This document shows, piece by piece, positions 1 through 64,000 of a stretch of DNA of 64,000 nt. This DNA is from an uncultured Verrucomicrobiota bacterium (GTDB lineage Bacteria > Verrucomicrobiota > Verrucomicrobiia > Limisphaerales > UBA9464). Made by a program: the position numbers and the translations under genes. The stretch covers positions 129,384-193,383 of the forward strand of contig CAIXUG010000086.1 of the NCBI GenBank assembly GCA_903922605.1, written 5' to 3'. The notes under the pieces were generated by a model. It ran no database searches. It saw only the letters and a list, made by a program, of their open reading frames with translations, and was not told the DNA's origin. Positions within the stretch are counted from its first letter, which is position 1. The number at the start of each line of letters is the position of its first letter.

Positions 1-405
1 GGTGGCTTTGGTGCCGGCACCCGCCGGTTCAAACTGGAATTCGCCCACCGAGGTGTATTTCCCGTGATCGAACGACAGGTCGTAACTCAGGAACTTGGGC
101 GCGGTGATTTTGGTGAGCTTCATTTCACCCTGGCCGACCTTGCTGCCCTCCCAGGACATACCCGCGACGATTCCGTTGGTCGGCCCTTCAAACGTGCGCT
201 TCATGCCTGGGTCCATCTTGAGATTCCACGTCGTCCAGTCCTCCCACGTCTTCAGGTCGGCCACGATGCCGAACACCTTGATCGGCGGCGCGTTGATGAC
301 CACCGAACGTTCCAGGCGGTATGACCCTGGCAGCAGGCAACCCACGAGCAGGAAGAGCGCGAGCAAAATCAGGAGGCCGAAGAAGAGCTTTTTCAGGAGT
401 TTCAT
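1..405 (-). CDS. SRPBCC / polyketide-cyclase-like protein, 3' end cut by window edge
   Basis: The frame opens at ATG 403-405 on the minus strand and runs off the left edge, giving about 135 codons without a stop. It begins with a basic-hydrophobic segment (MKLLKKLFFGLLILLALFLL) followed by VGCLLP, so it is an N-terminal membrane anchor or possibly a lipoprotein. Next comes a region typical of START/SRPBCC ligand-binding folds: SVVINAPPIKVFGIVADLKT, then W-rich WEDWTTWN and a G-x-x-W strand (GMSWEGSKVGQGEM). These families bind hydrophobic ligands, but nothing here identifies the ligand. The gene is divergent from the aldolase gene, with about 110 bp between their starts. The family call is good; function is unknown. 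Confidence 0.75.
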   Translation of the reverse strand, partial: MKLLKKLFFGLLILLALFLLVGCLLPGSYRLERSVVINAPPIKVFGIVADLKTWEDWTTWNLKMDPGMKRTFEGPTNGIVAGMSWEGSKVGQGEMKLTKITAPKFLSYDLSFDHGKYTSVGEFQFEPAGAGTKAT

Positions 406-514
406 GGTCGTCAGAATCTGTTCTTGTGTGAGCCAAACATGAATTTGTCACCCGCCCTAGCCGAAAATCTGGTTGTCGGTCCTCCCCCCGCAACCCACCC
501 TACCCGTCCTCTTT

Positions 515-2713
515 ATGTCTGATAAGAAGCACCTGTTTGTCTCGAACCTCTGGAATGACGCCGAAGCCGCGAAGCTTTCCGGCGCGGACCGCCTCGTTTA
601 CCGCTCCAACAAGCTGGGCTCCGACCAGCGCATCACCAACACCGGCGGCGGCAACACCTCGTCCAAGCTCATCGAGAAGGACCCGCTCACCGGCCAGGAT
701 ACGACGGTGCTCTGGGTGAAGGGTTCCGGCGGCGACCTCCGCACCGCGTCCAAGGAGTTCTTCAGCTCGCTCTACCAGGACAAGCTCGTCGGCCTCCAGA
801 CGGTCTATGCCGTACGCGCCGACAAGGGCCTCAAATCGCAGGCCGAGGATGACATGGTGGCGATGTACTTCCACACCACGTTCAACCTGAACCCGCGCGC
901 CAGCTCGATCGACACGCCGCTGCACAGCTTCATCCCGGCGAAGTTCGTCGATCATATGCACCCGAACGCCATCATCTCAATCGCCGCCAGCGCGCGTTGC
1001 GTGGAGCTGACCAAAGAGATTTTCGGCGGCGCCATGGCCTATGTGCCGTGGATGCGGCCCGGCTTCGAGCTGGGTCTCGCCATGCAGGAAATCTGCAAGC
1101 AACAGCCGGACGTGAAGGCCATCATGATGGGCCAGCACGGCTTCATCTCGTGGGACGACGACGACAAGGCCTGCTACCTCGCGACGCTCGACTTCATCGA
1201 GACCGCCGCCGCCTACATTCAGGCCAAGTACCAGGCCAAGGGCGGTGACGCGACGGCCTTCGGGGGAGCCAAGTACCAGACGCTCGCGCCCGACTGCCGG
1301 ACCAAAGCCTTCGCCGCGATCCTCCCGTGGCTGCGCGGGCAAGTCAGCCAGCAGCGCCGCTTCATCGGCACCGTGCAGGATGACGACAAGATCCTGCGCT
1401 TCGTGAATTCCAAGGACGCCGCCCGCCTCGCCGAACTCGGCACGAGCTGCCCCGACCATTTCCTCCGCACCAAGATCAAGCCGCTGTACGTGGACTGGAA
1501 TCCCCAGACCGAGGACGCGGCGGCGCTCAAGGCCAAGCTCAAAGCCGGCATCGAGCAGTATCGCAAGGACTACGCCGCCTACTACGAGCGCTGCAAGCGG
1601 GCCAACTCACCCGCCATGCGCGACCCGAACCCGACGGTCATCCTCATCCCCGGCCTCGGCATGATCGCCTGGGGCAAGGACAAGAGCGAAAGCCGCGTCA
1701 CCGCCGAATTCTACAACTGCGCCGTCGAGGTCATGCGCGGTGCGGAAGCCATCGACAAGTACATCGCCCTGCCCCAGCAGGAGGCCTTTGACATCGAGTA
1801 CTGGCTGCTCGAGGAGGCGAAGCTGAAGCGCATGCCCGCCGAGAAGGAACTCGCCCGCCAGGTCGTCGTCGTCATCGGCGCCGGCTCTGGCATCGGCAAG
1901 GAAACCGCCCACCGCCTCGTCAAGGAGGGTGCCCACATCGTCTGCGTGGACATGAAGGCCGAGACCGCCCAGGCCACGGCCAAGGAGATCACCGACAAGC
2001 TCGGCCAGGGCATCGGCGTCGCCGGCACCGGGCTCAGCGGCTGTGGCCCGGCCATCGGCCTCGCCTGCAACATCACCGACCGCGCCAGCGTCCGCGCAAT
2101 GCTGGATGAGGTGGCGATCGCCTATGGCGGCTTTGACTCGATCTGCGTGACCGCCGGCGTCTTCTGGCCCAGCGACACGAGCGGGCACATCCCCGACGAC
2201 AAGTGGGCCTTCACCTTCGGCGTCAACGTGACCGGCAGCTACATCGTCGGCGACGAGGCCGCCCGTACCTGGAAGGAACAGGGCCTGCGCGGCAACCTCG
2301 TGCTGACCACGAGCGCCAACGCCGTCGTGGCCAAGAAAGGCAGCGTGGCCTACGACTGCTCCAAGGCTGCCGCCAACCACCTCGTGCGCGAGCTCGCCAT
2401 CGAGCTCAGTCCGCTGGTGCGCGTGAATGGCGTCGCCCCCGCCACCGTGGTGCAGGGCTCCGCCATGTTCCCCCGCGACCGCGTGATCGGCTCGCTCGCG
2501 AAGTACAACATCCCCTACACCGACGACGAGGCCACCGACTCACTCGTGAAGAAGCTCGCCCAGTTCTACGCCGACCGGACCCTGACCAAGGCCCCGATCA
2601 CGCCGGCCGATCAGGCCGAAGCCTACTTCCTCCTCGTCACGAACCGCCTGAGCAAGACCACCGGTCAGGTCATCACGGTGGACGGCGGGTTGCACGAGGC
2701 GTTTTTGCGCTGA
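515..2713 (+). CDS. Bifunctional class II aldolase / short-chain dehydrogenase (rhamnulose-1-phosphate aldolase type)
   Basis: This 732-residue protein fuses two enzymes. Residues about 20-400 are a class II (zinc) aldolase/adducin domain, with the metal-binding pair H147-x-H149 in HMHPN and an N-terminal NTGGGNTS phosphate loop. Residues about 445-732 are a short-chain dehydrogenase with a GAGSGIG nucleotide loop near residue 454 and the catalytic Y613-x3-K617 (YDCSK). In known relatives the aldolase splits rhamnulose 1-phosphate into dihydroxyacetone phosphate and lactaldehyde, and the dehydrogenase acts on lactaldehyde. Substrate is inferred from this fused architecture and was not tested. 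ATG 515 (MSDKKHLFV) is preferred over the upstream GTG at 473 because the family motifs follow it directly. No other rhamnose genes are adjacent. Confidence 0.9.
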   Translation: MSDKKHLFVSNLWNDAEAAKLSGADRLVYRSNKLGSDQRITNTGGGNTSSKLIEKDPLTGQDTTVLWVKGSGGDLRTASKEFFSSLYQDKLVGLQTVYAVRADKGLKSQAEDDMVAMYFHTTFNLNPRASSIDTPLHSFIPAKFVDHMHPNAIISIAASARCVELTKEIFGGAMAYVPWMRPGFELGLAMQEICKQQPDVKAIMMGQHGFISWDDDDKACYLATLDFIETAAAYIQAKYQAKGGDATAFGGAKYQTLAPDCRTKAFAAILPWLRGQVSQQRRFIGTVQDDDKILRFVNSKDAARLAELGTSCPDHFLRTKIKPLYVDWNPQTEDAAALKAKLKAGIEQYRKDYAAYYERCKRANSPAMRDPNPTVILIPGLGMIAWGKDKSESRVTAEFYNCAVEVMRGAEAIDKYIALPQQEAFDIEYWLLEEAKLKRMPAEKELARQVVVVIGAGSGIGKETAHRLVKEGAHIVCVDMKAETAQATAKEITDKLGQGIGVAGTGLSGCGPAIGLACNITDRASVRAMLDEVAIAYGGFDSICVTAGVFWPSDTSGHIPDDKWAFTFGVNVTGSYIVGDEAARTWKEQGLRGNLVLTTSANAVVAKKGSVAYDCSKAAANHLVRELAIELSPLVRVNGVAPATVVQGSAMFPRDRVIGSLAKYNIPYTDDEATDSLVKKLAQFYADRTLTKAPITPADQAEAYFLLVTNRLSKTTGQVITVDGGLHEAFLR

Positions 2714-3113
2714 GACTACAGCCTGGTCGCCCGACTTTTCCAAAATGCAAGGCCCGATCCATCGGATTGGGCTGGACGCAGCTACCGGCGAAGCTGTGCT
2801 GCTGGCGGAGATCAAAGACTGCACGCTCTCGCGGAAATCCTCGCCCGAAGGTTTCCGGAGGAACTCAGGCTTCGACTGCCCCCAAAACGAAGGCCTTGGA
2901 AGAGTGAAGATTGTCGCATGGACATCTTTGCGGCGGCCGCCCTGGCCGTGGCCTTTCGATTGCGGACGGCAAGGCGTACCGCCATAAGATCTCGAAACGC
3001 ACTTGATCCGACGCCCGTGCGGACGGAGATTTCGCCGCTCACAAGTAACAGGGTTGGTATCTCACCCTAATCTGCAATTCTTGGCACTCCCAAAAGCCGC
3101 AGATTTACCCATA
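2714..3113. other. Intergenic stretch with no supported gene
   Basis: About 400 bp separate the aldolase gene from the convergent secreted-protein gene. Short open frames of 76-94 codons exist on both strands, but they overlap one another, lack a ribosome binding site, and their translations are low-complexity or Arg/Pro-rich without recognisable motifs. The last 60 bp are distinctly AT-richer. I see no clear terminator hairpin. It may hold gene debris, but I cannot identify a parent gene. Confidence 0.5.
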
Positions 3114-3602
3114 TTACAACTCAATTCTTAGAATCACGGCGTTGATGCCTTTCAGCAATTCCCCATCGCCTTTTTGTTCGGAAAGGTATCGAGCAAATTT
3201 CTTGAAGATGTCGAGCGAAGCCTTCCTCGGCGTCACGAAACAAAGTGAACTTATGGTGCCAGAGCGCGTTCGGCAAGACACTTCAAAGCGGCCATACTCT
3301 CCGACCTTTGCCGAGGAAGGAGCCGGCCAATTGCCATTCTTCGCTTCAGTTTGAAAAAAGGAACTGACTTGAAGAAAGGAGGCTTGATTTAGGACATAGA
3401 CCCTGTTTAGAAGATCCTCTTTGAAGAACTTTGCAAGGGCAGTATCTGCGGTGATTATCAAGCTGGGAATGGGCTGATCTTCCGCGCCCACATGCTTTAT
3501 CTGCACGTAGACCGAGGGCGCTTCCTCTGCGCCCATAATCGCAACAGCACTCATCATGAGAAGAGATCCAAGAAGCGTGTGCAATAGTAGTGTTTTTTTC
3601 AT
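3114..3602 (-). CDS. Hypothetical secreted protein
   Basis: The likely product has 162 residues, starting at ATG 3602 with a classical Sec signal (MKKTLLLHTLLGSLLMMSAVAIMGAEE; cleavage expected after MGA). Thirty in-frame codons upstream are ignored because they would bury that signal. The mature part has no motif I recognise. It includes Phe-rich amphipathic stretches (LAKFFKEDLL, LDIFKKFARYL) and two Cys residues (SCRTRSGT, SLCFVT) that might form a periplasmic disulfide. Base composition is clearly AT-richer than the neighbouring genes, which could mean recent acquisition. No operon partner. Function unknown. Confidence 0.6.
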   Translation of the reverse strand: MKKTLLLHTLLGSLLMMSAVAIMGAEEAPSVYVQIKHVGAEDQPIPSLIITADTALAKFFKEDLLNRVYVLNQASFLQVSSFFQTEAKNGNWPAPSSAKVGEYGRFEVSCRTRSGTISSLCFVTPRKASLDIFKKFARYLSEQKGDGELLKGINAVILRIEL

Positions 3603-3843
3603 GTCATGGTAGCAGTTTGCTTTGAAAGTCGGATGGAGTGGAAGGTTGCAATGGCTGGAGGGTAGTTTTCCAACCCCTGATATCGAAGCCATACGTAAAT
3701 GTCTGCAGAATCTGATATATTCCTAGTACATTTTGTCCTACAAGTGACAGTTCTCCTTTCCAAGTGGCGTCGATACCCCGCTCCGGCTTTTCGCAATCTA
3801 CATGGATTCAGACCGAATCCTCGGGGAAATGGCGATCTGAAAC

Positions 3844-4239
3844 TTATACCGGATTTTCAGCCACCCCCTTGGCCCAGACTTTTTGGCAGAGGCTTTGGTC
3901 CAGAGTCGCCAATTTCAGCTTCTTTCCGGCTGCCAACCGAATGAGATGGGCATCCGAAACATCCCGGTGACCATTCAATACTGGCAGGGAATCGGCCGTC
4001 GTACTGTCAGGGAGAAAGTGGTGGTTGGGCATTAGCAGGATTGCCCGCAAGACCTGTTGAGCATCGCTAAACGACGCCCCATAACCCGGACTCATGCTTA
4101 CCCGGATGAAACCCATCTGCGTGGCCGGACAGGTCGCGAAAGCCGGGACGGAATCGAGCCAGCGGTTGGCCCGTGCATGGTCAGGATGCACCCTCCATCC
4201 GCAAGCCAGCAGCAGGTTCACGTCGAGCAGGTGGCTCAA
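3844..4239 (-). CDS. vapC: VapC-type PIN-domain ribonuclease toxin
   Basis: This 131-residue PIN-domain protein has the N-terminal LLDVNLLLA with catalytic Asp6, the central CPATQMGFIRV signature, and C-terminal acidic positions in VSDAHLIRLAA and KLATLDQSL. PIN toxins of TA modules cut RNA (tRNA, rRNA or mRNA) in a metal-dependent way. The second acidic site, often Glu in CPxTExGF, is Gln here, a change I believe is also seen in some relatives, so activity is not ruled out. The start is TTG within a TTGA overlap with the antitoxin stop, giving translational coupling. Transcription runs antitoxin then toxin, as usual for vapBC. Confidence 0.85.
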   Translation of the reverse strand: MSHLLDVNLLLACGWRVHPDHARANRWLDSVPAFATCPATQMGFIRVSMSPGYGASFSDAQQVLRAILLMPNHHFLPDSTTADSLPVLNGHRDVSDAHLIRLAAGKKLKLATLDQSLCQKVWAKGVAENPV

Positions 4240-4487
4240 GGCGTATCCTCCAACAATGACTTTACCCGTTCCGGCGTCATTGGAAGTGCTCCTTGGGGAG
4301 CTACAAGCACCGGACGACCATATTTACCCGTGACCAGCTTGGCGCGTTTTGGCTCGTCACGCTGGATGATGAGTTTTTCCCCTTCCAAAGTGAGTGCCAC
4401 CCGGTCTCCCGCTTGAAAGTGCAAGGCTTTCCGAATTCGGCTGGGAATGACCAATTGGCCTTTGGTGGACAGGATTACCGTGCTCAC
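4236..4487 (-). CDS. vapB: AbrB/MazE/SpoVT-type antitoxin (VapB)
   Basis: This 83-residue protein has a swapped-hairpin AbrB DNA-binding domain in its first 45 residues (STKGQLVIPSRIRKAL, then GDRVALTLEGEKLII), the standard antitoxin fold for this class. The remaining tail (about residues 50-83, ending PERVKSLLEDTP) would thread across the toxin active site. It starts at GTG 4487 and its TGA overlaps the vapC start by 4 nt. Such antitoxins bind their own promoter alone or with the toxin, so autoregulation is expected from the region just right of 4487. Confidence is high because domain and arrangement agree. Confidence 0.87.
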   Translation of the reverse strand: MSTVILSTKGQLVIPSRIRKALHFQAGDRVALTLEGEKLIIQRDEPKRAKLVTGKYGRPVLVAPQGALPMTPERVKSLLEDTP

Positions 4488-4546
4488 CCAACAAGGCTTA
4501 CCCGGCTTACCTTAGGCCGCAACCCATTTCTCCATCGGGCAGCGGC

Positions 4547-5602
4547 TCACTCACTCTTCAACCACGCCTTCGTCCCCATCTTCTCCCGGTGGCGGTTAAC
4601 GCTGTAAACGTGCTGCTTCCGCTTTTCGGCCATGGAGGCGAGCTCAGTTTGCAATTTCAGGAAATTCGCGTGCCGGTCGCTGGCCAGTTTGCCGCCTTCG
4701 ACCGCCGCCTTGACCGCGCAGCCCGGCTCGTTGTGGTGCGTGCAGTCGCGGAAGCGGCAGCCGGCAGCGATTTCGGTAATGTCAGGAAATGCCTCGTCCA
4801 GCCCGCCGTCGGCCAGCCACATGTGGAACTCCCGCATTCCCGGCGTATCCACCACGAGGCCGCCCTGCGGCAGCGGGATGATCTCACGCCAGGTGGTCGA
4901 GTGGCGGCCCTTCGAATCGCTGCCGCGCACCTCGATCGTCGGCTGGGTCGCCTCCCCGATGAGCCGGTTGATCAGGCTCGACTTGCCCACCCCGGAGGTG
5001 CCGATGAAGCCCACCGTCGCTCCGGGCGGGATGAATTCCCGCAATTTGCCGATTCCCTTCCGCGTGCGGGCACTGACGACCACGATGGGTGAATCGCCCA
5101 CGATTTTCTGGGCCTCAGCCACCTTGGCGTCCACGTCGTCGCAGAGGTCAGCCTTGTTCAGCACGACGGCGGGTTGAGCGCCGCCCTCGTGAACCATCAC
5201 GAGGAACCGCTCCAACCGGCGGAAGTTCAGCGTGGAATCCAGCGCCTGGACGATGAAGGCGGTGTCAAGGTTCGTCGCCAGCACCTGCTCGCGGATTTCC
5301 CGGCCGGTGACCTTGCGCGTCAGCGTGGTCCGGCGGGGCAGCACGGCGTGAATGATGGCCTTGGCCTCGCCCGGTTGGCGCTCAATGGCGACCCAATCGC
5401 CGACCTTGGGCAGGGCGCTGTCGCTGCCCCGACGGTGATGGACCTTGCCGGAGATGACCGCCAGGACGTCACCCTGCTCCCCGACGACCGTATAGTGCAG
5501 CTTGTCCTCGCCCACCACGCGGGCGGGCAGAAGCCCTCGTTGGCCATGTTCGGCAAACGCGGCGGCGAAAAACGGGCTCCATCCCAGGGCGGCAAGTTCC
5601 AT
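4547..5602 (-). CDS. rsgA: Ribosome small-subunit biogenesis GTPase RsgA
   Basis: The 351-residue protein shows the circularly permuted GTPase order unique to RsgA/YjeQ: an N-terminal OB-fold (about residues 20-95), then the G4 motif NKAD near residue 149, G1 GTSGVGKSS at about 201-209, G3 DTPG near 250, and a zinc-knuckle C-x5-C-THH-x4-C near 283-296. RsgA hydrolyses GTP while bound to the 30S subunit and checks late maturation of the decoding centre. Length is near normal. It starts at ATG 5602. Its stop lies only 59 bp from the vapB start, but both genes run leftward, so read-through into the toxin module is possible. Confidence 0.95.
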   Translation of the reverse strand: MELAALGWSPFFAAAFAEHGQRGLLPARVVGEDKLHYTVVGEQGDVLAVISGKVHHRRGSDSALPKVGDWVAIERQPGEAKAIIHAVLPRRTTLTRKVTGREIREQVLATNLDTAFIVQALDSTLNFRRLERFLVMVHEGGAQPAVVLNKADLCDDVDAKVAEAQKIVGDSPIVVVSARTRKGIGKLREFIPPGATVGFIGTSGVGKSSLINRLIGEATQPTIEVRGSDSKGRHSTTWREIIPLPQGGLVVDTPGMREFHMWLADGGLDEAFPDITEIAAGCRFRDCTHHNEPGCAVKAAVEGGKLASDRHANFLKLQTELASMAEKRKQHVYSVNRHREKMGTKAWLKSE

Positions 5603-5716
5603 GCGCGATCAGCAAGCGATGGCGGGCAGTTCAACCGCAGCCGCCCGCGCCGTCGAGGCGGGAGATTGCCTGGTCATTGGCCTTACCGGCATAAACGCTT
5701 CATGCGCAAAGAAAAA

Positions 5717-5758
5717 GCGGGCTTGGGGATGACACACGGTTTCATCGCCCAAGCCCGC
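5717..5758 (-). terminator. Strong Rho-independent terminator reading leftward, without an obvious gene in front
   Basis: Arms 5717-5727 and 5748-5758 are perfectly complementary over 11 bp, and an inner gatga/tcatc stem extends the hairpin with one bulge. On the minus strand the stem is followed by a T-rich tract (TTTTTCTTT). The orientation fits a minus-strand transcript, yet the next gene to the right (5971 onward) is on the plus strand. The transcript that ends here must therefore begin in 5760-5970. Confidence 0.75.
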
Positions 5759-5772
5759 CGGCCCACCGCCAC

Positions 5773-5880
5773 TCAGCGGTAGAAAATCAAAAAGGGGTAC
5801 GCGGCGAACGTTGCCCGCAGCGAACTGTAGAGGTCAAGAAAGCAGTTGGCACGGTAATGTCCAGTCATAGTTGTTCGCAT
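5773..5880 (-). CDS. Possible 35-residue small protein (or non-coding transcript)
   Basis: A minus-strand frame from ATG 5880 to a TGA at 5773 encodes 35 residues with a hydrophobic aromatic C-terminus (ending AAYPFLIFYR). The only argument for it is position: it stops 15 nt before a strong terminator that otherwise serves no gene. The ribosome binding site is weak (purine-rich ACGAGAA). The same frame stays open far to the right opposite the cytochrome gene, so openness alone is not evidence. A small RNA in the same interval explains the terminator equally well. Confidence 0.2.
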   Translation of the reverse strand: MRTTMTGHYRANCFLDLYSSLRATFAAYPFLIFYR

Positions 5881-5970
5881 TTGTTCTCGTAACCCGCCCC
5901 GAAAGGCACCGCGTGTATTTCCATTGATTGCGTGACAGCGTTGCCGCGTCCGAAACCGGACAAATTTATC

Positions 5971-6888
5971 GTGCATACTCTGTGCCATTCGCAACGACGA
6001 CTCCGCCTTTTCTCGCTTTTTACGCTGATGCTGGCGGGCATGACCATCGCCCTTGGAGCCACCGATGTCAAAGCAGCTGAACAGTTTAGCTGGCCGGCCT
6101 TCTTCGGGCCGTTTCACATGATTGTGCTGCACTTTCCCATTGGTTTCCTGACCCTGACAGTGCTGCTGGAGCTGCGTGCCATGCTCAAACCCGAGCGCAA
6201 TTCGCGCCGTGCCGTCGCATTTGCCCTGCCGATCACCACCGCCACCGCGCTGGTAACCGTGGCCTTGGGCTGGATGCGGGCGGGAGCTGGGGAATTTGAC
6301 GAACACCTGCTGGCCTGGCACCGGATGGCGGGGATCGGGGTGCTGTTCTTCTGTTTTTTTGCCTGGCTCGTGCATCGCGCTTTCCAGCAGGTGCCGGACT
6401 CCTCGATCTTTCGCTTTGGCTATCGCGGTCTGCTTCTGGCGGCTTTTGTCTGCCTGAGCCTGGCTGGTCACTTTGGTGGCAACCTCACGCACGGGTCGGG
6501 ATTTCTCACCCTCAATGCCCCGCCGGCCCTGAAGCGCCTGCTGGCCGGCCCGCCGGCTGAAAGCACCGCCGTCAAGCCGGCGGCGGGTGGCACCCTCTAC
6601 ACGAAGACCGTGCAGCCCGCCTTTGCCAAGAAATGCTACTCCTGCCATGGGCCTGAAAAACAAAAGGGCAAGTTCCGCCTCGATCTGCGCGAGGCCATTC
6701 TCAAGGGCGGCGACAGCGGCGAACCGGTGGTCACCCCGGGTGATCTGGAAAAAAGCCGGCTGCTTTACCACGTGCTGCTGCCCCGCGATCACGACGATGC
6801 CATGCCGCCCAAGGGCAAGGAGCCGCTTTCCCCGGAAGAGATCGTCGCCGTGGGCCAATGGATTCTGTCCGGCGCCAAGTTCGATTAG
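5971..6888 (+). CDS. DUF2231 membrane domain fused to planctomycete-type cytochrome c domain
   Basis: The protein begins with a signal-like segment, then a membrane region resembling DUF2231 ([20 protein letters not shown] and three more hydrophobic helices, about residues 45-190), then a soluble haem domain with CYSCHG near residue 222 and the conserved MPPKGK loop that may give the Met haem ligand. This last part matches the PSCyt1 family found with PSD1 proteins. It is probably a periplasm-facing electron carrier. The start is uncertain: GTG 5971 gives the best signal peptide, while GTG 5932 would add 13 residues. ppk1 follows 72 bp downstream on the same strand. Confidence 0.8.
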
Positions 6889-6960
6889 GCTTTGTCGGCT
6901 CCGTCACGGATTTGTTGCTCGCCTCGCATACAGGCGGCACAACAGCCTCACGCGATTCGT

Positions 6961-9105
6961 ATGCCGAAATCCCAACCGAGCGTGGCCCCAGCGCCAGTGC
7001 GTTACCTCAACCGCGAGCTGTCGTGGCTGGAGTTCAACCAGCGCGTGCTCGATGAGGCACTGAATCCCGCCACGCCGTTGCTGGAGCGGATGAAGTTTTT
7101 CTGCATCACGGCCTCCAATCTCGACGAATTTTTCGAGGTCCGAGTCGCCAGCCTGAAGCAGGAGATCGAGGACAATGTGAACCTCCGCACTCCGGACGGT
7201 CGCACTCCGGCCGAGACCCTGCGTGAAGTCACCATCCGGGTCCGCCGGCTCGTCGATGATGCCTACCGCTGCTGGCGCGAGGAGCTGAAGCCAGCGCTGG
7301 CAAAAAACGGCATCGGCTTTCTGCCGACCGCCACGTTGGACAGTGAGGATCGCAAATGGGTGGATGCGTATTACCGCACCAAGGTGCATCCGGTGCTCAC
7401 ACCCCTGGCGATTGACCCTTCGCACCCCTTTCCGCAGCTCCTCAACAAGTCGCTGAACCTGATCGTCCGCCTGACCGCCACCCACACCGGCGAAGTGCGC
7501 CGCCGCCTGGCCGTGGTCCAGGTGCCCCGTGTGCTGCCACGCCTGGTGCGCCTGCCGCGCGCGGAGGCGCGGGCGCACGACTACGTGTTTCTGGCCGATC
7601 TCATCGGCGCCCATCTGGCCGACCTGTTTCCGGGCACCCAGATCGAGGGCTGGTGGACCTTCCGCGTCACGCGCAACAGCGAGCTGTACATCGACGAGGA
7701 GGAGGTTCCGAACCTGCTCAAGGCCGTCGAAAACGAGCTGCACAACCGACGCAAGGGCGACGCCGTGCGGCTTGAAATCGCTGCCGACTGCCCGGCCGAC
7801 ATCCGGGCCGAACTCCTTGACACGTTCAGCCTCGCGGAGCATGACCTCTACGTCATCGACGGCCCGCTGAATCCGACCCGCCTCATGGCTGTCCTCGACG
7901 GCGATCACGCGCCCGAACTGCATGATCCGCGCTTCGTCGCCCCCGTCGCCGCCAGCCTGCGCGACCGCGAGGATCTTTTCGCCGCCATTCGCGAGCGCGA
8001 TCACCTGCTCCATCACCCTTACGAGAGTTTCAACAGCGTGGTCGAATTTCTGGAACAGGCCGCCGCCGATCCGAAGGTGCTCGCGATCAAGCAGACGCTC
8101 TACCGCACCGGTGGCGACCAGCGCATCATCGGCGCTCTGATGAGCGCCGTGACCAACGGCAAACAGGTGACCGCCGTGGTCGAACTCAAGGCCCGCTTTG
8201 ACGAGGCCAACAACATCCGCTGGGCACGCGCGCTGGAGGAAGCCGGTGTCCATGTGGTTTACGGGCTCGTTGGCTACAAGATCCATTGCAAGGTCGCCCT
8301 CGTGGTGCGCGCCGATGACGATGGCATCCGCCGCTACGTGCATCTGGGTACCGGCAATTACAATCCCAGCACGGCCAAGCTCTATACCGATCTCAGCCTG
8401 CTCACCTGCCGCCCCGATTTCGGCGAGGATGCCACCAACCTTTTCAACCTTCTCACCGGCATCTGCCAGTTCCAGGGCACACGCAAATTCGTGGTCGCCC
8501 ACTTCCAGATGCACGACCGGGTCCTGGAGCTGATCGCCCGGGAAATTTCCCATGCTCAGGAAGGCCTGCCCGCGCGCATCGTCGTGAAGATGAACGCGCT
8601 GGTGGAGGAACAGATCATCGACGCGCTCTACCGCGCCTCGCAGGCGGGCGTGAAGATTGACCTCATCATCCGGGGCATCTGCTGTCTGCGGCCCGGCGTC
8701 CCCGGCCTGAGCGAGAACATCACCGTGCGCAGCATCGTGGACCGCTTTCTGGAGCACGCGCGCGTCTGGTGGTTCGAAAACGCCCGGCAACCGGAAGTTT
8801 TTGTGGGCAGTGCTGACTGGATGCCGCGGAATCTCTTCCGCCGGATCGAAGTCGTCTTCCCAGTCGAGGATGGCAACCTGCGCGACCGCATCACCGGGGA
8901 AATTCTTGAACGGCAGCTCTCCGACAATGTGAAGGCCCGCCACCTGCAGCCCGATGGCACCTATGTCACGCCGCCGCTGCCCAAGGGCACAAAGGCTCGG
9001 CGCAGTCAGAGCGAGTTCATGGAAATGGCGCTTACGCAGTCGCAAGCCAAGCTCCGCAAGAACAACAAGCCGGCACCCATGGTCCTTCGCAAGCGGCCAA
9101 AGTAA
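6961..9105 (+). CDS. ppk1: Polyphosphate kinase 1
   Basis: The 714-residue protein is full length for Ppk1, which reversibly makes inorganic polyphosphate from ATP. It carries the N-terminal YLNRELSWLEFNQRVL signature, the autophosphorylated His442 in KIHCKVAL, the second catalytic-domain His599 in FLEHARVWWF, and the PLD-like HLGTGNYN motif. ATG 6961 is chosen because the conserved N-terminus follows within 20 residues; a TTG at 6892 would add an unconserved Arg/Pro-rich leader. No exopolyphosphatase or Pho genes are adjacent. A repeat element rather than a clear terminator lies just after the stop. Confidence 0.96.
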   Translation: MPKSQPSVAPAPVRYLNRELSWLEFNQRVLDEALNPATPLLERMKFFCITASNLDEFFEVRVASLKQEIEDNVNLRTPDGRTPAETLREVTIRVRRLVDDAYRCWREELKPALAKNGIGFLPTATLDSEDRKWVDAYYRTKVHPVLTPLAIDPSHPFPQLLNKSLNLIVRLTATHTGEVRRRLAVVQVPRVLPRLVRLPRAEARAHDYVFLADLIGAHLADLFPGTQIEGWWTFRVTRNSELYIDEEEVPNLLKAVENELHNRRKGDAVRLEIAADCPADIRAELLDTFSLAEHDLYVIDGPLNPTRLMAVLDGDHAPELHDPRFVAPVAASLRDREDLFAAIRERDHLLHHPYESFNSVVEFLEQAAADPKVLAIKQTLYRTGGDQRIIGALMSAVTNGKQVTAVVELKARFDEANNIRWARALEEAGVHVVYGLVGYKIHCKVALVVRADDDGIRRYVHLGTGNYNPSTAKLYTDLSLLTCRPDFGEDATNLFNLLTGICQFQGTRKFVVAHFQMHDRVLELIAREISHAQEGLPARIVVKMNALVEEQIIDALYRASQAGVKIDLIIRGICCLRPGVPGLSENITVRSIVDRFLEHARVWWFENARQPEVFVGSADWMPRNLFRRIEVVFPVEDGNLRDRITGEILERQLSDNVKARHLQPDGTYVTPPLPKGTKARRSQSEFMEMALTQSQAKLRKNNKPAPMVLRKRPK

Positions 9106-9154
9106 ATCGGCAGAGGATGCGGACTGCGGGGCTGGACGGTGGTGGGCAATCTCC

Positions 9155-9240
9155 TAATCGTAATCTTAATCTTCTTCTTAATCGGGCAACAGGAAGGACG
9201 AAGGCACGCTGATTAGGATTAAGAATACGAGTAAGATTAG
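9155..9240. repeat. Hexamer-periodic inverted repeat
   Basis: The left arm 9155-9184 consists of five 6-nt units, mostly TAATCT or TAATCG. The right arm 9211-9240 consists of five units of the complementary type (GATTAG, GATTAA and variants). The arms are inverted relative to each other with a 26-nt spacer. Individual units drift by one or two bases, so pairing is imperfect. It lies between ppk1 and the PIG-L gene, both on the plus strand. Confidence 0.75.
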
Positions 9241-9300
9241 GACACTGCCCGCCTGCGCTCCCTCTTTCCAAATGCTCCCGCGACGCGCAGACTGATCGCC

Positions 9301-10065
9301 ATGAAAGCGATCTCCCGTCGAAGCATGTTGGGCCACGCCGGACTGCTGGCCAGCACCGCCGCCGTCGGTCTGCCGGTGCTCGCCGCCGCCGGTGCCGAGC
9401 CGGCACCGGCACCCCGCAAGCTCAAGATCGTGGTGACCGGCGGACATCCGGGCGATCCTGAGTGCGGCTGCGGCGGGACCATTGCGCGCTATACCGATGC
9501 CGGACACGAAGTCACCCTGCTCTACCTCAACCGGGGTGAACCAGACGCCCCAACCCACCTCGGGGTCACCGGTGTACGTACCGCCGAGGCTCAAAGGGCA
9601 TGCGAAATCTTAAAAGCGCATGCGGTTTTCGCCCGGCAGATTGACGGCCACGCGATCGTGGACCCTACCCATTACGCGGAATTCCGCGAAATGCTGGAGC
9701 GGGAACGCCCGGACGTGGTGTTCACCCACTGGCCCATCGACAACCACGCCGACCACCGCGCGATGTCGAACCTGGTCTATGACGCCTGGTTCAAAGGCGG
9801 CAAACGCTTCGCCCTCTACTACTACGAGGTCTCCAACGGTGAGGACACCGTCCAGTTCGCCCCAACGCACTACGTGGACATCACTGCCACTGAGCCACGC
9901 AAGCGGCAGGCCTGTTTCGCCCACGCCAGCCAGCGCCCGGAGAAATTCTACGCGCTACAGGAAACGATCACCAAGATGCGCGGCATCGAGAGCGGGCACG
10001 CACAGGCCGAGGGGTACATCCGCCATGTGCAGAGCCCGGATTTCGGGCTGCCGGCAGCTACCTGA
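9301..10065 (+). CDS. PIG-L/LmbE-family deacetylase, exported
   Basis: The 254-residue protein starts with a twin-Arg-like leader (KAISRRSMLGHAGLLAS) ending in an Ala-rich cleavage region, so export through Tat is likely. The deacetylase core follows: H49-P-G-D52-P-E for metal binding and H149-A-D-H152 for the third ligand. Typical members read HPDD, where the first Asp acts as general base; here it is Gly51. Zinc ligands H49, D52 and one His of the HADH motif are intact. Family members remove N-acetyl groups from amino-sugar conjugates; the substrate here is unknown. No operon partner is evident. Confidence 0.85.
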   Translation: MKAISRRSMLGHAGLLASTAAVGLPVLAAAGAEPAPAPRKLKIVVTGGHPGDPECGCGGTIARYTDAGHEVTLLYLNRGEPDAPTHLGVTGVRTAEAQRACEILKAHAVFARQIDGHAIVDPTHYAEFREMLERERPDVVFTHWPIDNHADHRAMSNLVYDAWFKGGKRFALYYYEVSNGEDTVQFAPTHYVDITATEPRKRQACFAHASQRPEKFYALQETITKMRGIESGHAQAEGYIRHVQSPDFGLPAAT

Positions 10066-10118
10066 TCTAACCATTTATTAGAAAAGATGCGGCGATAAGT
10101 AACAGAACCAATTCCACT

Positions 10119-10979
10119 TCAGACAGGTTCCATTATTTTATTAATAAGATCACCGTATCGATACAGGATATGCGTTGAAGCGGCCGCTCGCTGCTGAAGA
10201 TTGTGAAGAACAAAGCAGATCGCCTGCAAATCTGGATCAGTGGTCGAAACCCAAAATACACCCGGTTCGAATGGCATGCATATTTTGGTCACAGGATCAA
10301 ATCTACTAATTCCTTCATCCGCTCTGAACACCGCATACTTTCCAGCAACATGAATTATGTTCGGTCTTCGCGCTATCGGCACTTGAGGGTTGCTGGAATA
10401 AAAATCGTTCAAGTGTTTAAGAATTGTATCGGATGAAAGGCCATCGTTTGCATAAACGATTTTGTAAGGCCAATCCTCATAGTTTTTTATCTTGATAGTA
10501 AAAGACACCCGACCGTCAAGCGACTCCGTTGGTGGAATCGAGGCAATTCCAGCGAGAGCGTGATGTAATTGAGCCTTATCCAGGGTTGATTTTATAGATG
10601 CAACTCCTAATGTCCCTTCAACAGGCGAGAAAGATTTTCCATCTCCGCTCAGGTTGTTAAAGTTGTATCGAGGAGCAGTATCTGTCGCCACAATCACGTC
10701 TAATTGCTTCGATTCTGTTCCATCAGTATGGAAAAGAAATCCGCCAAGGAATACATTACATTTAGATGGGGCGTGCTGTTTTAGGAAATCAGCATAAAAT
10801 CTTTCACGCGACAGCCCTATGTCAGTTGTATTAGGAAATACCGAAGCGACCTCAGCGTCGCCGCGAAGAACTTCACCAACCTTAAGGTAGTACTTTCGAA
10901 GACGTGCATGAAAGTTGGCAGGCATTTTTTGACGTTGCTCTTGTAGAAATTCAGTCTTGCCACCGAACTTAGACCTCAC
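10119..10979 (-). CDS. DUF6602-like protein, possibly nuclease-fold, AT-rich
   Basis: The product has 286 residues from GTG 10979 (or 268 from ATG 10925). The core resembles what I recall of DUF6602: a helical N-terminus, then a strand with LDVIVATD after SKQ, and later VASIKSTLDKAQL, which looks like the E/D-x-K strand of a PD-(D/E)XK nuclease fold. If that alignment is right, the expected Glu before the Lys is Ser here. The gene is much AT-richer than its surroundings, suggesting transfer. Its start overlaps the stop of the upstream TIM-barrel gene by 4 nt (GTGA), so it is translated from the same message. No partner of a known defence system is adjacent. Confidence 0.55.
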   Translation of the reverse strand: MRSKFGGKTEFLQEQRQKMPANFHARLRKYYLKVGEVLRGDAEVASVFPNTTDIGLSRERFYADFLKQHAPSKCNVFLGGFLFHTDGTESKQLDVIVATDTAPRYNFNNLSGDGKSFSPVEGTLGVASIKSTLDKAQLHHALAGIASIPPTESLDGRVSFTIKIKNYEDWPYKIVYANDGLSSDTILKHLNDFYSSNPQVPIARRPNIIHVAGKYAVFRADEGISRFDPVTKICMPFEPGVFWVSTTDPDLQAICFVLHNLQQRAAASTHILYRYGDLINKIMEPV

Positions 10980-11839
10980 ACATCACAAATGCCAACGCCC
11001 TGCTTCAGCGAAGCCAGCGCATCGGGCCGGGCGGGGATGAACTCCTGGGCGACGTGGCCCTTGAAGCCGGTCGCCACGATGGCCTGCATGATGGCCGGGT
11101 AATACAGCTCCTGCGTGGAGTCGATCTCGTGGCGGCCCGGGACGCCGCCCGTGTGGTAATGGGCGAAGTACTTGTGCTGCTTCTTGATGGTGGCGATGAC
11201 GTCGCCCTCCATGATCTGCATGTGGTAGATGTCGTAGAGGAGCTTGAAGCGCTCGCTGCCCACGGCCTCGCACAGGGCCACACCCCACTTGGACAGGTCG
11301 CACTGGTAGTCGGGATGGTTCACCTTGGAGTTCAACAACTCCATCACCAGCTTGACGTTGTTCTTCTCGGCGATGGGCAGCAGGCGCTTGAGGCCGATGG
11401 CGCAGTTTTTGATGCCCTCCTCGTCCGACTGGCCGGCACGGTTGCCGGAGAAGCAGATGATGTTCTCGCACCCGAGGTTCATCACCTTCGGGGCGGCATC
11501 GGCAAACCACTGGGCGATGGTGTCGTGATTCTCCAGCCGGTTCAGGCCCTTGGTGATTCCGCCCGGAATGCCGCTGACCATCGCGCAGGTGAGGCCGTGC
11601 TTCTGGATGGTCGGAATATCGTTCACTTCGAGCAGTTCGATGGAGTGCAGCCCGAACTCCTTGCCGGCAATGGCGAGGGTCTCCAACTCGATCTTGGGAT
11701 AGCACCACTTGCAGACGGAATGGTTCACGTGTCCCTTGGTGCCGGCGACGGCATCGGCGGCGTTGAGGCGTTGGCCGAGCGAGACGGCGGCAACGGCGGA
11801 GGCGGCGGAAGTAAGCGCAGTGCGACGGGAGATTTTCAT
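10976..11839 (-). CDS. Exported TIM-barrel sugar isomerase/epimerase-like protein (hydroxypyruvate isomerase family)
   Basis: The protein has 287 residues from ATG 11839, with a Tat-type leader (KISRRTALTSAASAVAAVSL) and cleavage expected near LNAADA. The body is an AP-endonuclease-2-like TIM barrel with features of hydroxypyruvate isomerase relatives: the VMELLNSK strand with a metal-binding Glu, LLYDIYHMQIMEGD with Asp and His ligands, the FAHYHTGG strand, and a C-terminal QEFIP Glu. Known relatives interconvert hydroxypyruvate and tartronate semialdehyde, but exported PVC versions are of unknown substrate. An in-frame extension to 12031 is ignored because it would precede the signal peptide. 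Divergent from the YggS gene. Confidence 0.85.
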   Translation of the reverse strand: MKISRRTALTSAASAVAAVSLGQRLNAADAVAGTKGHVNHSVCKWCYPKIELETLAIAGKEFGLHSIELLEVNDIPTIQKHGLTCAMVSGIPGGITKGLNRLENHDTIAQWFADAAPKVMNLGCENIICFSGNRAGQSDEEGIKNCAIGLKRLLPIAEKNNVKLVMELLNSKVNHPDYQCDLSKWGVALCEAVGSERFKLLYDIYHMQIMEGDVIATIKKQHKYFAHYHTGGVPGRHEIDSTQELYYPAIMQAIVATGFKGHVAQEFIPARPDALASLKQGVGICDV

Positions 11840-12057
11840 GTGAGTGGAACGGTGTTGAGGAGCAAACGCCGCACCGCAGTCAGCGGCAAGTTGAAACTCA
11901 GTCCTAGCCTTCCTGGTAGCAGCCGACGTCAGGAGGCTCAAACTTCCCCTCCCTTCAGATGGAGCCTCGTCACCTCGGCTGCTACGCCCGCTCAGCCGCG
12001 ACGAAAGATGCGCCCGTTTTTGTTTTAGCACCGCCTCATGCCTCCTATTCTCCGCCC

Positions 12058-12768
12058 GTGCCGCTCGCCGAGAATCTTGCCGCCGTCCAATCCCGCATCG
12101 CCGCAGCGTGCGAGCAGGCCGGGCGTGATCCCTCCGAAGTCACGCTGCTGGCGGTCTCCAAGAACCATCCTGCCGAGTCGGTCGCCGAGGCCGTACGGCT
12201 CGGTCTCACGATCTTCGGCGAGAACCGGGTGCAGGAGGCCAAAGTGAAGATTCCGCTCAGCCCGGGCCGCGCCCGCTGGCACTTCATCGGTCATCTCCAA
12301 TCCAACAAGGCCCGTGACGCCGTGGCCCTCTTTGAGACCATCGAGAGCGTGGACAGCCTCGCGCTTGCCGGCGAACTCCAGAAGCAGGCCGAGAAGCAGG
12401 CGAAGACGCTGAAGGTGCTGCTGGAGGTGAATGTCGCCGGAGAGTCTTCAAAATTTGGCTGGAACCCCGAGCGACTCCTCGCCGAATTCATGCAGCTCAA
12501 CGCCTTTTCCCGCCTCGAACTGCACGGGCTGATGACCGTCGCCCCCTATGCCACGGACGCCGAGAAGGTGCGGCCCGTCTTTCGACGCCTGCGGGAATTG
12601 CGCGACCGCTGCGCGGATCTGCTGGGGGCTCCCCTGCCCGTCCTGAGCATGGGCATGAGTGGCGATCTGGAAGTCGCCATCCAGGAAGGCGCAACCACCG
12701 TGCGCGTCGGCACCGCACTCTTTGGACCGCGTCCGAAAGTGGTCCGGGAAAGCACCGAAGAAATCTGA
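12058..12768 (+). CDS. Pyridoxal-phosphate homeostasis protein (YggS/PROSC family)
   Basis: The 236-residue product has the YggS alanine-racemase-like barrel: LLAVSKNHP supplies the PLP-binding Lys, followed by FGENRVQEA, WHFIGHLQSNKA, the LLEVNVAGESSKFG strand, the GLMTVAP segment, SMGMSGDLEVAIQEGAT and TVRVGTALFG. These proteins bind PLP and buffer the free cofactor and vitamin B6 pools. GTG 12058 is chosen because the conserved N-terminal helix (AENLAAVQSRIAAAC) starts right after it; a longer frame begins at 11959. The next gene follows after 16 bp, so the two are probably co-transcribed. Confidence 0.93.
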   Translation: MPLAENLAAVQSRIAAACEQAGRDPSEVTLLAVSKNHPAESVAEAVRLGLTIFGENRVQEAKVKIPLSPGRARWHFIGHLQSNKARDAVALFETIESVDSLALAGELQKQAEKQAKTLKVLLEVNVAGESSKFGWNPERLLAEFMQLNAFSRLELHGLMTVAPYATDAEKVRPVFRRLRELRDRCADLLGAPLPVLSMGMSGDLEVAIQEGATTVRVGTALFGPRPKVVRESTEEI

Positions 12769-12784
12769 CCGCTCCTCTCTCCCT

Positions 12785-13234
12785 ATGAATCCCGACGCGC
12801 TGAACTCCATCCGCAATTTTCGCCGCCTCGACGGACGGGTCGCCACCAGTGGTCAGCCTTCGGAAGCGCAACTGCGTGACATCGCCGAAGCGGGCTACCG
12901 GAGCGTCATCAATCTGGCACTGAAGACTTCCCCAGGGGCGCTGCCCGATGAAGGCGAGAGGGTCGCAGGCCTGGGGCTCGACTACGTCCATATCCCGGTG
13001 GACTTCAAGGCCCCGGCGGCCGCCGATTACGAGCACTTCTCCGCGGCAATGGACGCGCGAGAAGGCCAGACCGTTTTCGTTCACTGCATCGCCAACTATC
13101 GCGTCTCCGCCTTCATGGCGATCTATCGCGTAAAGCGTCTCGGCTGGGACCGCACCGCCGCCCTGGATCGACTTCGCGAGGTTTGGGAGCCGGACGAGGT
13201 CTGGGCGCGTTTTCTGGATGAACAGTTGAAGTAG
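12785..13234 (+). CDS. Protein tyrosine phosphatase-like protein with a CX4R P-loop
   Basis: The 149-residue protein resembles small dual-specificity-phosphatase-fold proteins (DSP/DUF442-like): an early beta strand with ATSGQPSEAQL, the strand SVINLAL, and the P-loop VFVHCIANYRVS. Between Cys101 and Arg106 there are four residues, where classic phosphatases have five (HCX5R). I recall a subfamily with similar HCAAN-x-R loops, so this may be a lineage trait. Whether it keeps phosphatase activity is unclear. It sits 16 bp behind the yggS homologue and 35 bp before lldP, all on the plus strand, which suggests one transcript. Confidence 0.75.
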   Translation: MNPDALNSIRNFRRLDGRVATSGQPSEAQLRDIAEAGYRSVINLALKTSPGALPDEGERVAGLGLDYVHIPVDFKAPAAADYEHFSAAMDAREGQTVFVHCIANYRVSAFMAIYRVKRLGWDRTAALDRLREVWEPDEVWARFLDEQLK

Positions 13235-13269
13235 CCTGTCACGCTAGAGTCTGATGCGCGGCGCTCACC

Positions 13270-14910
13270 ATGCCCTGGCTTCAGAACTACCACCCGTTTC
13301 AGAATGCGGCGCTGTCCACCACGATTGCCGCGTTGCCGGTGGTGGTGCTGCTGGGGTTGCTTGCCCTCGGTCATGTCCGCGCCTGGCTGGCCGCGCTCAT
13401 CGGTCTGGCCGCCGCACTCGGGGTCGCGCTGTTTGCCTTCAAAATGCCCGCCGCCGCCGCCTTCGGGGCGGCCGGTTATGGCGCGGCTTACGGGTTGTTC
13501 CCCATCGGCTGGATCGTGCTCAACGTGATGTTTCTGCATCATCTCACGGTGAAATCCGGTCGCTTTGACGCGTTGCGCGCGCAACTGGCCGGCATCGCTC
13601 CCGACCCGCGCGTACAGGTGATCCTCATCGCCTTCTGCTTCGGGGCCTTCATCGAGGGTGCCGCCGGCTTTGGCGCTCCGGTCGCGATCACGGCGGCGCT
13701 GCTGATGCAGCTCGGCTTCTCGCCGCTCCACGCGAGCGGCCTGTCGCTCATTGCGAACACCGCGCCGGTCGCCTTCGGCAGCATCGGCATCCCGATCACG
13801 ACGTTGGCCCAGGTCACGGGGCTCGACGTGCTCAAGCTCTCCGCGATGGCCGGACGCCAGTTGCCCGTATTCTCAGCGCTCATCCCGTTTTGGATTGTCT
13901 GTGCGATGGGCGGCTGGCGGGCCGCCGTCGGCGTGTGGCCGGTCGCGGTCGCGGCGGGGGTGGTCTTCGCCGTGACGCAGTTCCTCGTGAGCAATTTCCA
14001 TGGGCCATGGCTGGTGGATTCTCTGGCCGCCCTGGCCAGCATCGCGGCGGTGCTGGCCGTGTTGCGATTTTGGAAGCCGAAGCCCGCAGCGGGCAGCGCT
14101 GTCGAAGATCCAATCGAGCATAGAACCCTCCCTTCACCCGCCAGCAAAGCTCCCGCGTTTCATGCCTGGATTCCATGGCTGGTGCTGACCGCCTTCATTT
14201 TCACCTGGGGCATGAAGCCCGTAAAAGACCGGCTTGACCGCATATCATCACCGGCGTTCGCGACTCCCGGTCTGCACCTGCAAGTCCAGCGCGCGACGCC
14301 CGTCGCCATGGAGGCGAAACCGGAGAAGGCGGAATTCAAGCTGAACTGGCTCTCGGCCACAGGCACCGGAATCCTGCTCGCCGGCATCACCGCCGGCCTG
14401 CTCATGGGCTTTTCACCACGCGAACTCTTCCGCGCATGGCTTGAGACGCTCGTGAAGCTCCGGTGGTCGCTGCTCACCATCGCTGCGATGCTCGCACTAG
14501 GGAATGTCACGAAATACTCCGGTGCCGACGCCACGCTTGGCCTCGCCCTGGCCAAGACGGGCACCTGGTATCCGTTTTGCGGCACCCTACTGGGCTGGCT
14601 GGGCGTCGCGCTGACCGGATCGGATACCGCCTCGAACGTGCTGTTCGGCTCGCTGCAACGGATCACTTCCGAACGTCTCGGCCTCAGCCCCTACCTGATG
14701 ACCTCGGCCAACTCTTGCGGTGGTGTGATGGGAAAGATGATCGATGCCCAGAGCATCGTGGTCGCCGGGGTGGCAACGAATTATCACGGACACGAGGGCA
14801 AGATCCTGCGCTTTGTGTTCCTGCACTCACTCGTGCTGGCCGCCCTGATGGGCGGCTGGGTGGCACTTCAGGCCTACTGGCCCCCGCTCGCGGCGACGGT
14901 GGTCAAGTGA
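13270..14910 (+). CDS. lldP: L-lactate permease family transporter
   Basis: The 546-residue protein has the LctP/LldP layout of about 12-14 hydrophobic segments. It has the family signature regions FIEGAAGFGAPVAITAALL and TAPVAFGSIGIPITTLAQ, and a later LTGSDTASNVLFGSLQ segment followed by NSCGGVMGKMIDAQSI. These proteins import lactate or glycolate with protons across the inner membrane. A hydrophilic loop with a central insert (about residues 275-305 and 320-365) is typical. It is at the end of a possible three-gene plus-strand run. No lactate dehydrogenase is adjacent, though larB lies about 20 kb away. Confidence 0.92.
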   Translation: MPWLQNYHPFQNAALSTTIAALPVVVLLGLLALGHVRAWLAALIGLAAALGVALFAFKMPAAAAFGAAGYGAAYGLFPIGWIVLNVMFLHHLTVKSGRFDALRAQLAGIAPDPRVQVILIAFCFGAFIEGAAGFGAPVAITAALLMQLGFSPLHASGLSLIANTAPVAFGSIGIPITTLAQVTGLDVLKLSAMAGRQLPVFSALIPFWIVCAMGGWRAAVGVWPVAVAAGVVFAVTQFLVSNFHGPWLVDSLAALASIAAVLAVLRFWKPKPAAGSAVEDPIEHRTLPSPASKAPAFHAWIPWLVLTAFIFTWGMKPVKDRLDRISSPAFATPGLHLQVQRATPVAMEAKPEKAEFKLNWLSATGTGILLAGITAGLLMGFSPRELFRAWLETLVKLRWSLLTIAAMLALGNVTKYSGADATLGLALAKTGTWYPFCGTLLGWLGVALTGSDTASNVLFGSLQRITSERLGLSPYLMTSANSCGGVMGKMIDAQSIVVAGVATNYHGHEGKILRFVFLHSLVLAALMGGWVALQAYWPPLAATVVK

Positions 14911-14916
14911 AGGAAA

Positions 14917-14951
14917 GTTACGAGTCGGGAGTTATGAGATGCGAGCGATGA
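14917..14951. repeat. Heptamer-periodic array
   Basis: Five 7-nt units can be read (GTTACGA, GTCGGGA, GTTATGA, GATGCGA, GCGATGA), each starting with G and ending in GA with variable centre. The array starts 7 bp after the lldP stop and directly precedes the GC-rich inverted repeat at 14957. Confidence 0.6.
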
Positions 14952-14956
14952 GCGGA

Positions 14957-15030
14957 CGGAGCGCCGATCTCCGATCCGGCGCGGCTCCGTACGAATAACC
15001 CACCGCGCCGGGTCGGAGGCCGGCGCTCCG
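14957..15030. repeat. GC-rich inverted repeat between convergent genes, terminator-like or REP-like
   Basis: Arms 14957-14984 and 15003-15030 are 28 nt each and complementary at 25 positions, with an 18-nt loop. The arms begin CGGAGCGCCG and end CTCCG. The element sits between convergent lldP and the helicase gene, 3 bp from the latter's stop, so its RNA hairpin could end or stabilise either message. There is no T-tract, so it is not a classical intrinsic terminator; a genome-wide palindromic repeat is an alternative. Confidence 0.8.
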
Positions 15031-15033
15031 CCA

Positions 15034-16269
15034 TTAGCGGCGCTTTTTGGCGGGACCGAAGTAGTAGCCGCCGGTGAGGCGCACGCCCTTCACCTTGCGT
15101 TCCGCCAGTGCGCCAACGCCGGGTTTCCCTTCGTCGAAGACGTTGCTGTAGTCGTAATTGAAACCCGGGAGCTTCACGCGTTCGACCATCTTGCCAATAT
15201 AGCGTTCGATGGCCCGGACGGCGGCGGAATCTTCCGCGACCATGATCGTGAAGGCGTCACCGGTGGCCTTGGCCCGGCCGGTGCGGCCGATGCGGTGGAC
15301 ATAATCCTCGGGATGCTGGGGCACGTCGTAGTTCACGACGTGCGTGACATCCGCGATATCGAGGCCGCGGGAAGCGATGTCGGTGGCGACAAGCACCTCG
15401 TACTTGCCTGACTTGAAGCCGGCGAGGGCGCGCTCACGCTCGACCTGAGAACGGTCGCTGTGAATGGCCGCAACGCGATGGTCGTTCCGCTTGAGCAGGG
15501 CCTCGATGTCATCCGCGCGACGGCGGGTACGGCAGAAAATGAGGACGGATTCGTAATGGACGTGATCCAGCAGCGCTCGGAGCAGGTCCTTCTTCTGCCG
15601 CTCGGCCACGGGATAGAGAACGTGCTTCACCGTGTCGGCCGGCGAACGGCGCGCGCCGATCTCGATAGTCTCCGGCGACTTCATCGCCCACTGGATGAGG
15701 GTCTCGATGGCGGGGGGAATGGTCGCGGAGAAGAGGGCGGTCTGACGTTCCTTGCCGCACCGGTCGATGATGCGCTTCACGTCGGGGAGGAAGCCCATGT
15801 CCAGCATGCGGTCGGCCTCGTCGAGCACAAGGTGCTTCACGCGGCTGAGGTCCACGAGCTTCTCCTGGATGTGATCCAGCAGGCGTCCCGGGGTGGCGAC
15901 GAGGATGTCCACGCCGGCCTTCAGCTCGTCCTTCTGCTTGCCGTAACCGACGCCGCCGAAGACCACGCTGACCGTGAGGTTCGTGAACTTGGCGAACTTC
16001 TTGAAACTCTCCTCGGTCTGGGCGGCGAGTTCGCGCGTGGGCTCGAGGACAAGGCAGCGCGGGCCGGGGCCGTGCGTGCCGATCTGGTGGATGATCGGGA
16101 GGGCAAACGCGGCGGTCTTGCCGGTGCCGGTCTGGGCGGAGCCAATGACGTCGCGGCCTTCCAACATGAGCGGGATGGCCTTTTCCTGAATGGGCGTGGC
16201 TTCTTTGTAGCCCATGGCCTGCACCGCGTCCAAAAGCGCGAGGCGGAGGCCGAGTTCGTGAAACTGCAT
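15034..16269 (-). CDS. DEAD-box RNA helicase (RhlE-like)
   Basis: All DEAD-box motifs are visible in the 411-residue protein: Q-motif region (GYKEATPIQEKAIP), motif I AQTGTGKT near residue 46, Ia PTRELAAQ, Ib TPGRLLDH, II DEAD near residue 148, III SAT, IV-V (LIFCRTRRRAD, ATDIASRGLDI) and VI HRIGRTGR. These enzymes unwind short RNA duplexes with ATP in ribosome assembly or RNA decay. The short tail after the core (YSNVFDEGKPGVGAL and a basic end PAKKRR) is simpler than DeaD/CsdA and is nearest RhlE. It starts at ATG 16269. A GC-rich hairpin flanks its 3' end. Confidence 0.93.
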   Translation of the reverse strand: MQFHELGLRLALLDAVQAMGYKEATPIQEKAIPLMLEGRDVIGSAQTGTGKTAAFALPIIHQIGTHGPGPRCLVLEPTRELAAQTEESFKKFAKFTNLTVSVVFGGVGYGKQKDELKAGVDILVATPGRLLDHIQEKLVDLSRVKHLVLDEADRMLDMGFLPDVKRIIDRCGKERQTALFSATIPPAIETLIQWAMKSPETIEIGARRSPADTVKHVLYPVAERQKKDLLRALLDHVHYESVLIFCRTRRRADDIEALLKRNDHRVAAIHSDRSQVERERALAGFKSGKYEVLVATDIASRGLDIADVTHVVNYDVPQHPEDYVHRIGRTGRAKATGDAFTIMVAEDSAAVRAIERYIGKMVERVKLPGFNYDYSNVFDEGKPGVGALAERKVKGVRLTGGYYFGPAKKRR

Positions 16270-16408
16270 GGCGCGTTTTAGCGGATTTGCGGGTCAGGCG
16301 GAAGCGGTTTCGCGGCGGATTTAAAGCGGCCTTGGCTCGAAATGCCAGCTTGTGCTGGTGGCAAAGTCTGGGTTCCTCTGTCGCGAAATTCAGGGAGGTT
16401 CCCCACCG

Positions 16409-18739
16409 ATGAGAGGTTTACTTCATTTTGTGATCATTCCGCTGGCTGTGACTACACGGCTGCGTTCGGCCTGGCTGCCGTTGTTTGCCCTGCTGACGCT
16501 CCCGCTTCCAACGCCGGTCCAGGCGCAGTTCAGCTACATCAAAGGGAACAGCTCCATAACAATTACGGGCTACACCGGCACCAATGGGGACGTTGTCATC
16601 CCGCCCCTGTTGGAGGAGCTTCCGGTCACTCGCATCGAAAACGAGGCCTTTGAGTACAGTCCGATGGTCACGGTGAAGATACCGGATACCGTGACCTTCA
16701 TAGGTTATGCGGCATTCTTCGGCTGCGATCGGCTGACCAGTCTGACTCTTCCTAGCAGCCTCACCGGCACTGACACCTCTGCTTTTGGCTCATGTACCAG
16801 CCTGACCAACCTCGTTGTACCCGAGGGCGTCACCGGCATTGGTCAAGACGCATTTGAAGGCTGCAATGGGCTGACCACCGTCAGCCTGCCCAGCAGTGTC
16901 AGCATGATCGGCAATGAGGCGTTCGGCGACTGCCAGGCTCTGGCCAGCATCACGGTGGGCGGGGAAAACCGCAATTACTCCAGCCGAGACGGGGTGCTAT
17001 TCAGCAGCGGCCAAGGGCGGCTTGTCCAGTACCCCACTGCTAAAGCAGGCTCAGCCTACGTCATCCCCGAGCATGTTTTTGAGATCAGTGATTCAGCCTT
17101 CCGCTTCTGCGCCCGGCTCACAAGCATCACGATCCCGAGCAATGTCACTGCCATCGGTTCGGGTGCGTTCGACTCCTGCACCGGCCTGACGAATATCACT
17201 CTCCCCGACCGCCTCGAATATATCGGGTTCTCCGCTTTCGGTTCATGTACGAACCTGATCGGAGTCCTCATCCCCGACAGCGTCACCGACCTCGGAGCAG
17301 CAGCCTTCTTCGGCTGCTCCAATCTCAGGGAGATTGCTATTGGGAAGAATGTCACCCTCATCAACTACGGCACCTTCAGTTACTGCACGACACTCACGAG
17401 GATCACCATCCCCCTGAGCGTCACCAACATGACGGACCCGGGGTTTGGCACGTGCTCCAATCTGGCAAGCATCACAGTGGAAGCGGAAAACCCATCATTT
17501 TCGAGCAATGGAGGAGTTCTTTTCACTAGAGATGGAACGCAACTCATCCTGTATCCTCCCGCCAAAGCCGGATCATCCTACCATGTTCCCGAGAATGTCG
17601 CTCTCATCCAAGAGGGGGCATTTACCGGTCGCACGATGCTGACTGAGGTGACAATTCCGCCCAGTGTCCGACTCATCGGTCCGAGGGCGTTCGCGGCTTG
17701 CGTTGGACTCACCCCGCTCAACCTGCCTGGCAGCGTAACGAACATTGGGGCGTCCGCGTTTGCTGCTTGTCATGGGCTCACCAGCATTGCCCTGCCCGCC
17801 AGCATTGTTGAAGTGGGTGACCTGGCATTTGCCGCTTGCCGGGACCTGACCAATATCATGGTGGATCCGGCAAATCCGACATATGCCAGTGTGGGTGGTG
17901 TGTTCTTCAACAAAAGCCTGACGCGACTCATCCAATATCCTGCCCAAAAAGCGAACGACACTTATCTCGTGCCCGACACCGTTACGGATATCAGCGACTT
18001 CGCCTTCACCTTCGCAAGGCTGGGCAGCCTTGTCATCTCCGGCGGCGTCACGAACCTCGGGACTGAGGTTTTTCATAATTGCGCCGCACTGACCAACGTG
18101 ACGGTGGCCCCGGATAATGCCTTTTATTCCAGTGTGGACGGAGTGCTCTTCGACAAAGCACAGACGCAGCTCATCAGATATCCCGCCCATAAAATCGCCC
18201 CCGCTTACCAAGTGCCTGAGGGGGTCACCACCATCGCCCCCCAGGCGTTCGGCTTCTGCACGAGCCTGACCGGAGTCACCCTCCCGCGCAGCCTCACTTC
18301 CATCTCCAGCGACGCCTTTGCATTCTGCGCGCGCCTGACAAGCGTCTATTTTGATGGCAACGCACCGGCATATGTACTGTCAGGTTACGAGCCGGAAATC
18401 GATCAGGGACCGGGATGGTTCCATGACTTGCCGATCACGGTCTACTACCTGCCCGGGACCACCGGCTGGACTGACCGGTTTGGTGAGCGCCCTGCGGCGG
18501 TACGGTACCCGCGCATTGTGACGGAGGATGGAAAGTTCGGAGCCCAGGCGGGCCATTTTGGATTCACCCTCGCCGGTGCCACCGGAACCTCCGGCGTGGT
18601 GGAAGCCTGCGACAACCTAGCAGCCTCCAACTGGGTGCCGGTGAGCACAATCTCGTTCAACGTCGACGGGTTGTCTCAATTTATTGACCCCGACCTGTCG
18701 AACCAGACGGGGCGGTTCTATCGTTTTCGGACTGAGTAA
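16409..18739 (+). CDS. Secreted BspA-like leucine-rich repeat protein
   Basis: The 776-residue protein starts at ATG 16409, behind an AGGGAGG ribosome binding site; a longer frame from GTG 16352 lacks one. A Sec-type leader ends near VQAQF. Residues about 45-690 contain roughly fifteen LRR_5 (BspA/TpLRR) units of about 23 residues with the pattern 'IPxxVTxIGxxAFxxCxxLTxIxLP'. At three places the repeats are broken by an insert of the form 'YSSxDGVLFSxxxxxLxxYPxxKxxxxYxVPE'. The last 60 residues form a different tail (STISFNVDGLSQFIDP, ending RFYRFRTE). BspA-type LRRs usually mediate adhesion at the cell surface; no anchor is visible here. Standalone gene. Confidence 0.9.
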   Translation: MRGLLHFVIIPLAVTTRLRSAWLPLFALLTLPLPTPVQAQFSYIKGNSSITITGYTGTNGDVVIPPLLEELPVTRIENEAFEYSPMVTVKIPDTVTFIGYAAFFGCDRLTSLTLPSSLTGTDTSAFGSCTSLTNLVVPEGVTGIGQDAFEGCNGLTTVSLPSSVSMIGNEAFGDCQALASITVGGENRNYSSRDGVLFSSGQGRLVQYPTAKAGSAYVIPEHVFEISDSAFRFCARLTSITIPSNVTAIGSGAFDSCTGLTNITLPDRLEYIGFSAFGSCTNLIGVLIPDSVTDLGAAAFFGCSNLREIAIGKNVTLINYGTFSYCTTLTRITIPLSVTNMTDPGFGTCSNLASITVEAENPSFSSNGGVLFTRDGTQLILYPPAKAGSSYHVPENVALIQEGAFTGRTMLTEVTIPPSVRLIGPRAFAACVGLTPLNLPGSVTNIGASAFAACHGLTSIALPASIVEVGDLAFAACRDLTNIMVDPANPTYASVGGVFFNKSLTRLIQYPAQKANDTYLVPDTVTDISDFAFTFARLGSLVISGGVTNLGTEVFHNCAALTNVTVAPDNAFYSSVDGVLFDKAQTQLIRYPAHKIAPAYQVPEGVTTIAPQAFGFCTSLTGVTLPRSLTSISSDAFAFCARLTSVYFDGNAPAYVLSGYEPEIDQGPGWFHDLPITVYYLPGTTGWTDRFGERPAAVRYPRIVTEDGKFGAQAGHFGFTLAGATGTSGVVEACDNLAASNWVPVSTISFNVDGLSQFIDPDLSNQTGRFYRFRTE

Positions 18740-18753
18740 TTGGCAAAGCCAGT

Positions 18754-18990
18754 TCAGGGCAATGAGGCGCTGGATTTGGATTCTGCCACCCGATAAGGCG
18801 GTGCTGATTCGCCCAAAACGTGGCCGCTAGTTGCCGGTGTCACACCGTCCGCCTCCACGAGTTCGAAAGTGCCCAGTGCGGTCCATGGTCGGCGACGTGA
18901 TCCAGCCAGGCCGACACCGAGTCGGCGTAACTGGCTGCCACGGATCAGCCGTCGGCTGATCGCCGCCGAACTCATGTCAACGAAGGTCAT
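18754..18990 (-). CDS. Small hypothetical protein coupled to the nucleotidyltransferase gene
   Basis: The frame of 78 codons begins at ATG 18990, overlapping the end of the nucleotidyltransferase gene by 14 nt, or at ATG 18975 just after its stop. The N-terminal 35 residues (DMSSAAISRRLIRGSQLRRLGVGL) look like a helix-rich segment that I associate with short proteins encoded next to such nucleotidyltransferases in related bacteria; the remainder has no clear pattern and may be frame-shifted or degraded. Coupled translation is the main argument for reality. Function unknown. Confidence 0.45.
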   Translation of the reverse strand: MTFVDMSSAAISRRLIRGSQLRRLGVGLAGSRRRPWTALGTFELVEADGVTPATSGHVLGESAPPYRVAESKSSASLP

Positions 18991-19441
18991 CGGGATTCTC
19001 CAGTCGTTGGATGTCCACCAGATCCTGCGGCCGTCCAGCCTGCTGTTTCATCATTTTCAACGCCTCGCGGCTGATGGTTCGGATCGGACCCCACTGGGTC
19101 TCCAGATCCGTCCTTGATTCCCAAAATGGACGTGTGGCCGCGGTGACAAGCAGCAGGTCGAGCACCAGATAGTCCTCACTGTCAGGCGACGTCTTTATGA
19201 CCCGCGAAAGCTTGGTTCCAGCCAGAAAAGTCATCTGCGTTCCGCGCAAACGAAAGCCGCAGCCCGCCGCAACTGACTTCGCCCGTTCCAAATCAGCTTC
19301 CTCGATCAATAGGTCAATGTCTTCGGTTGCCCGGATAAAACCGTGAATCATCACGGCCAAACCACCGCAGACGGCGTAATCAACGCCGCCTGCGCGGAAT
19401 GCCGCAGTCAGTTTCACCAGTTCTTCAACAACCTCGAACAT
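18977..19441 (-). CDS. Nucleotidyltransferase-fold protein (AbiEii/DUF6036-like)
   Basis: The 154-residue protein carries a minimal nucleotidyltransferase core: a helix AFRAGGVDYAVCGGLAVMIHG with the GG(L/S) loop, then RATEDIDLLIE supplying the D-x-D metal-binding pair, and a third acidic strand in YLVLDLLLV. It resembles free-standing nucleotidyltransferases found in type IV toxin-antitoxin systems or as solitary AMP/CMP-transfer enzymes. The start is ATG 19441. A small coupled gene lies downstream on the same strand. Its stop-side neighbour is not a recognisable AbiEi antitoxin, so a toxin role is speculative. Convergent with the LRR gene. Confidence 0.75.
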   Translation of the reverse strand: MFEVVEELVKLTAAFRAGGVDYAVCGGLAVMIHGFIRATEDIDLLIEEADLERAKSVAAGCGFRLRGTQMTFLAGTKLSRVIKTSPDSEDYLVLDLLLVTAATRPFWESRTDLETQWGPIRTISREALKMMKQQAGRPQDLVDIQRLENPDDLR

Positions 19442-19471
19442 GGCTATGACGGTGCGCTGCGGTGCGCACGA

Positions 19472-20701
19472 TTACGCCCCGTACTTGTCGAACATCTTGG
19501 CGTTCGCCTGCATGAGGCGCATGAGGTATTTCGCCTCGAAGATGCCCAGGCTGCCCGAGTTCGCGCCGGTTTCGGTGAAGCGTTGCAGCTTGTCGGAGCC
19601 GCTCAGCGCCGAATGCAGCAGCACCGGCTGCGGATGCCACGAGTGGCCCTTGGCCGCGCAGGGCGTCGAGTGATCGCCGGTGATGGCGAGCACGTCGGGC
19701 TTGCGGGCGAGCAGGATGGGCAGGGCGGCGTCGAAGTCTTCGATGGCCTTCACCTTGGCGGCGAAATTGCCGTCCTCACCGTACTTGTCGGTGTACTTGT
19801 AGTGGATGAAGAAGTAGTCGTACTTCTCGTACTCGGCGACGTAGCGCTCGAACTGCTGCGCAATGGTCTCCGGTCCCTCGATCTTCACCATGCCCACGAG
19901 CTGGCTCAGGCCCTTGTACATCGGATAGACCGCGAGCGCGGCGGCCTTGAGGCCATAACGCTGTTCAAAGGTCGGGATGTCGGGCTGATGCGCCACGCCG
20001 CGCATGAGAAAGCCGTTCGCCGTCTTTTCCTTTGCCAGCAGCGGCAGCGCGGCGACGTAGAAGTCGGCCACGAGTTTCGCGACCTTCTTCTGGCCGGCAT
20101 TCTTCGGGTCCACCGGCTTGGCCTCGGCGATGGGCAGGCCTTCGCGGTTCGGATCGGTGTCGGTGAGTGGTCCTTCAAGGCCTGCGCCCCGGAAGACGAT
20201 GACAAAGCGGTGCTCCTTGCCTGGATAGATGAACACCTGGTTGGTGCCGAGCTTCTTGATCTTCGAGGAAAGGATTTTGCACAGACGTTCGCAGACCTCG
20301 GTCGCGATGCGGCCGGCACGGCGGTCGGTGACAATGCCTTTGGCGTCCAGGGTGCAGAAGTTCGCGCGAGCGGCCACGTCGCCGTTCTTCAGCTCGATGC
20401 CGAGACCGAGGGTCTCGATCACGCCACGGCCAACTTCCCATTCGATGGGGTCGTAGCCGAAGAGGGCGAGATGGCCGGGGCCGGAGCCGGGCGTGATGCC
20501 GGGCGCGGTGGGGATCATGCGGCCCTGCGCGCAGCCCTGGGCCACGAGGGCGTCGAGATTGGGGGTGCGGGCGGCTTCGAGCGGGGTCATCCAGCCTTGC
20601 TCACGGGTGGCGATGTCACCCAATCCGTCCAGAACCACGAGTGCCAGCTTGGCCCCGGTCTTGACCTGCAGTTTCGCGTAAACGTCGTCGAGTTTGCTCA
20701 T
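19472..20701 (-). CDS. apgM: 2,3-bisphosphoglycerate-independent phosphoglycerate mutase, archaeal type
   Basis: The 409-residue protein belongs to the alkaline-phosphatase-superfamily mutase of archaeal type, which interconverts 3- and 2-phosphoglycerate. Visible landmarks are LVVLDGLGD (first metal Asp), the long motif around ITPGSGPGHLALFGYDP with the Ser that is phosphorylated, RANFCTLD, and the C-terminal metal ligands in TGDHSTPCAAKGHSWHPQPVLLHS. Length is typical for ApgM and shorter than the 510-residue bacterial GpmI. It starts at ATG 20701 and is divergent from lipA, with a heptamer repeat in the shared upstream region. A long frame antisense to it is a shadow. Confidence 0.95.
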   Translation of the reverse strand: MSKLDDVYAKLQVKTGAKLALVVLDGLGDIATREQGWMTPLEAARTPNLDALVAQGCAQGRMIPTAPGITPGSGPGHLALFGYDPIEWEVGRGVIETLGLGIELKNGDVAARANFCTLDAKGIVTDRRAGRIATEVCERLCKILSSKIKKLGTNQVFIYPGKEHRFVIVFRGAGLEGPLTDTDPNREGLPIAEAKPVDPKNAGQKKVAKLVADFYVAALPLLAKEKTANGFLMRGVAHQPDIPTFEQRYGLKAAALAVYPMYKGLSQLVGMVKIEGPETIAQQFERYVAEYEKYDYFFIHYKYTDKYGEDGNFAAKVKAIEDFDAALPILLARKPDVLAITGDHSTPCAAKGHSWHPQPVLLHSALSGSDKLQRFTETGANSGSLGIFEAKYLMRLMQANAKMFDKYGA

Positions 20702-20776
20702 AAAACGGCGGGAAGGTTGCGGATGCCGGGCAAGCGGTCAATTGCCGTTCCGGTGACGGTGACCATGAGGAGATTT

Positions 20777-20812
20777 GTCCCGGGTCCCGAGTCCCGGGTC
20801 CCGAATCGGGAC
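20777..20812. repeat. Heptamer tandem array in the apgM-lipA divergent promoter region
   Basis: Four units alternate GTCCCGG and GTCCCGA at 20777-20804, followed by the inverted half-unit ATCGGGAC at 20805-20812, so the end can fold back on the array. It lies about 76 bp upstream of apgM and 112 bp upstream of lipA, inside what must be the promoter region of both. Confidence 0.8.
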
Positions 20813-20923
20813 GAAGGCCTGCCGCTCTTCCTTGGTTACTTCGTTGCTTCGCTGCTCAATAAATGCCCCTCTCAACGCGGAGTTGCCAAACCCGGCACCG
20901 CCCCCGAACTTCCCCGCCGCCTG

Positions 20924-21844
20924 ATGGAAACCGTCCTGTCCCGTCCCACCACCCCGACGCCCGCCAGCCGGAGCGTGCCCCTGCGCCCGCGTCTGCCCGA
21001 ATGGCTCAAGGTGCAGCTGCCGACCAGCAGCGCCTTCACGCGTACGCGCACGCTGCTGGCGGACCTCAAGCTGCACACCGTCTGCGAGAGCGCGAAGTGC
21101 CCGAACCACTGGGAATGCTGGAGCAAGGGCACCGCGACTTTCATGATCGCCGGCGATCGCTGCACGCGGGCCTGCGGTTTCTGCGCCGTCAGCACTGCCA
21201 AGCCGCTCGCCCTGGAGGTCGACGAACCCCAGCGCGTGGCCGAGGCGACCCGCCGCATGGGCCTGAAGCACGTGGTCATCACCGCCGTGGCGCGCGACGA
21301 CCTGCCCGATGGCGGCGCGGAACACTTCCAGAAGACCATCGAGGCCGTGCGCACGCTGAATCCCGGCATCGTCATTGAGGTGCTCGTGCCGGACTTCCTC
21401 GACCGCGACTTCGCGCTCGACCGCGTGCTGGATGCCGCACCGCAGATCTACAATCACAACCTCGAAACCGTCCGCCGCCTGACTCCCAGCGTGCGACACC
21501 GCGCGACCTACGACCGTTCCCTCACCGTGCTGGCCAAGGCCAAGGAACGCGGTGGCGACCGGCTTTATACCAAGTCGGGCATGATGCTCGGCCTCGGCGA
21601 ACAGCGCGACGAGGTCATCGAGTCCATGCGCGACCTGCGGGCGGCCAAGGTCGATATTCTCACGCTAGGGCAATACCTCCAGCCGACGCTGAAGCACCTG
21701 CCCGTCATGGAGTTTGTGAAGCCGGCGGTCTTTGCGGAGTTCCAGCGACTGGGCGAAGAGATGGGTTTCACCCACGTGGCCAGCGGACCGCTCGTGCGCA
21801 GTTCCTATCACGCGGACGAATTTTCTCCGGCCCCGGCCGTCTGA
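20924..21844 (+). CDS. lipA: Lipoyl synthase
   Basis: The 306-residue radical-SAM enzyme inserts two sulfurs into octanoylated lipoyl domains. Both iron-sulfur clusters are visible: the auxiliary cluster C54-x4-C59-x5-C65 (CESAKCPNHWEC) and the SAM cluster C80-x3-C84-x2-C87 (CTRACGFC). The C-terminal Ser of LVRSSYHA that coordinates the auxiliary cluster is also present. The start ATG 20924 is set by the family N-terminus; the same frame remains open far upstream opposite apgM, which is coincidental. No lipB is adjacent; the serine hydrolase gene follows after 10 bp. Confidence 0.96.
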   Translation: METVLSRPTTPTPASRSVPLRPRLPEWLKVQLPTSSAFTRTRTLLADLKLHTVCESAKCPNHWECWSKGTATFMIAGDRCTRACGFCAVSTAKPLALEVDEPQRVAEATRRMGLKHVVITAVARDDLPDGGAEHFQKTIEAVRTLNPGIVIEVLVPDFLDRDFALDRVLDAAPQIYNHNLETVRRLTPSVRHRATYDRSLTVLAKAKERGGDRLYTKSGMMLGLGEQRDEVIESMRDLRAAKVDILTLGQYLQPTLKHLPVMEFVKPAVFAEFQRLGEEMGFTHVASGPLVRSSYHADEFSPAPAV

Positions 21845-21854
21845 AACTTCCGTC

Positions 21855-22988
21855 ATGAAGCGTCTCGGCTGCCTCCTTGCCTTCCTTGTAGCCACCTATT
21901 TTTCGCTGTCGGGCGCTCCGGCGGACCTCAGCCCCATGCTCGGTGAGGTCCTGGGGCATCACAATGTCCCGGCGCTCGCCTGCGCGGTGATACGGTCGAA
22001 CATGGTTGTCGCCGAGGGAGTCATGGGCGTGCGACAGGCTGGCGATCCCACTCCGGCCGAGCTGGGCGACCTCTGGCACCACGGCTCGAACACGAAGTCC
22101 ATGACCGCCACCCTCGCAGCCCTGCTGGTCGAGGAAGGCAAAATCGCGTGGACCAACACCCTTGCCGACGTCTTTCCCGCCGAAGCCGCCAAGATGGACC
22201 CCGACTGGCGCGGCGTGACCCTCGAATGGCTGCTCGGCCATCGCGGCGGCGCACCCGATCAGGATTGGCTCGGCCAGCACGGGCTGTGGGTGAAGTTTTG
22301 GGACGCGCCCGGTTCCCCATCGGACCAGCGCCGGTGGCTACGTGAAGCCGTCACCGCCTTGCCGCCCCAGAATAAGCCGGGCACGAAATTCGTTTACTCC
22401 AACACCGGCTACATCCTCGCCGGCACGATGCTGGAAGCGCGCACGGGGAAGGACTGGGAACAGCTCATCACCGAGAGACTTTTCCGGCCGCTGGGAATGA
22501 AGACAGCCGGCTTCGGCGCGCCGGGCACGGCCGCCAAGGTGGATCAACCGCGCGGCCATAACTTGGATTTGTTCAAGAGGCTGAAACCGGTCCCGCCCGG
22601 CCCCCGGGGCGACAATCCGCCCGGCCTCGGCCCCGCCGGCACCGTGCACTGTTCTTTGGATGACCTGGCCAAATACGTGATGGCCCACGTCAACGGCGAA
22701 CTGGGCCGGGATACTCCGCTCAAGCTGCGGCCGGAATCCTGGCACAAACTCCACACCGCCCTCGCCGGCCAGGACTACGCCCTCGGCTGGAGCGTGACCC
22801 AGCGCGGCTGGGCCGGCGGCACCGCCCTGAGCCACACCGGCTCGAACACGATGTGGTTCAGCAATATGTGGCTCGCCCCTCAGCGTGACTTCGCCGTCAT
22901 CATCCTCACCAACGTAGGCGGCGACGACGCCTTCAAGGCGACGGATGAAGTCGCCAGCAAGGTGATCGGCGAGTATCTGGAGAAGTGA
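21855..22988 (+). CDS. Secreted serine hydrolase, class C beta-lactamase family
   Basis: The 377-residue protein has an N-terminal Sec signal (KRLGCLLAFLVATYFSLSGAPA) and the penicillin-binding-protein/beta-lactamase fold: nucleophile motif S78-N-T-K81 in GSNTKSMTA, Y181-S-N183 in FVYSNTGY, and an HTGSN segment near the C-terminus (ALSHTGSNTMW) in place of the third KTG box. Family members are esterases, D-aminopeptidases or carboxypeptidases; substrate cannot be read from sequence. ATG 21855 lies 10 bp behind lipA, so the two may be co-transcribed although functions look unrelated. Confidence 0.88.
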   Translation: MKRLGCLLAFLVATYFSLSGAPADLSPMLGEVLGHHNVPALACAVIRSNMVVAEGVMGVRQAGDPTPAELGDLWHHGSNTKSMTATLAALLVEEGKIAWTNTLADVFPAEAAKMDPDWRGVTLEWLLGHRGGAPDQDWLGQHGLWVKFWDAPGSPSDQRRWLREAVTALPPQNKPGTKFVYSNTGYILAGTMLEARTGKDWEQLITERLFRPLGMKTAGFGAPGTAAKVDQPRGHNLDLFKRLKPVPPGPRGDNPPGLGPAGTVHCSLDDLAKYVMAHVNGELGRDTPLKLRPESWHKLHTALAGQDYALGWSVTQRGWAGGTALSHTGSNTMWFSNMWLAPQRDFAVIILTNVGGDDAFKATDEVASKVIGEYLEK

Positions 22989-23043
22989 GCGGCTCCGGCC
23001 CTAGAAATGCCGTAATGCGAGATATTCCTCGCGACCTTTCCCT

Positions 23044-23322
23044 TCACCTCTCCTTCCACACCTTGTCCTTCTTGGCTTCGTGTTCGGCTTCGAGTTTTTG
23101 GCGGTCGGTGGAAAACTCGAGCCGGAATTTCTCGGCCTTTCGGAAGTCGCCGGCTTCCTGCATGGCGCGGTGGGCGTCCTGAAAGGCCAGTTCGGCCTGG
23201 GCGATCTTCGACTTGTAGAGGGAATCCAGGTCGGCGAGGCGGGCCTTCTGGTCCGCCGTCAGCTTGCGGACGGGGGCGGCCTGGCCGAGGCGTTCCAGGG
23301 CGAGTTCGTAGGACGATTTCAT
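23044..23322 (-). CDS. Small coiled-coil hypothetical protein
   Basis: The 92-residue product is almost entirely charged helix: SYELALERL, then TADQKARLADLDSLYKSKIA, AFQDAHRAM and DRQKLEAEHEAKKDKVWKER. Heptad-like spacing of Leu/Ala suggests a coiled coil. There is no signal peptide or membrane segment, so it is probably cytoplasmic. ATG 23322 is preferred over TTG 23331. It is convergent with the serine hydrolase gene and divergent from the carotenoid-type gene. Codon use matches the neighbourhood. Function unknown. Confidence 0.6.
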   Translation of the reverse strand: MKSSYELALERLGQAAPVRKLTADQKARLADLDSLYKSKIAQAELAFQDAHRAMQEAGDFRKAEKFRLEFSTDRQKLEAEHEAKKDKVWKER

Positions 23323-23346
23323 GGCTTCCAACGTAGCACGAGGAGG

Positions 23347-23381
23347 AAGGATGAAGTAGGAATTATGAAGGATGAAGGAGG
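23347..23381. repeat. Heptamer-periodic array upstream of the coiled-coil gene
   Basis: Five 7-nt units are present: AAGGATG, AAGTAGG, AATTATG, AAGGATG and AAGGAGG. It lies 25 bp upstream of the minus-strand ATG 23322, so it overlaps the probable promoter of that gene. Confidence 0.65.
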
Positions 23382-23594
23382 CGGCGGGGAATCACGGCCC
23401 GGCGATTGACTTCGCATCCGGAGCTTTTTGTCCATCGGTCCGGTGATCGAAAGCGCGACAGGGCCCACGCAGTCCAAGTTGCTACCGTGACTCCAGGGTG
23501 CCCCCATGTCCGCGAGGTCTTGGACTCCGTTATCGCCTCTGAGCAGTTCCGGAGGCTGTTCCCGACGAGACGGCCATGCTCTGATCCCGCCCGC

Positions 23595-24425
23595 GTGACG
23601 ACGGATCACACCATTGGCGAGACGGCGGGCTGGCAGAATCCCCTGCCCGGCCGCCTGCATAAGCCCGTGTTTGGGCTGTTCCTGCTGTGGCTGGCACTGG
23701 CGCTGGTCACGCTGGTGCTGGGGATTGGCTGGCCGGAATCCGCCCCCGGTCTGGACGGCCTGCTCTGGCCGCTCGCGGCGGCTACCACGCTGGTCAGCCT
23801 CGCGCGGCGTTTGCCGCTGCAAAATGTCGTGGGCGTGGCCCTGGTCGCCGCCGGCCTTGGCTTGGCGGCGCTATGGATCGGTGCGCTCACCGACGTGCCT
23901 TTCGGCCGCCGCGAATTCACGGACCGCCTGGGAGAACGCCTGCCCGGCCGGGTGCCATGGGCACTAGCATTTCTCTGGATCACCCTCACCGTGACCTGCC
24001 GGGGCGTGGCCCGGCTGATCCTGCGCCCATGGCGCAAGCTGACGTACTACGGCCTGTGGGTGATGGCGCTGGCCACCGGGCTGGCCCTGCTCTTTGACCT
24101 CGCGCTGGAACCGCTCGCCCATGCCCGGGGCTGGTGGCGCTGGGAAACGACGCCGCACACCCTCACCTGGCACACCGCGCCGTGGGTGAACTTCCTCGGC
24201 TGGGTGCTCACGACGCTGGCGATCTACGGCTTCTCCACGCCTTGGCTGTTGAATAAGCAGCCAGTAAAGCAGCCCACCGACTGGCATCCGCTGTTCGTCT
24301 GGTCGCTGCTGATGCTCTTCCTGGCAATCGGCAGTGTGGTTAACGGCGCATGGCTCGCAGTGGCACTCACAGTGGCAGGTGGTGCACTGGCGATCGTCTT
24401 CGCCATCCGGGGTGGGCGTTGGTAG
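23595..24425 (+). CDS. Carotenoid biosynthesis-type membrane protein (DUF422/CruF-like)
   Basis: The 276-residue protein has about seven hydrophobic helices. The region from about residue 145 (YYGLWVMALATGLALLFDLALEPLAHARGWWRWE, then WVNFLGWVLTTLAIYGF) matches the pattern of carotenoid 1,2-hydratase CruF / DUF422 proteins: an acidic D..E pair in a helix, a GWW/RWE motif, and NFLGW. CruF hydrates carotenoid end groups in the membrane. The N-terminal part is less typical. GTG 23595 is chosen because the hydrophilic start (VTTDHTIGETAGW) directly precedes the first helix. No other carotenoid genes lie in the window. Confidence 0.72.
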   Translation: MTTDHTIGETAGWQNPLPGRLHKPVFGLFLLWLALALVTLVLGIGWPESAPGLDGLLWPLAAATTLVSLARRLPLQNVVGVALVAAGLGLAALWIGALTDVPFGRREFTDRLGERLPGRVPWALAFLWITLTVTCRGVARLILRPWRKLTYYGLWVMALATGLALLFDLALEPLAHARGWWRWETTPHTLTWHTAPWVNFLGWVLTTLAIYGFSTPWLLNKQPVKQPTDWHPLFVWSLLMLFLAIGSVVNGAWLAVALTVAGGALAIVFAIRGGRW

Positions 24426-24470
24426 CGGGCACTTCGCGAGTTGGGAAAGCGGAGAGACGCGAGTTGCCTC

Positions 24471-24505
24471 CCCCCTCACCCTAACCCTCTCCCTCGAGGA
24501 GAGGG
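24471..24505. repeat. C-rich element with an 8-bp hairpin between convergent genes
   Basis: A run of CCCTCAC, CCTAACC, CTCTCCC-type units ends in a hairpin with arms 24485-24492 and 24498-24505 (CCCTCTCC/GGAGAGGG) around a CTCGA loop. Similar 'CCCTCACCCTAACCC' elements recur between genes of many unrelated bacteria. It separates the carotenoid-type gene from the convergent CNNM operon. Confidence 0.7.
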
Positions 24506-24575
24506 GAAAGCCAAGCGGCTTCATGGGTTGTCGGCAGGTGCTTCCGGCAAGTCCAGCGCCAGATTTCATAGGGAC

Positions 24576-25928
24576 TCAGGCTGGCGGCACGGTGAGGTTG
24601 GATTCCGTCGGCGGGTTGTCGGCCGAGCGCAGGCGCAGGCGGCTTACGCGCAGGCCGTCGAGTTCCTCCACGGCCAGTTCGAAACGCCCCACCCGGACAT
24701 GATCTCCGCGCTTGGGAAAGCCGCCCAGCCGGCTGGTCAGCCAGCCGCTCACGGTAGTGACATCCGGCGTGTCCAATGTCTCGCCGGTGAGTTCCTCCAG
24801 CTCGAAGAGGGGTAGCGTACCTTCCAGCTCCCATTCCGTATCGCTGCGGCGGATCAGCCGGGGTTTCTCCTGGTCAAACTCGTCCTGAATCTGCCCGACG
24901 ACTTCCTCGATCACGTTTTCCAGCGTGACCATGCCCGTGGTGCCGCCGTACTCGTCCACGACCAGCGCCAGATGCAGTTTGCGATCGAGGAAGAACTGCA
25001 GCAGACGCTCCAGCCGCGCGGATTCCGGCACAAAAATCAGCGGGCGCGCGACCGTGCGCAGATCAGCACCGGTCTTCGCCTGGTTGCGGAGGGCGAAGAG
25101 ATCCTTCACATGCACCACGCCCAGCGTGCGGTCGAGGTTGCCATCGACGCACAGCGGGAAGCGGGAATAACGGCTCTGCTCCGCGAGCGCGAGACAATCG
25201 GCCATGGTCATCGAGGTGCTCAAGGAGGTCAGTTCACGGCGGGGCCGCATGACATCGGAGGCAACCCGGCGGCGCAGGTCGAGGGCGTTGAGAACGATCT
25301 CGCGTCCGAGATCGGTTCCGGGCGATTTGCTCCGGGTGGTCAGAAACAGCAGGCGCAGTTCCTCCTCCGAGTGCGCGCCCTCTTGCTCCAGCGAATCAAT
25401 GCCGAAACGGGCCAGCAGCCAGCGCGCGCTGGTGTCGATCATCCAGATGAGCGGATGGGCGATCCGTAAAAACCAGCGCAACGGCAGCGCCACACCGAGC
25501 GCGACCGCCTCGGTCTTCTGGATGGCAATGGCCTTGGGCACCATCTCGCCGACAAGGATCAGCACGAAGGTCATGCCCAGAAAGCCGGTCCACGACACGG
25601 CCTCGATCAGCCAGTGCAACTGCGCCAGACCCAGGTGTTCCAATACGGGCTTGGCGGCGGTCTCGACGAGCGGCTCGACAAAGCGCCCGAGGCCGAGGCT
25701 GACCAGCGTGATCCCGAGCTGGGTGGCGCTGATGGCGGAGTTGATGTTCGCCTTGAGCGTCCGGGCAACCTTCGCGGCGCGGCGGCCCCGTGTGACCAGC
25801 GCATCGAGCTGCGCCTCGCGGATCTTCACCAGCGCGAGTTCGGCCGCGACGAAGAAGCCGTTGATGACGATCAGCACCAGCGCCAGCCCGACCTTGCACG
25901 CAATGGTGAGCAGGAGCTCGGGGTTCAC
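24576..25928 (-). CDS. CNNM/CorC (HlyC) family membrane protein, third gene of a triplet
   Basis: The 450-residue protein has the complete architecture: CNNM/DUF21 transmembrane domain (about residues 1-200, three or four helices), a CBS pair (about 215-335, with LGVVHVKDLFALR and LVVDEYGGTTGMVTLENVIEEVVG), and a C-terminal CorC_HlyC domain (about 350-440, with VSGWLTSRLGGFPKRGD). Members are linked to Mg2+/Co2+ export or homeostasis, with the CBS pair binding nucleotide. It begins at GTG 25928, overlapping the preceding gene by 4 nt (GTGA). It is the last gene of a coupled three-gene operon. Confidence 0.92.
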   Translation of the reverse strand: MNPELLLTIACKVGLALVLIVINGFFVAAELALVKIREAQLDALVTRGRRAAKVARTLKANINSAISATQLGITLVSLGLGRFVEPLVETAAKPVLEHLGLAQLHWLIEAVSWTGFLGMTFVLILVGEMVPKAIAIQKTEAVALGVALPLRWFLRIAHPLIWMIDTSARWLLARFGIDSLEQEGAHSEEELRLLFLTTRSKSPGTDLGREIVLNALDLRRRVASDVMRPRRELTSLSTSMTMADCLALAEQSRYSRFPLCVDGNLDRTLGVVHVKDLFALRNQAKTGADLRTVARPLIFVPESARLERLLQFFLDRKLHLALVVDEYGGTTGMVTLENVIEEVVGQIQDEFDQEKPRLIRRSDTEWELEGTLPLFELEELTGETLDTPDVTTVSGWLTSRLGGFPKRGDHVRVGRFELAVEELDGLRVSRLRLRSADNPPTESNLTVPPA

Positions 25929-26914
25929 AGCGCCACCTCCCCGAAGAGCACGCGCAGGATGTCGCCCAGGCTGATCAGTCCGCGCTCCCGGCCGGATGTA
26001 TCCACCACGATCGCCAGATGTTCGCCGGCGCGCTGGAGACGTTGCAGGGCCTCCTCCAGCCGCGTGGATTCGTCGAGAAACAGCGCCGGCCGCAGATAGT
26101 CGCCCGCGTTGGACTTGGCGGCATCGGGCGACCGGTAGATCAAATTACGAAGACTGATGACGCCGGCCACACGGCGGCCCGCCCCTTCGCGATTCCAAAC
26201 CGGCAGGCGCGTGTGTTGCCGTTCATGGCAAAGCGCGATGACCGCTGTCACCGGTGTGGCCACCGTTACCGTGTCAGCGGTTTCGAGCGGCATCGCGAGC
26301 TGGCCCACGGTGCGGTTCTGTAGATCCAGCACGCGATTGATGAGGGTGCGCTCGACCGGCTTCAGTCCCGTGCCGCTCTCCAGCATGTAAGCGCGGAGTT
26401 CCTCCCGGTTGCCGAAGACTCTCCCGGTCAGTTCGCTGCCACCCGTGATCCGCAGCAGCAGGGAAGCGAAGCGCTCCACCAGCGTGACCAGCGGCGAGAG
26501 CGTGAAGTGGATAATCCGGAACAGCCACACAAGGCGTAGGCAGAGGCGATTGGGCAGCAACCGGAACAACGATTTGGGCAGCAGCTCGGCCACCAAGTAT
26601 ACGACACCGCCGACGGCGAGGAAGAGCGACCAGAATATCCACGGCTGTTCGGCGAACGCGTTGTGCAGGTCGGAGGTGATCTGCACGACGGCGGCGAAAT
26701 TGGCGATCGTGTTCCCGACCAGGATCGTCCAGAGGAAGTTTTCCGGGTGGTCCAAATATCCCAACAACACCCGGGCCTGCGGCTTGCCCTCGCGTAGCCA
26801 CTGGCGAATGCGGAGCCGGCTGAGCGCCATCACGCCCGCCTCCATGCCCGACATGAAGAAGGAGAGGACCAGCCAGCCTCCGATCCCCAGCCAATGCAGC
26901 CAGTCGAGGATCAC
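25925..26914 (-). CDS. CNNM family membrane protein lacking the CorC_HlyC domain, middle gene of a triplet
   Basis: At 329 residues this paralogue is about 100 shorter than its flanking relatives. It has the DUF21 membrane domain (MEAGVMALSRLRIRQW and three further helices, residues about 10-190) and the CBS pair (VAGVISLRNLIYRS and LAIVVDTSGRERGLISLGDILRVLFGEV) but stops immediately after it. The second CBS motif departs from the usual DEYGGT (DTSGRE). Start GTG 26914 overlaps the upstream stop by 4 nt. It may work with the full-length neighbours in a heteromer; this is inference from coupling and the missing domain. Confidence 0.88.
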   Translation of the reverse strand: MILDWLHWLGIGGWLVLSFFMSGMEAGVMALSRLRIRQWLREGKPQARVLLGYLDHPENFLWTILVGNTIANFAAVVQITSDLHNAFAEQPWIFWSLFLAVGGVVYLVAELLPKSLFRLLPNRLCLRLVWLFRIIHFTLSPLVTLVERFASLLLRITGGSELTGRVFGNREELRAYMLESGTGLKPVERTLINRVLDLQNRTVGQLAMPLETADTVTVATPVTAVIALCHERQHTRLPVWNREGAGRRVAGVISLRNLIYRSPDAAKSNAGDYLRPALFLDESTRLEEALQRLQRAGEHLAIVVDTSGRERGLISLGDILRVLFGEVAL

Positions 26915-28152
26915 GCGGCACCTCCGTATGTCTCCACGAGCAGTTCCCGTACGCGCCGTTCGTCGGCGGACTTCACCGTGAGACGGAGGCCCCGATGGCT
27001 GAAGACCGCGCCGACCGGCGGCACCACTTCCGCCAGCTTCACGGCCAGGCCGCCCAACGTGTCCACGTCGGCCACATCCCCCAGCGCCGGATACTCGCGG
27101 CGGAAGTCGTCGAGCCGCATCAGACCGTTCACGCGCCAGCGGCCGGGCGCCAGTTTCTCCATGACGAAGCCCGCCGCTTCGCCTTCGCTGCGGATAGGGC
27201 CGACAACGGCCTCGACCATGTCTTCCAGCGTGACGAGACCGGCGGTGCCGCCGAACTCATCCAGCACGATGGCCACTCCGCGCTGCTGGCGTTGCAACGC
27301 CTGAAGCAGCTGCAGCAGGTTCATGCTGCCGGGCACGAACGAGGGGAATTCGAGCGCCTCGTCCAGGCCGCTTTCCGGGTTTAGGAGCAAGGTACGCGTG
27401 TTCAGAATCGCGATCACAGTATCAGGCGACTCATCGTACAGCGGGATCCGGTGGTGGCCGGCTTTGCGCGCGGCGGCAATCATGGCCTCGGCCGGCAGGT
27501 CATCGGGAAGCATCACCATCTGCGCGCGCGGCTTCATCACGTCGCGGGCAGTGCGCTGGTCGAGGGTCAGCACTTGCAGGATCAGTTCCTTTTCGGACCG
27601 GCCCAGCGCCCCCTGCTGGTGGGCCAGTTCCACCAAGTCGGCGTATTCCTCATCGGAAACCTCCGCCTGCGGTTTGACCGATTTCGGGATAAACAGACGC
27701 AGAAGAACATCCACGACCGCCTGACCGATGCGACGAAATGGGCCGCTGAGATGGACCAGCCACTCCATCGGCACCGCGACGCGCAGCGCCCAGTTTTCGG
27801 GCTCCCGGACCGCCAGGGCCTTGGGCATCACCTCGCACAACAGCAGCAGCCCGGCGAACATCCCCAGCAGTACCAGGGACATGGCCCAGCCGCTATGAAT
27901 CGCGGCCAGCAGCGCCAAGGCTACAAAGAAGGCGTTGGCGAGCGAATTGCCGAACACCAGGGTCGCGAGCAGGTCTGCGGGCTTGCCCAGCAGACGGAGC
28001 ACAACTTCACCGCGCCGGGGTTGGGTTTCGGCGAGCCGTTTGGCGCGCCACTGGCCGAGCGAGAAGAGGGCCGATTCCGCCGCTGCAAAGAAAAAGCTGC
28101 CCGCCGCTAGGAGCAGCAGGAGGGGAAGAATGACGGCGAGTGGAAAATCCAC
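26911..28152 (-). CDS. CNNM/CorC (HlyC) family membrane protein, first gene of a triplet
   Basis: The 413-residue protein contains a DUF21 domain (FFAAAESALFSLGQWRAKRL near residues 20-42 is the signature), a CBS pair (VIAILNTRTLLLNPE and VAIVLDEFGGTAGLVTLEDMVEAVVG) and a C-terminal CorC_HlyC domain (WRVNGLMRLDDFRREYP, VDTLGGLAVKLAEVVP). It is the promoter-proximal gene of the operon, starting at GTG 28152. The fusion rRNA-modification gene lies 66 bp upstream on the same strand, so a longer transcript is possible. All three CNNM genes use GTG starts and GTGA junctions where they join. Confidence 0.92.
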   Translation of the reverse strand: MDFPLAVILPLLLLLAAGSFFFAAAESALFSLGQWRAKRLAETQPRRGEVVLRLLGKPADLLATLVFGNSLANAFFVALALLAAIHSGWAMSLVLLGMFAGLLLLCEVMPKALAVREPENWALRVAVPMEWLVHLSGPFRRIGQAVVDVLLRLFIPKSVKPQAEVSDEEYADLVELAHQQGALGRSEKELILQVLTLDQRTARDVMKPRAQMVMLPDDLPAEAMIAAARKAGHHRIPLYDESPDTVIAILNTRTLLLNPESGLDEALEFPSFVPGSMNLLQLLQALQRQQRGVAIVLDEFGGTAGLVTLEDMVEAVVGPIRSEGEAAGFVMEKLAPGRWRVNGLMRLDDFRREYPALGDVADVDTLGGLAVKLAEVVPPVGAVFSHRGLRLTVKSADERRVRELLVETYGGAA

Positions 28153-28217
28153 GGCGTCAGCATGGCCGCGATTCCGGGCGGCTTCAATGCTGCGGCATGG
28201 ACGGCCTGTTGCAGCCC

Positions 28218-29819
28218 TTAGGCGATCCGCAGCCAGACCGTCTTCAGATAGGCCGGCTCATCGCGGCTGATCGGAAAGTCGGGCGGCTGCGGGACGTAAT
28301 GCTCGCGAACCACCCGGCGCCCCGCTCCGACAATCGCTTCATGCACCTGCGCCAGAAACTTTTCCGGGGCCAGACCGGCCGCATTGGTGGAGGCGAAAAG
28401 CACGCCCTGGTGCTTCAGCACACGCAACGCCTGCGTCACAAGTTCGCCATAATCGTTGGCTGCGCGGAATTCGCCGTGCTCCTTGGAACGCGAAAAAGTC
28501 GGCGGATCGAGCAGCACGGCGTCGAACTGGCGGCCTTTCTTTCCGAGCCGCCGCAGCCAGTCGAACACGTCACCAAAGATGAAATCGTGGGCGGCAGGAT
28601 CGAGACCGTTGAGCGCAAAATTGCGCCGCCCCCAATCAAGGTACTTCCGGGAAAGGTCCAGGCTCGTCACCCGGGCACCGCCGAGGGCGCCACAGACGCT
28701 GAAGGCACAGGTATAGGCGAAACAGTTCAGCACCTCCCGCCCGGCAGCAACTTCCGGAAACAGCGGAAAGCCGGCAGCGACATGGTTTGCTAGCAGGCGT
28801 CGACGATTGTCGCGCTGGTCGAGAAACAGGCCGACCGAGTAGCCCTCGGCAAAACTCAGTTCGTAGGCGACCTCGTTTTCATGGACAACAAACCGTTCCG
28901 GCGCGAGTTCGCCCGCAACGGGCTGCGGCGAAGTTTCCGCCGTGGTGGTCTGGCGGACATGGCGGAGCAGCGTCTTATGGTAAAGTCCGCTGGAAGCCAG
29001 TGAGGATATTTCCGCCGGAGTGGGCGGACGTTCGCCCTGTGTCAGCACGAATTTGCCGAGCTGATCGGCATACAGCCCGGGTTGGTCGTCCGCGGCACCA
29101 TGCCTCCTGCGGAAAGCGTCCGTTTCCAATTTCACAATGAACGCGTCACGCATCACCTCGTGAGGCTCACCTTCAAAATTCGCGCCACATTGGAAAACCG
29201 GCATTTCCGCACCGGCGGCCGGATGCCGGAACGAAAGTTGCGCCGCATGGAGACAGACGCGGGGGAAATCGCTTCCGCCATAAAGCGTGTCACCCAGGAT
29301 CGGCAGCCCTTCCGACGCGGCGTGAACGCGGATCTGATGTGTGCGCCCGGTTACCGGCTTCGCCTCGATCCACACCCGCTCCCCTTCCCGCCGGACGACG
29401 CGGAAGCGGGTTTCCGCCGGTTCCCCGCCCTGCCCCTTTGGACACGCCACATAATGGTCTCCGGCTCGGCGAATCTCCGACTCCGTGGTCCAGGCTTCCT
29501 GCCGCACGGGCCGATCCGTGACCAGCAGGTAGGTCTTTTCGACCTCCCGCTTTGTGAACTGCTCCGTGAGTGAGCGGTTGGCCAGGGGCGTCTTGCCGAA
29601 GACCAGCAGGCCGCTGGTCTCCTTGTCGAGCCGATGCACAATCGCCAGTGAAGCCCAACGCGGCTCCCGGTGACGCAGCCAGTCATAAATGCCCTCTCCG
29701 GCAAAGGGCGCCGGCGAATGGGTGTTCCAGCCCGGCGGCTTGTTGACGAGGAGCAGGTGCTCATCCTCAAACACCACGCAGGGCGGCAGGGCATCGGACA
29801 GTTTCACAGGCGTCATCAT
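28218..29819 (-). CDS. Fused RluA-type pseudouridine synthase and RlmI/RlmK-type RNA methyltransferase
   Basis: The 533-residue protein joins two RNA-modifying enzymes. Residues about 15-210 are an RluA-family pseudouridine synthase with catalytic Asp65 in HRLDKETSG and the TGRTHQIRVH motif. Residues about 240-533 are a class I SAM-dependent methyltransferase of the RlmI/RlmK group: an FVVHENEVAYELSF strand, GLFLDQRDNRR, the SAM loop VLNCFAYTCAFS near residue 363, and the catalytic-type LDPPTFSRSK near 435. No PUA domain is obvious at the junction. It may make two rRNA modifications, perhaps at neighbouring sites. Start ATG 29819 gives a normal RluA N-terminus. Confidence 0.9.
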   Translation of the reverse strand: MMTPVKLSDALPPCVVFEDEHLLLVNKPPGWNTHSPAPFAGEGIYDWLRHREPRWASLAIVHRLDKETSGLLVFGKTPLANRSLTEQFTKREVEKTYLLVTDRPVRQEAWTTESEIRRAGDHYVACPKGQGGEPAETRFRVVRREGERVWIEAKPVTGRTHQIRVHAASEGLPILGDTLYGGSDFPRVCLHAAQLSFRHPAAGAEMPVFQCGANFEGEPHEVMRDAFIVKLETDAFRRRHGAADDQPGLYADQLGKFVLTQGERPPTPAEISSLASSGLYHKTLLRHVRQTTTAETSPQPVAGELAPERFVVHENEVAYELSFAEGYSVGLFLDQRDNRRRLLANHVAAGFPLFPEVAAGREVLNCFAYTCAFSVCGALGGARVTSLDLSRKYLDWGRRNFALNGLDPAAHDFIFGDVFDWLRRLGKKGRQFDAVLLDPPTFSRSKEHGEFRAANDYGELVTQALRVLKHQGVLFASTNAAGLAPEKFLAQVHEAIVGAGRRVVREHYVPQPPDFPISRDEPAYLKTVWLRIA

Positions 29820-29858
29820 CAGACGGGCTGGGAGCTTGAATTCGCTCCCCGTTCCCCC

Positions 29859-30614
29859 TCAGGTGAAGTGCCACTGGTTCGTCGCGATGGCGTAGATGCT
29901 GATAAGCAGGTTGGTCGTCGCGTGCGCCAGCATGGCATCACCCAGCCGTTTTTTTCGCAATACCAACCACTGGTAGGCCGCGCCGCAAAGGATGCCCGGC
30001 AACCAGTCGTCGGGATGCGCGAGGCCGAAGATCACGCTGGTGACCACGAAGGCCACGGAATGCCACTGGCCAAGCGCCACATCCTGGAACTTGGGGCTGA
30101 CGATGTAGCGGTAGAAGAAGGATCGGTAGAACACCTCCTCCATGGGCGGCACGACCAGCGAACGGCCCAGCACCCGCACGAGGACAAAGGCCCAGCCCAG
30201 CGCCGCGTTGTCCCCGAAGAAGGCCACCGGGTTCCACGGCAACTCCGGTTTGGCCGGCTCGGGCACCTTTCCCGTGACCAGCTTCTGCCCCGCGTTCCAG
30301 ATGTCCCCCAGGGTCGGCACGTGGCCGGAGAGCCCGATCCAGAGCACGGCGATGACCACACCGACAGCAAGTCCTTCCCAGCTGAAAGCCCATTTGACCT
30401 CGGCCAGGAGGCCGCGCAGCGCCCAAAGCATCCATCCAACCAACACCGTCTTGGTCGCGTAGAGCCAATATTCGGAGCCAGGGAAAAGCTTTCCTTGCAG
30501 TGAGCCGAGCAGCAGGAAAAGCACGAAGGGCAGCACACGCGGAATTTCCGGCATCGCCAGGAGCTGCCGCCAACCCTGCGGCGTCGGATTTCCAGAATCG
30601 GGACGGGTTTCCAT
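29859..30614 (-). CDS. CPBP-family intramembrane protease (CAAX prenyl protease-related, TIGR03008-like)
   Basis: The 251-residue protein has about seven hydrophobic helices and the glutamic-type protease motif EEVFYRSFFYRY near residue 158, followed by FGLAHPDDWLPGIL, where His is the second catalytic-site residue, and a third element (HATTNLLI). This resembles the exosortase-associated CAAX-related protein TIGR03008, often found in PEP-CTERM bacteria. No exosortase or PEP-CTERM substrate is in the window. ATG 30614 is chosen over a longer frame because the upstream 38 residues are Arg/Cys-rich and unlike a membrane protein N-terminus. Divergent from the Gly/Pro-rich gene. Confidence 0.85.
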   Translation of the reverse strand: METRPDSGNPTPQGWRQLLAMPEIPRVLPFVLFLLLGSLQGKLFPGSEYWLYATKTVLVGWMLWALRGLLAEVKWAFSWEGLAVGVVIAVLWIGLSGHVPTLGDIWNAGQKLVTGKVPEPAKPELPWNPVAFFGDNAALGWAFVLVRVLGRSLVVPPMEEVFYRSFFYRYIVSPKFQDVALGQWHSVAFVVTSVIFGLAHPDDWLPGILCGAAYQWLVLRKKRLGDAMLAHATTNLLISIYAIATNQWHFT

Positions 30615-30753
30615 CTGCGAAGTTTCAGGACTGCCGACGCGCCGGGGCAAGCGGGAATTGAGTTCATCAGCAGAACTCGCGGAAAAGCATGCTTCGCGGC
30701 GCTTGCATTTCCCCAACCCCGTCCCCATGTTCCGCGCGCATTTTACAGCACAA

Positions 30754-30780
30754 ACCCCGCGAACGACGCGGGGTCTTTTA
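30754..30780 (+). terminator. Terminator-like hairpin immediately in front of the Gly/Pro-rich gene
   Basis: Arms ACCCCGCG (30754-30761) and CGCGGGGT (30767-30774) pair perfectly around a 5-nt loop and are followed by CTTTTA. The hairpin ends 10 nt before ATG 30784, so it must sit in the 5' leader and overlaps the place where a ribosome binding site should be. It could be an attenuator, a translational block, or the end of a short leader RNA. Confidence 0.7.
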
Positions 30781-30783
30781 TCT

Positions 30784-32565
30784 ATGAGCGAACCGTCGGA
30801 ACTGAGTCTGGATCTTGAAAAGGCGTTTTTGCCCGCGTGGGCACAGCAGCCAAACGATGCCGCGCGCTATGCTAAGTATGAGGGCACCGAGGGTGCCGGC
30901 GAGCGCCGTGGGCCACGTAGCTTCGGTGATCGTCCGCCCCGCCCTGGTGGGCCGGGTGGCCGCCCGGGCTTCGGCGGTCCGCGTCCCGGTGGTCCCGGAG
31001 GCCCAGGCGGGCGCCCTGGCTTCGGCGGTCCGCGTCCCGGCGGTCCTGGCGGCCCCGGGGGGCGCCCCGGCTTTGGCGGTCCGCGCCCCGGTGGTCCCCG
31101 TCCTGGCGGCCCTGGTGGCGAAGGCACCGGACTCAAGTGGGATCCAAGCGCGGCTCAGGCCCAACGCGGCCCCCGCCGCAATGACCGGCGCGATTTCGAA
31201 CCCGAACCGCTCATCCCGATCGACGTCGAGCTGCGGCCCGAACCGGCCGGTGTCAACTCGCTGGGCCGCCAGATCAAGCTCAGTGGCCGGGCCTACCCGC
31301 TGCTCGAGGTTGCCGGGCTCGTCATCCAGAAGCCCGACCGCTACGAGATCACCTTTCGGACGATCAAGGGCAAGGATGGCAAAGTGCTCCAGCCTCTGTT
31401 CGTCTGCTCCTTGGACGACAGCGTCTGGCTCTCCGAAGCCGACGCCGCCTCACACGCGTTGAAGGCCCACTTTGACACTTTCTACCAGACGGAGAAGCTC
31501 CCCTGCGATCCGCCCAAGGGCGTTTGGACGCTCGTCGCGCAGTTCGAGGATACCGTCCTCGGTCCGCCGAACTACCACGGCTATCAGGAAAAGCTGCGCG
31601 AGGTTCATGCCCAACGCGCCCGTGGCCTGCCCTTCGAGGTCTTCAAGAGCCGCGTCCGCATCGTGAAGGACGAGGCCATTGTGAAGCAGTGGCTGGACGG
31701 ACAGAGCTCGCGGCTGGAATACACCGCCATCAACGTCCCCGAAGCGCTGAAGTTCGGCACGTTGGCCGAAGTCGAGGCGCATTTCCGTGCAACCCATCTC
31801 ACCAACGTGGTGAAATCGGTGGACTCGTGGCAGCTCAAGCGTGACCAGGCCGGCCCGCGACTGCCGGAGCCGTTGCACCGCGTGCTCCGCGTGACGCTCG
31901 AACGCGAACGCAAGTTCCCGATCCGCACGATGACCGCGCTGAGCGCGGACTTCGCGAAGGGCGGCCTGCAGTTCTTCAAGCGCGACAAGACGGTCGTGCA
32001 TGTCGCCGTGGCCCGGCCGCATTACCTCGACCTCACCACCAGCTACGTCTCGAACAACGTCCGGCGGATCATCGAGTTCATCGATGCCAACGCCAACGCC
32101 AGCCGGAAGAAGCTGGTGGAGGCCCTGGCTCCCACGCCTGAGGCTCCCCCTGTCGTCCCTGCCCCGGTGATGGAAGCGGTCGTCGCTCCGGCACCGGCAG
32201 CTGAAGGCGCTCCCGCCACGGAAGCCGCGCCCGTCGTTCCCGTCGCCCCACGAGCCACGCCTGAGCAGCAGGCGCTGCTGACCGACCTGCACTGGCTCGT
32301 CCATCAGGGTCATGTGATCGAGTTCGCCAACGGCAAATTGGAAACGGCCAAGAAGCCTTTGCCGAAGCCCGAGCCCGCTCCCCGACCGGAACGTGCGCCC
32401 AAGCCCGCCCCCGAGGCCAAGGCGGAAGCCAAGGCCGATGCGCCCGCTGCCCCGTCAGCGGCCACGGAAGAACCGGCAGCCCCAACGGAGCCAGTGGCAC
32501 CAGCCGCTGCCGATGACACCGGTCTGCTGCCGGTGCCATCACCGAATCCCGGCCTGGCCGGCTGA
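30784..32565 (+). CDS. Gly/Pro-rich protein with a conserved middle and Ala/Pro-rich tail, function unknown
   Basis: The 593-residue protein has a short acidic start (MSEPSELSLDLEKAFLPAW), then a low-complexity region (about residues 35-120) of GGRPGFGGPRPGGPGGP units. A globular middle follows (about 140-440) with strands and helices (LGRQIKLSGRAYPLLEVAGL, YEITFRTIKGKDGK). After a long Ala/Pro/Glu linker comes a possible winged-helix segment (PEQQALLTDLHWLVHQGHVIEFANG), then another Ala/Pro/Lys tail. I recall similar hypothetical proteins in verrucomicrobia but no function. Such Gly/Arg/Pro regions can bind RNA or phase-separate, which is speculation. A hairpin precedes the start and a strong terminator follows the stop. 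Confidence 0.75.
   Translation: MSEPSELSLDLEKAFLPAWAQQPNDAARYAKYEGTEGAGERRGPRSFGDRPPRPGGPGGRPGFGGPRPGGPGGPGGRPGFGGPRPGGPGGPGGRPGFGGPRPGGPRPGGPGGEGTGLKWDPSAAQAQRGPRRNDRRDFEPEPLIPIDVELRPEPAGVNSLGRQIKLSGRAYPLLEVAGLVIQKPDRYEITFRTIKGKDGKVLQPLFVCSLDDSVWLSEADAASHALKAHFDTFYQTEKLPCDPPKGVWTLVAQFEDTVLGPPNYHGYQEKLREVHAQRARGLPFEVFKSRVRIVKDEAIVKQWLDGQSSRLEYTAINVPEALKFGTLAEVEAHFRATHLTNVVKSVDSWQLKRDQAGPRLPEPLHRVLRVTLERERKFPIRTMTALSADFAKGGLQFFKRDKTVVHVAVARPHYLDLTTSYVSNNVRRIIEFIDANANASRKKLVEALAPTPEAPPVVPAPVMEAVVAPAPAAEGAPATEAAPVVPVAPRATPEQQALLTDLHWLVHQGHVIEFANGKLETAKKPLPKPEPAPRPERAPKPAPEAKAEAKADAPAAPSAATEEPAAPTEPVAPAAADDTGLLPVPSPNPGLAG
30961..31113 (+). repeat. Three 51-bp tandem repeats inside the Gly/Pro-rich gene
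   Basis: Units start at 30961, 31012 and 31063, exactly 51 bp apart, each encoding a 17-residue block RPGFGGPRPGGPGGPGG or close variant. Copies differ at third codon positions. The unit length is a multiple of three, so changes in copy number would keep the frame. Confidence 0.85.
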
Positions 32566-32584
32566 TTTTCGCCTTTAGGTAATC

Positions 32585-32616
32585 AAAGGCCGCGTCCGAT
32601 TGGACGCGGCCTTTTT
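32585..32616. terminator. Bidirectional Rho-independent terminator
   Basis: A 10-bp perfect stem (32588-32597 with 32602-32611) closes a GATT loop, with AAA before and TTTTT after. It lies between the convergent Gly/Pro-rich gene and the membrane-protein gene at 32647 and can serve both strands. Confidence 0.9.
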
Positions 32617-32646
32617 CATCTCGAAAGTTGACAGCCCGCCATCTGT

Positions 32647-33300
32647 TCAGCCGGGCAATGGAGCGGCGCTCTCGACCAGGCGTTGTCGAATTCCTGACTG
32701 CACAACATAAAGTGCATGCCCAATGCCGGCACCGAAGCCCAGTCCGTAGGCCAGGCCCCAGAGCATCTTTCCGGTGGTGCCACCCCAATGGGTGTGCAAC
32801 ACGCTCCCCAGAAAGTATCCGGCGACGTTACCGGCAATGAGTCCGAACACTGCGCTCAAGCAGCCGGCCCAGCCATCAAACATCGCACAGAGCAGCAGCC
32901 CAAATACCGTTGTGCCCGCTACGGCGCCGAGCCACTCCCCAGTCTGGCCACGCAAGGCAAACCATGCCGCCATCCACGCCACGCTGTATGCCAGAAACGC
33001 GAGGGCGAAACCGCCCCGGAACCGCGCCCCGCTTCCGGGACCGATCACGAGCCGCGAAAACACGTCACCGGCGCCGGCAATGAAGATGAGCGCCCAGGCC
33101 AGATAGGCTCCGGCCTCGCCCAGATGGCCGTAAAACCATTTTCCGGCGGCCGCCCAAGTGCCGAAGACCAGCAGGCTGACTGCGGCAAAGCCCAAGGCCC
33201 CGGCCAGCAATGAGCGCGGCCATGATGGCACCTGCAACGCGGTGGGTTCAGCCGGCATGCGCTTCAGCACCGCCTCCGGTGTCAGGCCCAAGAATTTCAT
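32647..33300 (-). CDS. Hypothetical integral membrane protein
   Basis: The 217-residue product from ATG 33300 begins with a short cytoplasmic helix (KFLGLTPEAVLKRM), then has about six hydrophobic segments rich in Gly and Ala (SLLAGALGFAAVSLLVFGTW, AYLAWALIFIAGAGDVFSRLV, GAVAGTTVFGLLLCAMF, VFGLIAGNVAGYFLGSVL). Charged motifs between helices (GAGDVFSRL, VLHTHWGGTTGKMLWGLAYGLGFGAGIGHALY) may be functional, but I recognise no family. A frame extension to 33342 is ignored. It is divergent from nadD, with about 130 bp between starts. Localisation to the inner membrane is secure; function is not. Confidence 0.75.
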   Translation of the reverse strand: MKFLGLTPEAVLKRMPAEPTALQVPSWPRSLLAGALGFAAVSLLVFGTWAAAGKWFYGHLGEAGAYLAWALIFIAGAGDVFSRLVIGPGSGARFRGGFALAFLAYSVAWMAAWFALRGQTGEWLGAVAGTTVFGLLLCAMFDGWAGCLSAVFGLIAGNVAGYFLGSVLHTHWGGTTGKMLWGLAYGLGFGAGIGHALYVVQSGIRQRLVESAAPLPG

Positions 33301-33430
33301 GATGAGACCAGCCTTACCCATCCGGGCGGCAAGGCAAGCCAACAGGGCTGCCCAAGTGTCAAGGCGATGGAATCCAGTTTGCCGCTCCCGTCAAAACCGT
33401 CAGCCTCTCCCCGCCAATCTGAACTGAAAC

Positions 33431-34006
33431 GTGAAACTCGGCTTATACGGCGGTTCGTTTGATCCGGTGCATCTCGGGCATCTGCTCGTCGCGCACGCGG
33501 CGCTGGAAGAGCTTGGTCTCGACCGCCTGGTATTCATCCCGGCCGCACAATCTCCGTTCAAACCGGGCACCCAGCCCGCTCCCGCCAAAATGCGGGCCCG
33601 CATGCTGCGGCTCGCGCTGGCAGGAGAAACCCGTTTTGCGGTGGATGAACTCGAAATCCGGCGCGGCGGGGTCAGTTTCACCGTGGATACCGTCCGCGAA
33701 TTTGCCGCCCGCCATTCCGGGGCCGAACTTTTCTGGCTCATCGGGGCCGACCACGTGCCCACGCTGCCGAAATGGCGCGAAGCGGAAGCGCTTGCCCGAC
33801 TCGTCCAGTTTGTCGTCATTCCGCGACCTGGTGAAACCCAGGCCTCGCTTCCGCCCTCTTACCGTCTGCATCAGCTCAGCGGTTGGCCGCTACGCGTCTC
33901 GTCGTCCGAAATCCGCCAGCGGGTGGCCGCTGGGAAAACCATCCGCCAACTCTTGCCGACCGGCGTGGCCGAGGTGATCACCAACGAAAAGCTCTATCAG
34001 CAGTGA
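33431..34006 (+). CDS. nadD: Nicotinate-nucleotide adenylyltransferase
   Basis: The 191-residue protein shows the nucleotidyltransferase signature GLYGGSFDPVHLGHLLVA, the FIPAAQSPFKPG loop that binds nicotinate mononucleotide, ELFWLIGADHVPTLPKW, and the C-terminal VSSSEIRQRVAAGK motif equivalent to ISxTxxR. NadD joins NaMN and ATP to give deamido-NAD in NAD synthesis. Start is GTG 33431. Length is typical. larB follows 49 bp downstream on the same strand. rsfS, a common neighbour of nadD elsewhere, is absent here. Confidence 0.95.
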   Translation: MKLGLYGGSFDPVHLGHLLVAHAALEELGLDRLVFIPAAQSPFKPGTQPAPAKMRARMLRLALAGETRFAVDELEIRRGGVSFTVDTVREFAARHSGAELFWLIGADHVPTLPKWREAEALARLVQFVVIPRPGETQASLPPSYRLHQLSGWPLRVSSSEIRQRVAAGKTIRQLLPTGVAEVITNEKLYQQ

Positions 34007-34055
34007 TCGCTGTTTCCGCCTTGCCCATCGACTCCGCCACCCTTTCGCTCGTTCT

Positions 34056-34811
34056 ATGACCTCCGCCGAAGTCGCCGCCCTTCTCGATCGTTTCCAGCGT
34101 GGTGAAATCCCGCGCGACGACGTCCTTCGTGCCTTCCAGGCCAAACCGCTCGTGGACCTCGGTTTTGCCCAGGTGGATACCCATCGGGCGCTGCGGAAGG
34201 GTTTTCCCGAGGTCATTTTCGGCGCCGGCAAAACGCCGTCGCAGGTCGTCGCCATCGCGGCTCGGATTGTCGCGGCCAACGACCGGGTGCTCGTAACCCG
34301 CTTGGGCGATGAGCACGTCAAGGCGCTGCGGAAAAAGTTTCGCCGCGCCGTGCACCACGAGGTGGCCCGTTGCATGACCATCGAGACCAAACCGCTGCCG
34401 AAGCGTCCTGGATTCATCGCCGTGCTCTGCGCCGGTACCAGCGACCTGCCTGTTGCCGAAGAGGCCGCCCTCACCGCCGAATTCATGGGCAACTCGGTAT
34501 TGCGCATTACCGACGTGGGCGTGGCCGGGCTGCACCGATTGCTGGTCCGGCTCGATGATTTTCAACGTGCCAATGTCATCATCGTGGCCGCCGGCATGGA
34601 AGGCGCCCTTCCGAGCGTGGTCGCCGGCCTGGTCTCGCGACCGGTCATCGCCGTGCCGACCAGTGTCGGCTACGGGGCGAGCTTCGGCGGGCTGGCCGCG
34701 CTGCTGGGCATGCTGAACTCCTGCGGCAGCGGCGTGACCGTCGTGAACATCGACAACGGTTTCGGGGCCGGCTACGCCGCCGCCCAGATCAACGCGCTTG
34801 GCAATCCTTGA
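34056..34811 (+). CDS. larB: Pyridinium-3,5-biscarboxylic acid mononucleotide synthase LarB
   Basis: The 251-residue protein matches LarB (PurE-like carboxylase fold): N-terminal EVAALLDRFQRGEI, HRALRKGFPEVIFGAGKT, the catalytic region around LCAGTSDLPVAEEAALTAE, ITDVGVAGLHRLL, and the C-terminal VPTSVGYGASFGGLAALLGMLNSC-type segment. LarB carboxylates and hydrolyses nicotinic acid adenine dinucleotide, the first step to the nickel-pincer cofactor of lactate racemase and relatives. Its neighbour NadD makes exactly that substrate, a sensible coupling. larC, larE and larA are not in the window. It overlaps the longest upstream rlmN frame but not the chosen rlmN start. Confidence 0.93.
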   Translation: MTSAEVAALLDRFQRGEIPRDDVLRAFQAKPLVDLGFAQVDTHRALRKGFPEVIFGAGKTPSQVVAIAARIVAANDRVLVTRLGDEHVKALRKKFRRAVHHEVARCMTIETKPLPKRPGFIAVLCAGTSDLPVAEEAALTAEFMGNSVLRITDVGVAGLHRLLVRLDDFQRANVIIVAAGMEGALPSVVAGLVSRPVIAVPTSVGYGASFGGLAALLGMLNSCGSGVTVVNIDNGFGAGYAAAQINALGNP

Positions 34812-34884
34812 TGCCGTTCACGGGGGGACGCGCGCCACGACAATCCTTTGTGCCTTTGGCCCGATTCGGCGCTACGATCCACCC

Positions 34885-36063
34885 GTGCTGCCGGACATCC
34901 GCTCCCAGAATCGCGACACGCTCGCCGCCCAGTTTGCCTCGTGGAACCAGCCCGCCTACCGGCTGGACCAGCTGCTTGGCTGGCTCTACGCCCGCCGGGC
35001 CGCGTCGTGGGACGAGATGTCGAACCTCCCCAAGGCGCTGCGCGCACAGCTGGTGGCCATATACTCGCTGAACCTGCCTCTGCTCGTCACCAAGCAGGGT
35101 TCCCGCGACACCACCCAGAAGTTTCTCTGGCGCCTTGCCGACGGGGCGCTGATCGAGAGTGTGCTCATCCCCGCCAACCCGGCGCTTTACGGTGAGGCGA
35201 GCGACCGGCACACGCTCTGCATTTCGACCCAGGTCGGCTGCGCCTACGGCTGCCGTTTCTGCGCGAGCGGGCTGGACGGCTTTAAGCGGAATCTCGCACC
35301 GCACGAAATCAGTGGACAGATCCTGGCGATCGAACGGTGGGCGGATTCCAGCGCAGAGCGGGGAACGCGGAGCGCGGAGCCAGCACCGAGCGCTTCAGGC
35401 ACTCCGCGCTCCCCGCTCCCCGCTCCGCGCTCTGATGACCGCGTGGTGAACAACATCGTCGTCATGGGGATGGGCGAGCCGATGGCCAATTACGACAACC
35501 TGATGACGGCACTCCGGACGCTGAATGCCCCCTGGGGTGGTGGCATCGGGGCCCGCCGGATCACGATTTCCACCAGCGGGCTTGCCCCACGCATCCGCGA
35601 TCTGGCGAACGATCCGCTCCAGTTCCGCCTCGCCATCTCACTGCACGGCGCGACGGACGAGGTACGTGAAAAGATCATGCCGGTAAACCGGAAGTACCCG
35701 CTACGGGATCTCACCGCCGCCTGCGAATATTACGTCACGCACAAGGGTAAGATGATCACGCTGGAATACATCCTCATTGCCGGCGTGAACGACTCGTTGG
35801 CCCAAACCCGGCCGCTCGCCGACCTCGCCCATCGGTTGCACGCCAAAGTAAACCTGATCCCATATAACACCGTCGAAGGCCTGCCCTGGTCACGCCCTGA
35901 CGATGAGACCTGCGAAGCCTTCGCCGGCGCTCTGGAACACGAAGGGGTCACCGCCACCCTGCGCCGCGAAAAGGGCCACGACATCGACGCCGCCTGTGGA
36001 CAATTGCGGCTGAAAACGGAAAAGGCCGAGGCGAACAGCGAAGACGCGAAGACGCAAAGCTAA
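34885..36063 (+). CDS. rlmN: 23S rRNA (adenine-C2)-methyltransferase RlmN with an in-frame repeat insertion
   Basis: The 392-residue radical-SAM enzyme methylates A2503 of 23S rRNA and A37 of some tRNAs. The SAM cluster is C119-x3-C123-x2-C126 in CAYGCRFC, and the methyl-carrying C-terminal Cys is in DIDAACGQLRLK. The N-terminus (QPAYRLDQLLGWLYARR) fixes the start at or near GTG 34885. Between QILAIERW and RVVNNIVVMGMGEP there are about 25-30 more residues than expected, Ser/Arg/Pro-rich, encoded by a heptamer repeat (35356-35433). The stop is followed by another periodic repeat. larB lies 73 bp upstream and hisH 143 bp downstream. Confidence 0.94.
   Translation: MLPDIRSQNRDTLAAQFASWNQPAYRLDQLLGWLYARRAASWDEMSNLPKALRAQLVAIYSLNLPLLVTKQGSRDTTQKFLWRLADGALIESVLIPANPALYGEASDRHTLCISTQVGCAYGCRFCASGLDGFKRNLAPHEISGQILAIERWADSSAERGTRSAEPAPSASGTPRSPLPAPRSDDRVVNNIVVMGMGEPMANYDNLMTALRTLNAPWGGGIGARRITISTSGLAPRIRDLANDPLQFRLAISLHGATDEVREKIMPVNRKYPLRDLTAACEYYVTHKGKMITLEYILIAGVNDSLAQTRPLADLAHRLHAKVNLIPYNTVEGLPWSRPDDETCEAFAGALEHEGVTATLRREKGHDIDAACGQLRLKTEKAEANSEDAKTQS
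35356..35433. repeat. Heptamer-periodic inverted repeat inside rlmN
   Basis: The left array 35356-35383 reads GAGCGGG, GAACGCG, GAGCGCG, GAGCCAG. The right array 35402-35433 reads CTCCGCG, CTCCCCG, CTCCCCG, CTCCGCG, CT. The two are inverted relative to each other. The element is in frame and free of stops, encoding ERGTRSAEPA and TPRSPLPAPRS-like peptide. Confidence 0.88.
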
Positions 36064-36198
36064 CACAGAAGACAGTTGTAAATTTGGAAAGCAGGAAAAC
36101 AGGAACAGAAAGGGATCTGCCTTTTCCTGCTTTCCTGTTTTCCAAATTAAACCTCCCCTTCCGCCTCTTCTTTGCGCCTTTGCGCCTTTGTTGTTAGC
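36031..36198. repeat. Nested octamer-periodic inverted repeats between rlmN and hisH
   Basis: The inner pair, 36081-36105 and 36124-36148, are 25-nt arms differing at two positions and built from GGAAAGCA/GGAAAACA units. Outside them lie a second array of CGAAGACG units (36031-36058, overlapping the last codons of rlmN) and TTTGCGCC units (36171-36198, ending just before the hisH GTG at 36207), closed by GCTAAC/GTTAGC. The element therefore fills the whole gap. Confidence 0.85.
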
Positions 36199-36206
36199 AT
36201 TCACCC

Positions 36207-36839
36207 GTGCTCGCGCTCCTCGATTACGGCGCCGGAAACATCCGCAGCGTCGAAAAAGCCCTCCGTGCCGTCGGTGCGGAAGTCCACCGCGTCCCTTCGC
36301 CGAAGGAACTGGCGCACGCGCATGGCATCGTGTTGCCCGGGGTGGGCGCCTTCGATGACTGCATGAACGCGATCCAGCGGCAGGAGCTCGGCGGTGCCGT
36401 GAAGGAATGGGTCGCCGCCGGCAAGCCGTTCCTCGGTATCTGCGTCGGTTATCAGGCGTTGTTCGAACGCAGTGAGGAGTTTAACTCCTGTGCGCTCGGT
36501 CTGGGCGTGTTCAAAGGCCCGGTGGTCCGATTCCAAACCACGGCGGAAGAACCCCACCTCAAGATTCCGCAGATTGGATGGAACGAAGTCACGGTCACGC
36601 AGCCCGAATGTCCGCTCTTTGCCGGCATTCCGGATGGCAGCCACTTCTATTTCGTGCACAGCTTTTTCCCGCGGCCGGTGGACAGCTCGATTGTGGCCGG
36701 TCGCACGGACTATGGCGGCACGTTTGCCGCAGCGATCCGGAAGGACAACGTTTGGGCCACGCAGTTTCACCCGGAGAAGAGCCAGCAAGTCGGTCTGCGG
36801 CTGCTGCGGAACTTCGTCGAGTTCGCCGCGAAGAACTGA
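36207..36839 (+). CDS. hisH: Imidazole glycerol phosphate synthase glutaminase subunit HisH
   Basis: The 210-residue class I glutamine amidotransferase supplies ammonia to HisF in histidine biosynthesis. It has the DYGAGNIRSVEKAL start, the oxyanion-loop PGVGAFDDCM, the nucleophile Cys in GICVGYQALF, and the catalytic His-Glu in ATQFHPEKSQ. The PQIGWNEV and YFVHSFF motifs are specific to HisH. Start is GTG 36207, directly behind a periodic repeat. hisF and hisA are not adjacent, so the his genes are dispersed. Convergent with the following pseudopilin gene. Confidence 0.95.
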   Translation: MLALLDYGAGNIRSVEKALRAVGAEVHRVPSPKELAHAHGIVLPGVGAFDDCMNAIQRQELGGAVKEWVAAGKPFLGICVGYQALFERSEEFNSCALGLGVFKGPVVRFQTTAEEPHLKIPQIGWNEVTVTQPECPLFAGIPDGSHFYFVHSFFPRPVDSSIVAGRTDYGGTFAAAIRKDNVWATQFHPEKSQQVGLRLLRNFVEFAAKN

Positions 36840-36872
36840 CTCCTGTGAAGCCGCCTGCAGAGGGCAGCCGAC

Positions 36873-37730
<858 letters not shown>

Positions 37731-37933
37731 AAGCCAGAAACGGGGGATGACTCCCGGATGAATGGCCAACGCTCGCCGGGCGTCACGCTTTTTTACTGGG
37801 GTCCGGCGGCCATGACGCCCGGTTCGCCACGACCAATGTAAGGGCAACTCCTCCTGGGGGCGGCGAACGGCTCACTCTTTTGGCAGCCGGGGCGATCCTT
37901 GCGGGCTTCGGGCAACTCTGCTCTCTTCGCCCA

Positions 37934-38287
37934 ATGCCCAGCCGTTTGATCCTCTTGGCCGTTCTGGCTTTGCTGGTCGTCTCGGGGTGCCGCAAGTCTG
38001 ACTCGCCCACACCGGGTGCCGACTCCCCGGCCACCAGTCAGGAGATTCCTACCACCCCCAAGCCCCCTGCGGCCGATACGGCGGCGATCACTGAGGCAGA
38101 TTTGTCGGGCGTGCTGGCCGGGCTCACACAGGCAGTACGGAAGTTTGGCTTCGAGAAGCAACGGATGCCCAAAGACCTGGAGGAGCTGGTTGCCGCCGGC
38201 TATCTCTCGGCCATGCCCACGGCTCCGGCGGGCAAAAAGTTTGCCATCAACGAGAAAAAAGTTCAGGTCGTCCTCACCGGGCGATAA
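37934..38287 (+). CDS. Small predicted lipoprotein
   Basis: The 117-residue product has a lipoprotein signal: PSRLILLAVLALLVVSGC, with lipobox VSGC placing the lipidated Cys near residue 19. A Ser/Thr/Pro-rich linker (residues about 22-48) follows, then a compact domain with LAGLTQAVRKFGFEKQRMPKDLEELVAAGYL and PTAPAGKKFAINEKKVQVVL. That 'RxPxxLEELVxxGYLxxxPxxPxGxxF' pattern recalls the C-terminal part of pseudopilins. It lies 16 bp upstream of a pseudopilin gene, so the two are likely co-expressed and may interact at the envelope. Confidence 0.82.
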   Translation: MPSRLILLAVLALLVVSGCRKSDSPTPGADSPATSQEIPTTPKPPAADTAAITEADLSGVLAGLTQAVRKFGFEKQRMPKDLEELVAAGYLSAMPTAPAGKKFAINEKKVQVVLTGR

Positions 38288-38303
38288 TCCGTCAGGAGGT
38301 TAA

Positions 38304-39182
<879 letters not shown>

Positions 39183-39191
39183 CGCCTCGGT

Positions 39192-39219
39192 ATGGCGGCC
39201 ATCGCCGCCTTGTTTTTTT
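39192..39219 (+). terminator. Rho-independent terminator after the pseudopilin gene
   Basis: GGCGG (39194-39198) and CCGCC (39205-39209) pair around a 6-nt loop and are followed by TTG and seven T residues. It lies 10 bp after the stop codon and about 38 bp before the DUF3500 gene. Confidence 0.75.
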
Positions 39220-39256
39220 CCTTGGGCGGTTTCCGACCAGAGCCCAAGCTCCCCGC

Positions 39257-40264
39257 ATGAAGCTCTCCCTGTTCCTGACCGCCCTGCTCTGCCTGCGCGC
39301 CTTTGCGGCTGCGCCCGAGGAGATGGCGGCCGCCGCCAACAATCTCGTGGCCGCGCTCGATGACATGCAACGCGCCAAAGCCACCTTCGCCTTCGATGCG
39401 GATGAGCGCGAAAACTGGCACTTCATTCCGAAGGAGCGGAAAGGGCTCACCCTGAAAGAAATGACGGCCGCCCAGCAGCGCCTCGCCTACGCCCTTTTGA
39501 ACAGCGGCCTCAGCCAGCGCGGTTACGGGCAGGCCATGACGATCATGAGCCTTGAGCAGATTCTGCAGGACATGGAAGGACCGACCCGCAAGTTCCCGCG
39601 TGATCCGGAGCTCTATCACTTCAGCATTTTCGGCACGCCGGCGGACAAGGGCAGCTGGGGTTGGCGCGTCGAAGGGCATCACCTCTCAGTCAACTTCACG
39701 CTCCTGGACGGCAAGGTCGTCGCCGGCACGCCGAGCTTCATGGGCACCAATCCCGGTGAGGTCAGAACCGGCCGTCGCGCCGGCTTGCGGGTACTCGGCG
39801 CGGAGGAAGAGCTCGGCCGCCAGCTCGTGAAATCCCTGACAGAAGCGCAGCGCAAAGTGGCGGTCCTCGATACGAAGGCCCCGGACGACATACTCACCCT
39901 TGCCGCCCGCAAGGCGGACCTCGGCAAGCCGGTCGGCCTGCCCCTCTCGGAGCTGACCTCCGAGCAGCACGATCTCGCGGTGAAGCTCATCCACGCCTAC
40001 ATCGACCGCCTGCGTTGGGATCTCTCGACGGCGGACTTCGCCAAGATTGAGGCGGCCGGCCTCGACAATGTCCGGTTCGCCTGGATGGGCAGCTTTGAAC
40101 GGGGCCAGCGCCACTACTACCGGATGCACGGTCCGACGTTCGTGCTGGAGTACGACAACACCCAGAACGACGCGAATCACGTGCACGCCGTGTGGCGCAA
40201 TTTTGACGGGGACTTCGGTCGCGACATGCTCGCTGACCATCTGAAGGCCGATCACGGGAAGTAA
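39257..40264 (+). CDS. DUF3500 family secreted protein
   Basis: The 335-residue protein carries a short Sec signal (KLSLFLTALLCLRAFAAAP). The body follows the DUF3500 pattern: MAAAANNLVAAL, ATFAFDADERENWHFIP, KGLTLKEMTAAQQRLAYALLNSGLSQRGY, a YHFSIFGTP, WGWRVEGHHLSVNFTL block, and the C-terminal YYRMHGPTFVLEYDNTQNDANHVHAVWRNFDGDFG. The conserved His, Asp and Trp residues in these motifs suggest a metal or ligand site, but the biochemical role of DUF3500 is not known to me. It is preceded by a terminator and followed 56 bp later by the PSD1 gene, which has no obvious promoter hairpin between. Confidence 0.9.
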   Translation: MKLSLFLTALLCLRAFAAAPEEMAAAANNLVAALDDMQRAKATFAFDADERENWHFIPKERKGLTLKEMTAAQQRLAYALLNSGLSQRGYGQAMTIMSLEQILQDMEGPTRKFPRDPELYHFSIFGTPADKGSWGWRVEGHHLSVNFTLLDGKVVAGTPSFMGTNPGEVRTGRRAGLRVLGAEEELGRQLVKSLTEAQRKVAVLDTKAPDDILTLAARKADLGKPVGLPLSELTSEQHDLAVKLIHAYIDRLRWDLSTADFAKIEAAGLDNVRFAWMGSFERGQRHYYRMHGPTFVLEYDNTQNDANHVHAVWRNFDGDFGRDMLADHLKADHGK

Positions 40265-40320
40265 GGGCACGTTAGGAGGCCTTTGCGCCTCCTGCCCGCG
40301 CCTGCCAGCTTCATCGAGCC

Positions 40321-43300
40321 ATGCTCACTCGACTGCTCCTCGCCTTGCTGCTGCCAGCCGGCTTGGTGTCCGGGGCGGCGGTGGAGTATAATCGCGATAT
40401 CCGGCCGATCCTCTCGGAAAACTGCTTCCGCTGCCACGGGCCCGATCAGGCTGCCCGCAAGGGCAAGCTGCGGCTGGATGTCCGCGAAGACGCCACGGCC
40501 GCACGTAAGAACGGAGCGGCCTTGGTGCCCGGCAAGCCCGACGAAAGCGGCGTCATCAAACGCCTGACCGCGACCGATCCGGACGACGTGATGCCACCGC
40601 CGGACACGCACAAGGAAGTGTCGTCCAGTCAGCGCGAAACCATCCGCCGTTGGATCGCCGAAGGAGCGAACTATCAGCCGCATTGGGCCTACATCACGCC
40701 GGTGCGACCGGTGGTGCCGGAAGTTCCAAGCTCAAAGCTCAAAGCTCAAAATCCGATTGATGCGTTCGTCGTGGCGAAGCTGCACGAGAAGCAGATCGAC
40801 CTTTCACCGGAGGCTGATCGCCGCACGTTGCTGCGGCGTCTCAGCCTGGATCTGACCGGCCTGCCGCCGACACCGGAAGAGGTCGAGAGCTTCGTCCATG
40901 ACCGCAGTTCCAAGGCCTACGAACGGCAGGTCGAGCGCCTGCTGAAGTCGCCGCATTATGGCGAACGCATGGCCGTGCCCTGGCTGGATGTGGCGCGCTA
41001 CGCGGACACGGTCGGCTACCACGGTGACCAGAACATCAACGCCTTCCCCTACCGGGATTACGTCATCAACGCCTTCAACGCGAACAAGCCCTACGACCAG
41101 TTCACCATCGAACAGCTCGCGGGCGACCTGCTGCCAAATCCCACCACAGAGCAGCGCGTGGCCACCGCTTTCAACCGCCTGAACATGGTCACGCGCGAAG
41201 GCGGCGCGCAACCCAAGGAATACCTCGCCAAATATGGCGGCGACCGTGTTCGCACCGTGTCCACCACCTGGCTCGGCTCGACGATGGGCTGCTGCGAGTG
41301 CCACGATCATAAATTCGACCCTTTCTCCGCCCGGGATTTTTACTCGATGAAGGCGTTCTTCGCCGACATCCGGCAGTGGGGTGTTTATGCCAATTACGAT
41401 TACACGCCGGAGCCGGACTTGCGTGGCATCGGCAATGACCACCCTTTCCCACCAGAGATGGTCGTGAACAGTCCCTACCTCGAACAGCGCGCCGAACGCC
41501 TCCGCACCACGATGCGACAGATCGCCGTGGACAGCTTTTCTCGCGCCTGGACAAACCAGGAGCAAGACCCGGCCATCATCCGGTGGTTTATCCAAGCGAT
41601 TAACCTCCTGGAACGGAAGGATTGGGATGGCTGGAATCCCGCCCTAGCGACCAGTGCGACCGGCCTGTCCAATGCCACGGTCAACGCGGCCGGTGAACTG
41701 ATCGAGTCCGGCGACCCCAAGGACGGTGAGACGGAAGTCAGGGTAAGCCTTCCCGCCGGCTGGATGGCCGCCCTGCGCCTGGAGCTGCTGCCGGACGGCA
41801 CTAACGGCATCGCCCGCGGCCCGGGACTCGCCAATGTGCTCCTGACGGCGAAACTGGTGTCTGGCACGAATGCCCCACAGCGACTGACCTTCGCGTACGC
41901 CGAGGCCACCCATAAGCTGCCGCGCTTCGCCAATGGCTACGAGGAACTGGGCATCATCGATGGCTGGCGCACGGACACCAACCACCTCCACGAACCACAG
42001 GCTGGCATCTGGGCGCTGGCTGAACCGCTTGCCATTCAGCCGGGTGACACGTTGCTGGTCAGCGTGAAGAGCGATGCCCTCCGCCGCGCGCACTTTGCGG
42101 TGACTCCGTTTGCCGGGGCGAAGGTTCAGGCGAGCGGGGCCAGCCCAGAGCTGCGGGCCGCTTTCGATAAGCTAGGGGATCGGACCATTCCGGAACGCGT
42201 TTTTCTTGCGAAGGAAGGGCCCGGCCTGCCCGCCGTTGCCGAAGCCTGGCTGCTCGGTGCCTCGAACGACACTGAAAGCCGCCGCACCTGGTTTCAGACG
42301 CAGCGCGAATGGCTTTTGTGCCGGGGCGGGAAATCTCCTGTCGTCGTCACCGAGACCTGGCCTCCGCGCGAGACCCGCGTGTTGGCGCGCGGAAATTTCC
42401 AAGACGAATCGGGCGAGATCGTTTCGCCCAATCCGCCGCATTTCCTGCCGCGTACTGGTCTGCCGTCCGACCGCCCGCTTAACCGCCTCGACCTTGCCCG
42501 CTGGCTGACCGCGCCGGAAAATCCGCTGACGGCGCGGGTGTTCGTGAACCGCCTTTGGAAACAGTTTTTCGGCACCGGCCTTTCTGCCGTGGTGGACGAC
42601 CTGGGTGCGCAGGGAGAATCGCCTTCCCATCCCGATCTGCTCGACTGGCTGGCCGTGGAATTCCGCGAGAGCGGCTGGGACGTGAAACACATGGTCAGCC
42701 TGATCGTGAATTCACGCACCTACCGGCAGAGTTCCAACCTGCGGCCCGAGTTGCACGACCTTGACCCCGGCAACCGTCTGCTGGCCTCACAGAATCCGCG
42801 CCGCCTGGAAGCGGAGTTTGTGCGCGACAATGCCCTGACCATCGCCGGCCTGCTGGAGCCGTCGCTCGGCGGCCCCAGCGCCTTCCCCTACCAGCCGCCC
42901 GGCTACTACGCGAACCTGCAGTTTCCCAACCGCGACTACTATCCCAACGGCGATGAGAGGCAGTACCGGCGCGGCCTTTACGCCCACTGGCAGCGTACCT
43001 TCCTGCAGCCGATGCTTGCCAATTTCGACGCGCCGGCCCGCGAGGAATGCACCGCCTCGCGCAACGTCTCGAACACGCCTCAGCAGGCCCTCACCTTGTT
43101 GAACGACCGGACTTTCGTCGAGGCATCCCGCGTCTTCGCCCAGCGTTTGCTGACACCGAAAAAGGAGACGGACGAGCAACGGATCAATGAAGCTTTCGTG
43201 CGAGCTCTGGCCCGTCCGGCCAAATTGAGCGAGACCACTTCGCTCAGCCGGTTCCTGACCGAACAGCGGAACTATTATGAGGCCAATGCCGATGACGCCA

Positions 43301-43428
43301 AGAAGCTCCTCCAGGTCGGCAACCAAGCGGTAGCTGTCGGTGCTGGCACGAGCGAAGCCGAACTGGCCGCGTGGACCCAGGTCGCCCGGGTCGTACTGAA
43401 CCTGCACGAAACGATCACGCGTTATTGA
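40321..43428 (+). CDS. PSD1 protein with planctomycete cytochrome c, DUF1549 and DUF1553 domains
   Basis: The 1035-residue exported protein has a Sec signal (TRLLLALLLPAGLVSGAA), a PSCyt1 haem domain with C35-x2-C38-H in CFRCHGP and the later MPPPDTH loop, DUF1549/PSCyt2 (about 143-360: NPIDAFVVAKL, LTGLPPTPEEV, CCECHDHKFDPF), a middle insert, and DUF1553/PSD1 (about 719-990: LDLARWLTAPENPLTARVFVNRLW, NTPQQALTLLNDRTFVEA). These proteins, frequent in PVC bacteria, pair with DUF1501 proteins and are suspected to process polymers outside the cytoplasm. A heptamer repeat is embedded just before DUF1549. The gene leads a cluster with a metallophosphoesterase and DUF1501. Confidence 0.95.
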   Translation: MLTRLLLALLLPAGLVSGAAVEYNRDIRPILSENCFRCHGPDQAARKGKLRLDVREDATAARKNGAALVPGKPDESGVIKRLTATDPDDVMPPPDTHKEVSSSQRETIRRWIAEGANYQPHWAYITPVRPVVPEVPSSKLKAQNPIDAFVVAKLHEKQIDLSPEADRRTLLRRLSLDLTGLPPTPEEVESFVHDRSSKAYERQVERLLKSPHYGERMAVPWLDVARYADTVGYHGDQNINAFPYRDYVINAFNANKPYDQFTIEQLAGDLLPNPTTEQRVATAFNRLNMVTREGGAQPKEYLAKYGGDRVRTVSTTWLGSTMGCCECHDHKFDPFSARDFYSMKAFFADIRQWGVYANYDYTPEPDLRGIGNDHPFPPEMVVNSPYLEQRAERLRTTMRQIAVDSFSRAWTNQEQDPAIIRWFIQAINLLERKDWDGWNPALATSATGLSNATVNAAGELIESGDPKDGETEVRVSLPAGWMAALRLELLPDGTNGIARGPGLANVLLTAKLVSGTNAPQRLTFAYAEATHKLPRFANGYEELGIIDGWRTDTNHLHEPQAGIWALAEPLAIQPGDTLLVSVKSDALRRAHFAVTPFAGAKVQASGASPELRAAFDKLGDRTIPERVFLAKEGPGLPAVAEAWLLGASNDTESRRTWFQTQREWLLCRGGKSPVVVTETWPPRETRVLARGNFQDESGEIVSPNPPHFLPRTGLPSDRPLNRLDLARWLTAPENPLTARVFVNRLWKQFFGTGLSAVVDDLGAQGESPSHPDLLDWLAVEFRESGWDVKHMVSLIVNSRTYRQSSNLRPELHDLDPGNRLLASQNPRRLEAEFVRDNALTIAGLLEPSLGGPSAFPYQPPGYYANLQFPNRDYYPNGDERQYRRGLYAHWQRTFLQPMLANFDAPAREECTASRNVSNTPQQALTLLNDRTFVEASRVFAQRLLTPKKETDEQRINEAFVRALARPAKLSETTSLSRFLTEQRNYYEANADDAKKLLQVGNQAVAVGAGTSEAELAAWTQVARVVLNLHETITRY
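40728..40748 (+). repeat. Three perfect AAGCTCA heptamers inside the PSD1 gene
   Basis: Three tandem copies of AAGCTCA at 40728-40748 followed by AAA encode the linker SSKLKAQN between the haem domain and DUF1549. The unit is the same word, read on the other strand, as the TTTGAGC arrays at 54142 and 57861. Confidence 0.85.
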
Positions 43429-43431
43429 GTC

Positions 43432-44091
43432 ATGAAATACGCGATCACGGCCGACATTCATGCGAATCTCCCCGCGCTGACGGCGGTGATGCAGGATATC
43501 GAGCAGCAGGGCTGCGACCGGATCGTTTGCGCCGGTGACATCGTGGGTTATGGGTTTCAGCCCAAAGAATGTGTAAAGGTGGTCCGTGAAAAATTCTTCG
43601 CCTGTGTTCGGGGCAACCATGACGAGTACGTTGGTTCCGACGCAGATCTCGACCGGTTCAATGAATTTGCGGCCGAAGCCGTGCGCCGTACCCGCGAACA
43701 ACTGGGTGAAGAGGATCGCCGGTGGCTGCTTAATCTTCCGCTCCTGCTTGAACTGGATGGTTTCACCCTCGTTCACGCGACACTAGATATGCCGCAGCGC
43801 TGGTGCTACGTCTTCGAGAAGCTCGAAGCGGCGTCCAGCTTCGCTTATCAGAGCACACCGCTCTGCTTCTTCGGCCATACCCACGTACCCGTTGCCTTCA
43901 TTCGTGATACCGGAGTGCGCGGCGGCACCTACTCGAAGTTTCGCGTCGAGCCGGAGAAAACGTATTTCGTAAATGTCGGCAGCGTCGGCCAGCCACGTGA
44001 TAGAAACCCGGATGCGGCCTACGTCATTTATGATTTGAAGCGGCAGACAATCGAACTGAGGAGGATTCCTTTTCCAAGACCATCAATTTAA
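43432..44091 (+). CDS. Metallophosphoesterase family protein
   Basis: The 219-residue protein has calcineurin-like phosphoesterase motifs: D-x-H in ITADIHANLPAL, GD in VCAGDIVGYG, GNHDE in VRGNHDEYVG, an H in LVHATLD, and the GHTH-type FFGHTHVPVAF. It resembles YfcE/MJ0936-type phosphodiesterases that use two metal ions. There is no signal peptide, so it should be cytoplasmic, unlike its neighbours. It starts only 3 bp after the PSD1 stop, showing transcriptional and perhaps translational coupling. DUF1501 follows 66 bp downstream across a repeat-like spacer. Substrate unknown. Confidence 0.92.
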   Translation: MKYAITADIHANLPALTAVMQDIEQQGCDRIVCAGDIVGYGFQPKECVKVVREKFFACVRGNHDEYVGSDADLDRFNEFAAEAVRRTREQLGEEDRRWLLNLPLLLELDGFTLVHATLDMPQRWCYVFEKLEAASSFAYQSTPLCFFGHTHVPVAFIRDTGVRGGTYSKFRVEPEKTYFVNVGSVGQPRDRNPDAAYVIYDLKRQTIELRRIPFPRPSI

Positions 44092-44147
44092 CCGCTGATC
44101 TTCACAGATCTCCGCTGATGAGTGAAGATCAGTGCAGATAAGCGGTT
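44090..44147. repeat. Interrupted inverted repeat between metallophosphoesterase and DUF1501 genes
   Basis: AACCGCT (44090-44096) pairs with AGCGGTT (44141-44147), and GATCTTCAC (44097-44105) pairs with GTGAAGATC (44122-44130). The left outer arm overlaps the TAA stop of the metallophosphoesterase. The same CTGAT/CAGAT word recurs four times within 60 bp, reminiscent of the periodic repeats elsewhere. Confidence 0.6.
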
Positions 44148-44157
44148 TGAACTTACC

Positions 44158-45594
44158 ATGAACCCTGACGCCTTCGTCCCGTCCGTCAACCGCCGCTCCT
44201 TCCTGCGCCGTTCCGCCTACGGCCTGGGTGGCATCGCGCTGGCGGCGTTGATGGATCGCGGCCTCATCGGCTCGGCGCAGGCGGCGGAAACGTCGGGCCG
44301 TTGGAAGGGCGTCATCACCCAGCCTCACTTTCCGGCCCGGGCAAAGCGGGTAATTCACCTGTGCATGGCGGGTGGCCCTTCGCACCTGGAGACGTTCGAT
44401 TTCAAGCCGAAGCTCAAGGAGCTGAACGGCCAGCCCTTTCCCGAGTCCTTCACGAAGGGCCAGCAGTTGGCACAGTTGCAGAACCGCGTGCTCAAGGCAC
44501 GCGGACCCTTCTGCGAGTTCCGGCGTTGTGGGAAGGCGGGCATCGAAATCTCGAACCTTTTCCCCTACATCCAGTCGGTGGCGGATGATCTGTGCGTGAT
44601 CCGCTCGATGCAGACCGAGCAGATCAACCACGATCCGGCGCACGCCTTCATGAACAGCGGCTCCGTCATCAAGGGCCGCCCCAGCATGGGTTCCTGGCTG
44701 CTCTACGGCCTCGGCGCGGATACCGACGAGCTGCCCGGCTTCATCGTGCTCAATTCCGCCGGCAAGTACGGCCTGCAACCCGTGTCGGCCCGGCAGTGGT
44801 CGGCGGGCTTCCTGCCCAGCAAGTTTCAGGGCATCCAGTTCCAGTCGCGCGGCGATGCGGTCCACTACGTCGGCAATCCTGACGGCGTCTGCCAGAGTAC
44901 CCAGCGGCAGGTGGTCGAGGAGATCAACCGCCTCAATGGCATCCTGGCCGAAGATCATCTGGACCCTGAAATCCAGACGCGCATTGCGCAGTACGAACTC
45001 GCATTCCGCATGCAGGCGTCCGTGCCCGAACTGACCGATTTCCACAAGGAACCCCAGTCGGTCCTCGACCTTTACGGCGTGAAAACGCCCGGCGACGGCA
45101 GTTTCGCCTCCAACTGCCTGCTGGCCCGCCGGCTGGTGGAACGCGGTGTGCGCATGGTGCAGCTCTACCATCGCGCCTGGGATCACCACGGCGACATCGA
45201 GAACGCCATGCCCAGCGCCGCGGGCGACGTGGATCAGGCCACGGCGGCGCTGATCAACGACCTCAAGCAGCGTGGCCTGCTGGAAGACACGCTGATCCTG
45301 TGGGGTGGCGAATTCGGGCGTACGCCCATGGGCCAGGGCACGGGACGCGACCATCACATCCTCGCCTTCTCGGTCTTCATGGCCGGCGGCGGCGTCCACT
45401 CGGGCCTGGCCTATGGTGGCACCGACGAACTGGGCTACCGCTCCGTGGACAATGTGGTGAGCGTCCATGATCTCCACGCGACGATGCTGGCCCTCCTCGG
45501 GATCGACCACAAACGGCTCTCCGTGAAGTTTCAGGGGCTCGACGCCCGGCTGACCGGCATCGCCGGAAACGTGGTGAAGGATGTGATGGCTTAA
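44158..45594 (+). CDS. DUF1501 domain protein, Tat-exported
   Basis: The 478-residue protein starts with a twin-arginine leader (NRRSFLRRSAYGLGGIALAALMD). The DUF1501 body (alkaline-phosphatase/sulfatase-like fold) shows VIHLCMAGGPSHLETFDFKPKL, the SNLFPYIQ and INHDPAHAFMNSG blocks, RMVQLYHRAWDHHGDIE, LWGGEFGRTPMGQGTGRDHH and a C-terminal VHDLHATMLALLGIDHKRL. The His/Asp clusters suggest a metal centre. DUF1501 proteins almost always accompany PSD1 proteins; both are predicted outside the cytoplasm. ATG 44158 precedes the Tat motif by 12 residues and is preferred to 44122. Confidence 0.94.
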   Translation: MNPDAFVPSVNRRSFLRRSAYGLGGIALAALMDRGLIGSAQAAETSGRWKGVITQPHFPARAKRVIHLCMAGGPSHLETFDFKPKLKELNGQPFPESFTKGQQLAQLQNRVLKARGPFCEFRRCGKAGIEISNLFPYIQSVADDLCVIRSMQTEQINHDPAHAFMNSGSVIKGRPSMGSWLLYGLGADTDELPGFIVLNSAGKYGLQPVSARQWSAGFLPSKFQGIQFQSRGDAVHYVGNPDGVCQSTQRQVVEEINRLNGILAEDHLDPEIQTRIAQYELAFRMQASVPELTDFHKEPQSVLDLYGVKTPGDGSFASNCLLARRLVERGVRMVQLYHRAWDHHGDIENAMPSAAGDVDQATAALINDLKQRGLLEDTLILWGGEFGRTPMGQGTGRDHHILAFSVFMAGGGVHSGLAYGGTDELGYRSVDNVVSVHDLHATMLALLGIDHKRLSVKFQGLDARLTGIAGNVVKDVMA

Positions 45595-45609
45595 GGTGGC
45601 GACTGCTTA

Positions 45610-45628
45610 ACCGGCAACCCATTTGCCG
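45610..45628. repeat. Short perfect hairpin between convergent genes
   Basis: CCGGCAA and TTGCCGG pair perfectly around a 5-nt loop, and outer GTGGCG (45597-45602) and CGCCAC (45659-45664) could extend it. No T-tract follows, so termination is only a possibility. It lies between the DUF1501 and DUF2127 genes. Confidence 0.4.
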
Positions 45629-45691
45629 GCGACGTTGAATAACGGCGACTTGAGGATCACGCCACCAGCATCGGCGGGCATGCGGCCGGTG

Positions 45692-46207
45692 TCAGTCGGA
45701 CTTTTCGGGCTTATTTTCCATCGCCTCCCCTGGATGGTGATGGTGGTGGAACAGCGTCGCGCGATTGCGATAGAGGTATTCGACGATGAACACGTTGCTG
45801 AGTGTCACCACGAGCAGGCCGATGTGAAACTTGTGGGCCAGCTCGAAAATCTCGATCGGAATGAAGAACGCCGACTGACCGATCGAGAGCCATCCGGCCC
45901 AGCGCGTGCGGAAAGCCAGGCCGACACCCTCCACCACGGCAAAGGTGCCGTATAGAAACGAGCCCGAAGCCATCCACAGCATGGAATTGGGCGTCACGTT
46001 CTTCAGATTGATGGCCATCTCGGAGAAGAACTTGCGCTCCGGATCCAGGTGAAACCAGTTCAGGACCCGGTGCAGCTCAAACGGCAGATCATTATCTGAA
46101 AGCGTGTACAGCCCGAACGCAATCGACAGGAAAAACGCCGCCTTCACCACCTTGTAGACGATGATCGCGTACAGCGCCGGGGCGCGTGGAAATTTTTCCG
46201 CGGACAT
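45692..46207 (-). CDS. DUF2127 family membrane protein
   Basis: The 171-residue protein has four predicted helices: YAIIVYKVVKAAFFLSIAFGLYTL, SMLWMASGSFLYGTFAVVEGVGLAF, AGWLSIGQSAFFIPIEIFELAH and IGLLVVTLSNVFIVEYLY, with the LFHHHHHPGE stretch near the C-terminus giving a natural His run that might bind metal. The spacing of helices and the YxxxKxxxA start fit DUF2127. The start overlaps the glyS stop by one base (TGATG), so it is translated by re-initiation from the glyS message. Role unknown. Confidence 0.85.
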   Translation of the reverse strand: MSAEKFPRAPALYAIIVYKVVKAAFFLSIAFGLYTLSDNDLPFELHRVLNWFHLDPERKFFSEMAINLKNVTPNSMLWMASGSFLYGTFAVVEGVGLAFRTRWAGWLSIGQSAFFIPIEIFELAHKFHIGLLVVTLSNVFIVEYLYRNRATLFHHHHHPGEAMENKPEKSD

Positions 46208-48309
46208 CAGCGTACCTTTGGCAGCAGCAGCCCCAGCAGGTCCTGGATCGCGACCCGCGTCTGCTGCTGCGTGTCCCGGTCGCGGAGTGTCACGGTGTCG
46301 AGCAGCTCCGGCTTCTCTCCCAGAGTGTCGAAGTCAATGGTCACGCCAAACGGCGTGCCCGCCTCGTCCTGTCGCGCGTAACGGCGACCAATGGCCCCGC
46401 CATCGTCGTAGAAGACGGTCATATGGGGCCGCAACAGGTCGCGCACGGCCTTCGCCTTCGCGACCAGCTCCGGCTTGTTCTTCAGCAGCGGAAAGATGCC
46501 GACCTTCACCGGGGCGATGCGCGGATGAAACTTCATCACCACGCGGGTCTCGGATTTGCCCTTCTCGTCCGTAGTGGTGAGTTCGCTGAAGGCGTTCGCA
46601 AGCAGCGCCAGAATGAGGCGGTCCACGCCGGCAGAAGGCTCGATCACATGGGGAATATACTGTCCCTTGGCCAGTTTGTCGAAATACACCTTGGCTTCGG
46701 CCTCCGCCTGCACCTTCGCGTCGGCTTCAATCGCACCCTTCTTTAGGCAGGCGGTAGTCTTGCCGGCGACGAACTTCGCCTGCATGGCGGCCTTCTTCGT
46801 CTCGTCGAGCTTGCCCCAGGCGGCGCGCAGTTCCTCATCGAACACGCCCATCGTCTTGCCGGAATGCTTCTCGTGCTGCGTCAGGTCGAAGTCGCCACGC
46901 GCGGCGATGCCTTCCAGTTCCTGCGTGCCGAACGGAAACTTGTACAGGATGTCCACACACGCCCGCGCGTAGTGCGCCAGCTCCTCCGGCTTCTGCCAGT
47001 ATTCCTCGAAGCAGTCGCGCGTCAGGCCGATGCCCTCGTAGAAGCGGATGCGCTGCTCCACCCAGTACTTGTGCCAGACCTCCCAGCCCCAGTCGGCCTG
47101 AGGTTCGCCCTGCCAGGCCTTGTCCGCGGCCTTGGCCACCGAGCCGGCGAGCGCCTCGACGGCCTCGTCGGGTTTGATGAAGAACTCCAGCTCCATCTGC
47201 TCGAACTCGCGGGAGCGGAAGGTGAAATTACGCGGCGTGACCTCGTTGCGGAAGGCCTTGCCCATCTGCCCGATGCCGAAGGGCACCTTCTGCCGCGCCG
47301 TCTCGTGGACGTTCTTGAACTGCGCAAAGATGGCCTGCGCTGTCTCGGGGCGGAGATAGGCGATATTGTCATCCGACTCCACCGGGCCGTAGTGGGTCTT
47401 GAACATCAGGTTGAACGGACGAGGGTCGGTGAGCAATGAACCATTTTCGGGGTTAAAGCGCTGCGACAACAGATGCCCTGGCCCAACCTTTTCTGTTCGA
47501 TCCAGAATTGGATTCGGCCGGATCACGCCAAGCGTTGCATAGTATTGTCTGGCAATTTTATGAGCCTTTTCGGGAGATGAATTTTCAGGAATCAAAACCG
47601 CAAAAGTTTTGTCTGATTCCCGTTTGCGCTCCAATTCATCAATCCGCGCATTAACTATGGCTAGTTCTGCGACTAACTCTGTAGCCGAATATCCTGTGAC
47701 TGATCGCTTTTCAAGCGTTTCCCATTTCGCATATAGGGAGAACAACTCGTCAAATTCACTATCGAGTAATCCTGCCAATTCCTGATTTTTGTCTACTTTC
47801 GCCTTCAACAGGTCGACCCTTGCACGAAGGGCCGTTTCTTCTTCGCTAGGGCCAACCCACTCTGAAGATCCCAACCGAGAGATCGCGAACTGGGCAAGCC
47901 GAACCAATTCTTCGGAAAATTCGCGACGTTCTGCGTCAATCGAGGTCTTTGCTCCTGCATAATGGTATGCAGTTCCAGTCTGTGGTTCTACTTGATCCGC
48001 CCGAAAGCGTTTCTTCGTCAGCAAGCAGTCGGACATCGGGTCCGTGAACGTTGCGACGTGACCCGACGCCTCCCAGATCTTCGGGTGCATGATGATCGTC
48101 GCCTCCAGACCGGCGACGTCGTCGCGGTGATGGACGATGGTCTTCCACCACTGCTCCTTCACGTTGCGCTTCAGCTCCGCGCCGAGCGGGCCGTAATCCC
48201 AAAAGCCGTTGATGCCGCCGTAGATCTCCGACGACTGGTACACAAACCCGCGGCGCTTGCAGAGGCTGACGATCTTCTCCATCAGCACGTTTTCTTTCGG
48301 CTCGGACAT
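46207..48309 (-). CDS. glyS: Glycyl-tRNA synthetase (dimeric type) with a large in-frame insertion
   Basis: The 700-residue class II synthetase charges tRNA-Gly. N-terminal motifs FVYQSSEIYGGINGFWDYGPLG and the SGHVATFTDPM block, motif 2 around FRNEVTPRNFTFRSREFEQME, and a C-terminal anticodon-binding domain (RIAPVKVGIFPLLKN) are all standard. Usual length is 460-560. The extra lies at residues about 105-290 (DNA about 47440-47995), between KKRFRADQ and TDPRPFNLMFKT. The insert is AT-richer than the rest and helical with coiled-coil character (RVDLLKAKVDKNQELAGLLDSE, LAIVNARIDELERKRESD). No intein motifs are visible. Catalytic motifs are intact. DUF2127 is coupled downstream. Confidence 0.95.
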   Translation of the reverse strand: MSEPKENVLMEKIVSLCKRRGFVYQSSEIYGGINGFWDYGPLGAELKRNVKEQWWKTIVHHRDDVAGLEATIIMHPKIWEASGHVATFTDPMSDCLLTKKRFRADQVEPQTGTAYHYAGAKTSIDAERREFSEELVRLAQFAISRLGSSEWVGPSEEETALRARVDLLKAKVDKNQELAGLLDSEFDELFSLYAKWETLEKRSVTGYSATELVAELAIVNARIDELERKRESDKTFAVLIPENSSPEKAHKIARQYYATLGVIRPNPILDRTEKVGPGHLLSQRFNPENGSLLTDPRPFNLMFKTHYGPVESDDNIAYLRPETAQAIFAQFKNVHETARQKVPFGIGQMGKAFRNEVTPRNFTFRSREFEQMELEFFIKPDEAVEALAGSVAKAADKAWQGEPQADWGWEVWHKYWVEQRIRFYEGIGLTRDCFEEYWQKPEELAHYARACVDILYKFPFGTQELEGIAARGDFDLTQHEKHSGKTMGVFDEELRAAWGKLDETKKAAMQAKFVAGKTTACLKKGAIEADAKVQAEAEAKVYFDKLAKGQYIPHVIEPSAGVDRLILALLANAFSELTTTDEKGKSETRVVMKFHPRIAPVKVGIFPLLKNKPELVAKAKAVRDLLRPHMTVFYDDGGAIGRRYARQDEAGTPFGVTIDFDTLGEKPELLDTVTLRDRDTQQQTRVAIQDLLGLLLPKVR

Positions 48310-48438
48310 AGATTAGGGGCGACGAGCTTCGTTTTCCGCGAGCCGAGTGTCAACCGTGAGCCGTCACGCCGCGCACTATGCATCTTTTCATCGTCGACAC
48401 CGACGGCTGATTTCAAGAGGGCGACGCGGGGTGGCCGC

Positions 48439-49272
48439 TCACTTCGGAATCCGCGCGCTGGTCCGCTGCTGGATCCAGACCAGATCTTGGTTGCCGTTGG
48501 CGGGGGTGTTCAGCACGACATAGGCCGTCACCAGAGTGCGTTGATCGTGCCAGCGATGATATTCCGTGTGCCCGTCCGCAAAGGCGAAGGTGTCCCCGGA
48601 ATCGTGGTGGACAGCCGGCCAGTCGATCCATTGAGGGGTCTGTGCGGAAACCGCGAAGTTGTCGTCGTTGATCCCGTAGGGATGCTCATCGATGAACGTG
48701 AACAGTTGGGCTGGCGTCGGTGCGATCATGTCGGCATAGCGTCCATACGTCAGCCAAGTCTGGCCGATCGAGTGGCTAGCACTGCCATTCAGCCAGAGGC
48801 CATCAACGGCGACGTTTCCAGGCTTTTGGGAATTGGTCCCCACGGCGGCATTCAACGAATAACTCCTTGCCTGCGTCGCATACTGGCCAGTGCTGCGTTG
48901 GGTCAGGCGGTCGGCTGGACAGTGGTAAACCGTGGGAATACCTCTCAGATAGGGCGTGAGTTTTGACTTCGCAGGGTCACGCAAAATGGCGGTATTGGTG
49001 AAATCAGAAGAGCCGAGGGCCACAATCCCCGCGACCCACTCCTTCGCACTCACCCCGGTGTTGCCCGGAAACCAACCGCGATTGTCCTCGGCATACAGGG
49101 CCATGCCGTGAGTCAGGGCCCGCAGGTTGGCGAGACAGACCGCGGTCTTCGCCGACGACGGACGTGAGGCCGCAGTGATCAGCGGCAACAGCAGCGCCAG
49201 GGCGGCTATCACCGCCAGCAGTTCGGGACGGGTAAATGCGGGGGAAAGTTGAGACGTACGCTTGTCCTTCAT
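48439..49272 (-). CDS. Pseudopilin-like protein with a divergent prepilin signal
   Basis: The 277-residue protein from ATG 49272 has a 13-residue leader and AFTRPELLAVIAALALLLPLITAA, a prepilin signal that keeps the Glu at +5 but replaces the usual Leu-Ile with Arg-Pro. The remainder fits the PVC group: AVCLANLRALTHGMALYAEDNRGWFPGN, YHCPADRLTQ, RSYSLNAAVG, and the C-terminal H-x-DG region DTFAFADGHTEYHRWHD. Whether a PilD-type peptidase still recognises the signal is uncertain. It is downstream of a divergent sensor-kinase gene. Function probably at the envelope. Confidence 0.85.
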   Translation of the reverse strand: MKDKRTSQLSPAFTRPELLAVIAALALLLPLITAASRPSSAKTAVCLANLRALTHGMALYAEDNRGWFPGNTGVSAKEWVAGIVALGSSDFTNTAILRDPAKSKLTPYLRGIPTVYHCPADRLTQRSTGQYATQARSYSLNAAVGTNSQKPGNVAVDGLWLNGSASHSIGQTWLTYGRYADMIAPTPAQLFTFIDEHPYGINDDNFAVSAQTPQWIDWPAVHHDSGDTFAFADGHTEYHRWHDQRTLVTAYVVLNTPANGNQDLVWIQQRTSARIPK

Positions 49273-49471
49273 GAAGGTGACTGGATCGCGTTGGAAGCTA
49301 GGGAAAATGCAGGCCATTTCGCGAGCCAAAAACCGGAAGTCCGACTTGGTGTGGCGAACTCGCAGGGCGGAACAGCGCCGATCTCCCCTTCCCGTCCTAG
49401 CCCGCCCGGGTTAATCCTGCGCCATCGACACCGCCGTCCCATCTCGTCCTGCCGAAGTCACCGGCCCACCG

Positions 49472-50560
49472 GTGCCGGGCACGTCGTGGCGAGCGCTGGC
49501 GTTCGGGGCGCTGTGGACACTCGTGGGTCTCGCCTTTGCCGGGCAGCTCTATCTCACGCAGACCAAGCTCGGCACCCCGGTCACCTGGCAGTTCGCGGTC
49601 ACGAGGTCGCTGGCGGACTGGTACGTGTTCGCCCTGCTCTCGTTGCCGGCGATCGCTTTCGCCCGGAAGTTTCCGCTCGGCAGCGCACCACTAAGGCTAC
49701 TTTTCGCGGTCCATCTGGTGGCCAGCCTCGTGTTCTCGCTCGTATGGATGCTCCTGCGCGCCGGCGTGGCCGTGTGGCTAGAAAACCAGTCCTTCACCGA
49801 CACGCTGCAACACGCGCTCGTGGCCACGCTGTTCTTTAACCTCCTGGTCTATTGGGTCGTCGTGGCGGTGGCGCATGCCGTGGGGTTCTACCGCAGTCTC
49901 CGGGAGCGCGAACGACGCACGCTGGAGCTGGAGAAGCATGTCACCGAGGCACGCCTGCTCGCCTTGCAGATGCAGCTCAACCCGCACTTCCTTTTCAACG
50001 CCCTCCACGGCATCAGCGCGCTCATGTACCGCGACGTGGACGCCGCCGACCGGATGCTCGTGCGCCTCAGCGAGTTGCTTCGTCACGCGCTCGATCGCAC
50101 CGACGCCCAGCGGGTGCCTCTGCGCGACGAACTGGCCTTTCTCGACCGTTACCTGGAACTGGAACAGATCCGCTTCGGCGACCGCCTGAGTGTGCGGCAC
50201 GCCATCGAGGATGCCGTCCGCGACGCCCTCGTGCCCAACCTGATCCTGCAACCGCTGGTCGAGAACGCGCTGAAACACGGCATCGAGCCGCAGGTGAAAC
50301 CAGGCGTCATCACCCTGCGGGCCCACCTCGTGGACGGACACCGCGTACGTCTCGAAGTCGAGGACAACGGACGCGGCCTCGCCCCCGGAAAATCCGCCGA
50401 AGGCGGCATCGGCACAGCCAACTCGCGCAGCCGCCTCACTCAGCTCTACGGTCCGAGGGCGCAGATCGAGTTTCTGCCCGGCGCAGACGGCGGCCTGCGT
50501 GTCGTCATGGAATTTCCGTTCGAGCAGAACGCGTTGACATCCTCCCACACTCGCGACTGA
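49472..50560 (+). CDS. LytS/YehU-type sensor histidine kinase
   Basis: The 362-residue protein has four N-terminal hydrophobic helices (about residues 8-140) and then the His_kinase/LytS domain with phospho-acceptor His in [17 protein letters not shown] and a HATPase domain ([39 protein letters not shown]). These kinases usually phosphorylate a LytTR-type regulator encoded next to them; none is present here. GTG 49472 is the first plausible start after an in-frame TAA at 49412. A GH140-like gene follows 5 bp downstream, so the kinase and glycosidase are probably co-transcribed. Confidence 0.9.
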
Positions 50561-50565
50561 TTTCT

Positions 50566-51999
50566 ATGCCCGCGTCCATGAACCCTGTCCTCCCTTTCCG
50601 GCAATTCATCCTCGCTCTGGCCTTGGCACTGATGACGCCGGTTTTCGCCACCAGCGCCACCCCGCTGCCCAAGCTCAAGGTCAGTGACAACCATCACTTC
50701 CTGATCACCGAAACGGGCCAGCCGTTCTTCTGGCTGGGCGACACCGCGTGGGAAATCTTCCACCGGCTCAACCGGGAGGATACCGAGATCTATCTCAAAA
50801 ACCGTGCTGCCCTGCGCTTCACCCTGATCCAGGCGGTGGCGCTGGCGGAGTTCGACGGGCTCACCGAACCCAATGCTTACGGGGAAAAACCGCTGATCGA
50901 CAACGATCCCACCAAACCCAACGAGGCGTACTTCAAACATGTGGACTGGATCGTCGCGAAAGCGAACGAGCTGGGGCTTTACATCGGTTTCCTCCCGACG
51001 TGGGGCGACAAGTGGAACAAGAAATGGGGCGTCGGCCCGGAGATCTTCACCCCGCAAACCGCCGAAACTTACGGCGAATGGATTGGGCGACGCTACCGGG
51101 ATGCCGGTCTGGTCTGGATCCTTGGAGGTGACCGGCCGGTGGAGAATGACGCCCAGAAGGAAATCCTGCGGGCCATGGCGCGCGGCCTCCGTCGGGGTGA
51201 CGGAGGTGCACATCTCATCACCCTGCATCCCACGGGCGGGTCCGGTTCGGCGCAGAGTTTCCACAATGAAGAATGGCTCGACCTCAACCTGCGGCAGAAC
51301 GGCCATCAGGCGGAGTTCACCGGCCGCTACGACCAGACGCGCGTGGATTACGACCGCATCCCGGCCAAGCCGGTGATCGACGCCGAGCCGATCTACGAGG
51401 GGCACCCGATTTCGTTTGATGCGAAGCGCTTTGGACATTCGGTCGCCGCCGACGTGCGGCGGCCGCTCTATTGGGATCTTTTCGGCGGCGCCTGCGGCCA
51501 TACGTACGGGCATCATTCCGTCTGGCAGATGTGGACGTCCGAACGAAAGCCCGTGAACAACCCGCTGATGGTCTGGACCGACGCGATCAACGAGCCTGGC
51601 GCCCGCCAGATGCAATATGGCCGCGCCCTGATCGAGTCGCGCCCCTTCCTCACGCGCGTGCCCGATGATTCGGTGATTGTGACGGACCGTGTTGCGACCA
51701 GCGTGCCGGGCGCTGGCCGCTACCGCTTCGCCGCCACCCGCAACGAAGACGGCGCGTATGCCTTCGTGTACGTGCCCACGGGCCGGGCCTTCAGCGTGGA
51801 TTTGACCAAGCTCAGCGGCAGCGAAGTGCGAGCCTGGTGGTTCAACCCGCGCGATGGCTCGGCCAGCGAGATCGGGACCTTCCGCAAGGAAGGCACACGC
51901 CAATTTATGCCGCCAAGTCCGGACAGCGGGCACGACTGGGTGCTGGTGCTGGATGATGCTGCGCGCAACTTCCCCGCTCCGGGAACGCCGCTCCACTGA
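50566..51999 (+). CDS. Secreted DUF4038/GH140-like glycoside hydrolase
   Basis: The 477-residue protein begins with a Sec signal ([24 protein letters not shown]) and continues with the apiosidase-like (DUF4038) TIM barrel: [70 protein letters not shown], then [10 protein letters not shown] with a likely acid/base Asp, and the C-terminal accessory domain ([27 protein letters not shown]). GH140 members cleave apiose from rhamnogalacturonan II, but substrates of distant homologues vary. ATG 50566 is 5 bp after the kinase stop; ATG 50578 is an alternative. Confidence 0.88.
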
Positions 52000-52001
52000 T
52001 C

Positions 52002-53120
52002 ATGTCCGCATCTCCGGAACCGCCGACGCTCCGTCAGATCAGCCCGACGGAAGCGGAGTTCCGTGGTCGCCGCCTCGTTTACTTTGGGGGCAGCGATTAC
52101 TTCCGGCTCTCGTGGCATGGGCGTGTGCGCGCCGCCGTGGCGGAAGCCGCCGCCGAGGAAGGCCACAACGTGGCCGCCTCACGCATGACCACTGGCAACC
52201 ACCCGATTTACGCCGAACTCGAACGCTCACTGGCAAAGTTCTTCGGCTTCCCCGCCGCCCTGCTCACGGCGACCGGCTACACCGCACCGCTCACCGCCGC
52301 GCAGGCACTCAGTGGGTTGGTCACTCATGTGATCGTGGACGAACGTGCGCACAGCTGCCTCAAGGACGCCGCGCGACTGCTCGAGGTCGAAACGGTCTTC
52401 TTTGCCCACCGCGACCCGGAAGCTTTAAAACAGGCCATCCGCGCATGCGGCAAGAAATCCAATCCGCTGGTTCTGACTGACGGGCTTTCGCCGCTCGAAG
52501 GCACAGTGCCCCCTCTCACAGAATACCTCACCGTGCTGCCGCCCGACGGCCTGCTGCTGGTCGATGATGCGCACGGCGTCGGCACGTTGGGCCGGCGAGG
52601 TCGCGGAGTGATTGAAACGTTATCGCGACGCGATCAACGGGTGGTGCTCACAGTGACGCTGAGCAAGGCGCTGGGTGCTTACGGCGGCGCCGTGCTGGGA
52701 CCAAGATGGCTGCGCGAACGCGCCCTCACACAGAGCGGCATCCATTCCGGCAGCACACCGTTGCCACCGCCGCTGGCAGCGGGTGCATTGGCCGCGCTAG
52801 ATCTGTTGCATGCTGACGGCACGGAGCTGCGCATGCGTCTCCGGGCAAACGTGCTGGCCGTAAAGGAAGTGTTTCGCCCCAGCCGACCCGACTGGCTCAG
52901 CCGGCCTGGCCCGACCTTTTCCGTCGCCCTGCGCGATAGCCGGCGGCAGAAGCAGTTTCAGCGCACCCTGCTGGTCGCGGGCATCTACCCCACACTCATC
53001 CGTTACCGCAACGGTCCGGCGGATTCGTTCTTCCGCTTCGCCATTTCCAGCGAGCATTCCGTTTCGCAACTCACGGCCTTGCGGGGGGTGCTGGCGCAGT
53101 TCACCGGCGATTTTCTCTGA
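52002..53120 (+). CDS. PLP-dependent alpha-oxoamine synthase-like protein (BioF/KBL family)
   Basis: The 372-residue protein matches fold-type I aminotransferase-like enzymes that condense amino acids with acyl-CoA: GSDYFRLSWHGRV, the AASRMTTGNHPIYAELERSLAKFFG region, LLVDDAHGVGTLGRRGRG for the PLP Asp and His, and the PLP lysine K222 in VTLSKALGAYGG. Relatives include 8-amino-7-oxononanoate synthase and glycine C-acetyltransferase. No other biotin genes are nearby, so product identity is open. It begins 2 bp after the glycosidase stop, giving a tight three-gene unit with the kinase and GH140 genes. Confidence 0.87.
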   Translation: MSASPEPPTLRQISPTEAEFRGRRLVYFGGSDYFRLSWHGRVRAAVAEAAAEEGHNVAASRMTTGNHPIYAELERSLAKFFGFPAALLTATGYTAPLTAAQALSGLVTHVIVDERAHSCLKDAARLLEVETVFFAHRDPEALKQAIRACGKKSNPLVLTDGLSPLEGTVPPLTEYLTVLPPDGLLLVDDAHGVGTLGRRGRGVIETLSRRDQRVVLTVTLSKALGAYGGAVLGPRWLRERALTQSGIHSGSTPLPPPLAAGALAALDLLHADGTELRMRLRANVLAVKEVFRPSRPDWLSRPGPTFSVALRDSRRQKQFQRTLLVAGIYPTLIRYRNGPADSFFRFAISSEHSVSQLTALRGVLAQFTGDFL

Positions 53121-53126
53121 ACAGGC

Positions 53127-54026
53127 TTACTTGGCAGCGGACACTACAGTCAGCACGACCGCCCCGATGATAAGCACCGTGCCCGCCAGCCGGCGTCCGA
53201 ACACACCTTTCGCCGCCTCCGCCCTCTCCGTGTTGCCGAGGCCGCTGCCGATCAGCCACACCAGCGCGAGCGCCCAGAGGCCGCGCGACGTGTAAACGAC
53301 ATTCACGCCGGTGGCATCGTGCGACCAGCCGATCGTCCCGGAAATCAGCATGGACTGCCCGGCGGTCATCGCCGCCCCGGCGAGGAGCCACCGCCACGCG
53401 GCCAAGGGTGCGTTGAAGCCGGCGCGTCCCACCCAGGGCAACAGAAAGAGCGATTGCAGCGTGACCGCCGCAAACATCAGCGGCAGGAACCGCCAGAGGC
53501 CGAAACTGGTCGCCCAGTGTTGCAGCAGCAGGTCGCATAGGGCGAAAGACAGCCCGCTCATCAAGGCCAGCATCACGCCGACCAACGGTCGCTGAGCCGA
53601 ACTGCGACCGTCCACGCTCATCACCCAAACTCCCGCCGTGGTCAGGAGGGCCGCTACGCCATCCACCGGGCGCAGGGTCGCGCCGAAGCAAACCCAGCCC
53701 AGCAGCACCACGAAGATGACCTTGGTGCTGAGCATCGGCGTGACCAGCGAGACGTCGCTGAAACGCAGCGCGAGAAAATTGGCGAGCTGGCCAAGAAAAT
53801 ACGCACCCCCGGCCAGGAAGGGCTGATACCAGCGGTTCCAATGCACTTGCCCCGGCCCGAAGAACAATAGCGGCAGAAAAGCGAGGCCGACCGTGCAGTT
53901 GGTCGTGAACAGCGTCAGCGGCAGGATGGCTCCTTCGCGGAAGGAGCGCTTCAGGCAGAGCGATCCCAGCGCAAAGATGCCGCCCGCGAGAAACGGGAGG
54001 GCGAGATAGAAAGGGGCGGCGTGCAA
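53127..54026 (-). CDS. EamA/DMT-superfamily transporter
   Basis: The 299-residue protein has about ten hydrophobic helices in two halves, as in drug/metabolite transporters: FYLALPFLAGGIFALGSLCLKR, the LALRFSDVSLVTPMLSTKVIFVVLLGWVCFG motif of the first half, and the pseudo-repeated VGVMLALMSGLSFALCDLL and GRRLAGTVLIIGAVVLTVVSA of the second. Members export amino acids, nucleotides or sugars; substrate unknown. The start appears to be TTG 54026, as no ATG or GTG lies nearby in frame. It is convergent with the BioF-like gene (6 bp apart) and divergent from the GMC gene across a repeat. Confidence 0.85.
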   Translation of the reverse strand: MHAAPFYLALPFLAGGIFALGSLCLKRSFREGAILPLTLFTTNCTVGLAFLPLLFFGPGQVHWNRWYQPFLAGGAYFLGQLANFLALRFSDVSLVTPMLSTKVIFVVLLGWVCFGATLRPVDGVAALLTTAGVWVMSVDGRSSAQRPLVGVMLALMSGLSFALCDLLLQHWATSFGLWRFLPLMFAAVTLQSLFLLPWVGRAGFNAPLAAWRWLLAGAAMTAGQSMLISGTIGWSHDATGVNVVYTSRGLWALALVWLIGSGLGNTERAEAAKGVFGRRLAGTVLIIGAVVLTVVSAAK

Positions 54027-54048
54027 GAGCGTCCGAAATGAGGGTTTT

Positions 54049-54166
54049 CAAAGCTCCAAATTCAAAGCTCAAAGTTCAAATAAAACACCGGTGTCCAGCC
54101 TCCAGAGCCCAAAGACGTTCAGGAGAGCAGGAAGCGGCTCATTTGAGCTTTGAGCTTTGAATTTGG
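54049..54166. repeat. Heptamer-periodic inverted repeat upstream of the GMC gene
   Basis: The left array (54049-54081) has CAAAGCT, CCAAATT, CAAAGCT, CAAAGTT units, and the right array (54141-54166) has TTTGAGC, TTTGAGC, TTTGAAT units. The 26-nt segments 54056-54081 and 54141-54166 are inverted copies with a single mismatch, separated by 59 bp. The element fills the divergent promoter region between the EamA and GMC genes. Confidence 0.92.
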
Positions 54167-54217
54167 CGCCCCATTCCGCGGCTTGATGCGGCCACGTTGC
54201 CTGTTCAAACTTCACCC

Positions 54218-56071
54218 ATGCCGTTTGTCACGAGTTCAAAGACGAAGCCCCAGTATGATGTCATCATCGTTGGTTCCGGTGCCGGCGGCGGGATGAGTGC
54301 CTATGTGCTCGCCCTTTCCGGTGTGAAGGTGCTGATGCTCGAGGCCGGCCGGAATTACGATCCGGTCAAGGAACCGGCGATGTTCCAGACGCCGGCCCAG
54401 GCCCCTCTCCGCGCCGCAGCCACACCGGACAAACACTTCGGCTTCCACGACGCCACCGTGGATGGTGGCTGGACCAATCCCGGTGAACCCTACATGACCC
54501 GCCGCAGCGATAAACCTGCGGACACCTACCATGAGGCCAAGGACTGGGTGGCCTTCGGGTCGAAGCAGGAATGGATCTGGTGGCGTCCCCGAATGCTGGG
54601 CGGACGCACGAACCACTGGGGCCGCATCGCGCTCCGCATGGGACCGTACGACTTCAAGCCGAAGTCCCGCGACGGGCTCGGGCTGGATTGGCCCCTCAAT
54701 TACGAGGATCTTGCGCCGTATTACGACAAGGTCGAATCGCTCATCGGCGTGTGGGGCACGAACGAGGGTCTGGAGAACACCCCCGATTCGCCGAACAACT
54801 CGCTGCTGCCCGCGCCGCGTCCGCGAGTGCCCGAGATGCTGATCAAAAAGCAGGCGGCCAAGCTCGGCATCCCGGTGATCCCGTCACACATGGCGATCAC
54901 GTCGCGGAAGATCAACGGCCAGCGCGTGGCCAAGCTGCTCCACCCGGACGATCCCGCAGCCCAAAAACTCAGCGCCGACGCGACCAACGCACGGCAGGCC
55001 TGCTTTTGGGCCACGCCCTGCGGACGCGGCTGCAGCATCAAGGCGAACTACCAGTCCACGACCGTCCACCTACCCCCCGCCCTCGCCAGCGGCAATCTTG
55101 ACATCGTGACCGATGCCATGGTCCGGGAAGTGAGCGTGGATGAGAACGGGAAGGCGACGGGCGTCTATTACGTGGACAAGACCACGAAGCAGGACGTCCA
55201 CGTGCAGGGCCGCATCGTGATTCTCGCCGCCAGTGGCTGCGAATCCGCCCGCATCCTGCTCAATTCCAAGTCGGCGCGCTTCCCCTACGGCCTCGCCAAC
55301 TCCAGCGGCAACGTCGGCCGCTATCTCATGGACACTGTGGGTGCCGGCCTGACCGGGCAGATTCCAGCGTTGGAAAACCTGCCGGCCTTCAACGACGAGG
55401 GCGCAGGCGGCTCCATGCACAGCTACGTGCCGTGGTGGCTCTACAAGGACCAGCTCGCCGGCAAGCTCGGCTTTGCGCGCGGCTACCACATCGAGATCGG
55501 CACCGGACGCCAGATGCCGGGCGCGGCCTCAATGAGCCTCATTGACGACCTCAGCCAGGGCGCCTACGGCAAGCGCTACAAGGAAGAGGCACGCCGCTAC
55601 TATGGCTCGACCATTCACCTGGCCGGTCGCGGGGAGATGATCCCGAACGACAACAGCTACTGCGAAGTTGATCCTGATAAAAAAGACGCCTGGGGCATCC
55701 CGGTGCTGCGCTTCAAGTTCAAGTGGAGCGAACACGAGATCAAACAGGCCGCCCACATGCACGCGACCTTCAAGGAGCTGATCGAGACGATGGGCGGCAA
55801 GGTGCTCGGCACGCCCCAAAGCAACGGCAACAAGGCCATCTACCCCGGGGGCGGCATCATCCACGAGGTGGGCACAACCTGCATGGGGGCGGACCCCAAG
55901 GCGACGGTGCTGAATTCCCATTGCCAGGCGTGGGATGTGAAGAATCTCTTCGTCACCGATGGCGGCCCGTTCGTGAGCAACGCCGACAAGAACCCGACGC
56001 TCTCCATCATGGCCCTGGCGTGGCGCACCTGCGACTACGTGATGGCGGAAATGAAGAAGGGAAATATTTGA
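54218..56071 (+). CDS. GMC-family oxidoreductase
   Basis: The 617-residue flavoenzyme has an N-terminal Rossmann loop (DVIIVGSGAGGGMSAYVLA, about residues 14-32), a GGRTNHWGR FAD-binding segment, the CGRGCSIKANYQ motif, and the C-terminal VTDGGPFVSNADKNPTLSIMALAWRTCDYV region with GTTCMG, as in gluconate 2-dehydrogenase and glucoside 3-dehydrogenase large subunits. It oxidises a sugar or alcohol and passes electrons on. No Tat signal is present on this subunit, while the next gene has one, so co-export is plausible. ATG 54218 is preferred to GTG 54197. Confidence 0.93.
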   Translation: MPFVTSSKTKPQYDVIIVGSGAGGGMSAYVLALSGVKVLMLEAGRNYDPVKEPAMFQTPAQAPLRAAATPDKHFGFHDATVDGGWTNPGEPYMTRRSDKPADTYHEAKDWVAFGSKQEWIWWRPRMLGGRTNHWGRIALRMGPYDFKPKSRDGLGLDWPLNYEDLAPYYDKVESLIGVWGTNEGLENTPDSPNNSLLPAPRPRVPEMLIKKQAAKLGIPVIPSHMAITSRKINGQRVAKLLHPDDPAAQKLSADATNARQACFWATPCGRGCSIKANYQSTTVHLPPALASGNLDIVTDAMVREVSVDENGKATGVYYVDKTTKQDVHVQGRIVILAASGCESARILLNSKSARFPYGLANSSGNVGRYLMDTVGAGLTGQIPALENLPAFNDEGAGGSMHSYVPWWLYKDQLAGKLGFARGYHIEIGTGRQMPGAASMSLIDDLSQGAYGKRYKEEARRYYGSTIHLAGRGEMIPNDNSYCEVDPDKKDAWGIPVLRFKFKWSEHEIKQAAHMHATFKELIETMGGKVLGTPQSNGNKAIYPGGGIIHEVGTTCMGADPKATVLNSHCQAWDVKNLFVTDGGPFVSNADKNPTLSIMALAWRTCDYVMAEMKKGNI

Positions 56072-56091
56072 ACCACGAGTCCTTGACGCGC

Positions 56092-56736
56092 ATGAACGCT
56101 CCCGAATCCCCCCGCCTCAGCCGCCGCGAAGCCATCCAATGGGTGTTTGCTGCCAGCGCCTCGGTCGCGCTGATGCACCAGCAGACCTTTGCCGAGGACG
56201 CCGTCGTCGTGACGGCCAAGCCCTACGGCACCGATCCTCTGCTCAACCACGACTACAAGCCCGGTGAATTGTGGCCGCTCACGCTCAGCGCCGAACAGCG
56301 CCGCACCGTCACCGCCCTGTGCGACCTCATCATCCCAGCGGACGACCGTTCACCCGCCGCCAGCGCCGTGGGCGTGCCCGACTTCATCGACGAATGGATC
56401 AGCGCGCCGTACCCGATCCAGCAGACGGACCGCGTCGTGGTGCTCGATGGCCTCAAGTGGCTGGAAGCCGAATGCCAGAAGCGCTTCAGCAAGGGCTTCG
56501 CCGACCTTTCCCTCGAACAGCAAACACAGGTTGCCGATGACATCGCCTGGCTGCCCAAGGTGAAACCGGAGCACAAGGCTGGCGCGCAGTTCTTCTCCGT
56601 GTTCCGCAACCTGACCTCCAGCGGCTTCTACACCACGCCGGCCGGACTGAAGGACATCGGCTTCGTCGGGAATGTGGCGTTGACCAAGTTCCCTGACGCA
56701 CCAAAGGAAGTGCTGGAGAAACTGGGACTGGTGTGA
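56092..56736 (+). CDS. Gluconate 2-dehydrogenase subunit 3 family protein
   Basis: The 214-residue protein carries a Tat-like leader (SRREAIQWVFAASASVALMHQQTFA) and the subunit-3 core: LSAEQRRTVTALCDLIIPADDRSPAASAVGVPDFIDEWIS, then FADLSLEQQTQVADDIA and FFSVFRNLTSSGFYTTPAGLKDIGFVGN. In known complexes this small subunit carries the Tat signal and accompanies the folded GMC subunit to the periplasm. It starts 20 bp after the GMC stop, on the same strand. Together the pair resembles periplasmic sugar dehydrogenase systems; no cytochrome c subunit follows. Confidence 0.92.
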   Translation: MNAPESPRLSRREAIQWVFAASASVALMHQQTFAEDAVVVTAKPYGTDPLLNHDYKPGELWPLTLSAEQRRTVTALCDLIIPADDRSPAASAVGVPDFIDEWISAPYPIQQTDRVVVLDGLKWLEAECQKRFSKGFADLSLEQQTQVADDIAWLPKVKPEHKAGAQFFSVFRNLTSSGFYTTPAGLKDIGFVGNVALTKFPDAPKEVLEKLGLV

Positions 56737-56749
56737 TATCGTAATTCCC

Positions 56750-57793
56750 ATGCATAAGGGATGGTGGAAGCCGCTGGGCGGTGTGGTCGCCCTTCTATTT
56801 CCGTGGCAATCAAACGCTGACGGTTGGATAAACTTCGTAAACGTCAATCAAGGTATCCGAGAATACCTGTTTCTAGACTCTGCCAACTCTGGGATCAAAG
56901 TCGGTTCTCCGTATGTCGCCCAACTGTATCTGCAAACTGTCACCAACACTTGGGTGGCCATTTCCCAGCCCGCCCCAATCCGTGGGGGGATTTTCATCGG
57001 CGGAACGGTGACTGTGCCGGGTGATTACGGGGGGAAAACAGTCACGCTGCAGGTGCGTGTATGGGATAAAAGCAGCTTTCAAACATACGAGGAAGCAACG
57101 CATGCATATTACGGCACGGCCCAGTCGGAACCGTTCACAGAAACACTGACGACGCCTCCCGGTGAACCGGCGCCGACATTGGCCCATTTCATCCCCTTTG
57201 TAGTAGGTTGCAATCAGGGACGGGTGGCCAACATCACAGATGAAGTGACCACCACGGAAGGGGTCGGTGTTCCAATTTCGATTCCCGTAACACCGCGTCA
57301 AGACGAATGCCCACGCGTCAATACTGACGCCATTTGGATCAGAGATTTTACCCGGAATTGGGCGAGCAGCATACCCGGGAACCCGTCCGGTCTCCAATTG
57401 GGGACGTTGCGCGGCATTCCCACCGCAGGGTTCCCTGACACTGAGAGACCTCCTTTCAATTACATTCCAAACCTGAATGCCTACGGCCGGGATTTTATTT
57501 ATTATACGATTTGCTGGGTCTGCCAGGATTTTAACACATACGATGCCATTGCGGTGACGGTTTTGCCTTCTCCCGCCCGTTACGGTCCGACGCTTGTGCT
57601 CGCCACCCCAACCGAGCCCTCATTGCTGGGTCTCGATGCACATCAATACCGCATCGACCGCTCCACCGACCTGAAAACTTGGGAGCCCGCCGGCACCGTG
57701 ACCGGCAACTACTCGACCGTGGACCTCTCGTCGTTCGTCACTGCGGGTGTCAATGCCCATTTCCTGCGAGCTACGGACATAACGCCTCCATAA
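56750..57793 (+). CDS. Hypothetical secreted protein with a verrucomicrobial C-terminal tail
   Basis: The 347-residue protein has a short signal (WKPLGGVVALLFPWQSNADG) and a beta-rich body beginning INFVNVNQGIREYLFLDSANSGIKVGSPYVAQLYLQ, a pattern I associate with large secreted families in this phylum. Five Cys residues (VGCNQG, DECPR, ICWVCQD) may form disulfides. The C-terminus YRIDRSTDLKTWEPAGTVTGNYSTVDLSSF, ending in FLRATD, resembles the end of the LRR protein at 16409. The gene is AT-richer than its surroundings. It starts 13 bp after the subunit-3 stop and may be co-transcribed with it. Function unknown. Confidence 0.75.
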   Translation: MHKGWWKPLGGVVALLFPWQSNADGWINFVNVNQGIREYLFLDSANSGIKVGSPYVAQLYLQTVTNTWVAISQPAPIRGGIFIGGTVTVPGDYGGKTVTLQVRVWDKSSFQTYEEATHAYYGTAQSEPFTETLTTPPGEPAPTLAHFIPFVVGCNQGRVANITDEVTTTEGVGVPISIPVTPRQDECPRVNTDAIWIRDFTRNWASSIPGNPSGLQLGTLRGIPTAGFPDTERPPFNYIPNLNAYGRDFIYYTICWVCQDFNTYDAIAVTVLPSPARYGPTLVLATPTEPSLLGLDAHQYRIDRSTDLKTWEPAGTVTGNYSTVDLSSFVTAGVNAHFLRATDITPP

Positions 57794-57860
57794 AGGGGCC
57801 AATTGCGCCACATTCCCTGCCCTGCTTGTCTCCGATGCCTTCCGAGGCTCATTTTTGGCT

Positions 57861-57888
57861 TTGAGCTTTGAGCTTTGAGCTTTTCCCT
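57861..57888 (+). repeat. TTTGAGC heptamer array just upstream of purD
   Basis: Three perfect TTTGAGC units at 57861-57881 and a degenerate fourth end 11 nt before ATG 57900. Its sequence matches the right arm of the repeat at 54142 and the complement of the one inside the PSD1 gene. Confidence 0.85.
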
Positions 57889-57899
57889 TTCGTCCTCGC

Positions 57900-59192
57900 A
57901 TGAAGCTCTTGGTCCTCGGTTCAGGCGGCCGTGAACACGCCCTCGTCTGGAAATTGGCGCAATCGCCGCTCGTCACGCGGATGTTTGTGGCCCCCGGCAA
58001 TGCCGGCACGGCGGGCGAACGTCTGGCGGCCAATGGCGCGCCGGTCGAAAACGTCGCCATTGGCGCGGAGGACATTCCGGCGCTCGTCGCCTGGGCGCAT
58101 GAACACATGCCCGACTTCACCGTGGTCGGGCCCGATGGGGCCCTGGGAGCGGGCGTGGTGGATGCGTTTCAGGCTGAAGGTTTCAAAATCTGGGGTCCCA
58201 ACCGCCGCGCCGCCCAGTTCGAGGCGTCCAAGGTCTTCTCGCAGGATTTCATGCTGCGCCACGGCATTCCCACGGCGAAATCCGGCACCTTCAGCGATCC
58301 GGTCGCGGCCAAGCGCTTTTGCGCGAAGCTGGAAGGCCGCTGCGCCGTCAAGGCCGACGGGCTCGCTCTGGGCAAAGGCGTGTTGCTGGCCACGAGCGTT
58401 GCCGAAGCCGAGCGCGCGGTGGACGAAATTCTGGTCAGCAAGGCCTTCGGCACCGCCGGTGCCAGCATCGTCGTGCAGGAGCTGCTGGAGGGGATGGAGA
58501 TTTCCCTGCACGCGCTCTGCGACGGCAAGACTGCCAAGCTCTTTCCCACCTCGCAGGACCACAAGCGCGCGCTCGACGGCGACCAGGGGCTGAACACCGG
58601 CGGCATGGGTACCTACTCGCCCGCACCGTTCCTGAGCGACACCGAACTGGCCGAGGTAGGCCGGCAGATTCTATACCCGTGGCTGGCCGGCTGTGCGGCG
58701 GACGGAATCGAGTTTCGCGGCCTGCTCTACCCCGGCGTGATGCTCACGAAGTCCGGCCCCAAGGTGATCGAGTTCAACGCCCGTTTCGGTGACCCGGAAA
58801 CCCAAGTGTATCTGCCTCGACTCGAAAACGACCTCGTGGCACTGCTGCTGGCCAGCACCGAGGGCACGCTCGACCGGGTCGAGCTGATGTGGTCGGCCAA
58901 CGCCTGCGTGTGCGTGGTCGCGGCGAGCGGCGGTTACCCGGGCAATTACGGAAAGGGCCAGGTCATTCACGGCCTCGAGGCCGCCGCCGCATTGCCCAAC
59001 GTCAAGGTCTTCCATGCCGGCACGGCCCGAAAGGACGGAAAAATTGTCACCAACGGCGGCCGCGTCCTCGGAGTGACCGCATGGGCACCGACGCTTCAAG
59101 CCGCCCGGGACCAGGCCTACGCGGCCATGGGCCAGGTTTGCTTCGAAGGCATGCACTTCCGCCACGACATTGCGGCGAAGGCGCTGCGGTAG
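57900..59192 (+). CDS. purD: Phosphoribosylamine-glycine ligase
   Basis: The 430-residue ATP-grasp enzyme makes glycinamide ribonucleotide in purine synthesis. It has the N-terminal LVLGSGGREHALVWKLA, the substrate-region GPDGALGAGVVDAF, ATP-grasp segments AVKADGLALGKGVL and VVQELLEGMEISLHALCDG, DHKRALDGDQGLNTGGMGTYSPAP, and the metal-binding IEFNARFGDPETQVYLPRL. Length is normal. ATG 57900 lies 11 nt after a heptamer repeat, where no good ribosome binding site is visible. No other pur genes are adjacent. Convergent with the receiver gene. Confidence 0.96.
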   Translation: MKLLVLGSGGREHALVWKLAQSPLVTRMFVAPGNAGTAGERLAANGAPVENVAIGAEDIPALVAWAHEHMPDFTVVGPDGALGAGVVDAFQAEGFKIWGPNRRAAQFEASKVFSQDFMLRHGIPTAKSGTFSDPVAAKRFCAKLEGRCAVKADGLALGKGVLLATSVAEAERAVDEILVSKAFGTAGASIVVQELLEGMEISLHALCDGKTAKLFPTSQDHKRALDGDQGLNTGGMGTYSPAPFLSDTELAEVGRQILYPWLAGCAADGIEFRGLLYPGVMLTKSGPKVIEFNARFGDPETQVYLPRLENDLVALLLASTEGTLDRVELMWSANACVCVVAASGGYPGNYGKGQVIHGLEAAAALPNVKVFHAGTARKDGKIVTNGGRVLGVTAWAPTLQAARDQAYAAMGQVCFEGMHFRHDIAAKALR

Positions 59193-59218
59193 GCTGCCCG
59201 CTATCCTGCCGCACAGCT

Positions 59219-59614
59219 TCAGTCCGAAGCCGAAGGAGAACCAGGCTTCCGCGAAAGCAGTTCGTCAATGCAGGCCAAAAGTTGGACGTTGGCAAATGGC
59301 TTGGCAAAGACCCGGGCGGCTCCCAACGCCTGGGCCGTACTCAGGTAAGTGTTGGAGGAGTAGCGACTGCCGCCGGACATCGCAATGATCAGCACGGCCG
59401 GCTGGCGACGTCGCAGCCCCGCGATGGTTTCCAGGCCTTCCTTTTCGGGCATGATCAGGTCGGTGATCACCAGTTCGTGAACTTCAGGCCGGTAGCAGGT
59501 CAGCCCCTCCCGGCCATTGCCCGCCTCCGTCACCGTGTGGCCGGCCTGTTCCAGGGTGAGACGCAGCATCCGGCGGAACGCGGCGTCGTCGTCAATAAGC
59601 AGGAGGTGAGGCAT
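59219..59614 (-). CDS. Single-domain response regulator
   Basis: The 131-residue protein is only a receiver domain: acidic triad LLLIDDDAAF, phospho-acceptor D52 in LVITDLIMP, the Ser switch in AMSGGSR, and the conserved Lys in VFAKPF. With no output domain it must act through protein contact, like CheY or Spo0F-type phosphorelay intermediates. It starts 3 bp after the stop of a large hybrid kinase gene and is surely co-expressed, making it the likely phosphate acceptor of that kinase. Sequence is closer to the kinase's own C-terminal receiver than to its N-terminal degenerate one. Confidence 0.93.
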   Translation of the reverse strand: MPHLLLIDDDAAFRRMLRLTLEQAGHTVTEAGNGREGLTCYRPEVHELVITDLIMPEKEGLETIAGLRRRQPAVLIIAMSGGSRYSSNTYLSTAQALGAARVFAKPFANVQLLACIDELLSRKPGSPSASD

Positions 59615-59617
59615 GGC

Positions 59618-62600
59618 TTAAACGGAGATTTCTTCCTGTAGCGCCCGATGTACCGCCAGTCCCAGCGATGGCAGGGTAAACGGTTTGAGCAGCAGTTCCC
59701 GGAGCCCCAGGGCCCTGACCCGTTCCGCCGTCAGGCTCGCGGAGTATCCGGTCATCAGGATGATGGGCAGCCCCGGCTTGGCCTTGAGCAACTGCCGGGC
59801 GAAATCAAGGCCGGTCATTCCCGGCATGGTCAGATCGGTGATGACCAGATCGAACGCGGACGGATTGTCGCGCACGAGCACCAGCGCTTCCGTCACGTTG
59901 GAACAGACCGTCACCACATAGCCCAAGTCCTTCAATACCGACTGCCCGAGCATTGTGAGCGGTTTCTCATCGTCCACGAAAAGGATGCGCTCGCCGTGGC
60001 CTTTCGGCACATCAAGAGGGGCCTGGAAGGAGGGCGCGCCTTCAATTCCGTGGACCGGAAAATAGAGGTGAAAGGTCGCACCCTCACCCGGCTGGCTCTC
60101 GACCGTGACCGCTCCGTCATGGCTTTGCATGACGCCGTGAACCACCGCCAAGCCCAGACCCGAGCCCTCGCCGGGGGGCTTCGTGGTGTAGAAGGGATCG
60201 AATATCCGTTCCATGGTGGCGGCGTCCATGCCGCAGCCCGTGTCGGTGACACTGAGGCGGACGTACGGACCCGCCCGCAGGCCGGGATGGGCGGCCGCCA
60301 ACTTGGCATCGGCGATGAAATTCTCGAGACGTATCGTCAGCCGGCCCGGGCCGTCTTTCATCGCATACCAGGCATTGGTGCCGAGATTCATCAGCATCTG
60401 ATGGGCCTGCATCGGGTCGGCCAGCACCGGCAACAGGCCATGTGCCAAGGCGAGGTTGAACTCGATGCTCGTGGGGATCGTCGCCCGCAGCAGTTTGATC
60501 GGGCCAGTCACCACATGCCGGAGCTGCACCAGCATGCGCTTGTGGTTCTCCTGCCGGCTGAACGCAAGGATCTGGCGTACCAGATCCACGGCCCGACGGG
60601 TTCCATCCAGCACTGCATCCAGAAACTCGTTGGCGGCGGCATCCTCACCCACCTGGATCTTGGTCAGTTCCGTGTAGCCGATGATCGCCCCCAGGATATT
60701 GTTGAAGTCATGAGCGATGCCACCTGCCAGGGTGCCGAGCGCTTCCAGCTTCTGCATCTGCTGGAACTGCTCCGCCAGTTGCCGTTGCTCGATGAAAACG
60801 CCGATTTGGGAACCGAGCGCCCCCAGGGTATCAAGCAGTTCCCGGTCGGGCGGCTGCATTTGCGCGCTGAAAAACTCCACCACACCGAGCGTCTCGTGCC
60901 GCATCCGGATGGGAAACCCGAGCCAGCCATTCAGGCGCAGGCGGGAGGCCTCGGCCTGTCGCTGAAAGCGGACATCGTGGGCGACGTCAAAGCTCCATTC
61001 CGGCTGACCAGACTCCCACACACAGCCGGGCAATCCGTTTCCCGTGGCGAAGGTCAGCGTGCGGTTGGAATCGGCGAATTCCTGAAATTCCGTGGAGCGC
61101 GGATGCCAGACTTCGGCACACCTCAACACCCTGGCAGATCGATCCACCATCCACAGCGCCGCCATGTCCCACTGCAATCCCCGGCACAATGTCTCGAGGA
61201 TTTTCAGGTTCAACTCGGCCGGGGCAGAAGCCTCCGCCAGAACCGCCGTCACGGAGTACTGCAGCTGCAGGCGCAACTCCGCCCGCTTGCGCTCCGTGAT
61301 GTCCTCGGCGACGCCCACCACGCGATAGACCACCCCCTCCGCATTGCGCACCGGAAAGGCACGCGCACGGATCCATCGCTGGGTGCCGTCGGGGCGCACG
61401 ATGCGAAAGGTTTCGTCGTAGGTCCCGTCCAGCTGTTTTGCCAGAGCCGTTCGTGCGACTCCTTCCCGGTCCGCCTCATGGATGCTTTGAGCCCAATGAG
61501 CCGGAGACTCATAGAGCCTGGCCTGAGGATAGCCCCAGATTTTCTCATAGCCGGGACTGACATAGATGATCCGATCCTGAGCGACATCACGCACCCAGAA
61601 GACCTCGCGGATGGTTTCGACCACCTGCCGGAAGCGCTCTTCGCTGGAGCGCAGCTCCTCCTCCTGCAGCTTTCGTCGCGTGATGTTCTCATGCGCCACC
61701 ACGACCCGTCGCGGTCCCTCGCCCGGAAAAAGGGTCACCCGCACCAGAAACCAGCGCTGTTCTGCCGGGCTATGGCAGGGGTATTCGGCCTCGTAGCCCG
61801 TGCGCCGGCCTTGCAGCAGGTCACGGATGGCGGCAGCCACCGCTTGGGCATCCGCGGCCCCCGCTCCCCGCACCCGGTCGCATACCCCCAGGTAGTTGAC
61901 GCCCTCGCCACCACGTTCCCAGGCCAGATCATTGTCCCGGGCAAACACCCGCCACGCTTCATTCACCGCCAAGATCACTCCCTGTCCGTCCAAGATGGCG
62001 ATGTGTGCGGTCAAACCGTCCAAAGCCGCCCGCACAAACCGCTCGCTCTCCCGGAGTCCCTCCACGGCCGCCCTGCTTTCGGTGATGTCATGGACGGTGC
62101 CAACAATCTTGACCGCCCGTCCGGTGACCTCGTCAAAGAACACCTGCCCCGCCTCACGGACCTGGCGCACCTGGCCATTGCGCAGCACAATGCGATGATC
62201 CATCAGGTAGCGTTGCCGCGTCTCACTCGCCGCCGACACCGCCGACCAGAGCGCCTGGCGATCGTCGGGATGCACCAGGGAGAAAAACAGGTCGTTGGTC
62301 ACCTCCACCTCCCCGGGTGCAAACCCGAAAATGCGAAAACATTGCTCCGACCAGCGCAACGGGTTCCGGTTTGGATCGGCCAATTGGAGAAGGTCGATTT
62401 CCCAGCTCCCAAAGTTCCCGACCTCCTGCGCCAACGCCAGTCCGGTAATGGTCTCACGCAGCCATGACTCTGTCTGATTTCGTTCGCGTCGTGGCCTGGC
62501 GTGTATCAACGCCTCTCCAACCACCGCCCCCAGGCGTGCCCGGTGTTCCTTGAGAAGATAATCGGTCGCGCCCAGTTTCATGGCGGCGACCGCCAGATCT

Positions 62601-62866
62601 TCCCCCGGCACTTCGGACAGCAGGATAAAGGGCACGTCCTGCCTGCTCTGCTTCAGCAGCTCCAGCGCCCGCAGCCCGCTGAATTGCGGCAGGTGGTAAG
62701 CGGACAGCACGAGGTCGGGACCGTAGGAGATCTGTCGCAGATAGTCTGCCTCGGTTTCTACCCGCTCCCATTCGGGCTCATAGCCGGCGCGGCACAGCTC
62801 CTGCACCCAAAGCTCGGCCTCAGCACAAACGTGCCCGACGATCAACGTTCTGAGCGGCTCTGGCAT
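59618..62866 (-). CDS. Hybrid sensor histidine kinase with degenerate N-terminal receiver
   Basis: The 1082-residue soluble protein has, in order: a receiver-like domain (1-125) in which the acceptor Asp is Ala56 (LVLSAYHLP) and the acidic pair is missing (LIVGHVCAE); three PAS regions (about 150-275, 290-410, 415-530); a GAF domain (about 540-700); HisKA with phospho-His in GIAHDFNNIL near 720; HATPase (about 820-935, VTDTGCGMD, GSGLGLAVV); and a canonical receiver (about 955-1075, LVITDLTMP). No membrane helix is visible, so the signal is probably cytoplasmic. ATG 62866 has an AGGGAG ribosome binding site and is preferred to 62926. Confidence 0.93.
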   Translation of the reverse strand: MPEPLRTLIVGHVCAEAELWVQELCRAGYEPEWERVETEADYLRQISYGPDLVLSAYHLPQFSGLRALELLKQSRQDVPFILLSEVPGEDLAVAAMKLGATDYLLKEHRARLGAVVGEALIHARPRRERNQTESWLRETITGLALAQEVGNFGSWEIDLLQLADPNRNPLRWSEQCFRIFGFAPGEVEVTNDLFFSLVHPDDRQALWSAVSAASETRQRYLMDHRIVLRNGQVRQVREAGQVFFDEVTGRAVKIVGTVHDITESRAAVEGLRESERFVRAALDGLTAHIAILDGQGVILAVNEAWRVFARDNDLAWERGGEGVNYLGVCDRVRGAGAADAQAVAAAIRDLLQGRRTGYEAEYPCHSPAEQRWFLVRVTLFPGEGPRRVVVAHENITRRKLQEEELRSSEERFRQVVETIREVFWVRDVAQDRIIYVSPGYEKIWGYPQARLYESPAHWAQSIHEADREGVARTALAKQLDGTYDETFRIVRPDGTQRWIRARAFPVRNAEGVVYRVVGVAEDITERKRAELRLQLQYSVTAVLAEASAPAELNLKILETLCRGLQWDMAALWMVDRSARVLRCAEVWHPRSTEFQEFADSNRTLTFATGNGLPGCVWESGQPEWSFDVAHDVRFQRQAEASRLRLNGWLGFPIRMRHETLGVVEFFSAQMQPPDRELLDTLGALGSQIGVFIEQRQLAEQFQQMQKLEALGTLAGGIAHDFNNILGAIIGYTELTKIQVGEDAAANEFLDAVLDGTRRAVDLVRQILAFSRQENHKRMLVQLRHVVTGPIKLLRATIPTSIEFNLALAHGLLPVLADPMQAHQMLMNLGTNAWYAMKDGPGRLTIRLENFIADAKLAAAHPGLRAGPYVRLSVTDTGCGMDAATMERIFDPFYTTKPPGEGSGLGLAVVHGVMQSHDGAVTVESQPGEGATFHLYFPVHGIEGAPSFQAPLDVPKGHGERILFVDDEKPLTMLGQSVLKDLGYVVTVCSNVTEALVLVRDNPSAFDLVITDLTMPGMTGLDFARQLLKAKPGLPIILMTGYSASLTAERVRALGLRELLLKPFTLPSLGLAVHRALQEEISV

Positions 62867-63027
62867 CTGGTCTCCCTGAATGAACGGCGAACTGCCGCGT
62901 AAAACGCCGGCGGTGCGCAGCGGCACGAACTACAGGCTCATGCACCTTCATCCTTTGATTTGTAGGACCGTTTTGCCGGTTCGGCAAGATTTGATACGCG
63001 GGTTAAGACCCTAGGGAGCGGCATCTC

Positions 63028-63897
63028 CTAATACTGAAGCCACCTCAGCACACTCCGGTGCAATTCCGAATCGGGCTCGCCCAGCCGGGCCAGCACCGAA
63101 AAATGGCACTCACCGGCAGCATCCACAGTCTGTAACGGCACCTCGGCTTCCAAGAGCAACTGGGCATATCCCCTCATCATGTCGTGTAGCAGATCCGATT
63201 CTCGCCCGCCCGTGATCAGGAGCGCCGGCGGTTGCCCTGGCCGGACAAGGTTGGCTGGATTCCAGCGGCGGTAAGCCTCGCCCGAAAAGCCAACCAGCGG
63301 TTGGAAACGGGTCTGGGCAAAAGGCTCGATATCGTAAAAGCCGCTCACGCCAATCCAACTGCGCAGCAAATTCTTCGGCAATCGCCCGTCCAGCGCCGGC
63401 CAGTCCGTGGTGGCGACCACGGAGGCGAGCTGTCCGGCGGCGGAATGCCCCAGCACCGACAGACGCCCCGGTGTCAGCCCAAGTTTGCCGGCCTGAGCCG
63501 CGAGAAAGGCTACCGCCTGACGGCAATCATCCACGATCGCATCCAGCCCATGCTGGGGAGCGAGCCGGTAACTCGGGCAGGCCACATGCACACCCGCCGC
63601 AGTAAAAGCCGGCACCAGGAAATGCATCATCCAGCGGTCGAACAGGAACCAAAGGCCTCCGTGAATGGCGATGAGGGTCGGCGCACCCGGTGCGGCTACC
63701 GGGGAGGCGAAGAAATCGATCCGTTGCCGTGAATCGGCACCATAAGCCAGCTCGCAAGTCGGCGGCTGACTGGCCAGCACGGCGGCGCTGCGCTCGCGGA
63801 AATATCGCTCCCAGTGCGCCACCACCTCGGGCGTGATCTGGTTTGCATAGCCGGCGTCGAACTCGGCTGCGGTACGTGGTCTGGGATAGTTGAGCAT
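63028..63897 (-). CDS. Alpha/beta hydrolase, arylformamidase/esterase-like
   Basis: The 289-residue protein shows the hydrolase landmarks of the HSL/kynurenine-formamidase group: oxyanion hole IAIHGGLWFLFDR, nucleophile Ser in VLGHSAAGQL (G-x-S-x-x-G), a likely acidic residue in LLITGGRESDLLH, and the catalytic His in GECHFSVL. The N-terminal segment (TAAEFDAGYANQ) resembles arylformamidases, which hydrolyse N-formyl-kynurenine, but no tryptophan-degradation genes are adjacent. There is no signal peptide. ATG 63897 begins the family N-terminus. It lies 161 bp upstream of the hybrid kinase gene start on the same strand. Confidence 0.85.
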   Translation of the reverse strand: MLNYPRPRTAAEFDAGYANQITPEVVAHWERYFRERSAAVLASQPPTCELAYGADSRQRIDFFASPVAAPGAPTLIAIHGGLWFLFDRWMMHFLVPAFTAAGVHVACPSYRLAPQHGLDAIVDDCRQAVAFLAAQAGKLGLTPGRLSVLGHSAAGQLASVVATTDWPALDGRLPKNLLRSWIGVSGFYDIEPFAQTRFQPLVGFSGEAYRRWNPANLVRPGQPPALLITGGRESDLLHDMMRGYAQLLLEAEVPLQTVDAAGECHFSVLARLGEPDSELHRSVLRWLQY

Positions 63898-64000
63898 GAG
63901 TTTGGCCGACTGCGTTTGGGCAGCCGCGTTGCCTTCATGAGTTGCCTAGGAAGGATATTTTGGCAATTGGGAGCCACTCCCTCACCAAGAAATCCTACCC

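Follow-up and report, generated by a model that had tools for sequence, protein, structure and literature searches.

A hypervariable slot in the glycyl-tRNA synthetase of a Verrucomicrobiota bacterium, probably refilled by recombination, and a like slot in threonyl-tRNA synthetase of its relatives

The glycyl-tRNA synthetase (GlyRS) gene of the window, by which we mean the whole 64,000-nucleotide stretch of DNA analysed here, contains an AT-rich segment between motif 1 and motif 2 of the enzyme. This segment is probably one allele of a hypervariable slot. Foreign DNA, usually richer in AT, replaces the slot contents by recombination, and the surrounding enzyme is inherited normally. Recurrent recombinational replacement of the slot is well supported. 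Alternative slot contents switch between near-identical enzyme cores, most alleles with a long loop are AT-rich across the whole slot domain, and members of three loop families turn up in more than one host family. The threonyl-tRNA synthetase (ThrRS) of related genomes has a like slot, which in some of them is opened so that other genes separate the two halves of the enzyme.

The AT-rich slot of the GlyRS gene

The window encodes a dimeric-type GlyRS that scores 470.2 bits with the TIGR00389 glyS_dimeric profile, above the cut-off of 243.3. A self-search with this protein (P0001) found a single GlyRS copy in the source genome (5.3 Mb, 90 contigs, 95.8% complete), where the profile for the alpha subunit of the other GlyRS type (glyQ, TIGR00388) had no match. 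The gene is divided as follows.

46207..48309, minus strand: glyS, dimeric-type glycyl-tRNA synthetase, 700 aa (TIGR00389 glyS_dimeric profile)
47992..48309, minus strand: N-terminal core, residues 1-106, with SGH, through KKRFRADQ (nucleotide identity to relatives)
47431..47991, minus strand: AT-rich slot, residues ~107-293 (187 aa), lying between KKRFRADQ, after motif 1, and TDPRPFNL, before motif 2
47608..47946, minus strand: extra helical loop within the slot, residues ~122-234 (slot lengths and AlphaFold model)
47485..47607, minus strand: latter half of the slot's conserved alpha/beta subdomain (AlphaFold, pLDDT 92-97)
46207..47430, minus strand: C-terminal core, residues 294-700, with the catalytic motifs and anticodon-binding domain (alignment, nucleotide identity to relatives)

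The slot has a GC content of 0.479 and a third-position GC content (GC3) of 0.43, against 0.88 in each flank. In 300-bp windows, GC lies at 0.43-0.49 across 47400-47999 and at about 0.60-0.66 on either side. The sequence-only reading of this DNA had described the segment as AT-richer than its flanks, citing 28 G/C between 47641 and 47700; a recount by eye returned the same number. Among 1,549 windows of 60 codons in heuristic genes of the 64-kb window (mean GC3 0.786, s.d. 0.095), the minimum of 0.33 falls in the slot. We also scanned 41 genome stretches (859,199 bases, 844,199 unique, 16% of the genome) for internal GC3 drops in heuristic genes of at least 200 codons, a few of them double-counted and called by a procedure that favours high-GC3 genes. 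Among 461 genes the glyS slot ranked first and thrS second, the latter on a stretch fetched because it holds thrS; six more exceeded the threshold of 0.28, mostly through 40-codon segments.

Shuffled versions of the slot sequence were free of stops in 1 of 20,000 trials, which indicates that its frame is kept open. The catalytic motifs are undisturbed, as had been proposed: the class II core residues RPETAQ (R320-Q325), FRNE (F353-E356) and R564 are invariant across a 40-row GlyRS alignment.

Two other origins for the segment were considered and rejected. A dispersed repeat or mobile element carried in frame is not indicated, as the 566-bp DNA matches its own genome once only; nor is an intein, the 187-aa slot having no Pfam or NCBIfam match at E ≤1. 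Repeats inside glyS amount to just short, chance-like pairs. Elsewhere in the protein, residues ~492-540 (46690-46836, minus strand) form a stretch of ~49 residues rich in Ala, Lys and Glu, where T. thermophilus GlyRS has 12 in a gap between aligned stretches.

Forms and predicted structure of the slot

Within the order, the GlyRS slot takes either a cysteine form of 41 aa, 53 aa or about 117-127 aa, or a Cys-less form of ~100 aa (script lengths that count the anchors). Length and the arrangement of cysteines, and not structure, define these types. The loop of the Cys-less domain varies in length among relatives (182 aligned ORFs, or 219 rows with further loci, each set holding one row per distinct C-terminus). 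The window GlyRS has the Cys-less domain and the longest slot of the set, at 207 by script with anchors included; the next longest is 181 and the commonest form about 100. The sequence-only reading had proposed some 185 extra codons. A distinct AT-rich segment is indeed present, but its net extra length is ~107 aa, about 80 of the 187 residues having counterparts in Cys-less relatives.

The same reading described the segment as helical and coiled-coil-like. In the AlphaFold model the loop is predicted, at low confidence (pLDDT about 50-74), to form four helices (124-147, 156-173, 178-199 and 209-228). The conserved part is modelled with high confidence as a small alpha/beta subdomain, the second half of which comprises strand 236-240, helix 246-259 and strand 265-275. 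In this last part of the slot the best relative is 49% identical to the window protein, and the core sister, at 40%, ranks 37 of 92. A Foldseek search of the PDB with the slot domain alone returned nothing at E ≤0.001, a result that excludes no fold.

No relative of the helical loop was found in glyS of 320 genomes of the order (E 0.05). Besides its own genome, the loop search of these 320 genomes gave 12 weak matches (E 0.005-0.04), at loci without a recognised GlyRS. The loop was likewise not found in 387 genomes of the phylum, seven other genomes matching in the conserved half only. A query with the whole slot matched 45 of 96 relatives (own genome counted), nearly all in the conserved half only. 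Phages gave no relative of the loop, and viral contigs none that was confirmed. Across the order, phylum, phage, viral-contig and own-genome searches, no donor genome or matching loop for the window allele was found.

Exchange of slot contents between near-identical cores

The core and the slot of the window GlyRS are conserved to very different degrees in its nearest relatives. Its nearest core relative, G004, shares a core identity of 0.96, and the slot identity is 0.21 of the longer slot or 0.50 of the shorter; G004 has the short Cys-less form, without the loop. To the next two by core, G002 and G003, which both carry the long cysteine form, core identity is 0.92 and slot identity 0.16 of the longer (0.31 of the shorter). 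At the nucleotide level, the first 94 codons of glyS are 94.7% identical to G004 and 90-91% to G003 and G002, and the gene beyond the slot is 91.3% identical to G004 and 87.2% to G003.

This discordance extends well beyond the window allele, with strongly different slots occurring on cores 91-97% identical. Genus g34 holds four different long loops on cores 93-96% identical, and genus g50 holds all five slot states. Among pairs with core identity of at least 0.90, the last 65 slot residues have a mean identity of 0.86 between short slots (n = 35, minimum 0.78), compared with 0.47 between long slots (n = 8) and 0.51 in mixed pairs (n = 13).

In a tree of 132 cores built without the slot, restricted to the order and with L058 left out, the minimum number of changes among the five slot states is 37, against a mean of 61.2 for shuffled labels. 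The long-loop state needs 20 changes against 25.8 when shuffled, at least 15 of them forced by well-supported branches; it is only somewhat more clustered on the core tree than shuffled labels are. A tree of 170 rows with outside groups (core identity at least 0.52, at least 330 core residues) requires 33 changes of four states, under a typing rule that counts L112 as short Cys-less and four rows that do not belong to the order (L115, L118, L123 and L148) as long cysteine forms. Both trees are quick ones with many weak branches. The 132 rows derive from the best matches to the window protein and are enriched for odd and long slots, so that their frequencies are not estimates for a random sample. 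The relatives' records are metagenome assemblies wherever they are titled.

When genes with near-identical cores are compared, their DNA identity is gradually lost in the codons of CLLTKKRFRADQ and is regained around RFNPENGSLLT, which fits recombination in conserved codons. The earlier proposal of acquisition by recombination is strongly supported by the mismatch of slot and core, the core tree and the foreign-like composition. What had been taken for a single insertion does look foreign, but it represents one allele among the many that this slot shows across the order.

Composition of slot alleles and loop families

Among 27 long-loop domains, GC3 is 0.54 ahead of the loop, 0.52 within it and 0.54 behind it, compared with 0.79 and 0.80 in the flanks. 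The corresponding values for 71 short-slot domains are 0.70, 0.73 and 0.73, with flanks of 0.77 and 0.79 (both sets include rows outside the order and leave out L067 and L112). Because GC3 is low before, in and after the loop, whole domains appear to bring the AT-rich signature, not loops alone. There are exceptions on both sides: the long-loop alleles L218, L101 and L178 have no clear GC3 drop and L181 little, and the short-slot allele L174 has a drop of 0.40, in a table that leaves out slots under 30 aa.

Nine of 31 slot loops fall into three clusters, each of which spans different host families. In the first, L101 and L178 are close relatives, linked to L028 and L167 at E 0.005 and 6e-6. 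The window loop has no significant partner among the 31 (best E 0.08).

A like slot, opened in some genomes, in ThrRS

Besides GlyRS, the synthetases of the source genome with PF00587 are SerRS, ThrRS and ProRS (NCBIfam names). In its ThrRS, motifs 1 and 2 are separated by an AT-rich stretch at which the thrS profile match is broken; the second piece starts at profile position 256. SerRS and ProRS of the source genome show no comparable AT-rich internal drop. The ThrRS slots of G000, G002, G003, G004, G005 and G007 are all different by eye. Of 21 genomes with a fused ThrRS gene, 16 have a slot GC3 at least 0.2 below that of the core and five show a difference of less than 0.1, a count that omits split genes and G012, G018 and G658, in which the motif pattern was missed. 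Fourteen further genomes of g50 divide into nine with a drop of at least 0.2 and five with less than 0.1.

In other genomes the gene is split. Both halves of thrS lie on one contig in G004, G583, G646, G090, G648 and G670, and other genes stand between them in the five whose intervals were scanned (G004, G646, G090, G648 and G670). In G664 an N-half cut by the contig start accompanies a C-half; the G681 halves sit on separate contigs. In G004 one half covers positions 1-255 of the thrS profile and the other 255-551, with a RimK-like ATP-grasp gene between them. An N6 methylase and an AccI-like restriction endonuclease separate the halves in G090 (L391, 3034-5653) and G648 (L392, 2336-4997). 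The G670 halves flank an AbiGi-like gene, an IS200 transposase and a histone-deacetylase-like gene. The 8-kb split in G646 (L317, 1035-11412) holds toxin-like and other genes, including a PemK-like toxin, a nucleotidyltransferase pair and an IS200 transposase; it also contains four direct copies of the tail of the thrS N-half, at 1959 (in the gene), 4059, 4778 and 5409. The extra tail copies have different left ends and so do not point to a fixed attachment site. The tails and heads of split halves are alike between genomes by eye. Among 16 scanned ORFs lying between halves in G004, G646, G090, G648 and G670, with some small ORFs outside the scan, none was a homing endonuclease or integrase.

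ThrRS was matched in 28 of 30 genomes, as one piece across the slot in 13 and as two pieces or on separate contigs in 15. In the ProRS control (the same 30 genomes, source genome included), 26 of the 28 matching genomes gave one piece and two gave two pieces; two of the 26 one-piece matches hold an internal stop codon. ThrRS slot contents, like those of GlyRS, move independently of the core, as shown by slot diversity, base composition and the split genes rather than by a tree.

Separate thrS fragments also occur. G656 (L318) has extra C-terminal fragments at 1337-1855 and 6349-6747, downstream of an intact thrS at 10070-12169, and further fragments were seen in G495, G642, G583 and G018.

Discussion

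Slot contents may be exchanged through homologous recombination, for which the conserved codons flanking the slot would serve as anchors. This reading is suggested by the fading of DNA identity over a few codons at the edges, together with the fact that no sharp attachment site was seen. Selection on the slot may maintain its diversity. Exchange may be driven by escape from an attacker or by selfish or defence cargo carried in the slot, and the two are not mutually exclusive. Attacker escape would explain variety in both enzymes at one structural place, and cargo would explain split thrS genes and could leave helical scars. We rank escape ahead of cargo because glyS is varied without recognised cargo. 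The agent, perhaps a phage or competitor effector or an inhibitor, would recognise GlyRS and ThrRS near their tRNA-entry face, and the slot helices could serve as a decoy or shield outside catalysis; of this part of the mechanism we are less sure than of the recombination step. A broader picture, which we offer tentatively and would not expect to hold in full, is that glyS and thrS in this order are polymorphic loci and a shared target of one exchange process, their diversity arising from an arms race with an agent that attacks both, and that thrS also anchors restriction-modification or toxin modules that could not be deleted without breaking an essential gene.

Among other explanations, the most serious makes the slot a landing place for selfish or defence cargo that splits the synthetase. 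Halves with helical ends would assemble, loss of the cargo would fuse them through a long helical insert, and the GlyRS helices would be the scar of such an event. We regard this as possible, with odds clearly against it. The six single-contig thrS splits, five with intervening genes, the four tail copies in G646 (the gene's own counted) and the similarity by eye of split-half tails and heads between genomes all speak in its favour. Against it, no split glyS was recognised, though one could be missed with one ORF picked per locus, and the GlyRS GC3 drop spans the whole domain and not the loop alone. The scanned intervening ORFs lack a homing endonuclease or integrase, and the likeness of the fused ThrRS insert to split ends is a judgement by eye only.

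Eight of the 219 GlyRS rows lack a half of the protein. Six lie at contig ends; in the other two, L104 and L130 (Verrucomicrobia UBA3214), the locus lies inside the contig and the longest GlyRS ORF is without most of the N-terminal core, which may reflect a split gene, a frameshift or the choice of ORF. An apparent split glyS in G006 was set aside, as its N-part ends near the contig end and hence gives no evidence of a split.

The insert might instead be a functional appendage, acquired once, that binds tRNA-Gly or a partner. Human GlyRS matches the window GlyRS, in alignments where the boundaries of its insertion Ins1 are not visible; the position of Ins1 may coincide with the slot, between motif 1 and motif 2. 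Ins1 contacts the minor groove of the tRNA acceptor stem (PMC9908026). An insert at such a place in the catalytic core, in a frame that is kept open, would suit an appendage. However, strongly different slot contents on near-identical cores argue against a fixed tRNA-recognition role, and the loop has no relative in glyS of the 320 order genomes. We consider this origin unlikely.

Less probable still is vertical evolution of a tolerant surface loop under relaxed codon selection, with no transfer. Surface loops between class II motifs do vary. Slot GC3 is lower in AT-richer hosts, some GlyRS and ThrRS alleles lack a composition drop, and low GC3 could partly reflect relaxed codon selection. Yet slot GC3 (0.43) falls below even the intergenic GC of the 64-kb window (0.577, heuristic), whole-domain types switch on cores 91-97% identical, and SerRS and ProRS of the source genome show no such internal drop. 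Loop families common to different host families and sharp composition edges also count against it. An assembly chimera, conceivable in a 90-contig assembly, is scarcely credible given a frame open across both joins, a single copy and the recurrence of this kind of change in many independent assemblies.

Replacement of slot contents by recombination, our preferred reading, can be set beside several known systems. Human Ins1 is alike in that it, too, interrupts the catalytic part of a GlyRS; it is described as tRNA-contacting (PMC9908026), whereas the slot contents here vary between close relatives. T. thermophilus GlyRS (1ati/1b76) belongs to the same family and has the same core (VIA Z about 32), but has 47 residues (103-149) in the gap between aligned stretches where the window GlyRS has 178. 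In phage Aeh1, nrdA is split by insertion of the homing endonuclease gene mobE, and split enzyme genes can remain functional (PMC2988022). Inserted DNA there opens an enzyme gene into two polypeptides, which resembles the split thrS of the relatives. In contrast to Aeh1, the thrS cargo is restriction-modification, toxin-like or other, with no homing endonuclease in the 16 scanned ORFs, and no split glyS was recognised. The HsdS subunits of type I restriction systems exchange hypervariable specificity domains within a conserved gene. They share with the synthetases a conserved frame and an interchangeable variable segment; unlike HsdS, GlyRS and ThrRS are essential translation enzymes with a slot of no known specificity role.

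Synthetases with variable insertions, the transfer of entire synthetase genes and split enzymes are all known kinds of change. In titles and the opening parts of abstracts of the open-access literature, we found no GlyRS or ThrRS slot described as hypervariable or exchanged. To our knowledge, a core slot that is exchanged repeatedly in two synthetases is a new variant. Aminoacyl-tRNA synthetases serve as phylogenetic markers and drug targets because they are regarded as conserved. A slot swapped between close relatives in two of them implies either that variety is selected or that selfish DNA lives inside essential genes. On either reading there is something new to search for, an antagonist or a mobile strategy, and both the slot alleles and the split thrS genes offer direct, testable handles.

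Additional features of the window and source genome

Two large proteins of the source genome (L298, 10681-12622; L299, 4453-7516) carry short AT-rich in-frame inserts with SVISDSV- or SVISESV-like repeats, possibly dispersed repeats read in frame. Within the window, a gene for a DUF6602 protein (Pfam; 10119-10979, minus strand) lies in an AT-rich stretch (GC 0.44-0.46) and is possibly a recent arrival. At 3844-4487 (minus strand), a PIN-domain protein (Pfam) adjoins a short ORF that is AbrB-like by eye, perhaps forming a VapBC-type toxin-antitoxin pair.
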